64,000 bases of DNA from positions 1 to 64,000 of the forward strand of contig JAMLHJ010000008.1 of NCBI GenBank assembly GCA_023957245.1, written 5' to 3'. Shown here in pieces: positions 1 through 64,000 of the stretch. Below the pieces are notes generated by a model, which was not told the origin of the DNA, made no database searches, and saw nothing but the letters and a program-made list of their open reading frames with translations. A program made the translations under genes and the position numbers. This DNA is from Chitinophagales bacterium (GTDB taxonomy: Bacteria > Bacteroidota > Bacteroidia > Chitinophagales > JADIYW01). Position 1 is the first letter of the stretch. Every line of letters begins with the position of its first letter.

Positions 1-43
1 TATGCCTCATTGTAAAAGGCAACACACGAACTAAAAATAGACA

Positions 44-961
44 ATGAAAATAGAAGACATTTCAATATTTGGAGAATATAAACAAGCTGAAAATAGAGTG
101 ACTGCTGCTTTCTTACAAATTTGTAAAGTTGGTGGCGAAGATTTTATTCGCTTTTTGACAAATACTCTCAACATTCAATTACCAAGTAGTGAAATTGATA
201 TTCAATCGCAAGTAAAAGGAACAGGCACTGTTCCTGACGGACTTCTCGAAAGTAATTTTTCTTTTAAGCTCTATGTTGAAAGTAAAATAAAACCAAATAC
301 AGTCAATGCGACACAATTAGCGGGACATCAAAAACAAATCGTAAATAGTAATGACTTCTTGCTCTACTTGACACCTGACGACATCAAACCAGCAACACTA
401 GGAACGACTTATTGGGCAAACTGGCTTCAAATCATAAACACATTTAACGACTATTTGCAAACTTCCCAATCTGACAATAAACAGCTTCTTGAATTTTTGG
501 TTGAGCATTTCAATACCTTGTTGGTTAATCTAAATTTACTTGGCTATACTTGGGACTTAAATAATGACAATGTAATTATTGTCGCAGGTTCTTGGGCTGA
601 AGGTGTTGCAATAAACTATAATTACTATATCTGCCAAAACAAAAGGTCATTTAAAGCTGCAAGGTATCTTGCCTTTTACAACAACAATCAAATTCGACAC
701 GTTTTTGAAATCGATAAAGCACCAGAAGACGATATTAACTTATCTCTAAGACCTGAATTTGCAACTTATCTTACAAACGCTGAACCAAGTTATTCAGGCG
801 AATTGAGAAAGGTGTTTACTCTCAAAAATGCTCAAAATGTTGGACCAATAATTAATGACAACATTGACAAAAACGGAAATCCTTGCCCTTACACATACGG
901 ACAACCTAGATATACAAAACTACCAATTTTACAAACAGCCACAAGGACTTCACAACTATGA
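44..961 (+). CDS. PD-(D/E)XK nuclease-like protein of unknown role
   Basis: This is a 305-residue protein that I do not recognise by name. Its N-terminal third has the layout of a PD-(D/E)XK nuclease fold: Glu16 in an ENRVT helix, then Pro64-Asp65, then Glu79-Ser-Lys81 on the next strand (LYVESKIK). The spacing fits the family, but nuclease activity is inference. There is no signal peptide or membrane segment, so it is probably cytoplasmic. The remainder is mixed alpha/beta with no motif I know. The ATG at 44 follows an A-rich leader and is the first possible start. The stop lies about 20 bases before a long hairpin element, as in a gene cassette. The accessory setting suggests defence or mobile-element function. 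Confidence 0.7.
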   Translation: MKIEDISIFGEYKQAENRVTAAFLQICKVGGEDFIRFLTNTLNIQLPSSEIDIQSQVKGTGTVPDGLLESNFSFKLYVESKIKPNTVNATQLAGHQKQIVNSNDFLLYLTPDDIKPATLGTTYWANWLQIINTFNDYLQTSQSDNKQLLEFLVEHFNTLLVNLNLLGYTWDLNNDNVIIVAGSWAEGVAINYNYYICQNKRSFKAARYLAFYNNNQIRHVFEIDKAPEDDINLSLRPEFATYLTNAEPSYSGELRKVFTLKNAQNVGPIINDNIDKNGNPCPYTYGQPRYTKLPILQTATRTSQL

Positions 962-980
962 AGAAAGAAGAACAACGAAG

Positions 981-1121
981 GCATAACATCATATTGGCAA
1001 TAGGCGGGCTGAACGGCTTCGTAGAAACGGAAGTGCAAAATTCAACTTCTGTTCTTCGATTGAGCTTTAGTGCTAAAAATCCCGCCCATCGCCAATTTGA
1101 CGGACGTTACCTGCTATGTTA
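981..1121. repeat. Long hairpin element, attC-like (copy 1)
   Basis: Positions 993-1008 pair with 1081-1096. Fourteen of 16 positions are Watson-Crick on the top strand. Both mismatches (999/1090 and 1002/1087) become G-T wobbles on the bottom strand, so the bottom strand can fold along the whole arm. The right end carries GTTACCTGCTATGTTA (1106-1121), whose reverse complement recurs with one change at 3622-3637. The left end has TAACAT (984-989). The overall form resembles the folded recombination sites of integron cassettes, but the RYYYAAC/GTTRRRY end boxes are imperfect, so I call it attC-like only. Confidence 0.55.
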
Positions 1122-1233
1122 GAATGACCGCACAGAACGACACGTTTTGACCGACTGACATCCGACATTTGCAGAACTAACGGGAAAGCTGAAAACCGAT
1201 TTAGAGTAGGCAAAAACAAAACAATCAAAGAAA

Positions 1234-1536
1234 ATGGCGATTTCAAGCATTGACAACAGAGGTTCGTGGTATGACATTTATGACGAACGCGGAAAAAAAA
1301 CAAAAACACTATCTTCAAACATTGGGGATATAGAAGGATTTAGTTCCGATTTTTTTGTAGTAAATAGAGGTTCGTGGTATGATTTATATGACGAAGATGG
1401 TAAAAAATACAAAACTTTATCTACAAATATTGGAAACTTTGTGTCCATTTCGGGAGATAGATTTATTGTCCGAAGAGGTTCTTGGTTAGACACTTACGAT
1501 AGTTCAGGTAAAAAAATAAACACACGTTCAGCATAA
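1234..1536 (+). CDS. Small protein made of three GSWYD/GKK repeats
   Basis: This 100-residue protein consists almost entirely of three copies of a unit of about 37 residues. Each has an RGSW-[YL]-D core, then a YD..GKK turn, then KTLS.NIG or its equivalent. The cores begin near residues 9, 45 and 81. The alternating aromatic, acidic and glycine pattern looks like short beta hairpins, similar in style to WG or propeller repeats, but three units cannot close a propeller. There is no signal peptide. It opens the block between the two inverted 16-mers and is followed by a perfect hairpin. Similar repeat proteins are common as orphans in Bacteroidota; I know of no function. Confidence 0.75.
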   Translation: MAISSIDNRGSWYDIYDERGKKTKTLSSNIGDIEGFSSDFFVVNRGSWYDLYDEDGKKYKTLSTNIGNFVSISGDRFIVRRGSWLDTYDSSGKKINTRSA

Positions 1537-1546
1537 AAAATCTTTT

Positions 1547-1573
1547 ATCATAGGTGGCTTTGCCACCTATGAT
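1547..1573. terminator. Perfect 12-bp hairpin between two accessory genes
   Basis: ATCATAGGTGGC (1547-1558) and its exact complement (1562-1573) are separated by a TTT loop. It lies 11 bases after the stop of the repeat protein and 28 bases before the ATG of the next gene. No T-run follows directly, so it may be an attenuator or RNA-stability element rather than a full intrinsic terminator. Confidence 0.55.
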
Positions 1574-1601
1574 ATTATTATTAATCATCTTAAAATTATC
1601 A

Positions 1602-2642
1602 ATGACAAAGAAACTATATATCGGTTTAGGAATACTTTTTACAATTTCAATAAGTATTTTTGTTTTCAATGCAATATATCAAGGTGCTGTCCCTAAAATT
1701 GTTGAAGAAATCAATAATAGTTCAATTGGTGCAATTCTTACAGCAATCATAACTGTTCTTTTACTTTCTCAGCAATCTTCAAGCGAAGAAGTTAAAGAAA
1801 GAAATGTTCGAGTTTTTGAAGAAAAATCAGAAAGATTTAATACGTTTATTAATAAACTTTGGGACATTTGGGACGACAGAGTTGTTAGTTTAGAAGAACT
1901 TAATGAACTTATAAAATTAGTTTCTAAAGACATTGTTTTATATACAAAACCCGAAACTGTAGATAAAATACTTTCGCATTTAATTGAAATTGCGGAACAA
2001 GCAAAACCAGACAAATCCAATAACAAAGATGCAGAAGCAACAAAACTAATTCAAAAAAATATTTTTGACATAATCAATGAATTAGCAAAAGAGATAGGAC
2101 TTGGAGGAGAAATTAGACCAGAAATCAGAACAAAATTGAATTTGCTTGAAGAGAAAGTCATTCCTTTTTTAATTCAAAAAGACTTTAAGAAAAATTATTT
2201 AGAAAATTTTGAAGAAACACTAAAAAATAGTGAAGAAGAAATTGAAATTTCAAACGTTGAATACAAAAACAAGTTTATTTGGTGTCAAGTAAAAAATTCA
2301 AATTTAAGTTTCAGAATTGGACCTTTAGAAAGAGATAAAAATCAAGGTGCAATGATTGGAGCTTACGTTGAATTTTGGGGAAATAGAAATTTCACAAAAT
2401 ATCGTGATGCTTCAAGAGGTTGGAGAAAAGATTATATAAGAGGAATGCGAGCTCATTACAGCCCAAATGATTTAATAAACTTTACTGATTTTGAAACTGT
2501 TGAAAAAAAGTTTTACGAACTTTCTCAAAATGAAGAAATCCAAAATGATTTGGCCAAAAAAGTAATTCAACATTACAAAACTTGGAAAGTTGATGGTAAA
2601 AATATTGAAGACATAATTGAAGAATGTACAAACAAATCATAA
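1602..2642 (+). CDS. Membrane-anchored protein with long cytoplasmic helical region
   Basis: I do not recognise this 346-residue protein. Two membrane segments lie at about residues 4-26 (LYIGLGILFTISISIFVF) and 36-55 (SIGAILTAIITVLLL). They are followed by a charged helical stretch (about 56-215) and a C-terminal domain (about 225-346) with FIWCQVKN, RDKNQGAMIGAYVEFWG and GWRKDYIRGMRAHYSP. I chose ATG 1602. The longer reading starts at a GTG inside the upstream hairpin and would add a run unlike a natural N-terminus. The stop is one base before the ATG of the Mrr-like nuclease gene, so the two are surely one transcript. A membrane partner plus a nuclease is a common anti-phage arrangement; that role is inference. 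Confidence 0.75.
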   Translation: MTKKLYIGLGILFTISISIFVFNAIYQGAVPKIVEEINNSSIGAILTAIITVLLLSQQSSSEEVKERNVRVFEEKSERFNTFINKLWDIWDDRVVSLEELNELIKLVSKDIVLYTKPETVDKILSHLIEIAEQAKPDKSNNKDAEATKLIQKNIFDIINELAKEIGLGGEIRPEIRTKLNLLEEKVIPFLIQKDFKKNYLENFEETLKNSEEEIEISNVEYKNKFIWCQVKNSNLSFRIGPLERDKNQGAMIGAYVEFWGNRNFTKYRDASRGWRKDYIRGMRAHYSPNDLINFTDFETVEKKFYELSQNEEIQNDLAKKVIQHYKTWKVDGKNIEDIIEECTNKS

Positions 2643-2643
2643 A

Positions 2644-3624
2644 ATGAGAAAAAGAAATTTTTGGTGTTATCGAGTTGATACAAGCAAGATAAAATATTTT
2701 ACTGACGAATTAAACGATGGACGATTAAGACAAGGTTGGGGTTGGGACGAAGCACAGGATTTAAGAAATTTCAAAATGGATGAAGGTGCAGGAAGAAATC
2801 GTCCAATATTTAATAAAGTTAAAAAAGGAGATATTCTTTTAATTCCGCAAATTCCAAGTTGGGGTGAAGTTGCTTTGGTTGAAGCAATTGAAGATTTTAA
2901 TTTAGGTTACAGGTTTGAATTAGACAAAAATCAAAGTGATTACGGACATATTTTTCCAGCGAAATACATTAAAAAATTCACAAGAAATAACGACAATGTT
3001 ACTGGAAATTTACGTTCAACATTAAAAAATCCATCAAGGTTTTGGAATATAAATCATTATTCAGATGACGTAGAACTATTATTAAATACAGAAGTTACGG
3101 ATTTATCAAAAAGACAAGACCATAACAGTAGATTGGAAAGTTCAATAGGAAGCGTTTTTAATGAAGTTTTTGATGAAAAAGTTTTTGCCGACAAACTTTA
3201 TGACAAACTTACAGAACAATTTACGAGAGAAGAATGGGAATTTGCTTTAGTTTATGGTTTAAGACAAATGTTTCCTTACTATCAAATTGACAGAGTTGGC
3301 GGAAAAGAAGAAAAAAATCACGGAGCAGATATTTTAATCAAACTTCCAAGTATTTTATCAAATTATGAATACGCAATTGCAATTCAAGTTAAAGATTATA
3401 ACGGATTTGTCGGTAGCGAAGTAATCAACCAAATAGAAAAATCTGAAAAATATTGGGATAGCGAAAACTTAAAATTAATCGAAAAAATTGTAATCATAAC
3501 AAAAGCAAGTAAAGACAATAATCTAAAACTCATTGACAACGATAAAAACGTAAAGTTTATATTTGCAAACGAGTTAAAACAATTATTGTCCGAAATTGGA
3601 AAGAACTTTATCGGAATGAAATAA
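2644..3624 (+). CDS. Mrr-like restriction endonuclease with N-terminal sensor-like domain
   Basis: The protein has 326 residues. The C-terminal half has the Mrr-type nuclease signature: Asp229 in HGADI and Gln248-Val-Lys250 in AIQVKDYNG, the D...QxK variant of PD-(D/E)XK seen in type IV restriction enzymes. The N-terminal 140 residues (FWCYRVDTSKIKYF, then GDILLIPQIPSWGEVALV) resemble the small beta-barrel reader domains (PUA/EVE style) that recognise modified bases, but that match is by eye. The start at 2644 is set by the upstream stop at 2640-2642 and avoids overlap. The stop codon TAA (3622-3624) is the first three bases of the 16-mer TAACACAGCAGGTAAC, so the hairpin element abuts the gene exactly. 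Likely substrate: foreign DNA. Confidence 0.75.
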   Translation: MRKRNFWCYRVDTSKIKYFTDELNDGRLRQGWGWDEAQDLRNFKMDEGAGRNRPIFNKVKKGDILLIPQIPSWGEVALVEAIEDFNLGYRFELDKNQSDYGHIFPAKYIKKFTRNNDNVTGNLRSTLKNPSRFWNINHYSDDVELLLNTEVTDLSKRQDHNSRLESSIGSVFNEVFDEKVFADKLYDKLTEQFTREEWEFALVYGLRQMFPYYQIDRVGGKEEKNHGADILIKLPSILSNYEYAIAIQVKDYNGFVGSEVINQIEKSEKYWDSENLKLIEKIVIITKASKDNNLKLIDNDKNVKFIFANELKQLLSEIGKNFIGMK

Positions 3625-3733
3625 CACAGCAGGTAACATTTTGACGAATAGAAAAAAGCCATGAATACAGCCATCCAATACTGAGACAGTGAGGCTTTTT
3701 GCTATTCGTTGTTCAGCGACTTTTTTGTGCTAG
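3622..3733. repeat. Long hairpin element, attC-like (copy 2)
   Basis: TAACACAGCAGGTAAC (3622-3637) is the inverted, nearly identical partner of 1106-1121. An arm follows at 3644-3660 that pairs with 3693-3709 at 16 of 17 positions, leaving a 32-base loop. Loop and stem sequences differ from copy 1; only the end motif and architecture are shared. The last stop codon of the nuclease gene lies inside the motif. The right side ends near GACTTTTTTGTGC at 3719. Confidence 0.55.
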
Positions 3734-4208
3734 AAAGTATATAGGTGGTTTTGTAGCTTTTGATAGATGATTTTTAGTTATTAATGTGTAAACCTATTTC
3801 AGACCAAGACTTTCCTTTTCTCTACAACTAGTATTTACATCATTTATCGATGTTCGCATTTCTCATTTTTTACATTACTCTTTCTTTAAAGACACTCTAA
3901 TAAAAGATACTCTTTGGGACAAAGTAAAGAGCAGATTTGACATGGTTTCAAGCAATGCAACATAATGTCAAATAGCTAACGTTTTTACAAAATACAGTAA
4001 ATAAAATTGACGAAGTGTAAAAAAAATAGCTATAAAAATGAAGAAAAGGTAAAATTTTGAAGAAAAAAAGTTAAATTTTTTCAAAAAAGACACTATAATT
4101 ATTTGACAATATAAATAAATTCTTTTTATTTAATAATTCCAATTAGCTAATTATCAATTAATTATAAGATTAGAATTAAAAACCAAACGTTCTCTTAATA
4201 AAATGTCA
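3734..4208. other. AT-rich intergenic stretch, no gene seen
   Basis: I found no convincing ORF, tRNA or strong terminator here. Base composition is very AT-rich, with runs of A and T. It separates the accessory block from the gltBD promoter region and may be the decayed edge of the island. Confidence 0.5.
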
Positions 4209-4209
4209 T

Positions 4210-4261
4210 TTTTAGGGTCATTTTAGGGTACTGTTTGAGAAAAAAATGTTTTATAACTTTG
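4210..4261 (+). promoter_or_regulatory. gltB promoter region with a direct repeat
   Basis: TAACTTTG (4254-4261) matches the Bacteroidota -7 box TAnnTTTG. TTTG at 4234-4237 is a possible -33 box, but the 16-base spacer is shorter than the 20 bases seen at other promoters here. Two copies of TTTTAGGGT (4210-4218 and 4221-4229), 11 bases apart, lie just upstream, about one helical turn from each other, as expected for an activator site. Confidence 0.45.
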
Positions 4262-4293
4262 TTTTTATAATATACCAACTCTAAATAATCTCA

Positions 4294-7200
4294 ATGAAAA
4301 ATTTGAAAATTGAACAAGGTTTATACCGCAAAAGCTTCGAACATGATGCTTGCGGAATAGGTTTTGTTGCACATGTGAAAGGAAGAAAATCACATCAAAA
4401 TATTTCAGATGCACTGACCATTTTGGAAAATTTGGATCATAGAGGTGCATCTGGAGCAGAGCCCAATAGTGGCGATGGAGCTGGTATCATGATACAAATT
4501 CCACATGAATTTTTATTTGAAGAATGTTTACGCAATGGCTTTAGCTTGCCTTCAAGTGGTGACTATGGTGTAGGCATGTTATTCTTACCTAAAGATGTCA
4601 GACATAGAGAGGAATGTCGAGAGATTATTTATCGTACAGCAGAAAAGTTGGGTTTAGAAATCTTAGGTTTTAGAAAAGTAAAGGTAAATACTGAAGATAT
4701 TGGGGCAACTGCACTTTCGGTCGAACCTGAAATGGAACAATTATTTATTGCAAAACCATATCAATTGGCTTCAGGGGCAGATTTTGAACGAAAATTATTT
4801 GTCTTTAAATCTTACCTCAATAAAATCATTTATAGTACAGTCAAAGGTAGCTTAGATAGCTTTTATATTGCTTCATTCTCATCACGCACTATTGTTTATA
4901 AAGGTCAATTGACTTCTTTGCAAGTCAGAACATATTTTACAGATTTGACTGACAAGAGGTTAGTTTCTGCTTTTGGATTGGTACACTCTAGATTTGCAAC
5001 TAATACATTCCCTTCATGGCGTTTGGCTCAGCCATTTAGACACATAGCTCATAATGGGGAAATCAACACTTTACAAGGAAACTTGAACTGGTTCAGATCT
5101 AAAGTAAAATCTTTTGCATCTCAATATTTTACTCAAGAAGAGTTAAATATGATTTTGCCTGTAATTGATGAAAATCAATCTGACTCAGCATGTCTTGATA
5201 ACGTTATTGAGCTATTATTGCACGCAGGACGTTCATTGCCTCATGTATTGATGATGTTGATTCCTGAAGCATGGGATGGAAATGAGAAAATGGATGAAAC
5301 CAAAAAAGCATTCTATCAATTCCATGCAGCAATTATGGAACCTTGGGATGGACCAGCAGCTATTGCATTCACTGATGGGAATATCATAGGAGCTACACTA
5401 GATAGAAATGGACTTAGACCATCACGATATGTATTGACTGATGACGACCGTGTCATCATGGCATCAGAATCTGGAGCATTACAGATTGACCAAAGTACAA
5501 TCATTAAGAAAGGAAGACTTACTCCTGGAAAAATGTTTGTTGTGGATATTGAGCAAGGGCGTATCATCAGTGATGAAGAAATCAAACAACAAGTCACTCA
5601 ACGCCGTCATTATAAAGAATGGATAGATCGCTATCAAATTAAACTTGAAGAGTTGCCAGAACCTCGTGTAATGTTTACTCAACTATCTGAACAAAATATT
5701 TTTAACTATCAACAAGTTTTTGGCTATACAAGAGAAGATGTAGAATTACTACTCAAACCGCTAGCTATTGACGGGAAAGAAACAGTAGGCTCTATGGGAA
5801 CAGATACTCCATTGGCTTTCTTATCACATCAAGCTCAACATCTTTCTTCCTACTTCAAACAATTATTTGCTCAAGTAACCAATCCTCCAATAGACCCTAT
5901 TCGTGAGCGTGTAGTAATGAGTTTATCTGGATTTATGGGTAGTAGTGGTAATTTATTAGATGAAAAACCTGAACAATGTCATTGTGTAGGACTTCCTCAC
6001 CCAGTATTGACAAATGAAAATTTAGAGAAATTACGAAGTATTGACACTGGTTTATTTCAATCAAAAACCCTCCAAATGTATTTCAAAGCAGATGGGAAAA
6101 AGGGTTCTATGGAAAATGCTTTAGATCGTTTATGTCGTTATGCAGTCGATGCAGTTGGAGATGGTTATCAAGTGATTATATTAAGTGATAGAGCATTAGA
6201 CTCTACTCATGCTGCTATCCCATCATTATTGGCAGTATCAGCTGTCCACCATCATTTAATTAGAAAAGGACTGAGAGGCTCAGTAGGAATTGTAGTCGAA
6301 GCAGGAGATGTATGGGAAGTTCATCATTTTGCTACACTATTGGGATTTGGTGCTACAGCAATCAATCCGTACCTAGCTTTAGAAACCATTTGCCTTTTTG
6401 AAAAAGATAGTGGTTTAAGTAGAGAAAAGCTTACTTATAATTATATAAAAGGAATTAAAGATGGATTGTTAAAAATTTTCTCAAAAATGGGAATTTCAAC
6501 TTTACAATCTTATCATGCGGCTCAGGTATTTGAAATAGTAGGTTTAGATCAAGAAATGGTAAAAAAACATTTTACTGGAGCAGTTTCTAGAATAAATGGT
6601 TTAAATCTTGATGATATTGCCACTGAAACTTTAATCAAACACAATAGAGTTTTTGGTAAAAAGACATTAAGTGGTACTCTTTTACCAGCAGGTGGTAGAT
6701 ATAAATGGAGAAGAAATGCAGAAAAGCATCTTTTCAATCCAGAAACAATTCATTTATTGCAAAATTCCACCAAAAGAAATGATTATCAACAATTTAAACA
6801 GTATTCTGCATTAGTTAATGATCAGACTGTACAAGCTTGTACAATAAGAGGTTTATTTGAATTCAATTATTCTCGTCCTGCTATTGATATTGATGAGGTA
6901 GAGCCAATTGAAAATATCCTAAAAAGATTTGCAACTGGCGCTATGTCATTTGGTTCCATCTCACATGAAGCACACTCTACTCTTGCTATTGCGATGAACC
7001 GTATAGGTGCTAAAAGTAATACTGGAGAAGGAGGAGAAGACGAAATCAGATATCAGTTGATGGAAAACGGAGATTCTATGCGTTCTGCTATCAAACAAAT
7101 AGCATCTGGACGTTTCGGAGTAACGAGTTACTATCTGACAAATGCTGATGAATTGCAAATCAAAATGGCTCAAGGAGCAAAACCTGGAGAAGGAGGTCAA

Positions 7201-8802
7201 TTACCCGGACATAAGGTAGATGATTGGATTGCAAAAGTTAGACACTCAACTCCAGGAGTAGGATTAATCTCTCCACCTCCACACCATGACATTTATTCTA
7301 TCGAAGACTTAGCTCAATTGATTTATGATTTAAAAAATGCCAATAGAGCGGCTCGAATCAATGTCAAACTTGTTTCAAAAGCTGGAGTAGGAACAATAGC
7401 AGCGGGAGTAGTAAAAGCTCATGCAGATGTTGTATTGATTTCTGGATATGATGGAGGAACTGGAGCATCTCCCCTTACTTCAATTCAACATGCTGGATTA
7501 CCATGGGAACTTGGATTAGCTGAAGCACAACAAACTTTAGTGAAAAATGGCTTGCGTTCTCGTGTTGTCTTACAAACTGATGGACAATTGAAAACTGGTC
7601 GTGATATTGTGATTGCCACTTTATTAGGAGCAGAAGAATGGGGCGTTGCGACTGCAGCACTTGTTACTTCAGGATGTATCATGATGCGTAAGTGTCACCT
7701 AAATACTTGTCCTGTCGGTGTGGCAACTCAAGATCCTGAATTGAGAAAATTATTTACTGGCAGACCTGAAGATGTCGTCAATATGTTTTATTTCTTAGCT
7801 CAAGAAGTAAGGGAATTAATGGCAGAATTGGGCTTTAGAACCATCACAGAAATGGTAGGTCAGTCTGATATGTTAAAAGCTAGGCCTATTCATGAATTAG
7901 ATTGGAAATTGAAAAATATTGATTTATCACCTATCTTATTCAAAGAACCTTCTAAAGGCAAACAAGTATTCCATACCGAAGCTCAAAATCATGGTTTAGA
8001 ATCCGTACTTGACCTTCAACTCATAAAAGCTGCTCAAAAAGCTATTACACAAAGTGAACCTGTTTCTGAAGTATTTAAAGTAAAAAACACAGACAGAACC
8101 ATCGGTGCTATGCTTTCTAATGAAGTGACGAAAGTTCATCACAGTAATGGTCTTCCCCATGACACTATCAATTTCAAATTTGAAGGTTCAGCAGGTCAGA
8201 GTTTTGGTGCTTTTACAACAAAAGGCTTAACATTAACTCTGGAAGGTGAAGGAAATGACTATGTCGGAAAAGGTTTGTCAGGAGCAAAATTGGTGATATA
8301 TCCTTTTTCAAATACAAAATATAAAGCAGAACAAAATATAATCATTGGGAACGTGGCACTATATGGCGCAACATCAGGGGAGTTGTATGCTAGAGGAAAA
8401 GCAGGTGAACGTTTTGCTGTGAGAAACTCAGGAGCAACTGCGGTGGTCGAAAGTGTAGGAGATCACGGATGCGAATATATGACAGGAGGTGAAGTCCTTA
8501 TTCTCGGTGAAACAGGAAATAATTTTGGTGCTGGTATGAGTGGTGGCGTTGCTTGGATATATGATATAACAAAAACATTCTCAAGTAGATGCAATACCGA
8601 AATGGTACACTTGGATCCATTATCTGAACAAGATGAAATCCGAATAAAAGAATTATTGGAAAACCATATCCGATTAACAAATAGTACCGTAGCCAACTTT
8701 ATCTTGAAGGATTGGGATAATCAAGTAGAGAATTTTATCAAAGTATTTCCTAGCGAATACAAAGCAGTATTGTTAAAACGTAATCAAGTAGAAACAAATT
8801 AA
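4294..8802 (+). CDS. gltB: Glutamate synthase, large subunit
   Basis: The protein has 1502 residues, normal for GltB. It makes glutamate from glutamine and 2-oxoglutarate together with GltD. Residues 1-19 are a short propeptide, and Cys20 (HDACGIGF) is the amidotransferase nucleophile exposed by its removal. The class II glutaminase domain covers about 20-430, the central domain about 470-760, and the FMN/2-oxoglutarate synthase domain about 820-1200 (TGEGGEDEIRY, AKPGEGGQLPGHK). The 3Fe-4S cysteines lie in CIMMRKCHLNTCPVG, and the GXGXG beta-helix domain is at the C-terminus (YVGKGLSGAKL, GNVALYGATSGE). The ATG has a 32-base leader after a -7 box. One base separates its stop from gltD. Confidence 0.97.
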   Translation: MKNLKIEQGLYRKSFEHDACGIGFVAHVKGRKSHQNISDALTILENLDHRGASGAEPNSGDGAGIMIQIPHEFLFEECLRNGFSLPSSGDYGVGMLFLPKDVRHREECREIIYRTAEKLGLEILGFRKVKVNTEDIGATALSVEPEMEQLFIAKPYQLASGADFERKLFVFKSYLNKIIYSTVKGSLDSFYIASFSSRTIVYKGQLTSLQVRTYFTDLTDKRLVSAFGLVHSRFATNTFPSWRLAQPFRHIAHNGEINTLQGNLNWFRSKVKSFASQYFTQEELNMILPVIDENQSDSACLDNVIELLLHAGRSLPHVLMMLIPEAWDGNEKMDETKKAFYQFHAAIMEPWDGPAAIAFTDGNIIGATLDRNGLRPSRYVLTDDDRVIMASESGALQIDQSTIIKKGRLTPGKMFVVDIEQGRIISDEEIKQQVTQRRHYKEWIDRYQIKLEELPEPRVMFTQLSEQNIFNYQQVFGYTREDVELLLKPLAIDGKETVGSMGTDTPLAFLSHQAQHLSSYFKQLFAQVTNPPIDPIRERVVMSLSGFMGSSGNLLDEKPEQCHCVGLPHPVLTNENLEKLRSIDTGLFQSKTLQMYFKADGKKGSMENALDRLCRYAVDAVGDGYQVIILSDRALDSTHAAIPSLLAVSAVHHHLIRKGLRGSVGIVVEAGDVWEVHHFATLLGFGATAINPYLALETICLFEKDSGLSREKLTYNYIKGIKDGLLKIFSKMGISTLQSYHAAQVFEIVGLDQEMVKKHFTGAVSRINGLNLDDIATETLIKHNRVFGKKTLSGTLLPAGGRYKWRRNAEKHLFNPETIHLLQNSTKRNDYQQFKQYSALVNDQTVQACTIRGLFEFNYSRPAIDIDEVEPIENILKRFATGAMSFGSISHEAHSTLAIAMNRIGAKSNTGEGGEDEIRYQLMENGDSMRSAIKQIASGRFGVTSYYLTNADELQIKMAQGAKPGEGGQLPGHKVDDWIAKVRHSTPGVGLISPPPHHDIYSIEDLAQLIYDLKNANRAARINVKLVSKAGVGTIAAGVVKAHADVVLISGYDGGTGASPLTSIQHAGLPWELGLAEAQQTLVKNGLRSRVVLQTDGQLKTGRDIVIATLLGAEEWGVATAALVTSGCIMMRKCHLNTCPVGVATQDPELRKLFTGRPEDVVNMFYFLAQEVRELMAELGFRTITEMVGQSDMLKARPIHELDWKLKNIDLSPILFKEPSKGKQVFHTEAQNHGLESVLDLQLIKAAQKAITQSEPVSEVFKVKNTDRTIGAMLSNEVTKVHHSNGLPHDTINFKFEGSAGQSFGAFTTKGLTLTLEGEGNDYVGKGLSGAKLVIYPFSNTKYKAEQNIIIGNVALYGATSGELYARGKAGERFAVRNSGATAVVESVGDHGCEYMTGGEVLILGETGNNFGAGMSGGVAWIYDITKTFSSRCNTEMVHLDPLSEQDEIRIKELLENHIRLTNSTVANFILKDWDNQVENFIKVFPSEYKAVLLKRNQVETN

Positions 8803-8803
8803 A

Positions 8804-10273
8804 ATGGGAAAAATTACAGGATTTTTGGAGTTTGAAAGAGTTTCACCTTCAAAAGAAAAACCAGAAGAGCGAGTAAAACACCACAATGAATTTGTTTCGT
8901 TATATCCTAAAGAACAACTTAACAAACAAGCTGCTCGATGTATGGATTGTGGAGTACCATTTTGCCAATCAGGATGTCCTTTGGGCAATGTCATTCCAGA
9001 ATTTAATGATGCAGTCTATAAAGAAAAATGGGATATAGCTGCAGATATCTTATTAAGCACTAATAACTTTCCAGATTTCACAGGACGTATTTGTCCTGCG
9101 CCATGTGAAAGTGCCTGTGTTTTAGGTATTAATAAATCTCCAGTTGCTATTGAAGAGATTGAAAAACATATCATAGAAATCGGATTTGAACGGGGATATG
9201 TAAAACCCGATCCTCCTTTAGTAAGAACTGGTAAAAAAGTAGCAGTGATAGGTTCAGGACCATCAGGAATGGCAGCAGCTGCTCAGTTGAACAAAGCAGG
9301 TCATGAAGTAATCGTTTACGAACGTGATGATGAGCCCGGAGGACTATTGAGATACGGGATACCAGATTTTAAATTGCAAAAAGATGTTGTAGAACGCAGA
9401 GTTCAATTTTTGAAAGATGAAGGAGTTGTGTTCAAATGCAATACCAATGTAGGCGAAAACTTAGCTGTGGATTTATTACTAAGAGAAAATCAAGCCATCG
9501 TTTTAGCAACAGGTTCTACTATACCTCGTGACTTGAAATTATCTGGAAGAGCATCTAAAGGCATTCATTTTGCAATGGAATTTTTGAAGCAAGAAAACAA
9601 AAAAGTTTCTAATCTACCTTTCTCTGAAGAAGTAATTTCTGCAAAAGGAAAAGATGTCATTGTGATTGGTGGTGGGGATACAGGTTCTGACTGTATAGGT
9701 ACTTCCAATAGACATGGTGCAAAATCTGTTACCCAATTGGAAATTATGCCTATTCCACCTAAAGTTCGTAACGAGTTTATGCCATGGCCAAGCTATCCTA
9801 TGTTGCTCAAAACAACATCTTCACACGAAGAAGGAGCTGAACGATCATGGACTGTCAATTCCAAAGAATTTGTCGCAGATGAAAATGGAAATTTGAAAGC
9901 ATTAAAAATTGTCGATGTAGAATGGACGATTGATGAGAAAACAGGAAGACCCGTTAGCTTCAAAGAAGTCGAAGGCTCGGAAAGAGAATTACCATGTCAA
10001 TTGGTATTTCTAGCAATGGGATTTTTGCACCCACAAAAAGAAGGATTACTTGAAAAACTAGGTGTTGAATTGGACGAGAGAGGAAATATCAAAGCCAAAG
10101 AACGATTATATCAAACATCTGTACCCAAAGTATTTGCTGCTGGAGATGCACGTAGAGGGCAATCCTTAGTAGTATGGGCAATTTCTGAAGGTAGAGAAAC
10201 CGCTAGAAAAGTAGATGAATATTTAATGGGTTCTAGTAAATTGCCTTCAAAATACAATCTACCTTTTACCTGA
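8804..10273 (+). CDS. gltD: Glutamate synthase, small subunit
   Basis: This 489-residue flavoprotein passes electrons from NAD(P)H to GltB. The N-terminal region has two cysteine groups for 4Fe-4S clusters (CMDCGVPFCQSGCPLGN and CPAPCESACVLG). Two nucleotide-binding motifs follow: VAVIGSGPSGMAAA near residue 145 for FAD and VIVIGGGDTGSDC near 285 for NAD(P)H. The C-terminal FAD contact is VFAAGDARRGQSLVVWAI. It begins one base after gltB, consistent with translational coupling and a fixed subunit ratio. A hairpin terminator starts about 25 bases after the stop. Confidence 0.97.
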   Translation: MGKITGFLEFERVSPSKEKPEERVKHHNEFVSLYPKEQLNKQAARCMDCGVPFCQSGCPLGNVIPEFNDAVYKEKWDIAADILLSTNNFPDFTGRICPAPCESACVLGINKSPVAIEEIEKHIIEIGFERGYVKPDPPLVRTGKKVAVIGSGPSGMAAAAQLNKAGHEVIVYERDDEPGGLLRYGIPDFKLQKDVVERRVQFLKDEGVVFKCNTNVGENLAVDLLLRENQAIVLATGSTIPRDLKLSGRASKGIHFAMEFLKQENKKVSNLPFSEEVISAKGKDVIVIGGGDTGSDCIGTSNRHGAKSVTQLEIMPIPPKVRNEFMPWPSYPMLLKTTSSHEEGAERSWTVNSKEFVADENGNLKALKIVDVEWTIDEKTGRPVSFKEVEGSERELPCQLVFLAMGFLHPQKEGLLEKLGVELDERGNIKAKERLYQTSVPKVFAAGDARRGQSLVVWAISEGRETARKVDEYLMGSSKLPSKYNLPFT

Positions 10274-10298
10274 TAGGTTTTTATAACTTACAAAGTTG

Positions 10299-10326
10299 AG
10301 AGGTGTAGAAATGCACCTCTTTTTTA
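10299..10326 (+). terminator. Intrinsic terminator of gltBD
   Basis: AGAGGTG (10299-10305) pairs with CACCTCT (10314-10320) across an 8-base loop and is followed by T6. Confidence 0.85.
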
Positions 10327-10361
10327 TTTATTTTACTAATTCTTGTGCAAACTTAGAAATA

Positions 10362-10404
10362 AAAAAACCACAACTTATTAATAATAAATAGGTTGTGGTT
10401 TTTT
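10362..10404. terminator. Bidirectional terminator after the tRNA gene
   Basis: AAAAAACCACAAC pairs with GTTGTGGTTTTTT (10392-10404) around an AT-rich loop. The A-run and T-run let it work in both directions. It lies directly 3' of the minus-strand tRNA and backs up the gltD terminator. Confidence 0.8.
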
Positions 10405-10408
10405 CTTG

Positions 10409-10482
10409 TGGTCCCACCTGGGCTCGAACCAGGGACCCTCAGATTATGAGTCTGATGCTCTAACCGGCTGAGCTATAGGACC
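10409..10482 (-). tRNA. tRNA with CAU anticodon (Met or Ile2)
   Basis: On the minus strand the acceptor stem GGTCCTA pairs with TGGGACC over seven pairs including one G-T. The D-arm is GCTCAGCCGGTTAGAGC, the anticodon arm is TCAGA-CTCATAA-TCTGA with CAT at 10446-10448, and the T-arm is CCTGG-TTCGAGC-CCAGG. The discriminator base is A, and CCA is not encoded. A CAU anticodon can be elongator Met or lysidine-modified Ile2; the sequence alone does not settle it. It is not initiator-like, since the acceptor ends are fully paired. Confidence 0.93.
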
Positions 10483-10505
10483 CGACATCGCTGTCAAATG
10501 GACTG

Positions 10506-10535
10506 CAAATGTACGCTATTTTGTTATTTTTCAAA
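10506..10535 (-). promoter_or_regulatory. Promoter of the tRNA gene
   Basis: On the minus strand TTTG (10535-10532), 18 bases, then TACATTTG (10513-10506) match the Bacteroidota -33/-7 pattern. The mature 5' end of the tRNA lies 23 bases further on. Confidence 0.6.
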
Positions 10536-10623
10536 ACTTGAACACTACTTTTTTTAATAAAAAATCGTTCAGCAAAAATTTATCTCAAAAATGTACCAAA
10601 AAGAACTCCTTCTACACTTAAAT

Positions 10624-10660
10624 AAAAAACAGCCATTCGGAATCGAGTGGCTGTTTTTTT
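10624..10660 (-). terminator. Terminator of the fatty-acid operon
   Basis: ACAGCCATTCG pairs with CGAGTGGCTGT (one G-T) around GAAT, flanked by A6 and T7, so it can act in both directions. On the minus strand it ends the fadE transcript. Confidence 0.85.
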
Positions 10661-10680
10661 ATTTAAGCTGTAAATCCTGA

Positions 10681-10711
10681 ATCTTGATTCTTGATTCTTG
10701 ATTCTTGACTC
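10681..10711. repeat. Heptanucleotide array abutting the fadE stop codon
   Basis: ATCTTGA is followed by three exact TTCTTGA units (10688-10708) and CTCTT. The fadE stop codon begins at the next base (10712-10714). The unit is the same as in the arrays around the four-helix-bundle gene at 13.85-14.28 kb. Confidence 0.8.
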
Positions 10712-12490
10712 TTACAAGTTATATCTACCGCCATCTAATACTTTAGCAGCGATACGACGACGTGCAGCTTTAGTGTTTACTGTAGAATATTTAGTGTAAC
10801 GTTTTAAGCCCATTAACATCATTCTCAACTCATCACCTTCAGCAAAGCCCATCAATGCCTCACGACCATTGTATGCAATACGTTGAACAGCATCATTGAA
10901 GAATACTTTCATTATATCCAAGTAAACAGCAGAGTTTTCCTCACCACGAGCCGCATAAATCTTCTTCACACGCGCCAATAATGACTCAGCAGCATACACA
11001 TCTATCAACATATCAGCTACATTCATGATGATTTCTTGCTCATCTTTCAATTTAGTCATCAATTTTTGAGCAGCTGCTCCAGCCACCAACAAGATAGCTT
11101 TCTTAGCATTTTTCAATACGTTTTCTTCTTCGCCGAAAGGTCCTTCTGGAGTTGAAAAATCAGGAACTGACATCAATTCTTTAGAAACAGCCAAAGCAGC
11201 AGACATGATATCCAATTTGCCACCCATAGCTCTTCTCAACAATTGGTCAACTGACAATAATCTATTGATTTCATTTGAACCTTCATAGATACGAGCAATT
11301 CTAGAATCACGGTAAGCTCTTGCAGCTCCCAATTCTTCAGAATATCCCATACCACCATGAATCTGAACATTTTCATCAACTACATAATCCAACACCTCAG
11401 AACCCAATACTTTCACAATTGCACACTCAATAGCATACTCTTCTGCTGCACCCAAGAGTGAGTCAGAAAGATTTTTACCTTGAGATTTGAATACTTGCTC
11501 TTGTTTTTCAACATCATAAGCACAACGGTAGCTCGCTACTTCCAAAGCAAAAATACGAATAGCCATTTCTGCAATTTTGTATTGAATAGCACCAAAATTA
11601 GCAATAGGTGTATTGAACTGCTGGCGTTCTTTAGCATAAACAACTGCCATATTGAATGCTTGTCTTGCACCACCCAAAGCAGTAGCTCCCAATTTATAAC
11701 GTCCAATATTCAAGATATTGAAAGCAATTTTGTGACCTTTTCCTCTCTCACCCAATAAATTACCTACTGGAATACGACAGTTCTCAAAGAATACCTGACG
11801 AGTAGAAGAACCTTTGATACCCATTTTATCTTCTTCAGCACCCAATGTCAAACCAGGTGTTCCTCTTTCTACGATAAAACCAGTAAATTCTTTACCATCA
11901 ATTTTTGCAAAAACAGTATATACATCTGCAAAACCTGCATTTGTAATCCACATTTTTTGACCATTCAATATCCATTCAGTACCATCTTCACTCAAAGTAG
12001 CTGTAGTCTTAGCACCCAATGCATCTGAACCAGAACTAGGCTCAGTCAAGCAATATGACGCTTTTAACTCACCAGAAGCCAATCCTGGAAGATATTTTTG
12101 TCTTTGCTCGTCAGTACCATAATACAAGATAGGTAATGTACCAATACCTGTATGGCACACCAATGAAGTTGCGAAAGAACCTGTTCTTCCCACTTCCTCT
12201 GCAATAATACATCCAGTGATAACATCTTGCTCCATTCCACCATACTCCGCAGGAATAGCAGTACCCAATAGACCTAACTCACCAGCTTTTTCGAGCAAAC
12301 TTGGGGTCAATCCATCTACTTGTTTTTCAATATCTTGCCAACGTGACATCACTTCCATTTCCATGAAATCACTCGCCATTTGGCGGACCATTAACTGCTC
12401 TTCAGTATGATCTTCAGGAGCAAAAATTTGTTCAGGAGCTGATTCTTTAATAAGAAACTCTCCTCCTTTTAATAATTCTTCAGTTGCCAT
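10712..12490 (-). CDS. fadE: Acyl-CoA dehydrogenase, FadE/YusJ type
   Basis: This 592-residue flavoenzyme performs the first step of beta-oxidation, acyl-CoA to trans-2-enoyl-CoA. The acyl-CoA dehydrogenase core covers about residues 30-410: CLTEPSSGSDA and WITNAGFADVYTVFAK bind FAD and substrate, and IARIYEGSNEINRLL carries the predicted catalytic Glu. About 180 extra residues at the C-terminus form a helical domain, as in Bacillus FadE (YusJ, about 594 residues). It is the last gene of the fadN-fadA-fadE set. A palindromic element of about 100 bases separates it from fadA. The start is the only good ATG. Confidence 0.93.
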   Translation of the reverse strand: MATEELLKGGEFLIKESAPEQIFAPEDHTEEQLMVRQMASDFMEMEVMSRWQDIEKQVDGLTPSLLEKAGELGLLGTAIPAEYGGMEQDVITGCIIAEEVGRTGSFATSLVCHTGIGTLPILYYGTDEQRQKYLPGLASGELKASYCLTEPSSGSDALGAKTTATLSEDGTEWILNGQKMWITNAGFADVYTVFAKIDGKEFTGFIVERGTPGLTLGAEEDKMGIKGSSTRQVFFENCRIPVGNLLGERGKGHKIAFNILNIGRYKLGATALGGARQAFNMAVVYAKERQQFNTPIANFGAIQYKIAEMAIRIFALEVASYRCAYDVEKQEQVFKSQGKNLSDSLLGAAEEYAIECAIVKVLGSEVLDYVVDENVQIHGGMGYSEELGAARAYRDSRIARIYEGSNEINRLLSVDQLLRRAMGGKLDIMSAALAVSKELMSVPDFSTPEGPFGEEENVLKNAKKAILLVAGAAAQKLMTKLKDEQEIIMNVADMLIDVYAAESLLARVKKIYAARGEENSAVYLDIMKVFFNDAVQRIAYNGREALMGFAEGDELRMMLMGLKRYTKYSTVNTKAARRRIAAKVLDGGRYNL

Positions 12491-12535
12491 TTTTTTGCGA
12501 TTGAATATTTATTTGTTTTTAAATTTAAAATGATG

Positions 12536-12631
12536 CGGGTAGCCGGGCTATTCGCTTGTAGTCCTCGCTTCTATTCACTACACTTCGTTTCGTGAATATT
12601 CGCTGTGGGCTAACGCTGCTATCCCTACCCG
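12536..12631. repeat. Palindromic GC-rich intergenic repeat element
   Basis: The ends are inverted (CGGGTAG 12536-12542; CTACCCG 12625-12631), and there is an inner hairpin ATTCAC/GTGAAT (12573-12578 and 12592-12597). Its GC content is far above the surroundings, and it contains CCGGGCTATTCGCTTGTAGTC. Elements with a GGGCTATTCGCT core are, to my knowledge, scattered between genes in many Bacteroidota genomes. It lies within the fad operon. Confidence 0.7.
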
Positions 12632-12642
12632 AAAAAAATCTC

Positions 12643-13821
12643 TTAAAGTACCTCAATAATAGAAGCAATACCTTGACCTCCACCTATACAAGCAGATACC
12701 ATTCCACGCTTCTTACCTTGACGTTTTAATTCATTGATTAATTGTACTGTCAATTTTGCACCAGAACATCCTAGAGGGTGACCCAAAGAAATCGCACCAC
12801 CATTAGGATTGATAATATCTGGATTCAAACCTAACTCTTGAATTACCGCTAAAGATTGAGAAGCAAAAGCTTCATTCAATTCTATCATATCGATATCATT
12901 CAATGTCAAACCTGCTTGTTTCAATGCTTGAGGAATTGCAGCAACAGGACCGATGCCCATGATGCGAGGTTCTACCCCTACAACAGCACTTGTTACCAAT
13001 TTTGCAACCGGAGTTACATTCAATTCTTTTACCATTCTCTCAGACATCACCAATACAAATGCAGCACCATCAGATGTCTGTGAAGAGTTACCAGCAGTAA
13101 CAGAACCACCAGCAGCAAATACTGCTTTTAATTTACCCAACCCTTCAACAGTCGTATCTCTACGTGGGCCTTCGTCAGTATCAACAACATAAGAACGAGT
13201 CTTTCTCTTGTTATTAGCATCTAAATACACTTCTTCAACTGTGATAGGTACTATTTGGTCTTTAAATCTTCCTGCCTCAATTGCAGCGATTGCTTTTTGA
13301 TGAGATTTAAAAGCAAACTCATCCTGAGCCTGACGAGAAATATTAAATTGTTTAGCTACCGCCTCTGCTGTCAATCCCATAGAAGAATAATAATCAGCAG
13401 TGGACTTTGCGATTTCATAGTTCAATGCTGTTCTCCAACCAGTCATAGGCAATAATGACATAGACTCTACTCCTCCAGCGATGATACACTCACCCATTCC
13501 TGAGCGAATCTTAGCAGTCGCCATAGCGATTGTTTCTACGCCAGATGCGCAATAACGATTGACAGTCACACCTGCAACATTTAGAGGAAGTCCAGCTCTA
13601 AGAACAAGCATACGACCAATCTGCATACCTTGTTCAGCTTCTGGAATAGCATTACCGCAGATAAGGTCATCTACTAATGCTGGGTCAAAATTTGGGACAG
13701 AACCCACTAAGTGCTTAATTACTTCTGCACCTAAATCATCAGGACGAGTAAAGCGAAATCCACCTCTTTTGGACTTACCTACCGCTGATCTATAACCTGT
13801 TACTATATAAGCTTCTTGCAT
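12643..13821 (-). CDS. fadA: 3-ketoacyl-CoA thiolase (acetyl-CoA acyltransferase)
   Basis: This 392-residue thiolase cleaves 3-ketoacyl-CoA to acetyl-CoA and a shortened acyl-CoA. The active-site cysteine is in NRYCASGVET (near residue 90). The C-terminal catalytic His and Cys are in GGAISLGHPLGCSGAK and VSACIGGGQGIA. The length is normal. The gene follows fadN on the minus strand, but a four-helix-bundle gene with repeat arrays now lies between them. It is presumably controlled by the TetR-family gene at the head of the cluster. Confidence 0.95.
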   Translation of the reverse strand: MQEAYIVTGYRSAVGKSKRGGFRFTRPDDLGAEVIKHLVGSVPNFDPALVDDLICGNAIPEAEQGMQIGRMLVLRAGLPLNVAGVTVNRYCASGVETIAMATAKIRSGMGECIIAGGVESMSLLPMTGWRTALNYEIAKSTADYYSSMGLTAEAVAKQFNISRQAQDEFAFKSHQKAIAAIEAGRFKDQIVPITVEEVYLDANNKRKTRSYVVDTDEGPRRDTTVEGLGKLKAVFAAGGSVTAGNSSQTSDGAAFVLVMSERMVKELNVTPVAKLVTSAVVGVEPRIMGIGPVAAIPQALKQAGLTLNDIDMIELNEAFASQSLAVIQELGLNPDIINPNGGAISLGHPLGCSGAKLTVQLINELKRQGKKRGMVSACIGGGQGIASIIEVL

Positions 13822-13835
13822 TTTGTTTAGATTTT

Positions 13836-13870
13836 AGAATCAGGAACCAAGAGTCAAGAATCAAGACTCT
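13836..13870. repeat. Heptanucleotide array, left flank of four-helix-bundle gene
   Basis: Five consecutive heptamers read AGAATCA, GGAACCA, AGAGTCA, AGAATCA, AGACTCT on the plus strand. The stop codon of the minus-strand gene (13854-13856) lies inside the third unit. The array is inverted relative to the one at 14237-14278. Confidence 0.8.
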
Positions 13871-14237
13871 GATTACTCTGATTTATATTTTGAATATTTT
13901 TTCTAAATGAGTAAATCATTTTTTGCAGTTGAGAACAATTTTCCAATATTGTATTAAATAAGTCTTCTTCAATATAGTTTAATCTATAAGCTATTTCAAT
14001 TTGAGTTTCTAATTCAAAACTGGAAGCAATTGCAATATCAAGAAACCTAGCAAAATCTTTATCTGAACTTCTACCACTTCCTTCAGCGATATTTGAAGGG
14101 ATTGATATAACAGACCTTCTCATTTGACTGACCAATCCAAACATTTCAGATTGAGGAAATGTTTGAGTCGTTTGATAAACAAGAGTGCTCAGCTTCATAG
14201 CTAATTGCCAAATGGTCATTTTTTTAAAGTTGTGCAT
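13854..14237 (-). CDS. Four-helix-bundle protein (23S rRNA intervening-sequence type)
   Basis: The protein has 127 residues and belongs to the four-helix-bundle / S23 family. Marks are the N-terminal WQLAMKLSTLVYQTT, the central FGLVSQMRRSVISIPSNIAEGSGR and FARFLDIAIASSFELETQIEIA. Members occur inside 23S rRNA intervening sequences and as many free copies in Bacteroidota; the function is unsettled, and relatives act as accessory proteins in diversity-generating retroelements. The start codon is the first three bases next to one heptamer array, and the stop is inside the other. So gene and arrays form one unit inserted between fadN and fadA. Confidence 0.9.
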   Translation of the reverse strand: MHNFKKMTIWQLAMKLSTLVYQTTQTFPQSEMFGLVSQMRRSVISIPSNIAEGSGRSSDKDFARFLDIAIASSFELETQIEIAYRLNYIEEDLFNTILENCSQLQKMIYSFRKNIQNINQSNQSLDS

Positions 14238-14278
14238 TTCTTGTCTTGGTTCTTGAATCTTGGTTCTTGGTTCTTGAC
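14237..14278. repeat. Heptanucleotide array, right flank of four-helix-bundle gene
   Basis: Six heptamers of the TCTTGGT/TCTTGAA/TCTTGAC type run from 14237 to 14278 on the plus strand. On the minus strand they read AGAACCA or AGATTCA, the same family as the left array but in opposite orientation. The array touches the start codon. Confidence 0.8.
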
Positions 14279-14294
14279 TCTCTTTTTCTACAAA

Positions 14295-16700
14295 TTAATT
14301 TCTCAATGGTTTACCAGTAGTCAACATCGCTTGAATACGCTCAAGTGTTTTCTTCTCACCGCAAAGGCTTAAGAATGCCTCACGCTCCAAGTCCAATAAA
14401 TATTGTTCATTGACTAAAGTTGGAGAAGACAAATCGCCACCGCAGATAGCATAAGCAATTTTTTGAGCAATCTTAGCATCGTGTTCTGAAATATATCCTC
14501 CCATTTTGAAAGATTCTACTCCTACAGTCAACGAACCCAATCCTGTTCTACCCAACACAGTAATATTATTGCGTTTAGCTGGTTGTACATATCCTGCTTC
14601 TGTCATTCTCAAGGCTTGTGCTTTTGCTTCAGCAATCAATCTTTTGCTATTCATCACAATACGATCTGTACCCTTACGGAAAAAGCCCATATCAAATGCT
14701 TCTTGTGCAGATGTAGCCACTTTTGCCATTGCAATATTCAAAAAGGCTTCTTGAAGCTTAGGAATTTGCACGTCTCCTTCAAAGAAGCTATCAGAAAGGC
14801 GTAATGCCAATTCTTTGATTCCTCCTCCACCAGGAACTAATCCAACTCCTACTTCTACCAATCCAATATATGTCTCAGCAGAAGCAACAGCCACATCAGC
14901 ATGCATTGTCAATTCACATCCTCCACCTAATGTCATTCCATGAGGTGCAGCAATTACAGGAATAGATGAATAACGTGCTCTCATTGTTGTATTTTGGAAC
15001 GCACGGATAGCAAAATCCAATTCGTCATATTCTTGCTCCATAGCCATCATAAAAATCATAGCTAAATTAGCTCCAACTGAAAAATTAGGAGCTTCGTTGC
15101 CAATCACTAAACCATTGTATCCTTTTTCAGCAATGTCAATAGATTTATTGATAGCATCTAATACATCACCTCCCAATGAATTCATCTTAGAAGTAAACTC
15201 AAGATTTAAAACACCATCTCCTATATCATGAAGAATACCTCCACTATTTTTAAATACTGGCTTTTTATCTCTCAAAGTATCTAATAGAACAAATGATTCA
15301 GTTCCTGGGATAACAGTGAATGATTTAGTCGCTTGGTTATAGTATTTTTTAGCACCATTTTCACTCTTATAAAAACTTGGTTTATCAGAAGAAGCAGCCA
15401 ATTCTTTCACCCATGCACTTACTACTAGTCCTTCTGCTTCTGCCAATTCGATACCTTTCTGAATACCGATAATATCCCAATATTCAAAAGGTCCTATTTC
15501 CCATGCAAACCCTGCACGCAATGCATCATCTACACTATAAAGATTGTCAGAAATTTCTGGAACTCTATTAGATACATACGCAAATAGACCACCTAATGAT
15601 CTTTTGACCAATTGTGCACCTTTATCATCAGCTTTTACAAATGCTCTGATTTTCTCAGCTAATGTTTCTTTTTGATTGGCATCATTTAATGATGGGAAAG
15701 ATACTTTACCAGAAGGCTCATAAGTCAATGTATCCAAACGCAAAGCATTAACAACAGTTTTGCCATTAGCATCTTTGGTCTTTTCGTAATATCCTTTTTT
15801 TGTTTTATTACCGAAAAATTTATTTTCCAATAAGAAATTCACATACGCAGGAGTTACAAATGCGCCAGCTTGTTCATCATTTGGACAAGAATCTTTGATA
15901 CCCATCATTACCTTAGTACCTGTATCATTACCTACTAAGTCTGAAAGTTTGAAAGTCCCCGTTTTAGGACGACCAATTACTGGGCCTGTTAATTTATCTA
16001 CCTCTTCAATCTTTAATCCTAACTCTGTAGTCAATTGGAAGATTTTCGCCATTGAGTAAACACCTACCCTATTGGCAATAAATGCTGGAGTATCTTTACA
16101 CAATACTGTTTCCTTTCCTAAAATCTTATCTCCATAAGACATTAGAAAATCAATCACCTCTGACTTAGTTTCTACTATCGGAATAATTTCCAATAATCTT
16201 AAATAACGAGGAGGGTTAAAAAAGTGAGTACCAGCAAAATTGGCTTTAAAATCTTCACTTCTTCCTTCTGCCAATAGATTAATAGGAATACCAGACGTAT
16301 TGGAAGTAATCAAAGTTCCAGGTTTTCTGTACTTTTCTACTTTCTCATAAATCAACTTCTTGATATCCAATCTTTCAACAACTACTTCGACAATCCAATC
16401 CACATCTTTGATTTTAGACATATCGTCATCAAAGTTTCCAAGCTGTACTCTTTGTGCCACTGCTTTAGTGTACAAAGGAGATGGCTTCGATTTTAGCGCA
16501 AAATTGAAAAGATCAGTTACAATCCTATTTCTCAATTTAGGATTGTTTTTTTCTTCCTCTTTAAGGTCATTGGGTACCATATCCAGCAATAACACTTCAC
16601 AACCGACTCCGGCGAAGTGCAATGCAATTCCGGCTCCCATTACCCCTGCTCCCAGAACTGCCACTTTTCTTATGGCTCTGCTCGTATTGGTTTTTTCCAT
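14295..16700 (-). CDS. fadN: 3-hydroxyacyl-CoA dehydrogenase / enoyl-CoA hydratase fusion
   Basis: This 801-residue bifunctional enzyme hydrates enoyl-CoA and oxidises 3-hydroxyacyl-CoA. The dehydrogenase is N-terminal: VAVLGAGVMGAGIALHFAG binds NAD at residues 12-30, and THFFNPPRYL is the catalytic His region. The hydratase part is C-terminal (about 490-720), with APHGMTLGGGCEL as oxyanion hole and LVEVGVGLVPGGGG. This order is the reverse of E. coli FadB and matches Bacillus FadN. It follows the tetR gene by 39 bases, so the two probably share the operator-controlled promoter. Confidence 0.93.
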   Translation of the reverse strand: MEKTNTSRAIRKVAVLGAGVMGAGIALHFAGVGCEVLLLDMVPNDLKEEEKNNPKLRNRIVTDLFNFALKSKPSPLYTKAVAQRVQLGNFDDDMSKIKDVDWIVEVVVERLDIKKLIYEKVEKYRKPGTLITSNTSGIPINLLAEGRSEDFKANFAGTHFFNPPRYLRLLEIIPIVETKSEVIDFLMSYGDKILGKETVLCKDTPAFIANRVGVYSMAKIFQLTTELGLKIEEVDKLTGPVIGRPKTGTFKLSDLVGNDTGTKVMMGIKDSCPNDEQAGAFVTPAYVNFLLENKFFGNKTKKGYYEKTKDANGKTVVNALRLDTLTYEPSGKVSFPSLNDANQKETLAEKIRAFVKADDKGAQLVKRSLGGLFAYVSNRVPEISDNLYSVDDALRAGFAWEIGPFEYWDIIGIQKGIELAEAEGLVVSAWVKELAASSDKPSFYKSENGAKKYYNQATKSFTVIPGTESFVLLDTLRDKKPVFKNSGGILHDIGDGVLNLEFTSKMNSLGGDVLDAINKSIDIAEKGYNGLVIGNEAPNFSVGANLAMIFMMAMEQEYDELDFAIRAFQNTTMRARYSSIPVIAAPHGMTLGGGCELTMHADVAVASAETYIGLVEVGVGLVPGGGGIKELALRLSDSFFEGDVQIPKLQEAFLNIAMAKVATSAQEAFDMGFFRKGTDRIVMNSKRLIAEAKAQALRMTEAGYVQPAKRNNITVLGRTGLGSLTVGVESFKMGGYISEHDAKIAQKIAYAICGGDLSSPTLVNEQYLLDLEREAFLSLCGEKKTLERIQAMLTTGKPLRN

Positions 16701-16739
16701 TTCCGGTAATTTGAATTTATATAGATAAAAAATAAAAAA

Positions 16740-17315
16740 TTAATTCTGTGGGTTGAGTCCAAATGCTGCAAATCGATGTGTCAATCTATCATAAGCATTG
16801 TGAACAAATTTTGGATCTTTAAAAATCCTCGACATCATTACAGCCCCTTCAAACTCTGTAACAGTCTGTTCTGCCAATCGCTGTGCATCTTCCTCATTAG
16901 TGATTTGCATAAAAATCACTTTTACTGCCTTAATCCAATCTTCAAAGAAATCTCTAATACTCTCTGAAAACTCTGGAACTACCCTTGCCGTTTCAACACC
17001 GATATTCCCCATGATATCTCCATCAGATAATAATGCTTTCTCTGACCTCTTAAACATTTGCTCCATCTTCTGCTGTGCATCCAATTCTTCATTATAAGCA
17101 ATAGCAAAAACTTCTCTATTGAAATAAGCGTGAGCATATTTGATAACAGCAATCATCAATGCTTCTTTACTTGGAAAATAATGATAAAGGCTTCCTTTAA
17201 GCAAACCACAAGCTTCTGCTATATCTGCTATAGAAGTATTATGGTAACTTTTTTTTCTAAACAACCTCAATGACTGTTTTAAAATATAATCTACACTAAC
17301 TTTTTGTTTTGGCAC
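16740..17315 (-). CDS. TetR-family repressor of the fatty-acid operon
   Basis: The protein has 191 residues. The N-terminal helix-turn-helix is typical: SVDYILKQSLRLFRKKSYHNTSIADIAEACGLLKGSLYHYFPSKEALM (residues 6-53). The C-terminal ligand domain (about 60-185) is variable, as expected. It heads the fad cluster, and a perfect 7-4-7 palindrome overlaps its own -33 box. It therefore very likely represses itself and fadNAE, with release by an acyl-CoA; the ligand is inference from FadR- and PsrA-like regulators. Confidence 0.9.
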   Translation of the reverse strand: MPKQKVSVDYILKQSLRLFRKKSYHNTSIADIAEACGLLKGSLYHYFPSKEALMIAVIKYAHAYFNREVFAIAYNEELDAQQKMEQMFKRSEKALLSDGDIMGNIGVETARVVPEFSESIRDFFEDWIKAVKVIFMQITNEEDAQRLAEQTVTEFEGAVMMSRIFKDPKFVHNAYDRLTHRFAAFGLNPQN

Positions 17316-17342
17316 AGTCCCCTTCTGTAATTTGTCAATCTA

Positions 17343-17374
17343 CAAATATACTATAAATAAATTATTTTACCAAA
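17343..17374 (-). promoter_or_regulatory. Promoter of the tetR-fadNAE operon
   Basis: On the minus strand TTTG (17374-17371), exactly 20 bases, then TATATTTG (17350-17343) give an exact Bacteroidota -33/-7 promoter. The leader to the tetR ATG is about 27 bases. Confidence 0.8.
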
Positions 17375-17386
17375 CGATTGTTTGGT
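17369..17386. promoter_or_regulatory. TetR-type operator
   Basis: ACCAAAC-GATT-GTTTGGT is a perfect inverted repeat covering the -33 box of the tetR promoter. Position and form fit a repressor site. Confidence 0.8.
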
Positions 17387-17580
17387 TCTTTTAAATGACA
17401 TTTTTCAAAACAAATCTATTCTTAAAAATGCCTCTAAAAAATTAAGAATTAACGCACTCCTCTCATTATCAACTATCGAAGGCATAAGTCAATCATTCTA
17501 TTTCTATAAAAACTTCAAAAAAAGAAAAAAATATTTTTATCTTAGTAGGTTCCCTTTAAACTTTCAGCCTTTAGATATTC

Positions 17581-18765
17581 ATGAGAAATTCTATTTTATT
17601 TTGTACCGTCATTTTTGCACTATTCCTTACTAAATGCGGAAAAGACAATCCAAAAATCTCTAATAAACATATAGATTTAAAAGTAAGATTCTATGCAGAT
17701 AGCACTGAGCTCAAACAAGGTTCAGCAATCAACTTTACTGACTCCAGCGAAGGGTTTCCATTCAAATGGCAATGGTATTTTGAAGGAGGCACACCATCAA
17801 CATCTACAGAGCAACACCCCAAAAATATCACTTACAATTCATTAGGAGAGTTCTCAGTAAAACTCATTGTAAAAAATGCTTATGGAGAAGATTCATTAAT
17901 AAAAAAGAGCTATATTAAAGTCAATAGAGAATTAAGAGTTCCAATATTAGAAACGACTCCAGCTTATGAAATCAATGCCAAATCTGCCAAATCTGGCGGA
18001 ATCGTATTAGATAAAGGCAATAGCGAACTTATAGAAGTCGGCGTAGTATGGGACACTCTTCCCTATCCAAGCACTCTGAAATTTTATGCAATATCTACTT
18101 TGGAAAACAAAGAGGATTTTCAAATTGTGCTGAATAATTTAAAAGATGATACAAAATATTATTATCGAGCTTATGCCAAAAATAGTGATGGCTTAGGATA
18201 TGGAGAACAATATTATTTCACCACTCCAATATTAGATACTTGTGATTTCATTGAAACAAAATTTACTGACAGTAGAGATGGTCAAGTGTATAGATATACA
18301 ATTATCGGTGGCAAGAAATGGATGGGCGATAATCTCAACTATGAAACCAATAACTCATGGTGTTACAGTGATAGAGAAACCAACTGTGAGAAATTTGGGC
18401 GATTATATACCATAGAAGCTGCTAGTAATGCTTGCCCTCCAGGCTGGATATTACCCACTACTAAAGACTGGGACAATTTAATAGCTAGCATAGGAACTAG
18501 CTCTGCTACCCAGTTAATGAAAAAGGGAGAATGGCAAGGAGCTCCTGCTACTAACAATTATTGTTTCTCAGCTCTCCCTGGAGGATACAAAAATATAGAG
18601 ACAGGAAAGTTTAATACAGTTGGTTTTTATGGATATTGGTGGACATCTTCCAAAGGAAATGACAACAAAAATCTAGCTAAAAATATCTCTTATGACAATA
18701 CAGACATCCTTCCTTCTGCGTATGAAAATAATATGGCACTTTCAGTGAGATGTATAGAAAAATAA
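17581..18765 (+). CDS. Lipoprotein with PKD, FN3-like and FISUMP domains
   Basis: The protein has 394 residues. A lipoprotein signal peptide ends at FLTKC, so Cys19 is the lipidated residue and the protein is probably surface-exposed. Residues about 32-115 form a PKD domain (SAINFTDSSEGFPFKWQWYFEGG, then VKLIVKNAYGED). About 120-215 is fibronectin-III-like, ending in YYYRAYAKNSDGLGYG. The C-terminal 175 residues are a FISUMP domain (DSRDGQVYRYTIIGGKKWMGDNLNY, CPPGWILPTTKDW, WWTSS, ALSVRCI). The partner is unknown. The next gene is a large secreted protein with its own promoter. Confidence 0.88.
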   Translation: MRNSILFCTVIFALFLTKCGKDNPKISNKHIDLKVRFYADSTELKQGSAINFTDSSEGFPFKWQWYFEGGTPSTSTEQHPKNITYNSLGEFSVKLIVKNAYGEDSLIKKSYIKVNRELRVPILETTPAYEINAKSAKSGGIVLDKGNSELIEVGVVWDTLPYPSTLKFYAISTLENKEDFQIVLNNLKDDTKYYYRAYAKNSDGLGYGEQYYFTTPILDTCDFIETKFTDSRDGQVYRYTIIGGKKWMGDNLNYETNNSWCYSDRETNCEKFGRLYTIEAASNACPPGWILPTTKDWDNLIASIGTSSATQLMKKGEWQGAPATNNYCFSALPGGYKNIETGKFNTVGFYGYWWTSSKGNDNKNLAKNISYDNTDILPSAYENNMALSVRCIEK

Positions 18766-18794
18766 AAACTAGCCAAAAAATCACTGTATTAAAT

Positions 18795-18826
18795 TTTGAC
18801 ATTTTATAATTTTAATTTTACATTTG
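18795..18826 (+). promoter_or_regulatory. Promoter of the large secreted protein gene
   Basis: TTTG (18795-18798), 20 bases, TACATTTG (18819-18826): an exact match to the Bacteroidota pattern. The leader to ATG 18861 is about 30 bases. Confidence 0.75.
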
Positions 18827-18860
18827 TAACTACTTCTTTTCTAAAATCAAACACTTTATT

Positions 18861-21800
18861 ATGAATAAATTATACACGTATGTCATTCTACTATTGACTT
18901 TCATATCATCTGCTCAGGCAGTTGAGTTAGTCAATAATACCTTTAGAGCAACAATTGCACCTCCTTGGGTAGGTAGCTCCATTACCTTTGAAACTGGAGG
19001 GGGAGGTTACCAAAGATTTACTTCTCAAACTAATTCTACTATCACAAGCCCAGCTTATGATTGGAGTGGGTATAACAATATAAAAGTAGAATTTCAAGTA
19101 GCTAAATTTGGATCAGGGACTGACGGACCTATTTCTATTGTTGTTTCAGACGATGGTGGTTCAACTTGGACAGCATTTTCTGCAAATGGTGCTACTCCTA
19201 CAAGTTCTACTTATGTTACTTCTACTATTAATCTACCCAATACATTAAATAGAAGCAATCTAAAGATTAGATTTACAAGGACAAATTCAGTAAGCGAAAA
19301 AAGATTTAGAGATTTAGTAATCACTGGAGATGTTTCTTCTTGTACCGCACCTTCTGCCACACCTGAAGGCTTTCATGACTACTCAACTGCTACTACAAAC
19401 TCTATAGATCTTGAATGGATAAATGGTGACGGAGCAGGTCGTGTCATCAAAATGAATACAAGCAATAGTTTTACTAATCTTACCACAGGAGCCAATCCAA
19501 CTGCTAATTTAACTTATGGCTCAGGCGAGCAAGTTGTATATAACGGCACAGGTAGTTCTCCAATAACAATTACTGGTCTTTTACCAAATACCACTTATTA
19601 TTTCAAAGGATATGAGTATTGCTCTCCAGATAAAGTATATAATAATTCAGGTGTATCCGAAACGATGACAACAGACATGGGTGCTGAATCTATCTTGACA
19701 GATGCTGTAGCTTTTGGTCCATATTGTAATGGCACTGCCAATAATATTAGCGTTGAATTTACTTCGACAGGTACATTCAATGTACCATTTGATGTTCAAT
19801 TATCAGATGCAAATGGTAATTTCTCTAATAATTTGAGTTTAGATATCATTGGTTCAGGAACTAGTTCTCCAATATCTGCTACAATTCCTATCAATACAGC
19901 CAATGGTACAAAATATAGAGTACGTGTCATTAATACTGACCCAACTACCATCGGCACAGATAATGGTTCAGATTTTACAGTTTTAGCTACTCCAACTACT
20001 CCAACTACATCTTCACCAACGGCAGTTTGTCAAGGCACTAGCCTTTCTGTCACAGGCTCAGGCTCTTCCAATGCTACTGGATATACTTTTTGGGATGCTG
20101 CAAGTGGTGGTAACCAAATCACTGCTGGAGTTTCAGGAAACACTTTAACTTTAGACAATACAACTCCTGCTGGAACATATACCTATTACATTCAAGGAGA
20201 GAATGGCACTTGTATTAGCAATAGAAAAGAAGTTACCTTACAAATTAATGTTGTACCTACAGTTTCAGGCTCATACACTTATTCAGACAATCCATCTTGT
20301 GGTCCTGCTACTATAGGATTTGATGCTGGATATTTTTTCCAGACTTCTGCTGGTGGCACTTCACAAGCCAATCCAACATCTAGTTCATATACGCTCAATG
20401 CATCAGGCACTATCTATGTAAGAGCATTTAATGGAGATTGTTGGTCTGCAGCAGTTGCAAGTAATGCAGTTGTAGTTAACAATCCAATTAATGTTTCTGT
20501 CCAACCAACCAATAAATCTATTCCTGAAAATGGCTCAGGTCAAATGAGTGTAACAGCATCAAATGTCAATGCTTATCAATGGCAAGAAAATGATGGTAAT
20601 GGATGGGCAAACTTAAGTGGGGAAACCAACTCAACACTCACTTTTAACAACCCTCCAGCTAGTAAGGATGGATATACTTATAGGGTAATATTGACTGCTA
20701 CAGCTCCTTGTACTGATGTTACTTCTTCAGTTGCAACGCTTACAGTTACTGCACCTTTAGCAGGTAGCCTATGGTCAAATCCTATCACAGGTTCATCTTC
20801 TGGCATTACAAGCCCATATACCACTGGACAAACTGTTACTTCACCCAATTTGACTGTCTCTGGATTGATGTTGACTGGGGCTGTGAAAACTGCTGCCAAT
20901 GATAGATTCAATTCCAATACTTGGTCTTCAACTATTGATTTAGCTAAATATTTCTCTTGGACTTTAACACCACAATCTGGTTATGAATTGAGCCTTCAAG
21001 ATTTAGATCTCCATTTACAATCTTCTGGTTCAGGACCCGATTATATAGAAGTAAGAACCAGCTATGATAATTATGGTTCAGTAGTATATTCTGCGACTCA
21101 ACCACAAAGTGGCAATCCAGAGTCCCATACTGTATCTTTTAATTATAGTAACATTGACGACCCTATCACTATTCGACTTTATGCTAGAGGCACTGCAGGC
21201 ACTTTCAGTGTAAATGATTTTGACTTCTCTGGTATGGTCACGCTCATTCCTGTATGTAGTGTTGCAACACCTACAGGAACATTTTCCTACTCTGCCAATC
21301 CATCTTGTGGACCTGCTACAATTTCCTATTCTCCTGGAAATTATTTTCAGACATCTGAAACAGGCACTTCTACAACATCACCTACATCTGCACCATACAA
21401 CCTAACAAGTTCTGGCACTATCTATGTGAGAGCATATAATGGCACATGCTGGTCTGATGCAGTAGCTAGTGATCCAGTTATTATCTCTAACCCTATCGTA
21501 ATCAATAAACAACCCCAAAACAGAACTATATCTACTACTGGAAGTGGAACTATGAGTGTAACAGCCTCCAATGTTCAATCTTATCAATGGCAAGAAAATG
21601 ACGGAAATGGCTGGAATGATATTAATGGAGCTACATCCTCTACTTTAACATTCAATAATCCTAGCCAAAGCAAAAGTGGATATACTTATAGAGTCGTAAT
21701 GACTGGAAACTCTCCATGTACAAGTACATCTTCTGCTGCAACTCTTACTGTTGTTACACCAAATGGACCTTGTTCAAGTCCTGCTAATTTGAGTACAAAT

Positions 21801-22043
21801 GTGGTAGGCAATCAAGTAACTTTCAATTGGACAGGAACGAATGGTGCTGATATTCATGCTGTTTTATTAATTGATGCTGAAGGAAAATATTCTAAAGGAT
21901 TCAGTCCAACATCTGTTGGATTTACAGCAACTATTCCTTCAGGAACATATACTTGGGTCGTGATGTCATTGTGTAATACAGAACTATTTGGCAATGGCAA
22001 TGCTTCACAATGGATTCAAGGTTCTTCGTTTATAGTACCATAA
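18861..22043 (+). CDS. Large secreted multi-domain surface protein
   Basis: The protein has 1060 residues with a signal peptide ending near SSAQA (residue 20). A jelly-roll-like region (about 20-160) is followed by an FN3 domain (about 165-270, ending NTTYYFKGYEYC) and several Ig-like units. One block of about 165 residues occurs twice, near residues 465-630 and 803-965, sharing NPSCGPATI, SGTIYVRA[FY]NG.CW, MSVTASNV..YQWQENDGNGW and TLTFNNP..SK.GYTYRV. This points to internal duplication. I see no typical type IX C-terminal sorting domain, so how it is retained is unclear. It looks like an adhesin or extracellular scaffold. Serine, threonine and asparagine are abundant. Confidence 0.85.
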   Translation: MNKLYTYVILLLTFISSAQAVELVNNTFRATIAPPWVGSSITFETGGGGYQRFTSQTNSTITSPAYDWSGYNNIKVEFQVAKFGSGTDGPISIVVSDDGGSTWTAFSANGATPTSSTYVTSTINLPNTLNRSNLKIRFTRTNSVSEKRFRDLVITGDVSSCTAPSATPEGFHDYSTATTNSIDLEWINGDGAGRVIKMNTSNSFTNLTTGANPTANLTYGSGEQVVYNGTGSSPITITGLLPNTTYYFKGYEYCSPDKVYNNSGVSETMTTDMGAESILTDAVAFGPYCNGTANNISVEFTSTGTFNVPFDVQLSDANGNFSNNLSLDIIGSGTSSPISATIPINTANGTKYRVRVINTDPTTIGTDNGSDFTVLATPTTPTTSSPTAVCQGTSLSVTGSGSSNATGYTFWDAASGGNQITAGVSGNTLTLDNTTPAGTYTYYIQGENGTCISNRKEVTLQINVVPTVSGSYTYSDNPSCGPATIGFDAGYFFQTSAGGTSQANPTSSSYTLNASGTIYVRAFNGDCWSAAVASNAVVVNNPINVSVQPTNKSIPENGSGQMSVTASNVNAYQWQENDGNGWANLSGETNSTLTFNNPPASKDGYTYRVILTATAPCTDVTSSVATLTVTAPLAGSLWSNPITGSSSGITSPYTTGQTVTSPNLTVSGLMLTGAVKTAANDRFNSNTWSSTIDLAKYFSWTLTPQSGYELSLQDLDLHLQSSGSGPDYIEVRTSYDNYGSVVYSATQPQSGNPESHTVSFNYSNIDDPITIRLYARGTAGTFSVNDFDFSGMVTLIPVCSVATPTGTFSYSANPSCGPATISYSPGNYFQTSETGTSTTSPTSAPYNLTSSGTIYVRAYNGTCWSDAVASDPVIISNPIVINKQPQNRTISTTGSGTMSVTASNVQSYQWQENDGNGWNDINGATSSTLTFNNPSQSKSGYTYRVVMTGNSPCTSTSSAATLTVVTPNGPCSSPANLSTNVVGNQVTFNWTGTNGADIHAVLLIDAEGKYSKGFSPTSVGFTATIPSGTYTWVVMSLCNTELFGNGNASQWIQGSSFIVP

Positions 22044-22066
22044 AGAATAAAAATATATTACTTACC

Positions 22067-22100
22067 AAAAGAGGTTGTCATTATTGGCAACCTCTTTTTT
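22067..22100 (+). terminator. Intrinsic terminator
   Basis: AAAAGAGGTTGTC pairs with GGCAACCTCTTTT (one G-T) and T-rich sequence follows. It ends the secreted-protein transcript and may also stop the minus-strand gene at 22184. Confidence 0.85.
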
Positions 22101-22183
22101 GATATTTATAGCAAACTCCATTTAGCGGAAAGAAACTTCTAACTAAAAAACATTGCCCCAAAAGTCCAAATTAATATTGTAAC

Positions 22184-22486
22184 CTATTCATTCTTAATCA
22201 GTGGTTCAGGTAACTTATTCTCTTCTTGGCGAGGAGCAACGACACCACTATAATCATCTATCTCAATTTCTTCCACTCCAATAATACCATACTTTTTAAA
22301 AGGCTCAGTATAGTTTTTAGTCAATGAATCATGAGAAGTTGTAGATTGGGATTGGATGATTTGATAGATTTCATCATGTCTGTGAATAGGAACTCCCGTC
22401 TTCTTAAAGATATAAGTTAAATATCCAATTACGAATATTATAACAACTAGTGAAATCAAAACAAGTGCAAATTTATAGTTTTTCAT
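22184..22486 (-). CDS. Small single-pass membrane protein
   Basis: The protein has 100 residues. One membrane helix (about residues 6-27, FALVLISLVVIIFVIGYLTYIF) is followed by a polar tail with no motif I recognise. The ATG at 22486 is the natural start. It stands alone between a terminator and the plus-strand glycosyltransferase genes. It is probably real, because it is opposite to its neighbours and has a typical N-terminal anchor. Confidence 0.6.
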   Translation of the reverse strand: MKNYKFALVLISLVVIIFVIGYLTYIFKKTGVPIHRHDEIYQIIQSQSTTSHDSLTKNYTEPFKKYGIIGVEEIEIDDYSGVVAPRQEENKLPEPLIKNE

Positions 22487-22676
22487 ATCTTGAATTGATA
22501 AATTTAAGATAATTATATCATTTTAAAACTAAAATAATGCTAAGGATTTTCATAAGATGTCTTGCATAATGATTAAAAAAATGAAAGCTCATCTTAAAAG
22601 AGTACAAATGTAGATACAAGATTAAGATTGAACAAATCTAAAATGCGATAGAGAAATAAAAAATCGTATCTTATCA

Positions 22677-22684
22677 TATATTTG
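22677..22684 (+). promoter_or_regulatory. -7 box five bases before a start codon
   Basis: TATATTTG is an exact TAnnTTTG box, and the glycosyltransferase ATG begins at 22690. A start of transcription at the usual distance would fall on or next to the ATG, giving a leaderless mRNA. No TTTG is seen at -33. Confidence 0.5.
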
Positions 22685-22689
22685 AATAA

Positions 22690-23403
22690 ATGTCAGCAAC
22701 TTCTTCATATGAATTGAGCATAATTACCCCTTGTTATAATCCGGTTTTGGGATGGGAAGAGACTTACTTAAATGCTTATAAAAATATTAGCAATCAGCTT
22801 TCAAAAATAAATATTGAATGGATTTTAGTAAATGATGGTTCAGATAAAAATATTAATATAAATCAAATTGAACAATTAAAAATTCACATTAGCGATTTAA
22901 AATATTTTCATTATGAAAAAAATCAAGGGAAGGGTTTTGCTATTAGATATGGAGTTAATCAGGCATCTACAAGTAAAATTATTTTTACAGATATAGATTT
23001 TCCATACTTAGATGAGAATGTATTTGATATTTATTCAATGATTCAATCAGGTCACGATATTGTAATAGGTAACCGTTCACAAAATTATTACGAACATCTC
23101 CCTTCAAGTAGAAAACGGATATCCAAATTATTAAAACTACTCATGAAATATTTCCTCAGAATTGCTGTAAAAGATACTCAAGCAGGGATAAAGGGTTTTA
23201 ATGTAAAAGGCAAAGAAATCTTATTAAAAACTACAGTTGACAGGTATCTTTTTGACCTAGAACTTATCAAGCTTGCAACAAAAAATAAATTAAAAATTGC
23301 TGAAATAGCTGTTGAATTAAAATCAGGTATTATTATACCACCTATGAATAATAAGATTTTATTGAAAGAATTTTTTAATTTTCTAAAAATAGCTTTTAAA
23401 TAA
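22690..23403 (+). CDS. GT2-family glycosyltransferase (polyprenyl-phosphate sugar type)
   Basis: This 237-residue GT-A enzyme resembles dolichol-phosphate mannosyltransferase or GtrB. Residues 7-15 (LSIITPCYN) bind the nucleotide, and WILVNDGSD and IIFTDIDFPYLD hold the metal-binding Asp residues. GNRSQNYY and TQAGIKGFN are the conserved acceptor-side segments. It lacks the C-terminal membrane helices of GtrB. The likely product is a polyprenyl-phosphate-linked sugar, donor for the GT-C-like membrane proteins encoded just downstream (5 bases apart). Substrate is unknown. Confidence 0.85.
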   Translation: MSATSSYELSIITPCYNPVLGWEETYLNAYKNISNQLSKINIEWILVNDGSDKNININQIEQLKIHISDLKYFHYEKNQGKGFAIRYGVNQASTSKIIFTDIDFPYLDENVFDIYSMIQSGHDIVIGNRSQNYYEHLPSSRKRISKLLKLLMKYFLRIAVKDTQAGIKGFNVKGKEILLKTTVDRYLFDLELIKLATKNKLKIAEIAVELKSGIIIPPMNNKILLKEFFNFLKIAFK

Positions 23404-23408
23404 AAAAG

Positions 23409-25565
23409 ATGAGAGTCTCCTTTAATGGTTCTAATTACAACTATATTTTCGCCTTCTTTTTTGGCCTTTTTACGCTGTCAATCTTCTTAAATCTTAATCA
23501 CGAAATATACTTACCAATTGGTTCGAATTTATCTGATTATTCTGGAGATGGAGCTAAAAACTTGTACACTTTTGCTTATTATTTAAAATATGATGTAGGA
23601 GTACAATTTACAGGATTATTTTATCCATTTGGAGACCTTGTCACCTATATGGATGCGCAACCATTTTGGGTATGGGTAATTAAAGCAATTGAGAAAGTAT
23701 TTCATTTTCATATTGAAAACCCAATCATTTATATTCACTTGATTCTTCTTTTCAATTTATGGATATGTTCAGTATTTCTCTTTTTAATATTACACTATTA
23801 TAGCAAAAACTACTTTTTTACTGCATTAGGAACTTTTATTATCGTTTTTTTATCCCCACAGATATTTAGATTTTCTTCACATTATTCATTAGGAAGCATG
23901 GGTATTATACCTTTCTTTTGGTGGTGGTATATTCATTTACCTAATAAAAAGATATTTATTTATATCTTATGGACTCTTGCATTAACTCTAATAGGATTTA
24001 TACATCCCTACTTATTATTGATGATGGTATTTCTATTTCTGTCTTATGAGCTAATTTATTCTGCAATCAATAAAAAAATCAATTGGTTAAAAATAGCATC
24101 TAGCTCTATTTCAGTTTTTCTATTTCAGTTTATATTAAAATTCTTTGACAAAGTTCAAGATAGACCTATCAACGTATGGGGATCTAAAGAATATACTACC
24201 AAAATAGATGACATTCTATTGCCATTGTCTGGCGGATTGAAAACTATTGCCTTGAAAATCTTTCCAAATCTATCAACAAACTATTCAGAAGGTCATGGTT
24301 ATATCTCTATCTTTGGAATATTCGTTTTGATAATTCTCATTGCTAAAGGTTTGATAGCAATTATGAATAAACAATTTAGAATAAAAATTGAAGCCAATTC
24401 TATTGAACATTGGACATTAGCTACGATTCCAGTTTTACTCTTTGCCTTTTTTATCCCATTCAAATGGGAATTCATGGATTGGGCATTAGAAATTATCACT
24501 CCTTTAAAACAATTCAGAGGAACAGGTCGATTTGTATTTGTCTTCTACTATGTTTTTTTAATTTTTACATTTGTTTATTTATCCAGATTATATAAAAATG
24601 CTCCCAAAAAAATGTCCTTTATTTTGATAATAGGTACCATTATTACACTTTTTGATATTTATAATAATCATCAGAAACAGATACAGAGTTTTCATGATTA
24701 TGGAAAATATAATGCTTATAATTATTTTAAATCAAATACTCAAGAACTTTTCTCTAAAGTAGATAATATTAATGATTATCAATGTATTGTACCCTATCCT
24801 CCATCAACTGAAGGGACAGAAATAATGTGGTTAGAAGCTGACTGGAAGGCTAAAATAAATTATTATTGGTTTTCATATTTTAATCGATTACCATTAGCTA
24901 CTTTACATTCTTCTCGTGCTTCTTTTTCCAATACGATGGAAATAGTACAACTTTCAGGATATAATTCTTCTCCTAAACCTATTTTAAAGTATTTTAAAAA
25001 AGGAAAAAAATGCCTATTAATTGCTGAAAGTGAATATTCAAATGAAAATATTCCTATTTTCAATAATGCAGAATTACTTAATTCAATAGATGGATTAAAT
25101 CTATATAGCATTGACATTCAAAATCTTCAATCAACTTCTACTTTAGAAAAGAATAATGATTGGATAGATACATCTCATTATACCATAATAGGTCAGAATA
25201 ATTTTGACAATTTGAAGGAAAAGTATTTATTATTTGACAATTTGAAGGAGAAAAAAAATATTTTTAAATTAAGCATTCCTCAACACGAAGGCAAAACTGA
25301 GCTAAGAATTTTATTTTGGTATATACCCAATTATAGCATAGACCCTGCCATTCCTATTATAGAAGTATATAAGATAGAAGAAGGACAAGAAACTTTTTTA
25401 AAAGATTGGAGGGAAGCACACACCCAAACTTATAACTACAGAGGAGATTGGTTTTGTGTAGATTATACATTTATAATAGATGAAAATATTAACAATATTC
25501 TCTTCAAGGCATATTCAAAAGGTATAGTTATGGATGATCTTACAATTTACCAAAGAAGAAAATAA
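23409..25565 (+). CDS. Polytopic membrane protein, probable GT-C-like glycosyltransferase
   Basis: The protein has 718 residues with about ten membrane helices in the first 430, then a soluble C-terminal domain of about 290 residues. An early periplasmic loop has DYSGDGAKNLYTFAYYLKYD and YPFGDLVTYMDAQP; acidic residues in the first loop are typical of GT-C enzymes using polyprenyl-phosphate sugars. PLKQFRGTGRFVFVFYYVF is another marked segment. I cannot assign a family with certainty. It lies five bases after the GT2 gene, so the two probably act together on an envelope glycan or glycolipid. Confidence 0.75.
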   Translation: MRVSFNGSNYNYIFAFFFGLFTLSIFLNLNHEIYLPIGSNLSDYSGDGAKNLYTFAYYLKYDVGVQFTGLFYPFGDLVTYMDAQPFWVWVIKAIEKVFHFHIENPIIYIHLILLFNLWICSVFLFLILHYYSKNYFFTALGTFIIVFLSPQIFRFSSHYSLGSMGIIPFFWWWYIHLPNKKIFIYILWTLALTLIGFIHPYLLLMMVFLFLSYELIYSAINKKINWLKIASSSISVFLFQFILKFFDKVQDRPINVWGSKEYTTKIDDILLPLSGGLKTIALKIFPNLSTNYSEGHGYISIFGIFVLIILIAKGLIAIMNKQFRIKIEANSIEHWTLATIPVLLFAFFIPFKWEFMDWALEIITPLKQFRGTGRFVFVFYYVFLIFTFVYLSRLYKNAPKKMSFILIIGTIITLFDIYNNHQKQIQSFHDYGKYNAYNYFKSNTQELFSKVDNINDYQCIVPYPPSTEGTEIMWLEADWKAKINYYWFSYFNRLPLATLHSSRASFSNTMEIVQLSGYNSSPKPILKYFKKGKKCLLIAESEYSNENIPIFNNAELLNSIDGLNLYSIDIQNLQSTSTLEKNNDWIDTSHYTIIGQNNFDNLKEKYLLFDNLKEKKNIFKLSIPQHEGKTELRILFWYIPNYSIDPAIPIIEVYKIEEGQETFLKDWREAHTQTYNYRGDWFCVDYTFIIDENINNILFKAYSKGIVMDDLTIYQRRK

Positions 25566-25688
25566 TGTAATGATTAGAAATTGCTATTAGACAATCAGAG
25601 AGAATAACTAAAAAAATAAAATTGATTGAATATATTTTCAATTCTGAGTTACAATTAATGCAATAAATAAAACCCATTTTCAAAGTCT

Positions 25689-26984
25689 ATGGATATATTA
25701 TTAATATTAAAATCCTACTTTTTTAAACAAAAACTTGGAGATCTATTGATGACTTTGGTTTTTAGTTTATTCACTATCCTACTTTTAGTCAATCTTATAC
25801 AGCAATTTTCCTATTCACACTCATACGAAAGTTGGCAGCTTTCTGAATGGTTAATAAATTATCAAGGAGGGTATGTAAGGCGAGGTCTTTTCGGAGAAAT
25901 ATTATTTTTAATAGCAAAAAAAAGTCCTCATATTGAAATTGGGCTGATTATTAAAATCTTTTCATTGACTTGTTTGATTGCATTAGTTGCATTTTTTATC
26001 ATCCAATTTAAACGTAAGGGAATTCCACTTTATATCTTATCTACTTGTTTATTTTTTGCAGTTCATTTCACGAATGGCATGTACTGGACGAAAAGAGATT
26101 ATTTGATGATGTTGCTATATATATCATGCATTGCTATATATGAAAAAGTAAAAAATATCTATTTAAATATTTTACTAGTTAATGTGATATTGATTTTAGC
26201 TATACAAGTACATGAAGCAATTGCTCTATTTTCCTTACCTATTTTATTCTTAATAGTCCGAATAAAATTTTACAAATACAGTTTTATTTCATCTATCTTT
26301 TTGGCTATACTATTTCTTTTGCCTAGTATATTTAGCTTCTTGTTAGTCATAAAATATCATGGAGACTTCCATACTGCACAGAATATATGGGATTCGTGGG
26401 TATTAGTAATTGGTGCAACTCCAAGTGAGGTGGATAATTGGTCGCATGGTGTCATTAGCTCAATGAGCTGGACAAGTGAAATGGCATTGCAATTTCATAA
26501 AGATAAAAATTTTCATTCAGAGAGCATGGGCATTAGTTCTTTGCCCTTTTGGATATTGACTGCACCGATTATCTATTATATCGCATCTAACTATATGTAT
26601 GTCTTTCAGAAGGATAAAAAAACATTCACCAATGAAAACAGAACCAATTTTTCTGGAATCTTATTCTTTCAATTTATATGTATTCTACCATTTTTTCTAT
26701 TTCTATCATGTGATATAGGTAGAGTTGTTTTTTATTGGATGACAAGTTCATTCATTATATATTTTATGATTCCTAAAAAGGCAATAATTCAAATATTTCC
26801 TAGATTTTATTTAAATATCATTCAGAATCTCAATGATATAGCAGATAGAATTATTTATCCCTCCAAAGCTATTATAGCAATACTTTTACTAATAATAGGT
26901 ATTCCTACTGCGGGATTTTCAATTGATTTTATAATAGAGAGTAGCGTTATAGGAAATATCCTAATGTGGCTTTCAAAAATTTAG
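25689..26984 (+). CDS. Polytopic membrane protein, GT-C-like
   Basis: The protein has 431 residues with about ten membrane helices. SEWLINYQGGYVRRGLFGEILFLI after the first helix, MYWTKRDYLMMLLY and VHEAIALFSLPILF are segments that I associate with uncharacterised Bacteroidota inner-membrane glycan proteins. No catalytic assignment is possible. It lies 123 bases after the preceding gene and runs toward murF on the other strand. Confidence 0.75.
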   Translation: MDILLILKSYFFKQKLGDLLMTLVFSLFTILLLVNLIQQFSYSHSYESWQLSEWLINYQGGYVRRGLFGEILFLIAKKSPHIEIGLIIKIFSLTCLIALVAFFIIQFKRKGIPLYILSTCLFFAVHFTNGMYWTKRDYLMMLLYISCIAIYEKVKNIYLNILLVNVILILAIQVHEAIALFSLPILFLIVRIKFYKYSFISSIFLAILFLLPSIFSFLLVIKYHGDFHTAQNIWDSWVLVIGATPSEVDNWSHGVISSMSWTSEMALQFHKDKNFHSESMGISSLPFWILTAPIIYYIASNYMYVFQKDKKTFTNENRTNFSGILFFQFICILPFFLFLSCDIGRVVFYWMTSSFIIYFMIPKKAIIQIFPRFYLNIIQNLNDIADRIIYPSKAIIAILLLIIGIPTAGFSIDFIIESSVIGNILMWLSKI

Positions 26985-27048
26985 ATTCAAAAAACAAAAT
27001 CACCTCTGAGTGAAAATACTCAAAATCAATGAGTAATATCTTTCCATC

Positions 27049-28329
27049 TTACCCAACAACACTCTCCAACTTCACTCCTCTCGAACCTTTCACCAAGATA
27101 AGTGTATCAATAAAATCTTGCGCGGACCACCATTCTTTTGCTGATATCGCATCTTTAAATTTTAATGTAGATGAAGATGAATTGACATTAGTAAACTCCT
27201 CTCCCACTAAAACCAAAAAGTCCAAACCAAGCCTCTCAGCAATATCAACGATATGTTGGTGCTCATCATGACTATAATCTCCCAACTCCAACATGTGGCC
27301 CAAAATTGCTCCCTTATGAGTAGAAGGCATATTATTTAGATTTTTCAATGCTGACTCCATACTACTAGGATTGGCATTATATGCATCCATGATTAAAGTA
27401 TAATGCTCTCTTTTAAGAATTTGAGACCTGTTATTGTCCGATTCATAAGCTGCTAATGCATTGACAATATTGGGTAAAGCAACACCAAAATATTGCCCAA
27501 TTGTTGCAGCAGTAATAAAATTTGAAAAATTATATTCACCTGGAAGTTTTGTCTGAACCAAATGATTGTTCAATAAAAATCTGATAAATGGCGTTGCATC
27601 TATAAATTGATAAGCATATTGATTCTCTTTTTCAGTACCATAAGAAACAATATTTTTAAGATGAGTTTTGACACTCATCTCCTTCAATACTTCAATATCT
27701 TGATTGACAAAGCCGATCCCATTATGCTCAGCCAACCATTTATATAATTCTGCTTTTGTATTCTTTATAGCCTCCAAACTACCAAACAAACCAATATGCG
27801 CTCTACCTATTGACGTTATCACACCAAAATCAGGTTCAGCAATCGCACATAATTCTTCAATCTCATGAACATGATTAGCTCCCATTTCAATAATAGCAAT
27901 TTCATGCTCATTATTCATACGCAATAATGTCAAAGGGACACCGATATGATTGTTCAAATTCCCAAATGTCGATAAAACAGAAAATTTTTCTTTCAATACC
28001 ACACTTATGAGTTCTTTGGTAGTTGTTTTACCATTGGAACCAGTAATTCCTATCACTGGAATATTAAATTGCCTTCTATGAAATCTTGCTAAATCTTGCA
28101 ATGTATGTAGGACATCATCAACAAGTACAGTTCCTTGATCTTGACTATACCTATCATCATCAATCACTGCCAAGATAGCTCCAGAATCTAATGCTTTTTG
28201 AGCATAACTATTACCATCAAAGTTTTCGCCTTTCAAAGCAAAATATATTTGACCAGCGTTAATCTTTCTAGTATCTGTAGAAACTCCAGTACTTTTTAAA
28301 AATAATTGATGGAGAATATCTAATTCCAT
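27049..28329 (-). CDS. murF: UDP-MurNAc-tripeptide--D-Ala-D-Ala ligase
   Basis: This 426-residue cytoplasmic Mur ligase adds D-Ala-D-Ala to complete the peptidoglycan precursor. The N-terminal domain has STDTRKINAGQIYFALKGENFDG (the S.DSR motif). The P-loop is VIGITGSNGKTTTKELI (near residue 104). AIIEMGANHVHEIEELC and the C-terminal DAYNANPSSMESAL and GHMLELGDYS complete the MurF signature. It lies 77 bases after the NlpC/P60 gene on the same strand. The start matches the usual short N-terminus. Confidence 0.96.
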   Translation of the reverse strand: MELDILHQLFLKSTGVSTDTRKINAGQIYFALKGENFDGNSYAQKALDSGAILAVIDDDRYSQDQGTVLVDDVLHTLQDLARFHRRQFNIPVIGITGSNGKTTTKELISVVLKEKFSVLSTFGNLNNHIGVPLTLLRMNNEHEIAIIEMGANHVHEIEELCAIAEPDFGVITSIGRAHIGLFGSLEAIKNTKAELYKWLAEHNGIGFVNQDIEVLKEMSVKTHLKNIVSYGTEKENQYAYQFIDATPFIRFLLNNHLVQTKLPGEYNFSNFITAATIGQYFGVALPNIVNALAAYESDNNRSQILKREHYTLIMDAYNANPSSMESALKNLNNMPSTHKGAILGHMLELGDYSHDEHQHIVDIAERLGLDFLVLVGEEFTNVNSSSSTLKFKDAISAKEWWSAQDFIDTLILVKGSRGVKLESVVG

Positions 28330-28406
28330 GATTTAAAATTAGAAACTAAAGTAAGGCAATCTATTCAAACAATAATCATTTGTATAAATAGAATTGAAAA
28401 AAAATA

Positions 28407-28955
28407 CTAAAAAGGATTGGTCTCAAAAAAGCGAGCTGACTTATAATAAGTTCTTTGCCAATATGGTTCATTAAGCGAAGAAACAGTAACTCCTTTGCTT
28501 GTACTAGAATGAACAAATTTATCATCTTGAAGATAAACGCCTACATGACTGATACTACTTCCTCTTGTCCTGAAAAAAACCAAATCTCCTTCTTGAAGCT
28601 GACTTTTATCAATCGCATTACCATGAGTAAAAATCTCTCTTGAAGTACCATTAGTAGGAATTCCCAATACATCATTATACATTTTCATTACGAATCTGGA
28701 ACAATCAATCCCACTTTTTGAGTTCCCTCCAAATCTATAAGGTGTATTTAACCATGAATAAGCAAAGACATAAACATCAGGAGTAGAAATTTTGTCAATA
28801 TTCAATTTCTCTTTGTTAATGAAATTAATAATATCCTGATATTTTACCTCATTTTCATAGGCAAGCGCTTCAATCGTACAAGTCACCTGATCGCTAGAAC
28901 GGGCTATTGTCGTAAATCCGATAATGAAAGCTATTATTCCAATTATTTTTCGCAC
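28407..28955 (-). CDS. Secreted NlpC/P60 peptidoglycan hydrolase
   Basis: The protein has 182 residues from a GTG at 28955. The reading frame extends upstream to 29042, but that extension (VKKKVFFFYFHTV) is unlike a protein start. With the GTG, the N-terminus is a normal signal peptide (RKIIGIIAFIIGFTTIARS). The C-terminal 115 residues are NlpC/P60, with nucleophile Cys in GIDCSRFVMKMY and catalytic His in ISHVGVYLQDDKFVHSS. It probably cleaves the gamma-D-Glu-diaminopimelate bond. It shares direction with murF. Confidence 0.88.
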   Translation of the reverse strand: MRKIIGIIAFIIGFTTIARSSDQVTCTIEALAYENEVKYQDIINFINKEKLNIDKISTPDVYVFAYSWLNTPYRFGGNSKSGIDCSRFVMKMYNDVLGIPTNGTSREIFTHGNAIDKSQLQEGDLVFFRTRGSSISHVGVYLQDDKFVHSSTSKGVTVSSLNEPYWQRTYYKSARFFETNPF

Positions 28956-29136
28956 AGTATGAAAATAGAAAAAAAAGACCTTTTTTTTAACAATTAAAGC
29001 ACTATTACAATTAATTACAAAAAGTGTTATTGTATAAAACATTGTTTAACAATTAAATGAAGAATAAATCTAAAAAATCTTTAACTTTCTTTTAACAAGG
29101 AACAAACATTGACTATAAAATAATTAATGTTAAAAA

Positions 29137-29168
29137 TTTGCTCTTCTGATTTTTATATAATACCTTGA
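29137..29168 (+). promoter_or_regulatory. Promoter of the candidate structured RNA
   Basis: TTTG (29137-29140), exactly 20 bases, then TACCTTGA (29161-29168), a near match to TAnnTTTG. The expected start of transcription, about 6-8 bases on, coincides with the 5' end of the RNA's closing stem. Confidence 0.5.
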
Positions 29169-29174
29169 AGATGA

Positions 29175-29364
29175 TTGATGGGTGGTAACATTGTATATCA
29201 ACCTAACATTTAAAATGTACATAGTACATCATGAGGTAGGGCGGGTCTCAATTCATTTTATATGAATCTATCCAATAGCAAGGGAATTACCGAACTCATA
29301 ATTAAGTACTATTAGCGTGATTTCCGAGGTTGAAATTACTGCTAACCACTCATCAGTTATTTTT
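29175..29364 (+). ncRNA. Candidate 6S-like rod-shaped RNA
   Basis: Nested long-range pairs fold about 180 bases into one rod. The closing stem is TGATGGGTGGT (29176-29186) with ACCACTCATCA (29345-29355). TCAACCT (29198-29204) pairs with AGGTTGA (29327-29333), ATAGTAC (29221-29227) with GTACTAT (29306-29312), and ATGAG (29231-29235) with CTCAT (29295-29299). An apical hairpin ATTCAT/ATGAAT (29251-29267) closes it. Large, nearly symmetric internal loops separate the stems (11+11 and 16+14 bases). Size and shape resemble 6S RNA, but I see no family-specific sequence. T5 follows the closing stem. It does not match RNase P RNA or tmRNA. Confidence 0.55.
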
Positions 29365-29389
29365 CATAATTTTAGGTTAGTGTTTTATT

Positions 29390-29430
29390 AAAAAGCAAAG
29401 GGCTACTCAGAAAGAATAGCCCTTTGTTTA
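29390..29430 (-). terminator. Intrinsic terminator of mdh
   Basis: CAAAGGGCTA (29396-29405) pairs with TAGCCCTTTG (29417-29426). The minus strand continues into a T5 run (29394-29390). It can also block plus-strand readthrough from the RNA gene. Confidence 0.85.
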
Positions 29431-29447
29431 TTTATATTGAGAATTGA

Positions 29448-30398
<951 letters not shown>

Positions 30399-30421
30399 TT
30401 AAAAAATTATAAAACTCGCCC

Positions 30422-30429
30422 CAAAGGTA
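30422..30429 (-). promoter_or_regulatory. -7 box of mdh
   Basis: On the minus strand TACCTTTG matches TAnnTTTG exactly, 38 bases before the ATG. No clear TTTG is found at the -33 distance. Confidence 0.45.
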
Positions 30430-30778
30430 GTATTTATCATATAAAAAAGCAGATTTTAAATGAAATGATATTGAAAAATGAAATTAATTTTCATTAATAC
30501 AAAATCAACTTAACACTAACTTTTATTGTTTCTCTTTTAAAGACAATTATCCATAAAAAAGGTTCAAATTTCTTCAATACTCCTAGTAGTCTATATCTTA
30601 ATTTCATCTATGACAATTTAGGTTAGTGAGTCAATAATTTATTGCTAAATTGACACTAAAACAGAACAGTGAGACTATCCTTTATTACCCAATCACTGAC
30701 AAATTGACAAAGAATTGAATTGGCATATTTAATGATACCCAATAAGGGAAATTTAAGAAATAAAATAAATTCATAGTT
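30430..30778. other. Intergenic region before groESL, with an inverted repeat
   Basis: No gene is seen. TTTAGGTTAGTG at 30617-30628 is shared with 29371-29382. TTAGTGAGTCAATAATTTA (30623-30641) can pair imperfectly with TAAATTGACACTAA (30646-30659). CAGTGA/TCACTG (30667-30672 and 30693-30698) is a second hairpin. TTGACA at 30705 and TATTTAA about 16 bases later could be a promoter. A CIRCE element is not present. Confidence 0.4.
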
Positions 30779-31063
30779 ATGTCAAACGAAAAATTGAACA
30801 TTCAACCGCTAGCTGACAGAGTTGTTGTTAAACCAGCTGAAGCTGAACTTACGACTAAGTCAGGTATTATCATTCCTGATACTGCAAAAGAAAAACCACA
30901 GAGAGGTACTGTATTAGCTGTTGGCAATGGCAAAAAAGACGAGCCGATGACAGTTAAAGTTGGCGACACTGTTCTATATGGTAAATATAGCGGGACAGAA
31001 ATCAATATAGAAGGTTATGATTACCTGATTATGAAAGAATCAGATATTCTAGCAATTGTTTAA
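30779..31063 (+). CDS. groS: Co-chaperonin GroES
   Basis: This 94-residue protein caps the GroEL folding chamber. It opens with [16 protein letters not shown], followed by the mobile loop [18 protein letters not shown] and [30 protein letters not shown]. Length and motif order are standard. It precedes groL by 21 bases in one operon; the inverted repeats upstream may serve its heat-shock control. Confidence 0.97.
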
Positions 31064-31081
31064 ACAAAAAATAAATAATAA

Positions 31082-32722
<1,641 letters not shown>

Positions 32723-32750
32723 TATCTTCCATCTAATAATAATACATTTC

Positions 32751-32789
32751 AAAGAAAAGGTTGCCAATATTGGCAACCTTTTCTTTTTA
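32751..32789 (+). terminator. Terminator of groESL
   Basis: Positions 32751-32786 form a perfect 36-base palindrome (18-bp arms) centred on CCAATATTGG, with an A-rich left and T-rich right end. Confidence 0.9.
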
Positions 32790-33240
32790 AACCTAAATGA
32801 GATGGCAAGGGTAAATTATATTTTCTCCCTACTGCTAAATACAATTCTTCAACGAAATCACTTTATAATCTCATTCCACATTGGAACCTTTGCATCATTG
32901 TCTTTGTGATTTTTGTAGTTAGATTTCTGACAGCAATATTCTATAAAATCTAAAATGGGTAGCTCCAAGGAAGCAATAGTATATTGATTAAAATCTTTAC
33001 CAAGTGATAGCCTCTACTAAAACATCCCAATTTGTTATCAGAAAAATAGATTCAGGGTTTATTATTACCAGAATTCATAAGATAATTCAAGTTGAGAAGA
33101 ATGGTTATTACAACTAACTCTTCACAACATTCAAGTTGTAAATGCAACTTATCTTATACATATTCAATCTCTAGATACTGAAACAAGTTCAGTAAGACGG
33201 AACGGAAACACCTAATAAAATCAAACAAAACTGATTTGAT
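32790..33240. other. Intergenic region, no gene seen
   Basis: There is no credible ORF in 450 bases. ATAAGATAA (33077-33085) pairs perfectly with TTATCTTAT (33149-33157), and AAGTTG/CAACTT (33133-33138 and 33145-33150) lies inside, so a small structured RNA is conceivable. I see no matching promoter. Confidence 0.4.
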
Positions 33241-33275
33241 AAAAAAAGGGCTACTGAAATGTAGCCCTTTTTTAT
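33241..33275 (-). terminator. Bidirectional terminator of the exbBD-tonB operon
   Basis: An A7 run and GGGCTAC pair with GTAGCCC and a T6 run around TGAAAT. It lies 17 bases after the tonB stop. Confidence 0.88.
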
Positions 33276-33291
33276 TTATTGATTAAAAATC

Positions 33292-34146
33292 TTATCTAGT
33301 AATTTTAAATCTTACAGGAATAATCATCTTCACTTTTACTGAATTTTCTCTTTGTTTACCTGGTTTCCATTTAGGCATAGATTTGATTACCCTTTCTGCT
33401 TCCCTTCCAAGCCCTCCTCCTGGATCTTTAAGTGCTTTCACATTAGAGATAGAGCCATCTTTCTCGACAAGGAACTGAACAGGAACAGTACCTTCAATGC
33501 TATTATCTACTGCAACTTCAGGATATTTGATGTTTTTATAGATATACTTTTGCATTTCATCTTGACCACCAGGGAAGCTAGGCTGTTCAGATACGTCAGT
33601 AAAGTTATACTCTTTATCATCCACATCTTCTTTCTCTCTGACAGGCGCTACTGGTCCAGTACCATAGTTCTTAGGAGCTTCTTCAACAACTTTAGGTTTT
33701 GCGTTTCCGTCTCCTTCCTTATTCACAGTACTGATAGCTTTAGTATCATCCTTAGCCTCTTCCACTGTAGTGATTTTCTTATCAGCTACTTCTTCATCCT
33801 TTTTCACTACCATCTCAACAAATTTTACTTGTGGAGCTTCTGGTGGTGGTGGCGGTGGTGGTGGTGGCGGTGGTGGCACATCTAAATCAGGAATTTCTTC
33901 AGGAGGCAAATTTACCTCTGTCATCTCCACCTGTACTTTTTGTTCCTTTTTACCTTTGTTGATTTTTAAATCGATTTTAGAAAAAACGATAGCAGCAACA
34001 AAAAAGGTTATGGAAACTACTGTAGCAATAGCAACATATTTTGGATTGATTTTACGTAATTGATAAGCGCCATATTCTTTATTGCGCCCCTCAAATACCA
34101 AATCATCCATGGTTACTGAAGCAGGATATTTATCCATATTATTCAT
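33292..34146 (-). CDS. tonB: TonB energy transducer
   Basis: The protein has 284 residues. It starts with the Bacteroidota TonB N-terminus (DLVFEGRNKEYGAYQLRKINPKY), then one membrane helix (about residues 38-58), a proline-rich spacer containing 12 consecutive prolines, and a C-terminal TonB domain (about 190-284; PSFPGGQDEMQKYIYKNIKYP, VPVQFLVEKDGSISNVKALKDPGGG, KWKPGKQRENSVKVKMIIPVRFKI). It passes inner-membrane proton energy to outer-membrane receptors, such as the one at 48.4-50.5 kb. It is the last gene of an exbB-exbD-exbD-tonB operon. Confidence 0.93.
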   Translation of the reverse strand: MNNMDKYPASVTMDDLVFEGRNKEYGAYQLRKINPKYVAIATVVSITFFVAAIVFSKIDLKINKGKKEQKVQVEMTEVNLPPEEIPDLDVPPPPPPPPPPPPEAPQVKFVEMVVKKDEEVADKKITTVEEAKDDTKAISTVNKEGDGNAKPKVVEEAPKNYGTGPVAPVREKEDVDDKEYNFTDVSEQPSFPGGQDEMQKYIYKNIKYPEVAVDNSIEGTVPVQFLVEKDGSISNVKALKDPGGGLGREAERVIKSMPKWKPGKQRENSVKVKMIIPVRFKITR

Positions 34147-34186
34147 TTAATTTATAACGTTATAAACGACATATTATAATAGAAGA

Positions 34187-34735
34187 TTACCATTTAGCAC
34201 TTACAGCACTATTTTCAACCGGTGACAATTCTTGAATCGCAAATATTTTGGTTTTAGTGATATCCATCTCATCCAAAATATCTACCATATTTTTATAAGA
34301 AGCATCTTTAGTCATTTTAATCAGACAGATTGTTTTATCTGGTTCTCTGAAATGAGCAAGAACTTTCTTTTGCTTATCCAAGATTACTTGTCTAATACCA
34401 TCTGAACCATAATGAGTTTTCTCTAAACTCTCAGGTGTCAGCTCTGAAGGGATTCCTTCATAGTACCATACAGCATCATCTTTATCTAATATAATTGTCA
34501 AAACTTGAGACTCTTTTACATCTTCCCCTTTATCTTTACTAGGGTCTTCTATCGGTTTAGGCATAGCCAATTGCATTGCAACTGGTTTAGACATAGTCGT
34601 AGTCAACATAAAGAAAGATATTAGAAGGAAAGCCAAATCAACCATAGGTGTCAAGTCAACTCGCGTTGACATTTTTTTGGCTTTCACTTTACTTTCATGT
34701 CTGCCACCACCATCGGATGTTTCCATTTGTGCCAT
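34187..34735 (-). CDS. exbD: ExbD/TolR-family biopolymer transport protein (second copy)
   Basis: The protein has 182 residues. A cytoplasmic N-terminus is followed by the single ExbD helix with the key Asp in RVDLTPMVDLAFLLISFFMLTTTM (about residues 26-49). The periplasmic domain of about 130 residues is larger than in E. coli ExbD. It sits between the first exbD and tonB. Paired ExbD genes are usual in Bacteroidota; the two copies probably form mixed stators. Confidence 0.9.
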   Translation of the reverse strand: MAQMETSDGGGRHESKVKAKKMSTRVDLTPMVDLAFLLISFFMLTTTMSKPVAMQLAMPKPIEDPSKDKGEDVKESQVLTIILDKDDAVWYYEGIPSELTPESLEKTHYGSDGIRQVILDKQKKVLAHFREPDKTICLIKMTKDASYKNMVDILDEMDITKTKIFAIQELSPVENSAVSAKW

Positions 34736-34758
34736 TCTATTTCAAATTTTGATGGTTA

Positions 34759-35388
34759 TTAATCTACTCTTCCTTCCAAAGAGGTTATTAAGTTAAATCT
34801 ATAAATTTCTCTTTTACGGAGAGCTTCTATAATATCCTTTACAGCAATGACATTCGTCGATTTATCTCCTTTAATAGCGATTGGGATTTCAAGACCTGCA
34901 TCAAGACCTGTAGCTCTTGCTGCATTCACCCAATCACCTATTTGACTATCAGCAGAATCAATTGGAATACCTGGCATATTTTTCTCTAATTCGGTCAACT
35001 CATCTTTGCTCTTACTCAAGACCGCAGGAAGTTGATTGATATTATATCCAAATGTTTCTATGTTTCCAAAATTGTTAATCTGATCTGGAGTCAATGTTTT
35101 CAATGACGGATATCTATCTCCATATCTTTCTATCAAGCTATTCAATGTAGATACTCTACGTGTAGAAAATAAAGAAAGATATGCTGCACCCTCTTTATCT
35201 ACAGTAATAGTAATTATATCTTCTTTCACTTGTTCTGTTGCTCTAGAAGTAGGAGTATCTACCATAACAGACTCAGAAGGACGAAATTTTGCTGTAAGAA
35301 TGAAAAAAGTAAGCAATAGAAATGACACGTCGCACATGGCGGTCATGTCCACTATAACACTCTTTTTAGGTATTTTTACTTTAGGCAT
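34759..35388 (-). CDS. exbD: ExbD/TolR-family biopolymer transport protein (first copy)
   Basis: The protein has 209 residues. The ExbD helix DMTAMCDVSFLLLTFFILTAKF (about 13-34) carries the proton-path Asp. The periplasmic part contains an insert of about 60 residues (SLIERYGDRYPSLKTLTPDQINNFG and on) compared with classic ExbD, and ends in DIIEALRKREIYRFNLITSLEG. It follows exbB by 20 bases and precedes the second exbD by 23. Confidence 0.9.
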   Translation of the reverse strand: MPKVKIPKKSVIVDMTAMCDVSFLLLTFFILTAKFRPSESVMVDTPTSRATEQVKEDIITITVDKEGAAYLSLFSTRRVSTLNSLIERYGDRYPSLKTLTPDQINNFGNIETFGYNINQLPAVLSKSKDELTELEKNMPGIPIDSADSQIGDWVNAARATGLDAGLEIPIAIKGDKSTNVIAVKDIIEALRKREIYRFNLITSLEGRVD

Positions 35389-35408
35389 TCTTAACGATTT
35401 TGTTGAGA

Positions 35409-36227
35409 TTATTTATTGTTAGAAGCAAATGTCTGAGTAATACTGAAACCCATTTCATCAATAGAGAAAGTCAAATCATCAATCAAACCAGTAAAATAGT
35501 TATAACTGATAATAGCTATTGCAGAAGTAAAGATACCGATTGCAGTATTTACAAGTGCTTCAGAAATACCTGTTGCCAATTTACCTGGGTCTGGAGTACC
35601 TGCCACAGCCAATGCTGCAAACGCTCTAATCATCCCCAATACAGTACCGAACAAAGCTATCAATGTTGCTACAGAAGCTAAAGTTGCCAAAATAGACAAA
35701 TTCTTTTGAAGCATAGGCAATTCTAATGTTGTAGATTCTTCAATCTCTTTAGAGATATTCAATACTTTTTGCTCAGTAGTCAAAGTAGTGTTTGTTTGCA
35801 TGTCTTTATATTTACGCAAACCTGCTTGAACTACATTAGCAACAGATCCTCTTTGTTTGTCACAAGCAGAAATAGCCGCATCAAGATTGCCACTATTCAA
35901 ATTAGCTTTAACTGTTTTCAAAAAGTCTTCTGTTTTGCCAGAACCTTTAGCTTTGTTGATAGATAAAAATCTTTCAATGCTAAATGCAATAACTGTAATG
36001 AACATTGTCATCAAAAAGGGTACTACGAAACCACCGTGATAAACTACCCCTAAATAATTCCCTTCTTTTGGAGTCACTTTAGTAGCATCAGTAAAGTTTG
36101 ATTCAGAACCAAAAATGTAATAAAACACTAATTCCGATACGATAAATGCAACAAGGATCACTAATCCTGAAGGGATTTTAAATCCACCGCTTTTTTGAGC
36201 AGGTTGAGCTGGTTTTGCTTGAGTCAT
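35409..36227 (-). CDS. exbB: ExbB/MotA/TolQ-family proton channel protein
   Basis: The protein has 272 residues. It has an N-terminal helix (residues 18-38), a second helix at about 67-90 (GGFVVPFLMTMFITVIAFSIERFL), a long cytoplasmic loop, and two C-terminal helices with LATLASVATLIALFGTVLGMIRAF and GISEALVNTAIGIFTSAIAIISYNYF, the conserved channel segment. It forms the proton-driven stator with ExbD. First gene of the operon; no exact promoter box was found upstream. Confidence 0.93.
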   Translation of the reverse strand: MTQAKPAQPAQKSGGFKIPSGLVILVAFIVSELVFYYIFGSESNFTDATKVTPKEGNYLGVVYHGGFVVPFLMTMFITVIAFSIERFLSINKAKGSGKTEDFLKTVKANLNSGNLDAAISACDKQRGSVANVVQAGLRKYKDMQTNTTLTTEQKVLNISKEIEESTTLELPMLQKNLSILATLASVATLIALFGTVLGMIRAFAALAVAGTPDPGKLATGISEALVNTAIGIFTSAIAIISYNYFTGLIDDLTFSIDEMGFSITQTFASNNK

Positions 36228-36461
36228 ACTGTTAATTTTTAAGTTTTATTTTTTAACGTCGGTAAAAATAATTTTAAATTTCATTATTCCTAAACTTTTT
36301 TAAAACATTTACTTCAGAACAATAAAATTATTTGGACAATACACATTGTTTTCAAATTCTTAATAAATTATTATGCTATATACACACAACTAAAGTATCA
36401 GAACGCAATTTATTGACCAATCTTATAATTTAGGTAAAAAATTAAGGTTTTTTAAATACTT

Positions 36462-37985
36462 CTATATCATTGCTTTTTGCAAAAGTTGATTCATATCTAC
36501 TTGCTTTCTTACAATAGATTCGATTTGGTCGATGTGTACACGTTCTTGGTTCATGCTATCTCTTTCACGAATAGTCACTGTATTATCTTCCAAGGTCTGA
36601 TGATCGACAGTAATACAAAAAGGCGTACCCAATGCATCCATTCTTCTATAACGTTTACCGATACTATCCTTTTCTTCATAGAAGGTACGACCAACAAATC
36701 TCAATTGATTATAGATTTCTTTTGCTTTTTCTGGCAAGCCATCTTTTTTCACCAATGGCAATATTGCTACTTTAATAGGTGCTAATGCAGGAGGGAGATT
36801 AAGCACGATACGTGTTTCTCCATTTTCAAGTTGTTCTTCTTTCAATGATTCACTCATGACTCTCAAAAACATCCTATCCAATCCTATAGAAGTTTCTACT
36901 ACATAAGGCACATAGTTCTGATTGAGTTCGCTATCAAAATACTGTAATTTCTTGCCACTAAACTTCTGATGCTCAGTCAAGTCAAAGTCCGTACGGGAAT
37001 GAATCCCTTCTAATTCTTTGAAGCCAATAGGAAATCTAAATTGAATATCTTCTGCGGCATTAGCATAATGAGCCAATTTTTCATGGACATGGAAACGAAG
37101 ATTGGAAGATGCAGTCCCTAGTGCGAGATGCCATTTCAATCGGATTTTTTTCCATTTATCAAACCATTCCAATTCAGTACCAGGGCGAACAAAAAACTGC
37201 ATTTCCATTTGTTCAAACTCTCGCATACGGAAAATAAATTGTCTGGCTACGATTTCATTTCTAAACGCTTTACCTATCTGAGCTATTCCAAAAGGAATTT
37301 TCATCCTGCTGGTTTTCTGAACATTGAGAAAATTTACAAAAATCCCCTGAGCGGTTTCTGGCCTCAAATATAAATCAGTAGCCGATTCTTCTAAAGAACC
37401 TAGTTTTGTTGCAAACATCAGGTTAAACTGACGGACTTCTGTCCAGTTTTTGCTTCCACTGACTTCACAAGCAATCTCATATTCTTCAATTAGCTCTTTA
37501 TATCTTTTCAAATCTCCAGCTTCTGCAGCTTTAATATATTCAGCTTCTAAAATCAACCCTTTATTATAATCTCTGCTTGCTTTGGCTTTGACATCATCAG
37601 TTTCAGTTTCAGATATTCCTTTCTTAGCCAGTTCCTTGAGTCCTTTCTCTTTGAATTTCTCAATTTTTTCTTCGAGCAATACGTCAGCACGATACCTTTT
37701 CTTGGAATCCTTATTATCTATTAGAGGGTCGCTAAAACTATCAACGTGTCCAGATGCTTTCCATGTAGTCGGATGCATAAATATTGCTGAATCTATCCCA
37801 ACAATATTATCATTCATCTGCACCATGCTTTTCCACCAATACTCTTTGATGGCATTTTTAAGCTCGACACCCATAGGACCATAATCATACACAGCCCCTA
37901 AGTTGTCATAAATCTCACTAGATGGAAAGATAAATCCATACTCTTTACAATGAGAAACAATTTTCTGTAAATCTATTTCTGCCAT
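36462..37985 (-). CDS. glyS: Glycyl-tRNA synthetase (dimeric type)
   Basis: This 507-residue class II enzyme of the archaeal/eukaryal dimeric form charges tRNA-Gly. FIFPSSEIYDNLGAVYDYGPMGVELKNAI is the N-terminal signature. Motif 2 is FGIAQIGKAFRNEI, followed by FRMREFEQMEMQFFVRP, and motif 3 is VETSIGLDRMFLRV. A C-terminal anticodon-binding domain begins near residue 395 (APIKVAILPLVKK). I chose the inner ATG (MAEIDLQK). The outer one at 37994 lies inside an exact -7 box at 37992-37999. Confidence 0.96.
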   Translation of the reverse strand: MAEIDLQKIVSHCKEYGFIFPSSEIYDNLGAVYDYGPMGVELKNAIKEYWWKSMVQMNDNIVGIDSAIFMHPTTWKASGHVDSFSDPLIDNKDSKKRYRADVLLEEKIEKFKEKGLKELAKKGISETETDDVKAKASRDYNKGLILEAEYIKAAEAGDLKRYKELIEEYEIACEVSGSKNWTEVRQFNLMFATKLGSLEESATDLYLRPETAQGIFVNFLNVQKTSRMKIPFGIAQIGKAFRNEIVARQFIFRMREFEQMEMQFFVRPGTELEWFDKWKKIRLKWHLALGTASSNLRFHVHEKLAHYANAAEDIQFRFPIGFKELEGIHSRTDFDLTEHQKFSGKKLQYFDSELNQNYVPYVVETSIGLDRMFLRVMSESLKEEQLENGETRIVLNLPPALAPIKVAILPLVKKDGLPEKAKEIYNQLRFVGRTFYEEKDSIGKRYRRMDALGTPFCITVDHQTLEDNTVTIRERDSMNQERVHIDQIESIVRKQVDMNQLLQKAMI

Positions 37986-37991
37986 AGTCTG

Positions 37992-37999
37992 CAAATATA
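37992..37999 (-). promoter_or_regulatory. -7 box next to the glyS start codon
   Basis: TATATTTG on the minus strand ends six bases before the ATG at 37985. This spacing matches the box at 22677-22684 and implies a leaderless or nearly leaderless mRNA. Confidence 0.5.
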
Positions 38000-38149
38000 G
38001 ATAATGAATTGACTATTTGCATAATAATAAGGATATTGCTGTTGAATATAAGAATAGATACCCTCAATAGAAAAATTTCATTTGGAAATCAAATAATATC
38101 TTACGAGTTTGTGAAATAGAAATTCTCAAGGTTTGACCAAATGTTTTAA

Positions 38150-38188
38150 AATGAAGAAAGGTCAAAATTAACATTCTGACCTTTCATT
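38150..38188 (-). terminator. Terminator of rng
   Basis: AAAGGTCA pairs with TGACCTTT across 12 bases, with flanking AATGAA/TTCATT extending the stem. It lies directly after the minus-strand stop at 38191. Confidence 0.7.
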
Positions 38189-38190
38189 TA

Positions 38191-39735
38191 TTATTCTACA
38201 TTTTCTCTTTGCTTGTTGATAATATAAAACTCATTCAAGGCAAGAGAAGGGTCTTCTACAATATCTATCAGCATTTTGGATTGAAAATACCATTGCCATT
38301 TTTTAGGCACAAGTCCTTTCTGTAAATAAGCAGCAACAAATGGATGAGCCAATAGATGGTATTTATTGCCTGAATTATTATATCCTTTCAGTGTAGCTAT
38401 TTCTTTTTCTATTTCTAAGCTTATCACAATAGGATCTACAATTTTATTATCAGCACTTTGCACTTTATTATCTGTCTCAATATTTACTTCAGACCTTACT
38501 CTTTGTCGAGTAATCTCCATTAAGCCAAATTTACTGATAGGCAATAGGCTATGCCTTGCTCTATCCGAACGCATAGCTTCTTCCATTGCCTGTAAGACTT
38601 TATTGCGATAATCAGCAGACTTCATATCTATAAAGTCGATAACTATAATACCACCAATATCTCGCATTCTCATCTGTCTAGCAATCTCAATTGCTGCTTC
38701 ACAATTGACATTAAAAGCATTTGTATCTTGGTCAGCAGTTGTATTTATTTTAGGACCACTATTGACGTCTATCACATGAAGTGCTTCTGTATGCTCAATC
38801 ACAAGATATGCACCACTTTTCATGGTAACATTCCTACCAAAAGAATTTTTTACTTGACGATTCACATCGAATTCGTCAAAAATGGGTCTTAATCCTTTAT
38901 ATAGTTCTAATTTATCTGCATACTGAGGAGCTTTTTCTTCGAGATAAATTCTAATCGAATCAAATAATTTGGCATTATCACAAATGACTCTTTCAAAAGT
39001 ATCATTGAGCATATCTCTAATTAAAGAAAAAGATTTACTCATTTCAGATAGTAATCTTCTTGGACTTTTGGGTTCTACAAGTCCCTCTTTAATCTTCTCC
39101 CATTTCTTCATGAGAGAATCTATATCTCTTTGAATTTCATCTTCGCCCAATCCTTCGGTATTTGTTCTAACAACAATACCAAAATTTTTAGGTCTGATTT
39201 TATCAATTATTTCAGTCAGCCGCTGACGTTCAGCGCTATCTGATATTTTTTTTGATATTCCAACACTATTGACAAATGGAGTAAGTACTACATATCGACC
39301 AGGTATTGTTACTTCACAAGTCATCCTTGGTCCTTTTGTAGAAATTGCTTCCTTCATAATTTGGGTAAATACCCAATCTCCTTTTTCTAGAACATCTTGA
39401 ATTTTACCATCTTTTGGAATGGAATTTTCCAAACTAAAATGAGCTAAAGAAACATCTTGAGCATCAGTGTTTATCGATTGGGTAAACTTTTTAAGGCTAA
39501 GTAGGCTCGGACTTAAATCAGAATAATGAATAAATGCATCTTTCTCATGACCTATATCAACAAAAGCAGCATTTAATCCTGGATTTATCTTCTTAATACG
39601 TCCTAAATATATATCACCAGCTGAAAAATCATTCTGATCAAATCGATCTATATGATATTCCATCAGCCTTTTGTTCTCCAGAAGAGCAATTTCTACTCCA
39701 ATAGTGTTAGAGTGTATTACTAGTTCTCTAACCAC
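38191..39735 (-). CDS. rng: Ribonuclease G/E family endoribonuclease
   Basis: The protein has 514 residues. An S1 RNA-binding domain (about 35-130; GDIYLGRIKKINPGLNAAFVDIGHEKDAFIHYSDL) precedes the catalytic domain. The two metal-binding aspartates are in LHVIDVNSG and GGIIVIDFIDM. It processes rRNA and degrades mRNA. The Cys-x-x-Cys zinc-link that joins E. coli RNase E/G subunits is absent after EITRQRVRSEV. Transcribed separately from the HU operon by virtue of a terminator. Confidence 0.93.
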   Translation of the reverse strand: MVRELVIHSNTIGVEIALLENKRLMEYHIDRFDQNDFSAGDIYLGRIKKINPGLNAAFVDIGHEKDAFIHYSDLSPSLLSLKKFTQSINTDAQDVSLAHFSLENSIPKDGKIQDVLEKGDWVFTQIMKEAISTKGPRMTCEVTIPGRYVVLTPFVNSVGISKKISDSAERQRLTEIIDKIRPKNFGIVVRTNTEGLGEDEIQRDIDSLMKKWEKIKEGLVEPKSPRRLLSEMSKSFSLIRDMLNDTFERVICDNAKLFDSIRIYLEEKAPQYADKLELYKGLRPIFDEFDVNRQVKNSFGRNVTMKSGAYLVIEHTEALHVIDVNSGPKINTTADQDTNAFNVNCEAAIEIARQMRMRDIGGIIVIDFIDMKSADYRNKVLQAMEEAMRSDRARHSLLPISKFGLMEITRQRVRSEVNIETDNKVQSADNKIVDPIVISLEIEKEIATLKGYNNSGNKYHLLAHPFVAAYLQKGLVPKKWQWYFQSKMLIDIVEDPSLALNEFYIINKQRENVE

Positions 39736-39765
39736 TTTGAAAAAATTAATCGGTAAAAAATAAAA

Positions 39766-39795
39766 ACAAGTCTGACTTTAATGAATCAGACTTAT
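39766..39795 (-). terminator. Terminator of the HU-TPR-small protein operon
   Basis: AAGTCTGA (39768-39775) pairs with TCAGACTT (39786-39793). On the minus strand a T-rich run follows. Confidence 0.8.
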
Positions 39796-39818
39796 TACTT
39801 AACATTTAAAAACCGAAA

Positions 39819-39911
39819 TTATTTTTTCTTTTTATGACGGTTTTTTCTCAATCTTTTCTTTCTCTTATGAGTAGATATCTTGTGACGTTTTCTTTTCTTT
39901 CCGCAAGGCAT
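39819..39911 (-). CDS. 30-residue basic protein, AURKAIP1/COX24 (mS38/bS22-like)
   Basis: This 30-residue reading frame is below usual gene-calling limits. It begins MPCGKKRKRHKIST and continues with HKRKKRLRKNRHKKKK; about two thirds of the residues are Lys, Arg or His. It matches the short C-terminal domain shared by mitochondrial ribosomal protein mS38 (AURKAIP1/COX24) and small Bacteroidota and actinobacterial homologues, which are bound to the small ribosomal subunit. It lies 11 bases after the TPR gene and just before a terminator, so it is the last gene of the HU operon. Confidence 0.85.
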   Translation of the reverse strand: MPCGKKRKRHKISTHKRKKRLRKNRHKKKK

Positions 39912-39922
39912 AATTTATAATT

Positions 39923-40768
39923 TTATTTTTTGTTTGACTTTAATTCATTTATATACACGTCAATCTCAGCATTGAAATCAGGATTATTGACAATCTTTTT
40001 GCAAATTTCAAAAAGTTCAATTGCCTTTTCTTTATTTCCTAATCCATCTTGGGTAATCGCCATAAAAAATATAGCTTCAGCATTCGACGGTTGTAGCAAT
40101 AAGGCTTTATCCAATCTTTCTTTGGCTTTATCAAACTGACCAGACATTATCGAGAATCTACCTAGCAATATAAGTGCTTGAACATTATCGGGTTCTTCAT
40201 CTATCACTTCTTTTAATAAAGCGACGCCCTTCATCGGTTCGATAGATCCTTCCAAATAAGCTGTTCCAGTCCTCAACTTTAATGAATTATCATTGGGGTT
40301 GAGTTTTTGAGCCTCTTCAAAAGAACGAAGTGCAAAGGTAATAAGAGTATTTCTAATTTCTGCATTTTTTGTTTGACGAAAATGTGAAATCATTTCATCA
40401 CCGACATTAACTAGCTCTTCTGTATTTTTTTCTAATGTTGCAGATTGGAAATGGTAATAAGCTCCCAACTCTGGCACTATAGTATCCCAAAAATGTGCTG
40501 CATTGTGTGCAGATGTAATTTTGGATGCATTATCATTAGATTTTTGGTAATCTGACTTTAGCTGTTGAGCTATTGTCTTTAACTCTGGAGACATTGCAGC
40601 AATCTGTTGTGTTTCAAAATCTTCAAAAGAAATAGCATCAGCCATTTTTTCATGGGCATGAGTATCTTTTTTCGATTCCTTTTTAGCAGCAAAATTTCCA
40701 AAATACAATACTGCTATCAACACTAAAGCTGTAATGCTCAAAAGAGCAACTCCTGATTTAGCTGTCAC
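39923..40768 (-). CDS. Membrane-anchored tetratricopeptide repeat protein
   Basis: The protein has 281 residues. One N-terminal membrane helix (about residues 6-26) anchors it, with the rest probably periplasmic. At least three TPR units are visible from about residue 150: FEEAQKLNPNDNSLKLRTGTAYLEG, ALILLGRFSIMSGQFDKAKERLDKALLLQPSNAEAIFFMAITQDGLGNKEKAIELFEICKKI. The function is unknown, but the gene lies in the same place, between HU and rng, in other Bacteroidota (from memory). Six bases separate it from the HU gene. Confidence 0.85.
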   Translation of the reverse strand: MTAKSGVALLSITALVLIAVLYFGNFAAKKESKKDTHAHEKMADAISFEDFETQQIAAMSPELKTIAQQLKSDYQKSNDNASKITSAHNAAHFWDTIVPELGAYYHFQSATLEKNTEELVNVGDEMISHFRQTKNAEIRNTLITFALRSFEEAQKLNPNDNSLKLRTGTAYLEGSIEPMKGVALLKEVIDEEPDNVQALILLGRFSIMSGQFDKAKERLDKALLLQPSNAEAIFFMAITQDGLGNKEKAIELFEICKKIVNNPDFNAEIDVYINELKSNKK

Positions 40769-40774
40769 AATATA

Positions 40775-41077
40775 TTATTTAGACGTATTTCTTTTAATAC
40801 TAGACTCTTTAATAGCGTCAGTAAATACTTTTGATGGTTTAAAAGCAGGGATATCGTGCTCTGGAATATCGATAGCAACATTCTTCTTAATGTTTCTTCC
40901 GATTTTTGCTTTACGAGTTTTTCTTATAAAACTACCGAAGCCTCTTATGTACAAATTTTCACCTTCAGATAAGGTTTCTTTCACTTCTGAAAAAAATGCT
41001 TCTAAAGAAACCAATACATCCACTTTAGGAACACCGGTTTTCTCTGAAATTCTTGTAATCATGTCTGCTTTTCTCAT
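40775..41077 (-). CDS. HU/IHF-family DNA-binding protein
   Basis: This 100-residue histone-like protein bends and compacts DNA. MRKADMITRISEKTGVPKVDVLVSLEAFF is the dimerising helical part. ENLYIRGFGSFIRKTRKAKIGRNIKKN and the proline-tipped arm (NVAIDIPEHDIPAFKPSK) bind DNA. It heads the operon and is divergent from mutY. Confidence 0.94.
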   Translation of the reverse strand: MRKADMITRISEKTGVPKVDVLVSLEAFFSEVKETLSEGENLYIRGFGSFIRKTRKAKIGRNIKKNVAIDIPEHDIPAFKPSKVFTDAIKESSIKRNTSK

Positions 41078-41186
41078 TTCAATTGTAAAGTTTATTGTGT
41101 GAATTTCTAAGTAAACGCAAAAATGCTAAATTAATCGTAAAAAAAAGCATTAAGATTGCATAATTCAATGGTTTTTGTATTAAAAA

Positions 41187-42233
41187 ATGTCTACTAACTT
41201 TAAAAAATCCTTAATTCAATGGTCAAATGACCATAAAAGGTCTTTGCCTTGGCAAAATACCAAAAATCCATACTTCATTTGGTTGAGAGAAGTCATCTTG
41301 CAACAGACTAGAGTAGAGCAAGGAGCTAATTATTACAAATCATTTATCGAAAAATACCCCAATGTAGAAAATTTAGCCACTGCTTCATTAGAAGATGTAT
41401 ATAAAAGCTGGGAAGGGCTTGGGTATTATTCGAGAGCTAAGAACCTCCACGAAACAGCCAAAATTATTCATGAACAATTGAATGACATATTTCCTAATCA
41501 ATATGAAGCCATCCTAAAACTTAAAGGTATAGGTGAATATACAGCCGCTGCTATTGCTTCATTTGCTTATGACCTTCCTTATGCTACGCTCGATGGTAAT
41601 ACTTACAGAGTGCTTTCTCGATATTTTGGAATAGAAATTCCTATCGATACGACAGAAGGCAAGAAATATTTTAAACAAGTGGCTAATGAATGTTTGGATA
41701 CTCACCAACCTGCACAATATAACCAAGCGTTGATAGATTTAGGTGCAACAATATGTAAACCCAAAAACCCTCAATGTGACCACTGTCCTTTATCATCCAA
41801 TTGTGTGGCGTACAATAACAACAATATAGAGCAACTACCTATTAAGTCAAAAAAGATAATCATCCAAGAAAGATTTTTAAATTTTCTACTTATTCACATC
41901 AATGAGCATATATTTATTCAACAGAGAAAAGAAAAAGATATCTGGCAACATTTATTTCAATTTCCTTTAGTAGAAACTCTTGAAAATGAGACTATCAGTG
42001 AATCTTTTCTATCCCATTATTATAGTGGAAATTTTCAAATCCTAGAAGAAAGTGAAATTTACACCCAAATTTTAACTCACAGAAAAATAAAAGCTAAGTT
42101 TTGGGAAGTCAAAGTTTCCAATTTTCAAGCCCCAAAAGATTGGTTATTGGTGCCTTTTGAACAAATAAAAAAATTTAGCTATCCAAAAATTATACGAGAT
42201 TATTTGTCTATACGATATAATTACATATATTAG
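41187..42233 (+). CDS. mutY: A/G-specific adenine DNA glycosylase
   Basis: This 348-residue repair enzyme removes adenine paired with 8-oxoguanine. REVILQQTRVEQ carries the catalytic Glu35, LKGIGEYTAAAIASFAY is the helix-hairpin-helix, and ATLDGNTYRVLSRYFG has the catalytic Asp. The 4Fe-4S cluster cysteines follow the pattern C-x6-C-x2-C-x5-C in CKPKNPQCDHCPLSSNC. A C-terminal NUDIX-like domain (about 225-348) recognises the damaged base. It begins the mutY-ssb-gldE-gldD block. Confidence 0.96.
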   Translation: MSTNFKKSLIQWSNDHKRSLPWQNTKNPYFIWLREVILQQTRVEQGANYYKSFIEKYPNVENLATASLEDVYKSWEGLGYYSRAKNLHETAKIIHEQLNDIFPNQYEAILKLKGIGEYTAAAIASFAYDLPYATLDGNTYRVLSRYFGIEIPIDTTEGKKYFKQVANECLDTHQPAQYNQALIDLGATICKPKNPQCDHCPLSSNCVAYNNNNIEQLPIKSKKIIIQERFLNFLLIHINEHIFIQQRKEKDIWQHLFQFPLVETLENETISESFLSHYYSGNFQILEESEIYTQILTHRKIKAKFWEVKVSNFQAPKDWLLVPFEQIKKFSYPKIIRDYLSIRYNYIY

Positions 42234-42269
42234 ATAATATTATTTCAGAAACACGTAAATTTTAATTCC

Positions 42270-42701
42270 ATGAGAGGTGTAAATAAAGTCTTATTAATAG
42301 GGAGAGTAGGAACAGATCCTGAGTTGAGAAAAATGGAAAATTCTCGTTCAAAATTGAATTTGAGAATTGCCACAACAGAAAGTTACAAAAATCCCAATGG
42401 TGAATGGCATGACATCACTGACTGGCATACAATTGTCATGTGGGGTCCCATGGCTGAAAGAGGTGAAAAAGACATCAAAAAAGGAAATTTGATATACGTG
42501 GAAGGAAAAATTAGAACTCGTTCTTGGGAGGACAAAGATGGCAATAAACGATATGCTACAGAGGTCATATCTGAATATTATCAAAATTTATCCCCAAGAG
42601 AATATGCACAAAAAGAGAATTCTAGCAATTCTGAACAAAATTCTGAAGAAGATATTGATTATAACAATCTAAATGCTTCAGATAAAGATCTTCCTTTTTA
42701 A
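42270..42701 (+). CDS. ssb: Single-stranded DNA-binding protein
   Basis: This 143-residue protein has an N-terminal OB fold (about 1-110): MRGVNKVLLIGRVGTDPELR, WHDITDWHTIVMWGPMAE, KKGNLIYVEGKIRTRSWEDKDGNKRYATEVI. An acidic disordered linker ends in DLPF, the tip that binds partner proteins such as RecG, which is encoded in the same block. It lies 36 bases after mutY. Confidence 0.95.
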   Translation: MRGVNKVLLIGRVGTDPELRKMENSRSKLNLRIATTESYKNPNGEWHDITDWHTIVMWGPMAERGEKDIKKGNLIYVEGKIRTRSWEDKDGNKRYATEVISEYYQNLSPREYAQKENSSNSEQNSEEDIDYNNLNASDKDLPF

Positions 42702-42728
42702 GTTTGCAGAACTAATAAAATAAAAATT

Positions 42729-44090
42729 TTGGACAGTAGCTCGCCCGTACCCCTTGAACCTGACACTTATTTAACAAGTATTGTTGCACTTGGCAGTTTT
42801 GATATATATGCTACACTCTCGCTATATTGCTTGGGAATCATTCTTTTAGTCATTTTGAGTGGATTAATAGCATCTGCAGAGATTGCATTATTCTCAATAT
42901 CTCAATTGGACAAAAAAGAATTAGAAAAAAAGATTCAAAAAAAAGATGGAATTATCCTGACACTATTAGATAGTCCAAGAGCATTATTAAGCACCATACT
43001 TTTTACCAATTTTATCATTTATGCATTATTAGCGTTTTTGGGAATTTCTATTAGTAATGAGCTACTACAACTCTACCCTATTGCACACTTGAAAAGCGTT
43101 GTATATACAAGTGTTTTCGTAGCCATATTCCTAATAAAACTTATTTTTGGTGAGATTGGACCTAAGATATTTGCCTCTCAAAACAACCTTTCTTTTGCAA
43201 AAAAGACAATCATAATCGTTTATATTCTCAATGGGATACTAAAACCATTTACCTTTATTTTTCTCAAATTGTCCTCTTATCTTGAAGAAAGAATAGAGAA
43301 ATATGACAAAATCGAATTGGCAGAAGAGTTAGACCAAGCTTTAGATAGTCATATCAGTACATCACTGCACCAAGAATTAGGCGAAAGAAATCTTTTAAAA
43401 GGAATAGTGAAATTTGGAAACATCTATGTCACTCAGGTGATGCGCTCTCGAATGGATGTCGTGTGGGTAGATATTTCTTTAAATTTTCACGAACTATTGG
43501 ATACCGTAAGAGATTCGGGCTATTCTAGGATACCTGTTTGCAATGGCGACTTTGACCATACATTGGGGATTATCTATGCTAAAGATTTATTATCCTATTT
43601 GGATGAAAAAGAAGATTTCAATTGGCACAGTCTAATAAAAACAGCTTTATTTATTCCTGAAAGTAAAAAAATTGATTCCTTACTAGAAGAATTTCAAATC
43701 AAACGCATACACATGGCAATCGTTGTAGATGAGTATGGTGGAGCTTCAGGGCTAGTAACGATGGAAGATATTTTGGAAGAAGTCATAGGCGAGATTAAAG
43801 ATGAATTTGATGATATTCATGAAATTGATTTCAGAAAAATCGACAATAACAACTATATTTTTGAAGGTAAAACTAGCATCTATGATGTTTGTAAAATACT
43901 GAATATCAGTACAAATACTTTTGAAGATATAGGAGAAGGAGTAGATACTCTCGCTGGGATTATTTTGGAAATAAAAGGAGAACTACCTGTGCAAGGAGAA
44001 GAAATTGAGCTAAAAGATTTTACCTTTAAAGTCATGGAAACGAATGCAACTCGCATCGTAAGAGTTAAAATCACTATGCATGAATCATAA
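42729..44090 (+). CDS. gldE: Gliding motility-associated protein GldE
   Basis: This 453-residue membrane protein has a CNNM/DUF21 domain with about four helices (residues 30-200), a pair of CBS domains (about 210-340; VTQVMRSRMDVVWVD, AIVVDEYGGASGLVTMEDILEEVIGEI), and a CorC/HlyC C-terminal domain. Relatives are magnesium/cobalt efflux-type proteins; in gliding Bacteroidota it supports GldD. The start must be TTG (42729), since no ATG or GTG precedes the first helix. The end overlaps gldD by 11 bases. Confidence 0.9.
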   Translation: MDSSSPVPLEPDTYLTSIVALGSFDIYATLSLYCLGIILLVILSGLIASAEIALFSISQLDKKELEKKIQKKDGIILTLLDSPRALLSTILFTNFIIYALLAFLGISISNELLQLYPIAHLKSVVYTSVFVAIFLIKLIFGEIGPKIFASQNNLSFAKKTIIIVYILNGILKPFTFIFLKLSSYLEERIEKYDKIELAEELDQALDSHISTSLHQELGERNLLKGIVKFGNIYVTQVMRSRMDVVWVDISLNFHELLDTVRDSGYSRIPVCNGDFDHTLGIIYAKDLLSYLDEKEDFNWHSLIKTALFIPESKKIDSLLEEFQIKRIHMAIVVDEYGGASGLVTMEDILEEVIGEIKDEFDDIHEIDFRKIDNNNYIFEGKTSIYDVCKILNISTNTFEDIGEGVDTLAGIILEIKGELPVQGEEIELKDFTFKVMETNATRIVRVKITMHES

Positions 44091-44673
44091 AAATCTTTTT
44101 ATTGGAATATTATTAATCGTTTTGTGTACTTCATGCAAAGAAGATTATATACCCAAACCGAGTGGTTATTTCCATATAGACTTGCCAGAACATACTTATA
44201 AAAAATATGAAAATGAGGTTTGTCCCTGTACTTTTGAAATCCCTACTTATGCAGAAGTTCAGAGAGAAGAACATTTTTTTGATGAAAAACCTGAGCATCC
44301 ATGTTGGCTGAATATCAATTTCCCCTATTTCAATGCCACTATTTTTATTTCATATAGAGATGTCAGCAATAGAAGTAATTTTGAAAAAGTCATTTCAGAT
44401 AGCTATAAATTAACTTATAAGCATAGCCAAAAGGCAGATTTTATTGATGAAGAACCTATTGATATTCCAGAGCACCAAGTCTTTGGTTATCAATTTGATG
44501 TAGGAGGAGATGCAGCGACAAGTGCTCAATTTTTCATTACAGACAGTACAAGACATTACATAAGAGGTGCGATATATTTTAAATCCACTCCCAATATTGA
44601 TTCACTTTTACCTGCATTAGATTTTTTAAAGGCAGATATGAAACATATCATTGAGACGACTCAATGGAAGTAA
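44080..44673 (+). CDS. gldD: Gliding motility lipoprotein GldD
   Basis: The protein has 197 residues. The signal peptide ends in the lipobox LCTSC (Cys19), followed by KEDYIPKPSGYFHIDLPEHTYKKYE, the start of GldD family proteins. FATFEIP-type sheets follow, with HPCWLNINFPYFNATIFISYR and VFGYQFDVGGDAATSAQFFITDS. It is needed for gliding and type IX secretion in Flavobacterium; only gldD and gldE are present in this window, so motility is not shown. It overlaps gldE, which implies translational coupling. Confidence 0.92.
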   Translation: MNHKNLFIGILLIVLCTSCKEDYIPKPSGYFHIDLPEHTYKKYENEVCPCTFEIPTYAEVQREEHFFDEKPEHPCWLNINFPYFNATIFISYRDVSNRSNFEKVISDSYKLTYKHSQKADFIDEEPIDIPEHQVFGYQFDVGGDAATSAQFFITDSTRHYIRGAIYFKSTPNIDSLLPALDFLKADMKHIIETTQWK

Positions 44674-44774
44674 TTCACAAAACCTCAACAAAGTCTATTT
44701 CCACACCAATTATATTTTCAAGCATAAATATGCTATTTTCATACTGACAATATTTAATAGACTCAAAGTTGAAT

Positions 44775-46877
44775 ATGCCACATATTTTAGATACGCCAAT
44801 AGAATATTTAAAAGGAATATCTCCAGAAAAAGCCAATATTTTAAAGCGAGAAAAAAATATTTATACCTATCGTGACTTATTGGAATATTACCCATATCGT
44901 TATGTGGATAGATCTAAGTTTACTGCAATTTCAGAATTAGCAGATGCTAATACATTTGTCCAATTGAAAGGAAAATTTATCAAACTAGAAGAAATAGGTC
45001 AAAACAAAGGAAAAAGATTGGTTGGGCTTTTTCAAGATGAAAGTGGCATCATTGAGGTGGTATGGTTCAATTCTATTAAATGGATCAAAGATTTTATAAA
45101 AACTCAGGAAATCTATGTCTTATTTGACAAGCCAAATCTTTTCAATGGAAAATTCAATTTTACGCATCCAGAAATTGAAACCTTAAATTCCTACCTCAAT
45201 AGTGGCAAACAAGGTTATCAAGCTCTTTATAACACTTCTGAAAAAATGAAGCAGAAAGGGCTGGATTCGAGAGGTATTTTAAGACTTACCCAACAATTAT
45301 TGCAGACTATCAAAAAAGAAGATGTAATAGAAATACTTCCTTCTTATTTGTTACAAAAGTATCGATTACCAGAGAAATATCTTTCCACACTTCACATACA
45401 CCAACCTCCATCTTTACAAGATCAACAAGCTGCTTTAAGAAGGATGAAATTTGAAGAGCTGTTTATCCTTCAACTTCAATTGGTTCGTTTGAGATTATTG
45501 AGAACTAAAGAGCAAGGAATCATATTGCCCGAAGTAGGAGAATATTTCAATGATTTCTATCATCATCATTTACCTTTTTCATTGACCAATGCCCAGAAAA
45601 GAGTATTGAAAGAAATCAGAAAAGATACAATGGGAGGATTTCAAATGAATAGACTACTCCAAGGTGATGTCGGTAGTGGAAAAACGATTGTTGCACTTCT
45701 CACTATGCTGATGGGAATAGGAAATGGTTATCAAGCTGCGATGATGGCACCTACAGAAATATTGGCACAACAACATTTTACTAGCATTCAAGAATTGGCT
45801 CAGCCTTTAAATTTGCGAATTGAGATATTAACAGGTTCCATCAAAGGAAAAAAGAGAACAGCTATTTTACAAGCTCTAGAAAATGGTGAAATAGATATTT
45901 TGATTGGCACCCATGCACTGATTGAGCCAACAGTAGCTTTTAAGAATCTTGGTATTGTTGTCATTGACGAGCAACATCGTTTTGGAGTAGAGCAAAGAGC
46001 TCAACTTAGAAATAAGGCAGAAATTCCACCTCACATATTAGTAATGACCGCCACTCCTATTCCACGCTCATTGGCTATGGTATTTTATGGAGATTTGGAT
46101 TATTCAGTAATTGATGAACTTCCTCCAGGAAGAAAACCTATTAAAACTCTTCACAGAACAGATGCTCATCGACTATCAGTCTATGGCTTCATGCATGACG
46201 AGATTGCCAAAGGAAGACAAATCTACGTTGTATATCCTTTGATAGAAGAATCTGAAAAATCTGATTTAGCATCACTCATGGAAGGATACGATAGCCTTTG
46301 CAAGATATTTCCTAGACCACAGTACCAAATAAGTATTGTCCATGGGAAAATGAAATCTGAATTTAAAGACATTGAAATGCAACAATTTGTCAATCACAAA
46401 ACACATATTATGGTGGCTACAACTGTGATTGAAGTGGGTGTAAATGTTCCCAATGCTTCTGTAATGGTGATAGAAAATGCTGAAAGATTTGGGCTATCTC
46501 AACTTCACCAATTAAGAGGTAGAGTTGGGCGTGGGGCAGAACAGTCATTTTGCATTTTAATGTCAGGACAAAAGTTGAGCAATGAAAGTAAGATACGCAT
46601 TCAGACGATGTGTGATACCAATGATGGATTTAAAATATCAGAAGTAGATTTGGATTTGAGAGGGCCTGGAAATATTGAAGGGACACAACAAAGTGGTGAT
46701 ATTCAGCTTAAAATCTCCAATCTAGCAATAGATAAAGCTATCTTAGAAGAAGCTCGGAACGCTGCTATTTCATTATTAGAATCTGACCCTGACCTTCAAC
46801 AAGCAGGACATGCTGGTTTAAAATATTATTTCACCCATCAAGCTAATCTAAAAGGCGAATGGAGTCAAATCCTTTAG
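44775..46877 (+). CDS. recG: ATP-dependent DNA helicase RecG
   Basis: This 700-residue enzyme remodels stalled forks and Holliday junctions. The N-terminal wedge domain (about 60-160) is followed by helicase motifs LLQGDVGSGKTIVALL (Walker A), VVIDEQHRFGVEQRA (DExH), VMTATPIPRSLAM, and motif VI QLRGRVGRG. A TRG-like C-terminus with DLDLRGPGNIEGTQQSG follows. The ATG at 44775 is chosen; the frame also opens with a TTG two codons earlier. The gene has about 100 bases between it and gldD. Confidence 0.96.
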   Translation: MPHILDTPIEYLKGISPEKANILKREKNIYTYRDLLEYYPYRYVDRSKFTAISELADANTFVQLKGKFIKLEEIGQNKGKRLVGLFQDESGIIEVVWFNSIKWIKDFIKTQEIYVLFDKPNLFNGKFNFTHPEIETLNSYLNSGKQGYQALYNTSEKMKQKGLDSRGILRLTQQLLQTIKKEDVIEILPSYLLQKYRLPEKYLSTLHIHQPPSLQDQQAALRRMKFEELFILQLQLVRLRLLRTKEQGIILPEVGEYFNDFYHHHLPFSLTNAQKRVLKEIRKDTMGGFQMNRLLQGDVGSGKTIVALLTMLMGIGNGYQAAMMAPTEILAQQHFTSIQELAQPLNLRIEILTGSIKGKKRTAILQALENGEIDILIGTHALIEPTVAFKNLGIVVIDEQHRFGVEQRAQLRNKAEIPPHILVMTATPIPRSLAMVFYGDLDYSVIDELPPGRKPIKTLHRTDAHRLSVYGFMHDEIAKGRQIYVVYPLIEESEKSDLASLMEGYDSLCKIFPRPQYQISIVHGKMKSEFKDIEMQQFVNHKTHIMVATTVIEVGVNVPNASVMVIENAERFGLSQLHQLRGRVGRGAEQSFCILMSGQKLSNESKIRIQTMCDTNDGFKISEVDLDLRGPGNIEGTQQSGDIQLKISNLAIDKAILEEARNAAISLLESDPDLQQAGHAGLKYYFTHQANLKGEWSQIL

Positions 46878-47078
46878 CTTTTGAAAGAATGTTACTTACA
46901 TTTTCCTTCTGACTATAAGGTTTTATCTGCAACAACTCACAATTTGCTCACATTTAAGAATTAATCAACATAGAAGATAAAAATCAGTAATACAGTATTG
47001 TGACTCTTATCAGGTTTTGCTGATTATATTAGTAGTAAATTTGTTAAAGAATTGGAACATTAGATAAATCATTAAAAC
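46878..47078 (+). promoter_or_regulatory. Promoter region of the copper-uptake operon
   Basis: TTTG (47016-47019), 16 bases, TAAATTTG (47036-47043) resemble the -33/-7 boxes, though the spacer is short. AATACAGTATT (46989-46999) is an 11-base palindrome just upstream and may be an operator. No gene is seen in this stretch. Confidence 0.4.
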
Positions 47079-47495
47079 ATGATTCAAAAGGTTACAACAT
47101 ATCTTCTATTCTCACTGATGTTGTTTTGCACAACCAAGAATGCGGTGTTGTTGACTATCTATGACATTGACCAAGAAACTTTTATCCATTTATTTTGTGT
47201 CAATCAATCCAATCCAGAAATGGAATGTAATGGCAAATGTCAACTCTCTCATATTGCAGAAGAACAAGGCCAGAACAATGACGCTACTCAGACCTTAATA
47301 GAATTACAGAAAGAAGTATTCTTCTATTATGAAGCTTCTAAAAGTATTCCTATCACTCCATTCATCGAAGAACAACAATTGCTTGTCCACAACAGCCAAC
47401 CAATTGCTACATACAACTATTTATTTTCATCATCTCAAAAGAGACCTCCACAGTTTTTAAGTGACTCAAAAACAAATAATTATCTTTTGTCTTAA
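47079..47495 (+). CDS. Small exported protein with CNGKCQL motif
   Basis: The protein has 138 residues. The N-terminus (VTTYLLFSLMLFCTTKNAVLLTIY) is a signal or anchor helix. MECNGKCQLSHIAEE has a C-x3-C pair that could bind metal. Small proteins with this CNGKC motif occur, from memory, ahead of TonB-dependent copper receptors in Bacteroidota. I do not know a tested function. It is the first gene of a three-gene operon with a lipoprotein and an OprC-like receptor. Confidence 0.75.
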   Translation: MIQKVTTYLLFSLMLFCTTKNAVLLTIYDIDQETFIHLFCVNQSNPEMECNGKCQLSHIAEEQGQNNDATQTLIELQKEVFFYYEASKSIPITPFIEEQQLLVHNSQPIATYNYLFSSSQKRPPQFLSDSKTNNYLLS

Positions 47496-47532
47496 AAGGT
47501 AACAACTACTTATTCACTTAAAATCTATCAAA

Positions 47533-48372
47533 ATGAAAATATTAAAAAGTATCAGCATACTCATGTTGATTTTTATAGCAATGTCTTGTAAAAAAGACGA
47601 CATTAAAATCGAAAAGCCTAATGAATTAGATGGATTAAAATTAGTCCAATCTATACAAAACGATCCATTTATAATCGATTTATATACTACTAGTGGAAAA
47701 TTGGAACAAGGCTATAATGAAATTTTCTTTACAGTTAAAGATGTAGAAGGTAATCTCATAGAAAATGTAGAATCCACATGGTCTCCACTGATGCACATGA
47801 TGGACAAAAACCATGCTTGTCCTTATTCTCCAATCAGCTTAGTACCCAATTCAAAAACGTTACACAAGGGCTATATTGTATTTCAAATGGCTGGAAATGA
47901 AACTGAATATTGGGATTTGAGCTTTAATTTAATCGTACAAGAATCTCCTTATACTGTCAGTGGAAAAATTAATGTGCTTCCTACTTTAAAGAAAAGAGTA
48001 ACAACATTTACAGGAAGTGATGGTAAAAAATATGTTTTAGCAATGGTTCAACCCAATCTACCGAAAGAAGGACTCAATGAGATGACAGCATTATTATACA
48101 AAATGGAAAATATGATGATGTTTTCTCCTGTCAGTAATTATACCATCAACATCGATCCACGAATGCCAAGTATGGGTAATCACAGTTCGCCCAATAATGT
48201 GAATCTAACTCAAAAATCTTCATTATTCTATGAAGGTAAAGTGGCATTTTCAATGACAGGATATTGGAAAATCAATCTTCAAGTACTCAATGAAAGTAGT
48301 GAAGTATTAAAAGGTGAAGCTGTTACTGATGAAAATGAAAGTAGTAGCATTTATTTTGAAGTTGAATTTTAA
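47533..48372 (+). CDS. Metal-associated lipoprotein (YtkA/FixH-like repeats)
   Basis: The protein has 279 residues. The lipobox is IAMSC (Cys19). Two similar halves appear: STWSPLMHMMDKNHACPYSPI with IVFQMAG-TEYWDLSFNLIV, and PRMPSMGNHSSPNN with VAFSMTGYWKINLQVL. Both halves put Met- and His-rich strings before a beta strand ending in W, like YtkA-type immunoglobulin folds. Met/His clusters suggest copper binding. It sits between the CNGKC protein and the OprC-like receptor, so it probably serves as a surface or periplasmic metal-handling partner. Confidence 0.78.
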   Translation: MKILKSISILMLIFIAMSCKKDDIKIEKPNELDGLKLVQSIQNDPFIIDLYTTSGKLEQGYNEIFFTVKDVEGNLIENVESTWSPLMHMMDKNHACPYSPISLVPNSKTLHKGYIVFQMAGNETEYWDLSFNLIVQESPYTVSGKINVLPTLKKRVTTFTGSDGKKYVLAMVQPNLPKEGLNEMTALLYKMENMMMFSPVSNYTINIDPRMPSMGNHSSPNNVNLTQKSSLFYEGKVAFSMTGYWKINLQVLNESSEVLKGEAVTDENESSSIYFEVEF

Positions 48373-48443
48373 TTAGACACAGCAAGTATATATTAGGAGC
48401 AGCAGCTTTAATGTTGCTCCTATATTTTGCTACACCAAAAACA

Positions 48444-50465
48444 ATGATTATGAATAAATTGTGTGCAGCTATCTTTTATATATTCAGTTCATTGGTAGTA
48501 CAGCATCAATTATATGCGCAAGAAACTACAGATGAGAATCTAGATAGCTTGATAAATTCCTATTTATTAGATGAAGTCATCATCACTGGCAAAAAAGATC
48601 TTGTCAATAAACAATCCAAAGTTCTCTCTTCAATAGACGACTATCTGGAATCTAATAATGCTATCAATATGATGAAAAGAGGTGCTTATGCAGCAGAGCC
48701 ATTGCTCAATGGCATGGCATCAGAACGTTCTGTTATCACTATTGATGGTATGAGAATCTATGGAGCTTGTACAGATAAGATGGATCCTATCACTTCTTAC
48801 GTAGAAATCACCAATCTCAGTAAAGCCAATATTCAAAGTGGACAATCAGGTTCTTGTCATGGCGGTACGATTGCTGGAAGTATTGATTTGGTAAGACAAC
48901 ATTCAACATGTGACAATTCTGGATTTAAAGGAATGTTATTCAGTGGATTAGAAAGTAATAATTTTCAAAAAATAGTTGGAACGAAGTTAAGTTATTCGGG
49001 TTCAAAATTTTTCTCCGATATAGATTTTACATTTAGAGATGCTAATAATTATAAAGCAGGAGGCAAAGAAAAAATTCCTTATTCACAGTTTACCAAATAC
49101 AACCTTTCCACTACACAAGGCTGGAAAATCAATCTCAGACACAGCCTTACAGCTTCAGTTATTTACGACAGAGCTACAGATGTTGGTTATCCAGCACTGC
49201 CCATGGATGTGTCTTTGGCAGAAGCTGTGATATCTTCTTTAGCTTATAGCTTTACCAATATCTCACCTCATATCTTCAACTGGGACACTAAGGTTTACTA
49301 CAATCATGTCAAACATATCATGGACGACTCCAAGCGTCCTGATGTTCCGATACGCATGGATATGCCTGGACAGACAAATACTGCTGGATTGTATAGCATG
49401 CTACAAGGAAGTAAGGATAAGCATACATGGAAAGCCAATATTTCTGGTCATTTCAATAAATCGTTTGCAGACATGACGATGTATCCCAATAATCCTGGAG
49501 AAAAAGAAATGTATATGCTGACTTGGCCAGGAGTCCATACTTATTATACAGGGATATTTGGTGAAGATAAAATCCGATGGAACGACAATTGGAATACTGT
49601 TGCATCAATAGGAACTGCAATGCATTACGACGCAGTAAAAAATGATTTTGGATTGAATAGTTTGCAAATTTTCTATCCTGAATTGAAGCAAGGAAAATCT
49701 CGTTGGCTGAAAAATGCAGGGATAAGTTCTACTTATATCAAAGGAATATTGATTCAAAACTTTGGGTTAGCTTATGCCGAAAGAGCACCATCAGTTTCTG
49801 AAGGTTATGGATTTTATCTTTTCAATAGTTTTGACAGATATGATTATGTGGGCAATCCATTTCTTAAAAATGAAAAATCAATTGAACTAAATCTTGCAAC
49901 GACACTAGTGTTTTCAAAATTTAATATCAAAGGACAAATTAATTATTTCAGAATTTACGACTACATTATTGGAGTTCCTCAAAAAAATCTCATTCCTATG
50001 ACCATAGGTGCTGAAGGTGTTAAAACCTATCAGCAATTTAAAAATGCACATTTATTCAATGCTCAATTAGTCATGAGCTACGACCTACTTGACTACTTGC
50101 AATTATCTGGGAATGTGGTATATAGATTAGGGAAAATAGAAAAACAAGACTTGCCACAAATCCAACCATTGACTTATAATGCCAAATTAAAATTTGAAAA
50201 AAATGATTATTTGGCAGAAATACAAATTGAAGGTGCTGCAAAACAATCACAATATGGGCAAAATTTTGGTGAATCACCAGCTCAAAAATATACGATACTC
50301 AACGCTACTTTAGCCAAACAATTCAATATATCTATGCAACATCAACTCATTGTAAAAACTGGTGTTGAAAATATTCTAGATAAAAATTATAGTACTTTTT
50401 CAGATTGGAACAAAATACCTAGAATGGGTAGAAACTTCTTCCTCAATTTAATTTGGAGATTTTAA
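48444..50465 (+). CDS. TonB-dependent copper receptor, OprC/NosA type
   Basis: The protein has 673 residues. The signal peptide is MNKLCAAIFYIFSSLVVQHQLYA. The plug domain (about 45-160) contains ITIDGMRIYGACTDKMDPITSYVE, the family-specific segment of OprC/NosA. Cys109 and Met113 form the C-x3-M part of the copper site described for Pseudomonas OprC, and His291-Ile-Met293 supplies the H-x-M part with almost the same spacing. A 22-strand barrel ends in FFLNLIWRF. The start at 48444 or 48450 gives a proper signal peptide; the frame also opens at 48411. It needs TonB/ExbBD. Confidence 0.88.
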   Translation: MIMNKLCAAIFYIFSSLVVQHQLYAQETTDENLDSLINSYLLDEVIITGKKDLVNKQSKVLSSIDDYLESNNAINMMKRGAYAAEPLLNGMASERSVITIDGMRIYGACTDKMDPITSYVEITNLSKANIQSGQSGSCHGGTIAGSIDLVRQHSTCDNSGFKGMLFSGLESNNFQKIVGTKLSYSGSKFFSDIDFTFRDANNYKAGGKEKIPYSQFTKYNLSTTQGWKINLRHSLTASVIYDRATDVGYPALPMDVSLAEAVISSLAYSFTNISPHIFNWDTKVYYNHVKHIMDDSKRPDVPIRMDMPGQTNTAGLYSMLQGSKDKHTWKANISGHFNKSFADMTMYPNNPGEKEMYMLTWPGVHTYYTGIFGEDKIRWNDNWNTVASIGTAMHYDAVKNDFGLNSLQIFYPELKQGKSRWLKNAGISSTYIKGILIQNFGLAYAERAPSVSEGYGFYLFNSFDRYDYVGNPFLKNEKSIELNLATTLVFSKFNIKGQINYFRIYDYIIGVPQKNLIPMTIGAEGVKTYQQFKNAHLFNAQLVMSYDLLDYLQLSGNVVYRLGKIEKQDLPQIQPLTYNAKLKFEKNDYLAEIQIEGAAKQSQYGQNFGESPAQKYTILNATLAKQFNISMQHQLIVKTGVENILDKNYSTFSDWNKIPRMGRNFFLNLIWRF

Positions 50466-50489
50466 AACACAACTAAAAATACCAATAAT

Positions 50490-50526
50490 AAAAATAGGCT
50501 ATACCGTTTAAGTATAGCCTATTTTT
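50490..50526. terminator. Bidirectional terminator between receptor and hsp20
   Basis: AAAAATAGGCTATAC pairs perfectly with GTATAGCCTATTTTT around CGTTTAA. It serves both convergent genes. Confidence 0.9.
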
Positions 50527-50547
50527 ATTTGAATTCAAACTTTCTGA

Positions 50548-50985
50548 TTATTGAATTTCAATAGATTTCTTTACTTTTTCAGGTTCTACCTTTTTAGGAA
50601 TAGATAAATGAAGAACTCCTGAATCATAATTGGCAGATATCCCATCTACATCAATATGTTGTTCATCTAAAGTGAAGCTTCTAGAAAATGATGAGTAAGA
50701 AAATTCTCGTCTCGTATATTTAGCCTCTTGATCTGTAGAAGAACTTTCACTTTTAGATTCGGTAGAAATAGTCAAGACATTATTCTCAATAGAGATATTA
50801 AAATCTTCTTTTTTCAAACCAGGAGCAGCCAATTCAACTTGAAATGCGCCTTCTGTTTCTTTGATATTTACTGCTGGAACTTCTTTTGAAAACCTAGGAG
50901 TTGCATCAAAGAAATCTTTAAAAAATGCATCATCAAAAAGAGCAGGAAATGCATTTTGTCTGAATCTGTTTCTTACGAGTGTCAT
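50548..50985 (-). CDS. Small heat-shock protein (Hsp20 family)
   Basis: The protein has 145 residues from the ATG at 50985 (MTLVRNRFRQNAFPALFDD, a standard start). The longer frame back to 51057 is not family-like. The alpha-crystallin domain covers about 38-135: PAVNIKETEGAFQVELAAPGLKKEDFNISIENNVLTIS, then EFSYSSFSRSFTL and GVLHLSIPKK. The ending IEIQ is a normal C-terminal anchor. It holds unfolding proteins for later refolding by ATP-dependent chaperones. Confidence 0.93.
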   Translation of the reverse strand: MTLVRNRFRQNAFPALFDDAFFKDFFDATPRFSKEVPAVNIKETEGAFQVELAAPGLKKEDFNISIENNVLTISTESKSESSSTDQEAKYTRREFSYSSFSRSFTLDEQHIDVDGISANYDSGVLHLSIPKKVEPEKVKKSIEIQ

Positions 50986-51225
50986 AATATTCAATTTTAA
51001 ATCGTTAATTAATTTTGATATACTACTTTCAAAAGCTATTCCAAGCCTTAATTTCATTCATCAATAAGAAAAATCTTCAGTTCAAATAAATAAATGTGTC
51101 ATTTTTTCCGAACATTAAAACATAAAATGACATATTGTCTTAATTTAAAACAAGGATAAAACACATTAAAATTTTGGACTTTAGTATATTCGACACAAAT
51201 TAGAAATCATTCCGACCAAGAAAAG

Positions 51226-52308
51226 ATGAGTATCAAAAAACATATCATTGACTTTATTCGCCCAGAGCATGTCATAGGAAAGAAACTAGACCTTCTTCTT
51301 ACTATGGGATATTTTAGAACTGGAGGAGGAATGTTTTTAACCCAGATTCAAACTAAAAAAGGAATGCTCGATGATGTTATCAATATAAGGCTAAATCTTG
51401 AGCATCATCAATTTTCAAAGAGTATAAAAAAGATTGCCAGACGTGTTGAAGAAAAATTCACTTATACCATACAGTCTTTCAGCTCAAGCCCAGAAAAAGA
51501 AGCTTTATTCATACATCACAATTTAAAATTCAAAGAAAATATCAATTCAACTTTAAGCACTTTGCTACAAGGGGAATCAATCTATAATAGTCAATTCAAC
51601 ACTTATGAAGTCAATGTCTATGATGGAGATCAATTGATTGCTTTTAGCATTTTTGATATCGGCAAAAATAGTCTAGCAAGTTTATTATGTGCTTACAATC
51701 GTGAATATAATGAATATAGTTTGGGACTATTTACCATGTATGCTGAAATCCAATGGGCAAAAGGAAATCATTACAATTATTACTATCCAGGATATATTTT
51801 AAAAATCAACAAAGGATTTGATTATAAATTAAGATTAGGAGAATATCAGATTTTGGACTGGAAAACATCCAAGTGGGTCAATAAGGAAAACATATCATAC
51901 ACAATTGGGAATGCTCAAAAAATTGAGGAAAGTACAAATTATCTAAGACTTATGCTTGAGAGTGCTAAGATTGAATTTGTGTACAGATATTATATTTGTT
52001 ACACCTATGGCTATTCGTACAAGAACCAAAACTTCTTAAAAAGTCCTGTCCATATCTATTTACCACAGTTTTCCTATGATGAAAAAATATGTATCATCGA
52101 ATACGATGTTGAAGAAGATGTATTTATACTCTCCATTTCTCGTGAAGATATATTTTCCAAACAACAAAGAACATCTGAAGATATTAATAAAGATCCAGAT
52201 GTAGAAGAGCGATTATTAGAATACTTGAGTATTGAAAAATGTGTTGATGCCAAATTATTAGTCTATAAAATCTGGAAAAAAATCAATTCTCCCGAATCTT
52301 CTATTTAG
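51226..52308 (+). CDS. Arginyl-tRNA--protein transferase-like (ATE) protein
   Basis: The protein has 360 residues. Residues about 80-235 look like the C-terminal GNAT-type domain of ATE/Bpt aminoacyl-tRNA-protein transferases: FNTYEVNVYDGDQLIAFSIFDIG, then EYNEYSLGLFTMYAEIQWAKG, then YNYYYPGYILKINKGFDYKLRLGEYQILDW (compare Y.G.Y...C..M.YK). The N-terminal cysteine cluster of eukaryotic ATE1 is missing, and a C-terminal region of about 120 residues has no motif I know. If active, it adds an amino acid from tRNA to protein N-termini. Its stop overlaps the convergent PKS stop by four bases. Confidence 0.65.
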   Translation: MSIKKHIIDFIRPEHVIGKKLDLLLTMGYFRTGGGMFLTQIQTKKGMLDDVINIRLNLEHHQFSKSIKKIARRVEEKFTYTIQSFSSSPEKEALFIHHNLKFKENINSTLSTLLQGESIYNSQFNTYEVNVYDGDQLIAFSIFDIGKNSLASLLCAYNREYNEYSLGLFTMYAEIQWAKGNHYNYYYPGYILKINKGFDYKLRLGEYQILDWKTSKWVNKENISYTIGNAQKIEESTNYLRLMLESAKIEFVYRYYICYTYGYSYKNQNFLKSPVHIYLPQFSYDEKICIIEYDVEEDVFILSISREDIFSKQQRTSEDINKDPDVEERLLEYLSIEKCVDAKLLVYKIWKKINSPESSI

Positions 52309-55300
52309 TCCAATAAACTATTCAATTCATCATCTAACAACTTACTTAAATCATCCAAAGAAAGTTCATCTTCATTAACATCTTTCGTTTCAAGCCTTTT
52401 TTCTTCCAAAATTTCAGGTTGAACCTCTTTCACTTCCTCAACAATCGGTTCTGGCTCTGAAATTATGGATATTTGAGTAGGGACAATTTCTTTCTGTACT
52501 TTTTCAGGTGATTCAATTGCTATATTAAGCTTCAGCTTTTCCAATAAAAATTTGGCATAATCACGAATATTTGAATGAGTCCAAAAAGCAGTCACAGACA
52601 AAGATGTAGCATAAACTTTTTCCAATTGATTCTTCAACTGAATAGACATTAAAGAATCTATCCCCAATGATTTAAAAGTAGTTTTGATATGAATATCATC
52701 AGCTGGCAATTTGACTACATGGCCAACAATTTCCTTCAACTGATTTTCCAAAGTACTTAATCTAATCTCTAAATCATCGATACCCGACAAGATTTCAGTA
52801 AGAGACAATTCTTTAGATACTTCAACATCTTCATCTTTCAACGCATCTTCCTTCCGTAATAAATCATAAAAATGATTTTTAACAGATGAAGGATAAGCTT
52901 GCTGCCATTTAGCTAAATCAAATCTGAATGCACCAACTACTGGGATATCCATTTGAGTGATTACATCAAACCAATCCGTACATTCCTTTGGTGATAATGG
53001 AGCCACACCTTCTTCTTCCAAACGCTCAGAGCGATTATCTGCTGAAGCTGCCAATCCTACATCAGAAACAGTTCCCCATTGAATAGATAAGCCCCCTAAG
53101 CCCAATCGTTCTCTATGTTCCACCAGAGCGTCCATATATTTATTAGCAGCAACATAAGCTGCCTGACCTGGAGAGCCAAATAAAATTGTCGAAGAACTAA
53201 ACAACACAAAATGCTCTAAATCATAAGCTTGTGTCGTAATATGAAGATTGTAAGCACCCAAAACTTTAGGACTTAAGACTCTATAAAATGCATCTTCATC
53301 TAGATTCAAAATTGATGCATCGTCTAATATTCCTGCCAAATGAAATACGCCCTTCAATGGTTGCTCATTGCTATGATGAATAGCTAAAATTCTTTCTATA
53401 TCTTCTCGCTCACTCACATCTGCTTTGTCAATGATAATTTCTGCACCCAATGACCTCAGCTGATGAATGATTTCATTATCTGAATACCCTGTTCTTCCAG
53501 TTAATAACAATCTTCTAGCTCCTTTTGCAACCATATATTGAGCAAATGTCAAACCTAAACCACCATAACCTCCAGTAAGCAAATAAGTAGCATCTTCAGT
53601 AAATCCTTTGCTACCCACAAGCTCCTCTAGAAAGACATTGTCAGAATTGATTTGAATAACAATCTTACCAATATGTTTACCTAAAGACATATACTCAAAT
53701 GCTGATTTCACATCTGTAACATGAAATATCTTACTCTGTATCGGGGTCAATCCACCATCTTCAAAATAAGGTACAAGTTCGCCCAATAAATCTCCAACCA
53801 ATTGAGGCTTCTCAAAGACCATCTTCTCAAAGTCAATCATATAATAGCTAAGGCCTTTACTAAATACTTCTAAGCCTACTTTTGAATTGGCATAAACATC
53901 TTTTTTTCCTATCTCTACAAATCGACCGAAACTTCTTAAAAGATGCATACTTTTCACCATTGCACTACCTGTCAAGGAGTTCAGAACCACATCAATACCT
54001 TCTCCTGATGTATCTTTAAGAATTTGTTCAGCAAAATCTAAATTTCTTGAATCATATACATGATGTACACCCAAAGAATGCAACAACTCTCTTTTCTCTT
54101 CATTTCCAGCTGTTGCAAAAATCTCTGCACCTATCATTTGAGCCACTTGTATAGCAGCCAAACCGACTCCTCCAGTAGCAGAATGTATCAATACTCTCTC
54201 TCCTTTCTGTAATTTAGATTGTATTATCAAGCCATAATATACAGTCAGATAAACAACTGGAATCGTAGCTGCTTCTTCAAAACTTAAATTATCAGGAATA
54301 ATTTGCATCAATGAAGCATCTACATGAATATGAGAAGCCATCGTGTGGTATGCCATACCAAATACCCTATCTCCCACTTTCAAATGTTCCACATCAACAC
54401 CCACTTCATCTACAATCCCTGCACATTCTATTCCTAAGGTGGCAAACCCATTTTCTTTCCCGGGGTAAATACCTAGTGCAGACATCAAATTCATAAAGTT
54501 GATACCTATTGCCTCTACTTTGACTTTAACTTCATGAGCTTTAAGTCGAGGTAATTGCTTCTTCTTAATCTCTATATTGTCCAAAATCCCAGGCTGGCTC
54601 ATTTCCACAGCAAATGATTGATGATTTGCAGGAACTTTCTTAATATCTGTAACTATATTCTCTTGTATATCAATAGGAGATAATCTTTCTACGACCTGAG
54701 TATCAGCAAATATTTTCCAAGTATTCTCCTCAGTAGAACTATTCACTATCTGAGCCACTCTTCCCCAATCGTCTTCAATCATTTCGATAGATGAAGCATT
54801 CAATTCAGGATGTTCGTTTCTCAACACATTCAACATGCCTATCACCGTTGATTGAGCTGGAAATTTTTCTACTGAGTCTGTTAGTACCCATATCTTTGGC
54901 GGAGCATCAGCATACACTACTGCACGAGCAATCCTTACAACAGAAAGAGTAGAATTTTCCTGAGCATCAAGTCCTGCAACAGATTTTTCATCCAAACTCC
55001 ATGTATGAACAACAGTATTTACACTATTGCCAACAATACTAAATAGAGATTGATAATCTTCAAAACTACTTGGGTTGATAATAAATTGATTGCCTTGTTG
55101 ATGAAAAAAATCTCCTTTTCTAACTACCCATTTGGGCTGAAAGGCATCTAACAATTCTTCAGAAATATCATCAGCAACAAAAACAATTATACTTTTTTCC
55201 TCAAAGGAGGGAATATCTTGCTCAATGTTTATCGTATCAAATAAAATTTGCTCCTGAACTTGTTCATTTGAGATAGAATCTTGTTCAAGCCTAGCCAACT

Positions 55301-58300
55301 CAAATCCTTTCAATTCCAATATAATCTGACCTGCATCATTGAGCACAATTGCATCACCTTTGATGGCATTCAAATTATCATCTTGCAATAAAATTTTGAT
55401 TTTACCACCAGAAACATCTTTATCAAAATGATGCAAATAAATTTCTTCAACTTTTATAGGTACAAAGGTAGATGGCTTATCTTTTAAATATTTTGCTGCT
55501 AAAAATGTCTGAATAAATCCATCCAAAATTGCTGGATGAATAAAATATTTAGATATCGAATTTTGTATTAAACTATTCAATTGAATATCTGCAACAATAA
55601 AATTAGTGCCAATATTTAATTGATTAACAGTCTGAAAAGCTTCTCCATAAGGCAATTGAATAGATGAAGTATGCTTGTAATGCTCTTCCTTAGCAACTAC
55701 AACATTACCTTCAGTGTATTCAGAAATATCTTCAAAACTCTCTTTATCTAAGATATTGCTATCAACACTTTGCACAAATACTGATGCTTCTGCATGCTCT
55801 ACCCAGCTGAGTTCATCATCAGTTTCCTGAATGCTATAAATAGAAATCTGATATTGATTTTCAATTTCTTTTGTCAGTACGACTTGTAACACAACATCTT
55901 TATCTTCTTGGATAGGTAAGGCATTTTTTAATGCCACATTTTGAATCAAAAAATGACTGGATTCAAAAGTATTTGCCAATGCAGCCCAAATAATTTCTAT
56001 ATATCCTGCACCAGGAAAAATTACCGTATCTTGAATTTTATGATCTTTCAAGTATGGGTACTCCCTAAGACTAATTTCTGTTTCCCAAACATACATTTCT
56101 ACATCTTTCGGCAATGTGATAGATTGCGATAGAAATGGATGTTCCGAAACATTAACTTGACCTAAAGACGAAACTCTTCGGGTACTAAATGTATTTTCTT
56201 CCACCCAATATCTCACTCTTTGCCATGGATAAACTGGGAGAAGAATTTTTTCAAAATTCAAATCATAAAATTTCTTCCAGCTAATTCTACCACCATTTGC
56301 ATAATAATTTGCAACTTGCTGAATCAGAATCAGTTGATTATCCTTTTCACGTTCAATACTTCCTACTGCTACAATTTCTGACTGTACACTTTCAGCATTT
56401 TCAAGAAGTGCTTGAATCAATGTAGGATGAGGACTGACTTCTACAAAATATCCATATCCTTCTTGAATCATTCTTTGGACAGTCTCAGAAAAGCGAACAG
56501 TCTGACTTAGATTTTTAGTCCAATATTCTGCATCCAACTCTTCGCCATTTACTTCTTTGGCATATACAGTCGAAAATATATCTATAGCTGTTGAGTTGGG
56601 TTGCAAAGCAGTGATTTTCTCTCTCAGTTCATCTACCAAAGGATACATCTGTGGGCTATGAGAAGCTACATCTACTTTCACTTTCCTGACAAAAGCACCA
56701 GTTTGCTCAAAATGATTACAGATTTCATCTACGATATCTATTCTGCCTGAAATCACACATGAAGATGGGCTATTATTAACACCGATACCTATTTCACCTT
56801 CTCTGCCTTTAAATTGTTCAGCAACTTCTGATGGTGGCAAAGCAATATAAGCCATTGCTCCATGACCTGAAGTAGTTTTCATCAACTGACTTCGAGTACA
56901 AATAATTGCTGCAGCCACATCAATGGTAATCGCTCCTGCCAAATAAGCAGCACCAATTTCTCCCATACTGTGACCTATCACTGCCTTATAATCCAAACCT
57001 ATCGACTGCCACCATTTAGCCAATGCAATTTCTACAGCTAATAATGCAGGTTGAATAATATCTATATCTTGCAATCCATTATCATCCAACAGTTCATCCA
57101 ATAAAGACCATGAAACAAAGGCTTGACAAGCAAAAGCAAATTCATCAATAGCATTTTTAAACATAGGCTCAGACTCATACAAATCTCTACCCATTCCTAC
57201 CCATTGAGCTCCTTGACCAGGAAAAACTAAAGCCGTTCTCTTCTTCTCTTCACTATATCCAATTGATACATTTTCAGCATAGTTACCTGAAATTATAGAT
57301 TGAAGAGCAGAAATAATATCGGATTTATCTTTGAAAACAATGGCTGCTCTTTGAGCTAAATCCGCTTTTCTTATTGCAATATTTTTAACCAAATTAAAGA
57401 GTTCATCTTCTGTTTGAACTTTTTCAAATAGTGGTAAATATAATTTGCAATATTCTTGCAATGCCTTTTCATTGGCTGCAGAAACAGGAAGAATATTATA
57501 TTTTCTCCTAAAAGAATTTGAAGACAAATTGACTTTAGGAGCTTCTTGAATAATTACATGAGCATTTGTTCCAGATATTCCAAATGAATTTAAACCTGCC
57601 AGCAATGGTCTTTCAGGATGTGGCCAATCTACAGCCTCAGAAGGAATTTTTAATGACAAATCATTCCAAGGTATATTTGGATTTTTTTCCTCATCGGCAT
57701 ATAGATTACCAGGAATCGTTCTATGTTGAATAGATAATAAAACTTTTATCAGACCAGCAACTCCAGACGCTGCTTCTGTATGACCGAGATTAGTCTTTAT
57801 TGAACCAACATAAAAAACATCATCATGATTTCGACCTTCACTCAAAGCACCAGTAATTGATGCAATCTCTGCTGGGTCACCTGCTTTTGTACCTGTACCA
57901 TGAGCCTCAACATACTGAATCAAATGTGGAGCAATATGAGCACGACTCATAGCATCCTTAATCATAATTTCTTGAGTGATAGCACTCGGAGCCATCATGT
58001 GCTTATGCGATTGACCATCACTATTACAAGCAGAGCCAGGTATTACACCGTATATAAAATCTCCATCTCTTTCAGCATCGCTTAATCTTTTCAATATCAC
58101 AGTAGCTGCACCTTCTGTTCTAACATAACCAGAAGCATCTTTAGCACCGAAACGACATTTCCCATAATCGGAAAGTAATCTCGATCTAGAATATCCTATT
58201 GAAACAAATGAATCTAAAATCAAATTGGCTGCAGAGCAGACTGACATATCGCTTTCACGCAAGTGTAAACTTTGACATGCTAAATGAATAGCTACCAAAG

Positions 58301-58874
58301 AAGTTGAACAAGCTGTATCTAAGGTAAAAGTAGGTCCTTGTAAATTAAAAAAATAAGCTAATCGTCCAGCAGCACCATAACGGCCGCTTCCTGTAGTCGA
58401 ATAAACATCAATATCATCTTTAGAATTGGTCAAGATATGTTCAAAGTCACTTGACCACATACCAGCATACACACCAGTACGTGTTCCCCAGACATCTTCC
58501 AATTTCAAACCAGCATCTTCAAGCGCTTCATAAGTCACCTCCAGCATCAAACGTTGATGTGGATCTACCTTTTCCGCTTCTCTTGGTGAAATCTTAAAAA
58601 ACTTTGCATCAAAATCTTTTAAATTATCCAGCCAACCACCTCGTTTTGATACAATCTTTCGATACCCTCTGTCAGAATCAAAAAGATGATCAGACTGAGT
58701 AAATCTATCTATTGGAACATCATGAAGAGTGCTTTTCTTTTCAATTAAGACCTTCCAAAAATCTTCTAGATTATTAATTCCTCCTGAATACCTACACCCA
58801 ACACCTATAATTGCTATAGGTTCTTGTAAAGGGAAAGTCCTTTTAGAAGTATCTGCAAGGTCTGAAATTTTCAT
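52305..58874 (-). CDS. Single-module fully reducing type I polyketide synthase
   Basis: The protein has 2189 residues: KS (about 13-435; Cys189, His325, His365), AT (about 550-855; GHSMGE with Ser636, specificity motif V736-A-S-H739), DH (about 915-1200; His945 in DHKIQDTVIFP, Asp1118 in LDGFIQ), a structural KR part (about 1240-1440), ER (about 1465-1755; HSATGGVGLA), KR (about 1765-1945; GGYGGLGL, Tyr1907), ACP (about 2040-2105; Ser2074 in GIDSLM), and an acidic tail ending LDDELNSLLD. The order matches mycocerosic-acid-synthase-like and HglE-like enzymes, so an iterative role in making a saturated, perhaps methyl-branched, chain is plausible. No thioesterase or loading domain. Third gene of the exporter operon. 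Confidence 0.93.
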   Translation of the reverse strand: MKISDLADTSKRTFPLQEPIAIIGVGCRYSGGINNLEDFWKVLIEKKSTLHDVPIDRFTQSDHLFDSDRGYRKIVSKRGGWLDNLKDFDAKFFKISPREAEKVDPHQRLMLEVTYEALEDAGLKLEDVWGTRTGVYAGMWSSDFEHILTNSKDDIDVYSTTGSGRYGAAGRLAYFFNLQGPTFTLDTACSTSLVAIHLACQSLHLRESDMSVCSAANLILDSFVSIGYSRSRLLSDYGKCRFGAKDASGYVRTEGAATVILKRLSDAERDGDFIYGVIPGSACNSDGQSHKHMMAPSAITQEIMIKDAMSRAHIAPHLIQYVEAHGTGTKAGDPAEIASITGALSEGRNHDDVFYVGSIKTNLGHTEAASGVAGLIKVLLSIQHRTIPGNLYADEEKNPNIPWNDLSLKIPSEAVDWPHPERPLLAGLNSFGISGTNAHVIIQEAPKVNLSSNSFRRKYNILPVSAANEKALQEYCKLYLPLFEKVQTEDELFNLVKNIAIRKADLAQRAAIVFKDKSDIISALQSIISGNYAENVSIGYSEEKKRTALVFPGQGAQWVGMGRDLYESEPMFKNAIDEFAFACQAFVSWSLLDELLDDNGLQDIDIIQPALLAVEIALAKWWQSIGLDYKAVIGHSMGEIGAAYLAGAITIDVAAAIICTRSQLMKTTSGHGAMAYIALPPSEVAEQFKGREGEIGIGVNNSPSSCVISGRIDIVDEICNHFEQTGAFVRKVKVDVASHSPQMYPLVDELREKITALQPNSTAIDIFSTVYAKEVNGEELDAEYWTKNLSQTVRFSETVQRMIQEGYGYFVEVSPHPTLIQALLENAESVQSEIVAVGSIEREKDNQLILIQQVANYYANGGRISWKKFYDLNFEKILLPVYPWQRVRYWVEENTFSTRRVSSLGQVNVSEHPFLSQSITLPKDVEMYVWETEISLREYPYLKDHKIQDTVIFPGAGYIEIIWAALANTFESSHFLIQNVALKNALPIQEDKDVVLQVVLTKEIENQYQISIYSIQETDDELSWVEHAEASVFVQSVDSNILDKESFEDISEYTEGNVVVAKEEHYKHTSSIQLPYGEAFQTVNQLNIGTNFIVADIQLNSLIQNSISKYFIHPAILDGFIQTFLAAKYLKDKPSTFVPIKVEEIYLHHFDKDVSGGKIKILLQDDNLNAIKGDAIVLNDAGQIILELKGFELARLEQDSISNEQVQEQILFDTINIEQDIPSFEEKSIIVFVADDISEELLDAFQPKWVVRKGDFFHQQGNQFIINPSSFEDYQSLFSIVGNSVNTVVHTWSLDEKSVAGLDAQENSTLSVVRIARAVVYADAPPKIWVLTDSVEKFPAQSTVIGMLNVLRNEHPELNASSIEMIEDDWGRVAQIVNSSTEENTWKIFADTQVVERLSPIDIQENIVTDIKKVPANHQSFAVEMSQPGILDNIEIKKKQLPRLKAHEVKVKVEAIGINFMNLMSALGIYPGKENGFATLGIECAGIVDEVGVDVEHLKVGDRVFGMAYHTMASHIHVDASLMQIIPDNLSFEEAATIPVVYLTVYYGLIIQSKLQKGERVLIHSATGGVGLAAIQVAQMIGAEIFATAGNEEKRELLHSLGVHHVYDSRNLDFAEQILKDTSGEGIDVVLNSLTGSAMVKSMHLLRSFGRFVEIGKKDVYANSKVGLEVFSKGLSYYMIDFEKMVFEKPQLVGDLLGELVPYFEDGGLTPIQSKIFHVTDVKSAFEYMSLGKHIGKIVIQINSDNVFLEELVGSKGFTEDATYLLTGGYGGLGLTFAQYMVAKGARRLLLTGRTGYSDNEIIHQLRSLGAEIIIDKADVSEREDIERILAIHHSNEQPLKGVFHLAGILDDASILNLDEDAFYRVLSPKVLGAYNLHITTQAYDLEHFVLFSSSTILFGSPGQAAYVAANKYMDALVEHRERLGLGGLSIQWGTVSDVGLAASADNRSERLEEEGVAPLSPKECTDWFDVITQMDIPVVGAFRFDLAKWQQAYPSSVKNHFYDLLRKEDALKDEDVEVSKELSLTEILSGIDDLEIRLSTLENQLKEIVGHVVKLPADDIHIKTTFKSLGIDSLMSIQLKNQLEKVYATSLSVTAFWTHSNIRDYAKFLLEKLKLNIAIESPEKVQKEIVPTQISIISEPEPIVEEVKEVQPEILEEKRLETKDVNEDELSLDDLSKLLDDELNSLLD

Positions 58875-58927
58875 AGATAGATAGTTTTCCTATAAAGATA
58901 ACATCTATATACGATTTAAGTATAAAC

Positions 58928-60010
58928 CTAGGAAATTGTTGTCGTCAATTTTTCTTTTTCTAGCTTTTCTTCAGCAAAAGAATCTTGAGAAGCCTTCACA
59001 AAACAAAGGATGATAATACTTAATGCAGCACCGACCCCCAAACCTATCAAGCCCCAGAAATCTGGATCTCTTTCGTCAATTTCCGTAGAAAATGCAGGTT
59101 GGTCCACTATTCTCATCACATCACTTTCTGTTCCTAAAGCACTTTTTGCAGCCTCCAATGAAGATAATGCATCGTTATACTGAATATTCAAAAATGCAAT
59201 TTCTCTATTATATTCTGTCAGAGATAATACACCTTCATCTTTCTTATTGAAAATATTCTGGTCTTTGGTTGTAGCAACTAAACCATTATAATAGGTCAAA
59301 GCACCATCAATAGAATCTACTCTACTTTTCAATTTATTATATCCATCTAAAGCTTTACGATTGGCACTCAAAGCATAATATTGTTGAGTATTTCTAAGCA
59401 TAGACTCACAAAGCTTTTGGGCAACTTCCTTAGTAGGTGTATAAACACCAGCACGAATCAAACCAGCCAAAGGGTCAAACTCTACTTCTATATAATCTTC
59501 AACTAGAGAATTATAAACTTCAGAAATAACACTGTCCTCTGTTGGAGAAAGTTTATAAATATCTACAGCAGTAAATTTAAAATTTTCTAATCCTGGAGTA
59601 GCTTTATAGACATCCATATACCCCAATGACTCTAAATAGAAGTTGATAATTTTATCTTTTTTACCATGAATTTCTACTTCATCCAACAATGATGTTTTCA
59701 CAACATTACGAGATGAAAAAATACCTGATAAAATATCATTAGATGTTCCTCCACCAATCCCCACAAAAGAAGAAGCTAAAGACATTAATCCACCAAAACC
59801 ACCACTACTACGAGAATCTATTGCATTAAAAGAAGCATTAGCTACCCATTGTTTCTCAGAAATATCTGCAAACCAACGTCCACCATAATACAACAAAACA
59901 GTTGCGGCAATAACAATATAAATACGCTTAAGTACATATATTGAGTAATTCTTTATGCCTCTGAGTAAATCAGTCAGCTTAATATCGTCACTTTGAAAAT
60001 ACGGATCCAT
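58928..60010 (-). CDS. Wzz-type polysaccharide chain-length protein
   Basis: The protein has 360 residues. It has two membrane helices, near residues 31-46 (IYIVIAATVLLYYGG) and 320-340 (FWGLIGLGVGAALSIIILCF), with a periplasmic domain and coiled-coil stretch between them (about 210-295). Wzz/GumC-family members control the length of exported polysaccharide. It has no tyrosine-kinase domain. It begins 16 bases after the Wza-like gene and ends 53 bases before the PKS, so all three belong to one operon. Confidence 0.88.
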   Translation of the reverse strand: MDPYFQSDDIKLTDLLRGIKNYSIYVLKRIYIVIAATVLLYYGGRWFADISEKQWVANASFNAIDSRSSGGFGGLMSLASSFVGIGGGTSNDILSGIFSSRNVVKTSLLDEVEIHGKKDKIINFYLESLGYMDVYKATPGLENFKFTAVDIYKLSPTEDSVISEVYNSLVEDYIEVEFDPLAGLIRAGVYTPTKEVAQKLCESMLRNTQQYYALSANRKALDGYNKLKSRVDSIDGALTYYNGLVATTKDQNIFNKKDEGVLSLTEYNREIAFLNIQYNDALSSLEAAKSALGTESDVMRIVDQPAFSTEIDERDPDFWGLIGLGVGAALSIIILCFVKASQDSFAEEKLEKEKLTTTIS

Positions 60011-60026
60011 ATTGATAGCTGATTAT

Positions 60027-62504
60027 TTATTTTTTCAACAAGAATATAATAGCAATCGTAGAGGCCGCACTACTCAAACTCACAATGATACTAGGCAACA
60101 CCAAGTTCCAGTTCAATGGTTGTTTAGGAACAGGGATATCTTCTGGTTTAGGAGGTTTAGCATAAGTCAATACTTGAGAACCTTCTCTTACCTTAGCATA
60201 TTTCTTAATACCCAAGAAGCTTTTCGTTCTGCCGATATCGCCATTAGGATGCATGACCACAGTCAATTTTCTATTGGCCCTTGGAGCATAACCTCCACCA
60301 TAATTTTTGATATAATATTTAGCAGATTTTCCAGGTATATATCTAGCAGATACAAAACGATTGGAATCTGTAGGATATTTGATAGCACCTTTTACAGATA
60401 CCATTGGATTCATTGTAGGAATCTCAATAATATCACCATTCATCAAAGCATAATTTGCATAAGAGTTTGAATCGCTATAAGCCACTTTTAAGTCTAAAAT
60501 TTCAATTGCATTAACACTATCCTTTCTAAACAAACGTGCAGAATTGATATGAGCAAATGGAGTCAATCCTCCAGCTCTTTCAATCAATTGAATAATTGTT
60601 TCATTTTTAGCCAAAATAGGATACGTTCCAGGATATAATACTTCTCCAGTAACAGCTACTGTCATTTGTTCATTGAAATCAACGCTTTTTCTTACAAAGA
60701 CTTGATCCATAGGTGCCAACTCATAATTTTTAGAAAAGTCATCAAGTTCAAGATTAGGTCCTATCTGTAGTGTCTGAACAACAACTCTTTGTGCTTCAAA
60801 AGTTTTATCTGTATCATCTTTCACATTAATAACTCTAGAAATTTCGATTTTATTATTAGCTGCTTCTTTCTTTAATCCACCTGCATAAAAAATCAAATCA
60901 TTTAAAGTCAAACCTTCAGAGTAATCAATCTTTACTGGTTTGCGTACAGAACCTGTAATAGACACACTGAATTTCTCAATAAAGCTTTGTTTTGAGAATA
61001 ATTCTAATTTATCTAATTTCTTCAAAAGAACATTATCTGTTGCATTCTCATCTAAGAAGATATCTTTCAAGCTAATTTTCATCAACACAGATGAACCATC
61101 ATCCATCTTTCTTGTCAAATAAGCTCTATCCATATAAGTCTCAGGCAACATACCACCAGCAATTTTAATCAAATCACTCACTCTATAGCCTTCCTTAAAT
61201 TGGTAAATACCAGGAATCAAAACAGTTCCAGAAATCTCAACTGCATCTTCCCCTCTAATATTAGCTTGTGGAATGTAAATTTTATCACCATCTTGAAGAA
61301 CAAAATCTCCACCACCATTCAAAATAGAAGATAAGTTGATATTCAGAACTTCTTGTTTTTGATTGATATATCTTTCTACTTTAATTAAATCTGTATAAGC
61401 ATTAGCTTGAAGACCACCAGCAAATTCTAATAATTTTTTGATACCTTCTCCAGATTTCATTTCATATTTATTCTCTTTCCTTACTGCTCCAGATATTTCA
61501 ACTACTTTACCAATAATTGGAACATATATCACATCATTTTCTTGTAGATAGAAATTTTGTTTTGCATCACTATTCAATAAGAACTCATAAACGTCAAAAG
61601 ATTTCACTAATTTACCATCTCTACGAACATCTATATTCCTCAAACTACCATTAGTTGTAGGTCCATTAGCGGCATTCAAAGCATTAAATACTGAATTGAT
61701 AGCAGGAATTTGGAATGTACCTGGCTGGATAACTTCGCCTAAAATATTGATACTAATATTTCTAGCATAGTTTAAAGTAATTTCATACTGTGTATTCTTA
61801 GGATTAATAAAAGAAGCTAATCTTTTAGCAATCAATTGTTTAACTGCGCCAAATGTCAATCCTTTTACATATACTCTACCAAATTCTGGAATCTGAATAT
61901 ATCCATCTTTATTCACTTTGAAAGTACCATTATAATCAGCAAATCCCCAAACTGCTAAAGTAATTTCATCATCAATACTCACGATATAAGAATCACTTAC
62001 TTTTGCATCTACTGATTTTACATAAGTCTGTAATAAATCATTATGAAACAATTCATGCCCCCAAACATATAAGACTTTTGTTTTCTCTAGGCTTGCATCA
62101 TCCATTTTTTTCTGCATGAGTCCGATAGAATCTTGCAGCACTCTCATTCTTGCAGTCTGAGAATACAACATATCAAATAAGCCTTCAGAGCTACTCAAAT
62201 CAAATCCTGCTGTAGGATTCACATCACCTGCTGTAGGAGCTGCAATAGCTGCTGGAGCTTTTGTTGAAGATGGAGGAGTTGGTTTGCCTTTTTCATCCAA
62301 ATTTTCTTGACTACCCATCAACAATTTCAATGTATTTTGATCAAGTCCCATCATAGAAGATTGATTTACATTGGGTAGCTGTCCCATCATTTTGGACGGG
62401 CTGAGCATGTTGGTAATTTGATTGAGATTAATTCCGCTTACTTGAGCTTGTGCTGTAAATAGTAAGGATGTAATAAAAATTGCTGATGCAATTAGTTTTT
62501 TCAT
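60027..62504 (-). CDS. Outer-membrane polysaccharide export protein with six SLBB units
   Basis: The protein has 825 residues. A signal peptide ends near LFTAQA (residue 20). A polysaccharide-export domain (about 165-245; SYIVSIDDEITLAVWGFADYNGTFKVNKDGYIQIPEFGRVYVKGLT) precedes six SLBB units, each opening like VEISGTVLIPGIY or VAVTGEVLYPGTY. A membrane helix lies at the C-terminus (LVLPSIIVSLSSAASTIAIIFLL). It should form the outer-membrane channel for an exopolysaccharide. The six SLBB units make it longer than E. coli Wza (about 380 residues), as in other Bacteroidota. First gene of the operon. Confidence 0.92.
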   Translation of the reverse strand: MKKLIASAIFITSLLFTAQAQVSGINLNQITNMLSPSKMMGQLPNVNQSSMMGLDQNTLKLLMGSQENLDEKGKPTPPSSTKAPAAIAAPTAGDVNPTAGFDLSSSEGLFDMLYSQTARMRVLQDSIGLMQKKMDDASLEKTKVLYVWGHELFHNDLLQTYVKSVDAKVSDSYIVSIDDEITLAVWGFADYNGTFKVNKDGYIQIPEFGRVYVKGLTFGAVKQLIAKRLASFINPKNTQYEITLNYARNISINILGEVIQPGTFQIPAINSVFNALNAANGPTTNGSLRNIDVRRDGKLVKSFDVYEFLLNSDAKQNFYLQENDVIYVPIIGKVVEISGAVRKENKYEMKSGEGIKKLLEFAGGLQANAYTDLIKVERYINQKQEVLNINLSSILNGGGDFVLQDGDKIYIPQANIRGEDAVEISGTVLIPGIYQFKEGYRVSDLIKIAGGMLPETYMDRAYLTRKMDDGSSVLMKISLKDIFLDENATDNVLLKKLDKLELFSKQSFIEKFSVSITGSVRKPVKIDYSEGLTLNDLIFYAGGLKKEAANNKIEISRVINVKDDTDKTFEAQRVVVQTLQIGPNLELDDFSKNYELAPMDQVFVRKSVDFNEQMTVAVTGEVLYPGTYPILAKNETIIQLIERAGGLTPFAHINSARLFRKDSVNAIEILDLKVAYSDSNSYANYALMNGDIIEIPTMNPMVSVKGAIKYPTDSNRFVSARYIPGKSAKYYIKNYGGGYAPRANRKLTVVMHPNGDIGRTKSFLGIKKYAKVREGSQVLTYAKPPKPEDIPVPKQPLNWNLVLPSIIVSLSSAASTIAIIFLLKK

Positions 62505-62522
62505 TAGAAATATTTAATGGTG

Positions 62523-62530
62523 CAAAGGTA
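62523..62530 (-). promoter_or_regulatory. -7 box of the exporter-PKS operon
   Basis: On the minus strand TACCTTTG matches TAnnTTTG and lies 18 bases before the ATG. No TTTG lies at -33, which may mean an activator is needed. Confidence 0.5.
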
Positions 62531-62574
62531 ATAAAATACTTTTCCTATTTAGATAATATCCCTTAAAGATAAAA

Positions 62575-62606
62575 AAAATGGGCTGCACGTTGCAACCCAT
62601 TTCTAT
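62575..62606 (-). terminator. Terminator of the OmpA-family gene
   Basis: AATGGG-TGCA pairs with TGCA-CCCATT (one internal mismatch). An A-rich run lies on the plus strand before it, so the minus-strand transcript ends in T. It lies 17 bases past the OmpA stop. Confidence 0.8.
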
Positions 62607-62622
62607 TTTAAAGAATTTTTAA

Positions 62623-64000
62623 CTAATTCACAATTGTGATTTCAACTCTTCTATTCAATTGATGTTGTTGTTCTTTAGTAGCGTTTTTGACCATATTGTC
62701 AGCTTCACCATAATATGAACCTACAAATCTATCTCTAGCGATACCATAAGTATTGACTAAGTAGTTGATAACTGCATCTGTTCTTCTTTCAGAAAGACCT
62801 ATATTATATTTTTCACTAGCTCTTACGTCAGTATAACCTTTGATGTTCATTTTCACTTCTGGGAATCTCAACATATAGTTAGCCACTTGGTACAATTCAG
62901 GAATTTCACTTGTTCTGATATTAGATTTGTCTAAGTCAAAGAATACAATTGAGAAGAACCATCCAGAGATTTGAGTTTTCACTTCAGTAGATACCAATTC
63001 TTTTATTTGGTTAATCATATCTGGAGTCAATCCGTCTTGTCTAACATTTACACCATCTTTAATAGGTAACATTGGAGAAGAGAAAGGTTCTGGATCTTTA
63101 TGATCAGGAATACCATCACCATCGCTATCTACAGTTCTACCGTGAGTATCTACGATAGCTCCTTCTTCAGTTTCTGGTTCCCAATCCAACTCATCAATAA
63201 CACCATCATTATCAGCATCTTTAACTGTGTACAAGTTTGCCAATTTAGCATCTGTATTTGTCATATAAGATTCCAATGAATTCACCCACTCTAAATGTTC
63301 TTTTTGAGTTTCTTTGCTACCAAATTTATAAGTAAAGTTAGCGTTTACATAAGCATACTTATCAAATCTACCTGTCTTACGGCTATCTAATACCAAAGCA
63401 TCTAATTTATCACCGTTAGTCAAGTTATATTGACCTTCTACTCCGATATCAAATTTTGTATTGATTTTGTATTTCACACCTAATGCCATAGGAACAACAA
63501 TTTCTGTTGTTTTATTGGTAAACCCTCTCATATATTTATATGGTTGAGGATGTTTGTCATTTTCTAGGTTGTATAATTTAGAATCGAAGAAAATCATACC
63601 AATACCTACTTTACCATAAGCAGAGAATTTTCTTTCATTCAAAGGTCTTCCTTCTTTATTTGCTCTGATATATCTATTTAGTCCAACGAACATGTTAGAG
63701 AAATTGATATAAAGATTCAAACTTGGCTGATGGAATAATGTTTTGAAATAGAAAGGATCTTTAAAACCCATTTGTAAGAATGTGGTTTTATCTTGATATC
63801 CTGCTTTCAAAGGTCTAGATGTACCTTGTAATTTACCAAAAGTATAATCAGCAGTTAAACCAAATACTCCTCCGAACATTCTTGTTACAGATCCACCCAA
63901 GCCATATTGAACATCTGCTTTCGGTCTTTTAATATTGATAAAGTCATAAGAACGGACATCAGTAAATGGTCTTGTTGCACCAGCGTGAACAGTTACTGAA
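62623..64000 (-). CDS. OmpA-family outer-membrane protein (5' end outside the window)
   Basis: The reading frame stays open to the window edge (SVTVHAGATRPFTDVRSYDF is read upstream of 63900), so the gene is partial. The visible 458 codons show a beta-barrel part (YTFGKLQGTSRPLKAGYQ, YINFSNMFVGLNRYI), thrombospondin-3-like calcium repeats (DADNDGVIDELD, DSDGDGIPDHKDPEPF), and a C-terminal OmpA peptidoglycan-binding domain (YFDLDKSNIRTSEIPELYQVA, IKGYTDVRASEKYNIGLSERRTDAV, RRVEITIVN). It links the outer membrane to the wall and is separate from the exporter operon. Confidence 0.9.
   Translation of the reverse strand, partial: SVTVHAGATRPFTDVRSYDFINIKRPKADVQYGLGGSVTRMFGGVFGLTADYTFGKLQGTSRPLKAGYQDKTTFLQMGFKDPFYFKTLFHQPSLNLYINFSNMFVGLNRYIRANKEGRPLNERKFSAYGKVGIGMIFFDSKLYNLENDKHPQPYKYMRGFTNKTTEIVVPMALGVKYKINTKFDIGVEGQYNLTNGDKLDALVLDSRKTGRFDKYAYVNANFTYKFGSKETQKEHLEWVNSLESYMTNTDAKLANLYTVKDADNDGVIDELDWEPETEEGAIVDTHGRTVDSDGDGIPDHKDPEPFSSPMLPIKDGVNVRQDGLTPDMINQIKELVSTEVKTQISGWFFSIVFFDLDKSNIRTSEIPELYQVANYMLRFPEVKMNIKGYTDVRASEKYNIGLSERRTDAVINYLVNTYGIARDRFVGSYYGEADNMVKNATKEQQHQLNRRVEITIVN

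Follow-up and report, generated by a model that had tools for sequence, protein, structure and literature searches.

The analysed stretch of DNA (hereafter the window; 64,000 nucleotides) corresponds to C22:1-64000 of a 3.09 Mb genome whose T9SS sorting domains and TonB receptors point to Bacteroidota. Its minus strand carries three consecutive genes, for an outer-membrane polysaccharide exporter (OPX), a polysaccharide co-polymerase (PCP) and a reducing type I polyketide synthase (PKS-A) (Table 1). The intergenic distances are 16 and 53 bases according to the ORF coordinates, which reproduces the gene order and gaps of the initial annotation. Its wording that the PKS is "fused" into the export operon does not hold, however, since OPX, PCP and PKS-A are three separate ORFs. 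The ompA-like gene upstream of OPX is found at the same place in the relatives G001, G002 and G005. At the other end of the set, the stop codon of PKS-A shares four bases with a convergent gene (51226-52308), which resembles the C-terminal part of arginyl-tRNA-protein transferase / GNAT with scores under the equivalog cut-offs. Between the window genome (G000) and G001, the identity is 92% for OPX and 98% for PCP; it is lower for PKS-A (80%), as for most neighbouring genes. A second, distant pair of OPX (1016 aa) and PCP (373 aa) is encoded with nucleotide-sugar genes on C4 (L079:10384-14561), and the window genome carries two predicted export systems.

Table 1 Features of the OPX-PCP-PKS-A locus, with positions in the window.
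Feature	Position	Strand	Evidence and remarks
OmpA-like beta-barrel + OmpA domain protein, full length 513 aa	62623..64000	-	Pfam
Terminator-like hairpin, ompA-like gene / OPX interval	62574..62604	-	sequence
Motif TTATCTAAATAGGAAAA, copy 1, 5' of OPX	62540..62556	-	motif search
Bacteroidetes-type -7 box TACCTTTG (TAccTTTG), 5' of OPX	62523..62530	-	sequence motif
OPX outer-membrane polysaccharide exporter, 825 aa	60027..62504	-	Poly_export domain, SLBB units (about six); hydrophobic helix at the C-terminus
PCP, Wzz/KpsE/Wzc-periplasmic fold, 360 aa	58928..60010	-	a TM helix at either end; kinase domain absent
Motif TTATCTTTATAGGAAAA, copy 2, 5' of PKS-A	58885..58901	-	genome-wide motif search
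PKS-A, reducing type I polyketide synthase, 2189 aa	52305..58874	-	Pfam domains + motifs
KS domain, PKS-A	57702..58823	-	DTACSTS, HGTGT, KTNLGHTE intact; no preceding N-terminal docking helix
AT domain, PKS-A	56331..57227	-	GHSMG; VDVASHSPQ = methylmalonyl-type motif, same in MAS
DH domain, PKS-A	55278..56141	-	catalytic His (HKIQDTVIFPG) and Asp (HPAILDGFIQ) kept; usual HxxxG Gly replaced
ER domain, PKS-A	53655..54539	-	TGGVGLAAIQ intact
KR domain, PKS-A	53064..53591	-	TGGYGGLG; S-Y-N catalytic residues; LDD motif
ACP domain, PKS-A	52545..52742	-	LGIDSL
Acidic conserved C-terminal tail DELSLDDLSKLLDDELNSLLD, PKS-A	52308..52394	-	sequence conservation; putative docking segment

The OPX protein has the Poly_export domain and SLBB repeats expected of such exporters. 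Five SLBB stretches were detected by Pfam, and visual inspection gives six SLBB-like repeats, in agreement with the earlier description of a Wza-like exporter with six SLBB units. The PCP showed no family match in Pfam or NCBIfam, and a PDB sequence search with its profile, like one with the profile of the SGNH protein described below, gave no reliable match. Fold searches, in contrast, did give matches. The AlphaFold model of the PCP (pLDDT 77) has an alpha/beta base with a long helical hairpin, flanked by two TM helices, as expected of a co-polymerase, and Foldseek matched it to Wzc, WzzE and KpsE with E-values down to 3e-9, which bears out the label "Wzz-like".

PKS-A has the domain order KS-AT-DH-ER-KR-ACP and the catalytic residues of a reducing cis-AT type I PKS, with a DH that lacks the usual Gly of HxxxG. 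Its dN/dS ratio between G000 and G001 is about 0.08 (0.133/1.66, with dS near saturation), suggesting purifying selection. The closest solved chain was MAS (E ~1e-296), which has the same domain order and an identical VDVASHSPQ motif in its AT domain; the comparison with MAS made in the initial annotation is therefore apt at the sequence level. PKS-A nevertheless lies outside the MAS/Pks2 equivalog of NCBIfam (1199 bits against a cut-off of 2400). A search of genome contigs with the PKS gave a sole, partial match (25%).

The three genes had been assumed to share one promoter. Consistent with this, a -7 box precedes OPX, a TAnnTTTG box is also found 5' of OPX in G001, G002, G004 and G005, and no terminator-like sites were found on the minus strand between OPX, PCP and PKS-A. 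However, a 17-base motif (TTATCTNNATAGGAAAA) has exactly two copies in the 3.09 Mb genome, one 5' of OPX and the other 5' of the PKS. Because this motif precedes the PKS as well as OPX, a single promoter is unproven; the motif could serve both genes as a control site, or could mark a second start. The PKS-side copy is identical in G001 and near-identical in G002. Counts of sigma-70 promoters were at chance level (63 vs 62) and were given no weight.

The initial annotation had proposed a search for the three-gene order in related genomes. Of the 13 genomes in our sample of the family, 11 have an orthologue of the PCP (35-98% identity); the remaining two are incomplete assemblies (G003, 72% complete, and G011, 85%). 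In 11/11 genomes with the orthologue, OPX lies in front of the PCP and a type I PKS directly behind it, all on the same strand. In other families, 0/20 loci with OPX-PCP or PCP had such a same-strand PKS behind the PCP; several of these loci lie on contigs that end shortly after the PCP. The linkage differs significantly between the family and other families (Fisher's exact test: p ~1e-8, with kin genomes that are not independent samples) and is far beyond chance. The PKS directly behind the co-polymerase is found in three genera, with three different PKS arrangements. Among the PKS loci examined elsewhere in the order and phylum, outside the family, none had an OPX or PCP nearby. Predicted enzymes for a branched fatty-type chain are co-inherited with surface-glycan export machinery in one Bacteroidota family. 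Among the open-access papers searched, no report of a PKS tied to Wza or MBOAT in Bacteroidota was found.

A PKS also lies beside OPX-PCP in two genomes of family f15 (G026 and G085). This pair was rejected as the same arrangement, as the PKS is convergent to OPX-PCP and of another lineage (28-30% identity for G026). The f15 PKS genes (L162:2-7651 and L046:13502-18265; 2549 aa in G085, cut by the contig start or the locus edge) possibly represent an independent association.

The window genome encodes two more type I PKSs, PKS-B on C12 and PKS-C on C1. PKS-B is of the KS-AT-KR-ACP type (KS-AT-KR-ACP-ACP in the window genome, 1638 aa), and PKS-C has the order KS-AT-ACP (1087 aa in the window genome). 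In a KS-AT tree, A, B and C formed separate clades that largely track genera, and A (with a hybrid from G008) was sister to B (100/99). The gene order is OPX-PCP-A-B in G005, with PKS-C, a thioesterase (TE) and a PPTase elsewhere in that genome, and a fragment of G003 shows the end of PKS-A followed by PKS-B. In the sister genus g3, the order is OPX-PCP-B-C-TE-PPTase where the assembly shows the locus whole, with no TE in G008. In the window genus, by contrast, the linked set is OPX-PCP-PKS-A only, while PKS-B, PKS-C and the partner genes are scattered. Unlinked presence of the PKS in relatives had been named beforehand as evidence against the proposal; it applies to PKS-B and PKS-C in the window genus, but PKS-A follows OPX-PCP in 4/4 genomes that allow its placement.

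Conserved helices stand at the N-termini of PKS-B and PKS-C. PKS-A has no docking helix at its N-terminus, and it ends in a conserved acidic tail. The helix of PKS-B matched that of CurL weakly (E 0.09), and no match for the PKS-A tail was found in the PDB. With the conserved tails and helices and the A-B tandem of G005, the putative order is A-B-C with possible docking between the proteins, the tail DELSLDDLSKLLDDELNSLLD being a candidate docking segment for PKS-B. PKS-A is probably the first of three PKS proteins rather than a stand-alone enzyme. The earlier term "single-module PKS" fits the 2189-aa protein itself, but probably not the system to which it belongs. Unlike MAS/Pks2, PKS-A has the conserved acidic C-terminal tail and the partner PKS-B, suggesting that it hands over its product rather than acting purely iteratively. 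In PKS-C (L034:7559-10822) and its orthologues, DAACASS and HGIGN replace the usual KS motifs, and the C-terminal tail is conserved (WHEIK..D..W...FKK.DK). The hybrid PKS of G008 (L041:11485-15945) has a KS-AT that groups with A (47% identity), a KR-ACP that resembles B and no N-terminal helix; it reads as a natural module fusion.

In the sister genus, the PKS block, TE and PPTase are followed by genes for GtrA, a 360-aa SGNH protein, an MBOAT, a Wzx/MatE flippase and a GT4 glycosyltransferase. The window genome has orthologues of PKS-B, PKS-C, TE, PPTase, MBOAT-SGNH and Wzx away from the window locus, with the PPTase on C10, the TE on C17, and Wzx and a GT about 15 kb away from PKS-B on C12. 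Its sole MBOAT is encoded on C19 and adjoins the 360-aa SGNH partner. The MBOAT matched DltB (E 5e-20), keeps the catalytic His in HGANW and ends with FVYFQF, in line with FxYxxF, the acyl-shuttle motif of DltX and PatA (PMC12148441). The g3 MBOAT ends with FVYFQY, the last residue departing from FxYxxF. The SGNH partner has GGS and HHLN-KG motifs and, by fold search, a DltD fold. The pair thus has the catalytic His, the C-terminal shuttle motif and the DltD-fold partner of polymer acyltransferases such as DltB-DltX-DltD, PatA-PatB and AlgI-AlgJ. Several OPX-PCP loci of families f15 and f3 carry MBOAT and Wzx, some with a recognisable SGNH partner, and none carries a PKS. Therefore, the PKS block was apparently inserted into a glycan O-acylation locus.

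The AT motifs are GHSMG and VASH in PKS-A and PKS-B, and GHSIG and HAFH in PKS-C. HAFH has been linked to malonyl-CoA and YASH/VASH to methylmalonyl-CoA, although this motif is not sufficient to assign specificity (PMC8058987). Together with the reductive domains, the plain reading is that a beta-hydroxy unit and then a beta-oxo unit follow a reduced branched unit; the three PKSs could also act iteratively. The acyl unit built by PKS-A would be fully reduced and probably methyl-branched, and would pass to PKS-B, which would add a beta-hydroxyl unit through its methylmalonyl-type AT. PKS-C would then add an unreduced unit through its malonyl-type AT, leaving a branched beta-oxo/beta-hydroxy acyl chain on its ACP. 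As in DltB/DltX/DltD, the acyl group may move from the ACP to the shuttle Tyr of the MBOAT and the Ser of the SGNH protein, and end as an ester on a Wzx-dependent glycan. The acylated polymer would be handled by the PCP and exported through OPX. The order A-B-C, the substrates, the transfer step and the glycan linkage are inferred. We favour the route from ACP through MBOAT and SGNH; DltB provides a precedent for taking an acyl group from a carrier protein. The OPX-PCP-PKS-A set of the window would then be the remaining core of a glycan-plus-polyketide system that was passed down in the family.

The initial annotation had suggested that a polyketide or branched fatty chain is attached to, or anchors, an exported glycan. 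The family-wide linkage and the sister-genus locus with Wzx, GT4, GtrA and MBOAT-SGNH lend contextual support to such a tie, but the attachment itself is a proposal. Since the PKS, flippase, GT, acyltransferases and exporter form a linked set, the polyketide is presumably made for the exported glycan. We give nearly an even chance to the reading that a branched polyketide acyl chain is esterified to a Wzx-dependent glycan, probably by the MBOAT-SGNH pair, and exported via PCP-OPX. Several points count against it: other genes of the system are scattered in the window genus, MBOAT-SGNH pairs occur in relatives without a PKS at the locus, so that the pair may simply acetylate, and docking is predicted from sequence, with the weak CurL match and the lack of a PDB match for the tail. 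More tentative is the fuller proposal that a three-protein modular PKS passes its carrier-bound branched acyl group directly to MBOAT-SGNH for esterification of the glycan, as a family-wide envelope trait in Bacteroidota. The same scattering would suit a scenario in which the three PKSs produce a separate envelope lipid or small metabolite; co-regulation or history would then explain the shared operon, and the exported glycan would be unmodified. In the window genus neither PKS-B nor PKS-C is linked to the exporter, no exporter lies near the PKS loci examined in the rest of the order and phylum, and other families run the same exporter without a PKS. We nevertheless consider an independent lipid, the main alternative to a glycan-linked polyketide, rather unlikely, as a PKS is kept directly behind the co-polymerase despite the three arrangements, and a single locus of the sister genus holds the PKSs together with flippase, GT and acyltransferases.

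The main alternative that still ties the polyketide to the glycan is a lipid anchor for building the glycan or holding it in the outer membrane, instead of a side-chain ester. A lipid-anchor role has been suggested for the PKSs RkpA (Sinorhizobium K antigen) and WcbR (Burkholderia capsule), and type I PKS genes are known from clusters for the synthesis and export of capsules. The presence of a thioesterase and a PPTase, and the match of the PCP fold to KpsE of a lipid-anchored capsule exporter, are also consistent with an anchor. RkpG is an oxoamine synthase-type partner in the RkpA capsule system; no such partner was recognised in the annotation of the linked loci (in the subset of neighbours scanned), and the sister-genus locus has a Wzx-type flippase, not a KpsMT ABC exporter. 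An anchor is therefore unlikely in our view. The direct adjacency of OPX-PCP and PKS-A could further mean that the exporter carries the polyketide or a short glyco-polyketide itself. This is very improbable, because polymer export is the known role of the OPX and PCP families, and loci that lack a PKS also hold related OPX-PCP pairs.

If esterification of the glycan by MBOAT-SGNH is correct, MBOAT-SGNH chemistry would extend from acetyl and D-alanyl groups to polyketides, with a PKS carrier protein as the donor in place of the D-Ala-DltC or acetyl-CoA of known systems, and the product would be a new kind of surface lipoglycan. Bacteria of this family may tailor a lipid of their own to decorate or anchor a surface sugar polymer. 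A PKS, carrier-protein activation, a shuttle-motif acyltransferase, a flippase and an exporter are inherited in the family as a compact set, each separately removable. To our knowledge, the route by which the products of capsule-locus PKSs reach the glycan is poorly understood. HglE, the PKS of heterocyst glycolipids, is a reducing type I PKS that makes an envelope lipid, and PKS-A may resemble it in this general respect. MAS is the nearest solved sequence to PKS-A. The nearest functional precedent, better than these earlier comparisons, appears to be RkpA/WcbR, the likeness being one of gene arrangement. In Sinorhizobium rkp-1 and Burkholderia wcb, a type I PKS is encoded with capsular polysaccharide biosynthesis and export genes (PMC3908369, PMC7902896). 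The sister-genus locus likewise holds type I PKSs together with Wzx, GT4, OPX and PCP. Unlike the RkpA/WcbR systems, the family has three PKS proteins, a Wzx-type flippase and MBOAT-SGNH in the sister locus, and OPX-PCP directly in front of the PKS. PKSs in capsule loci are thus already known.
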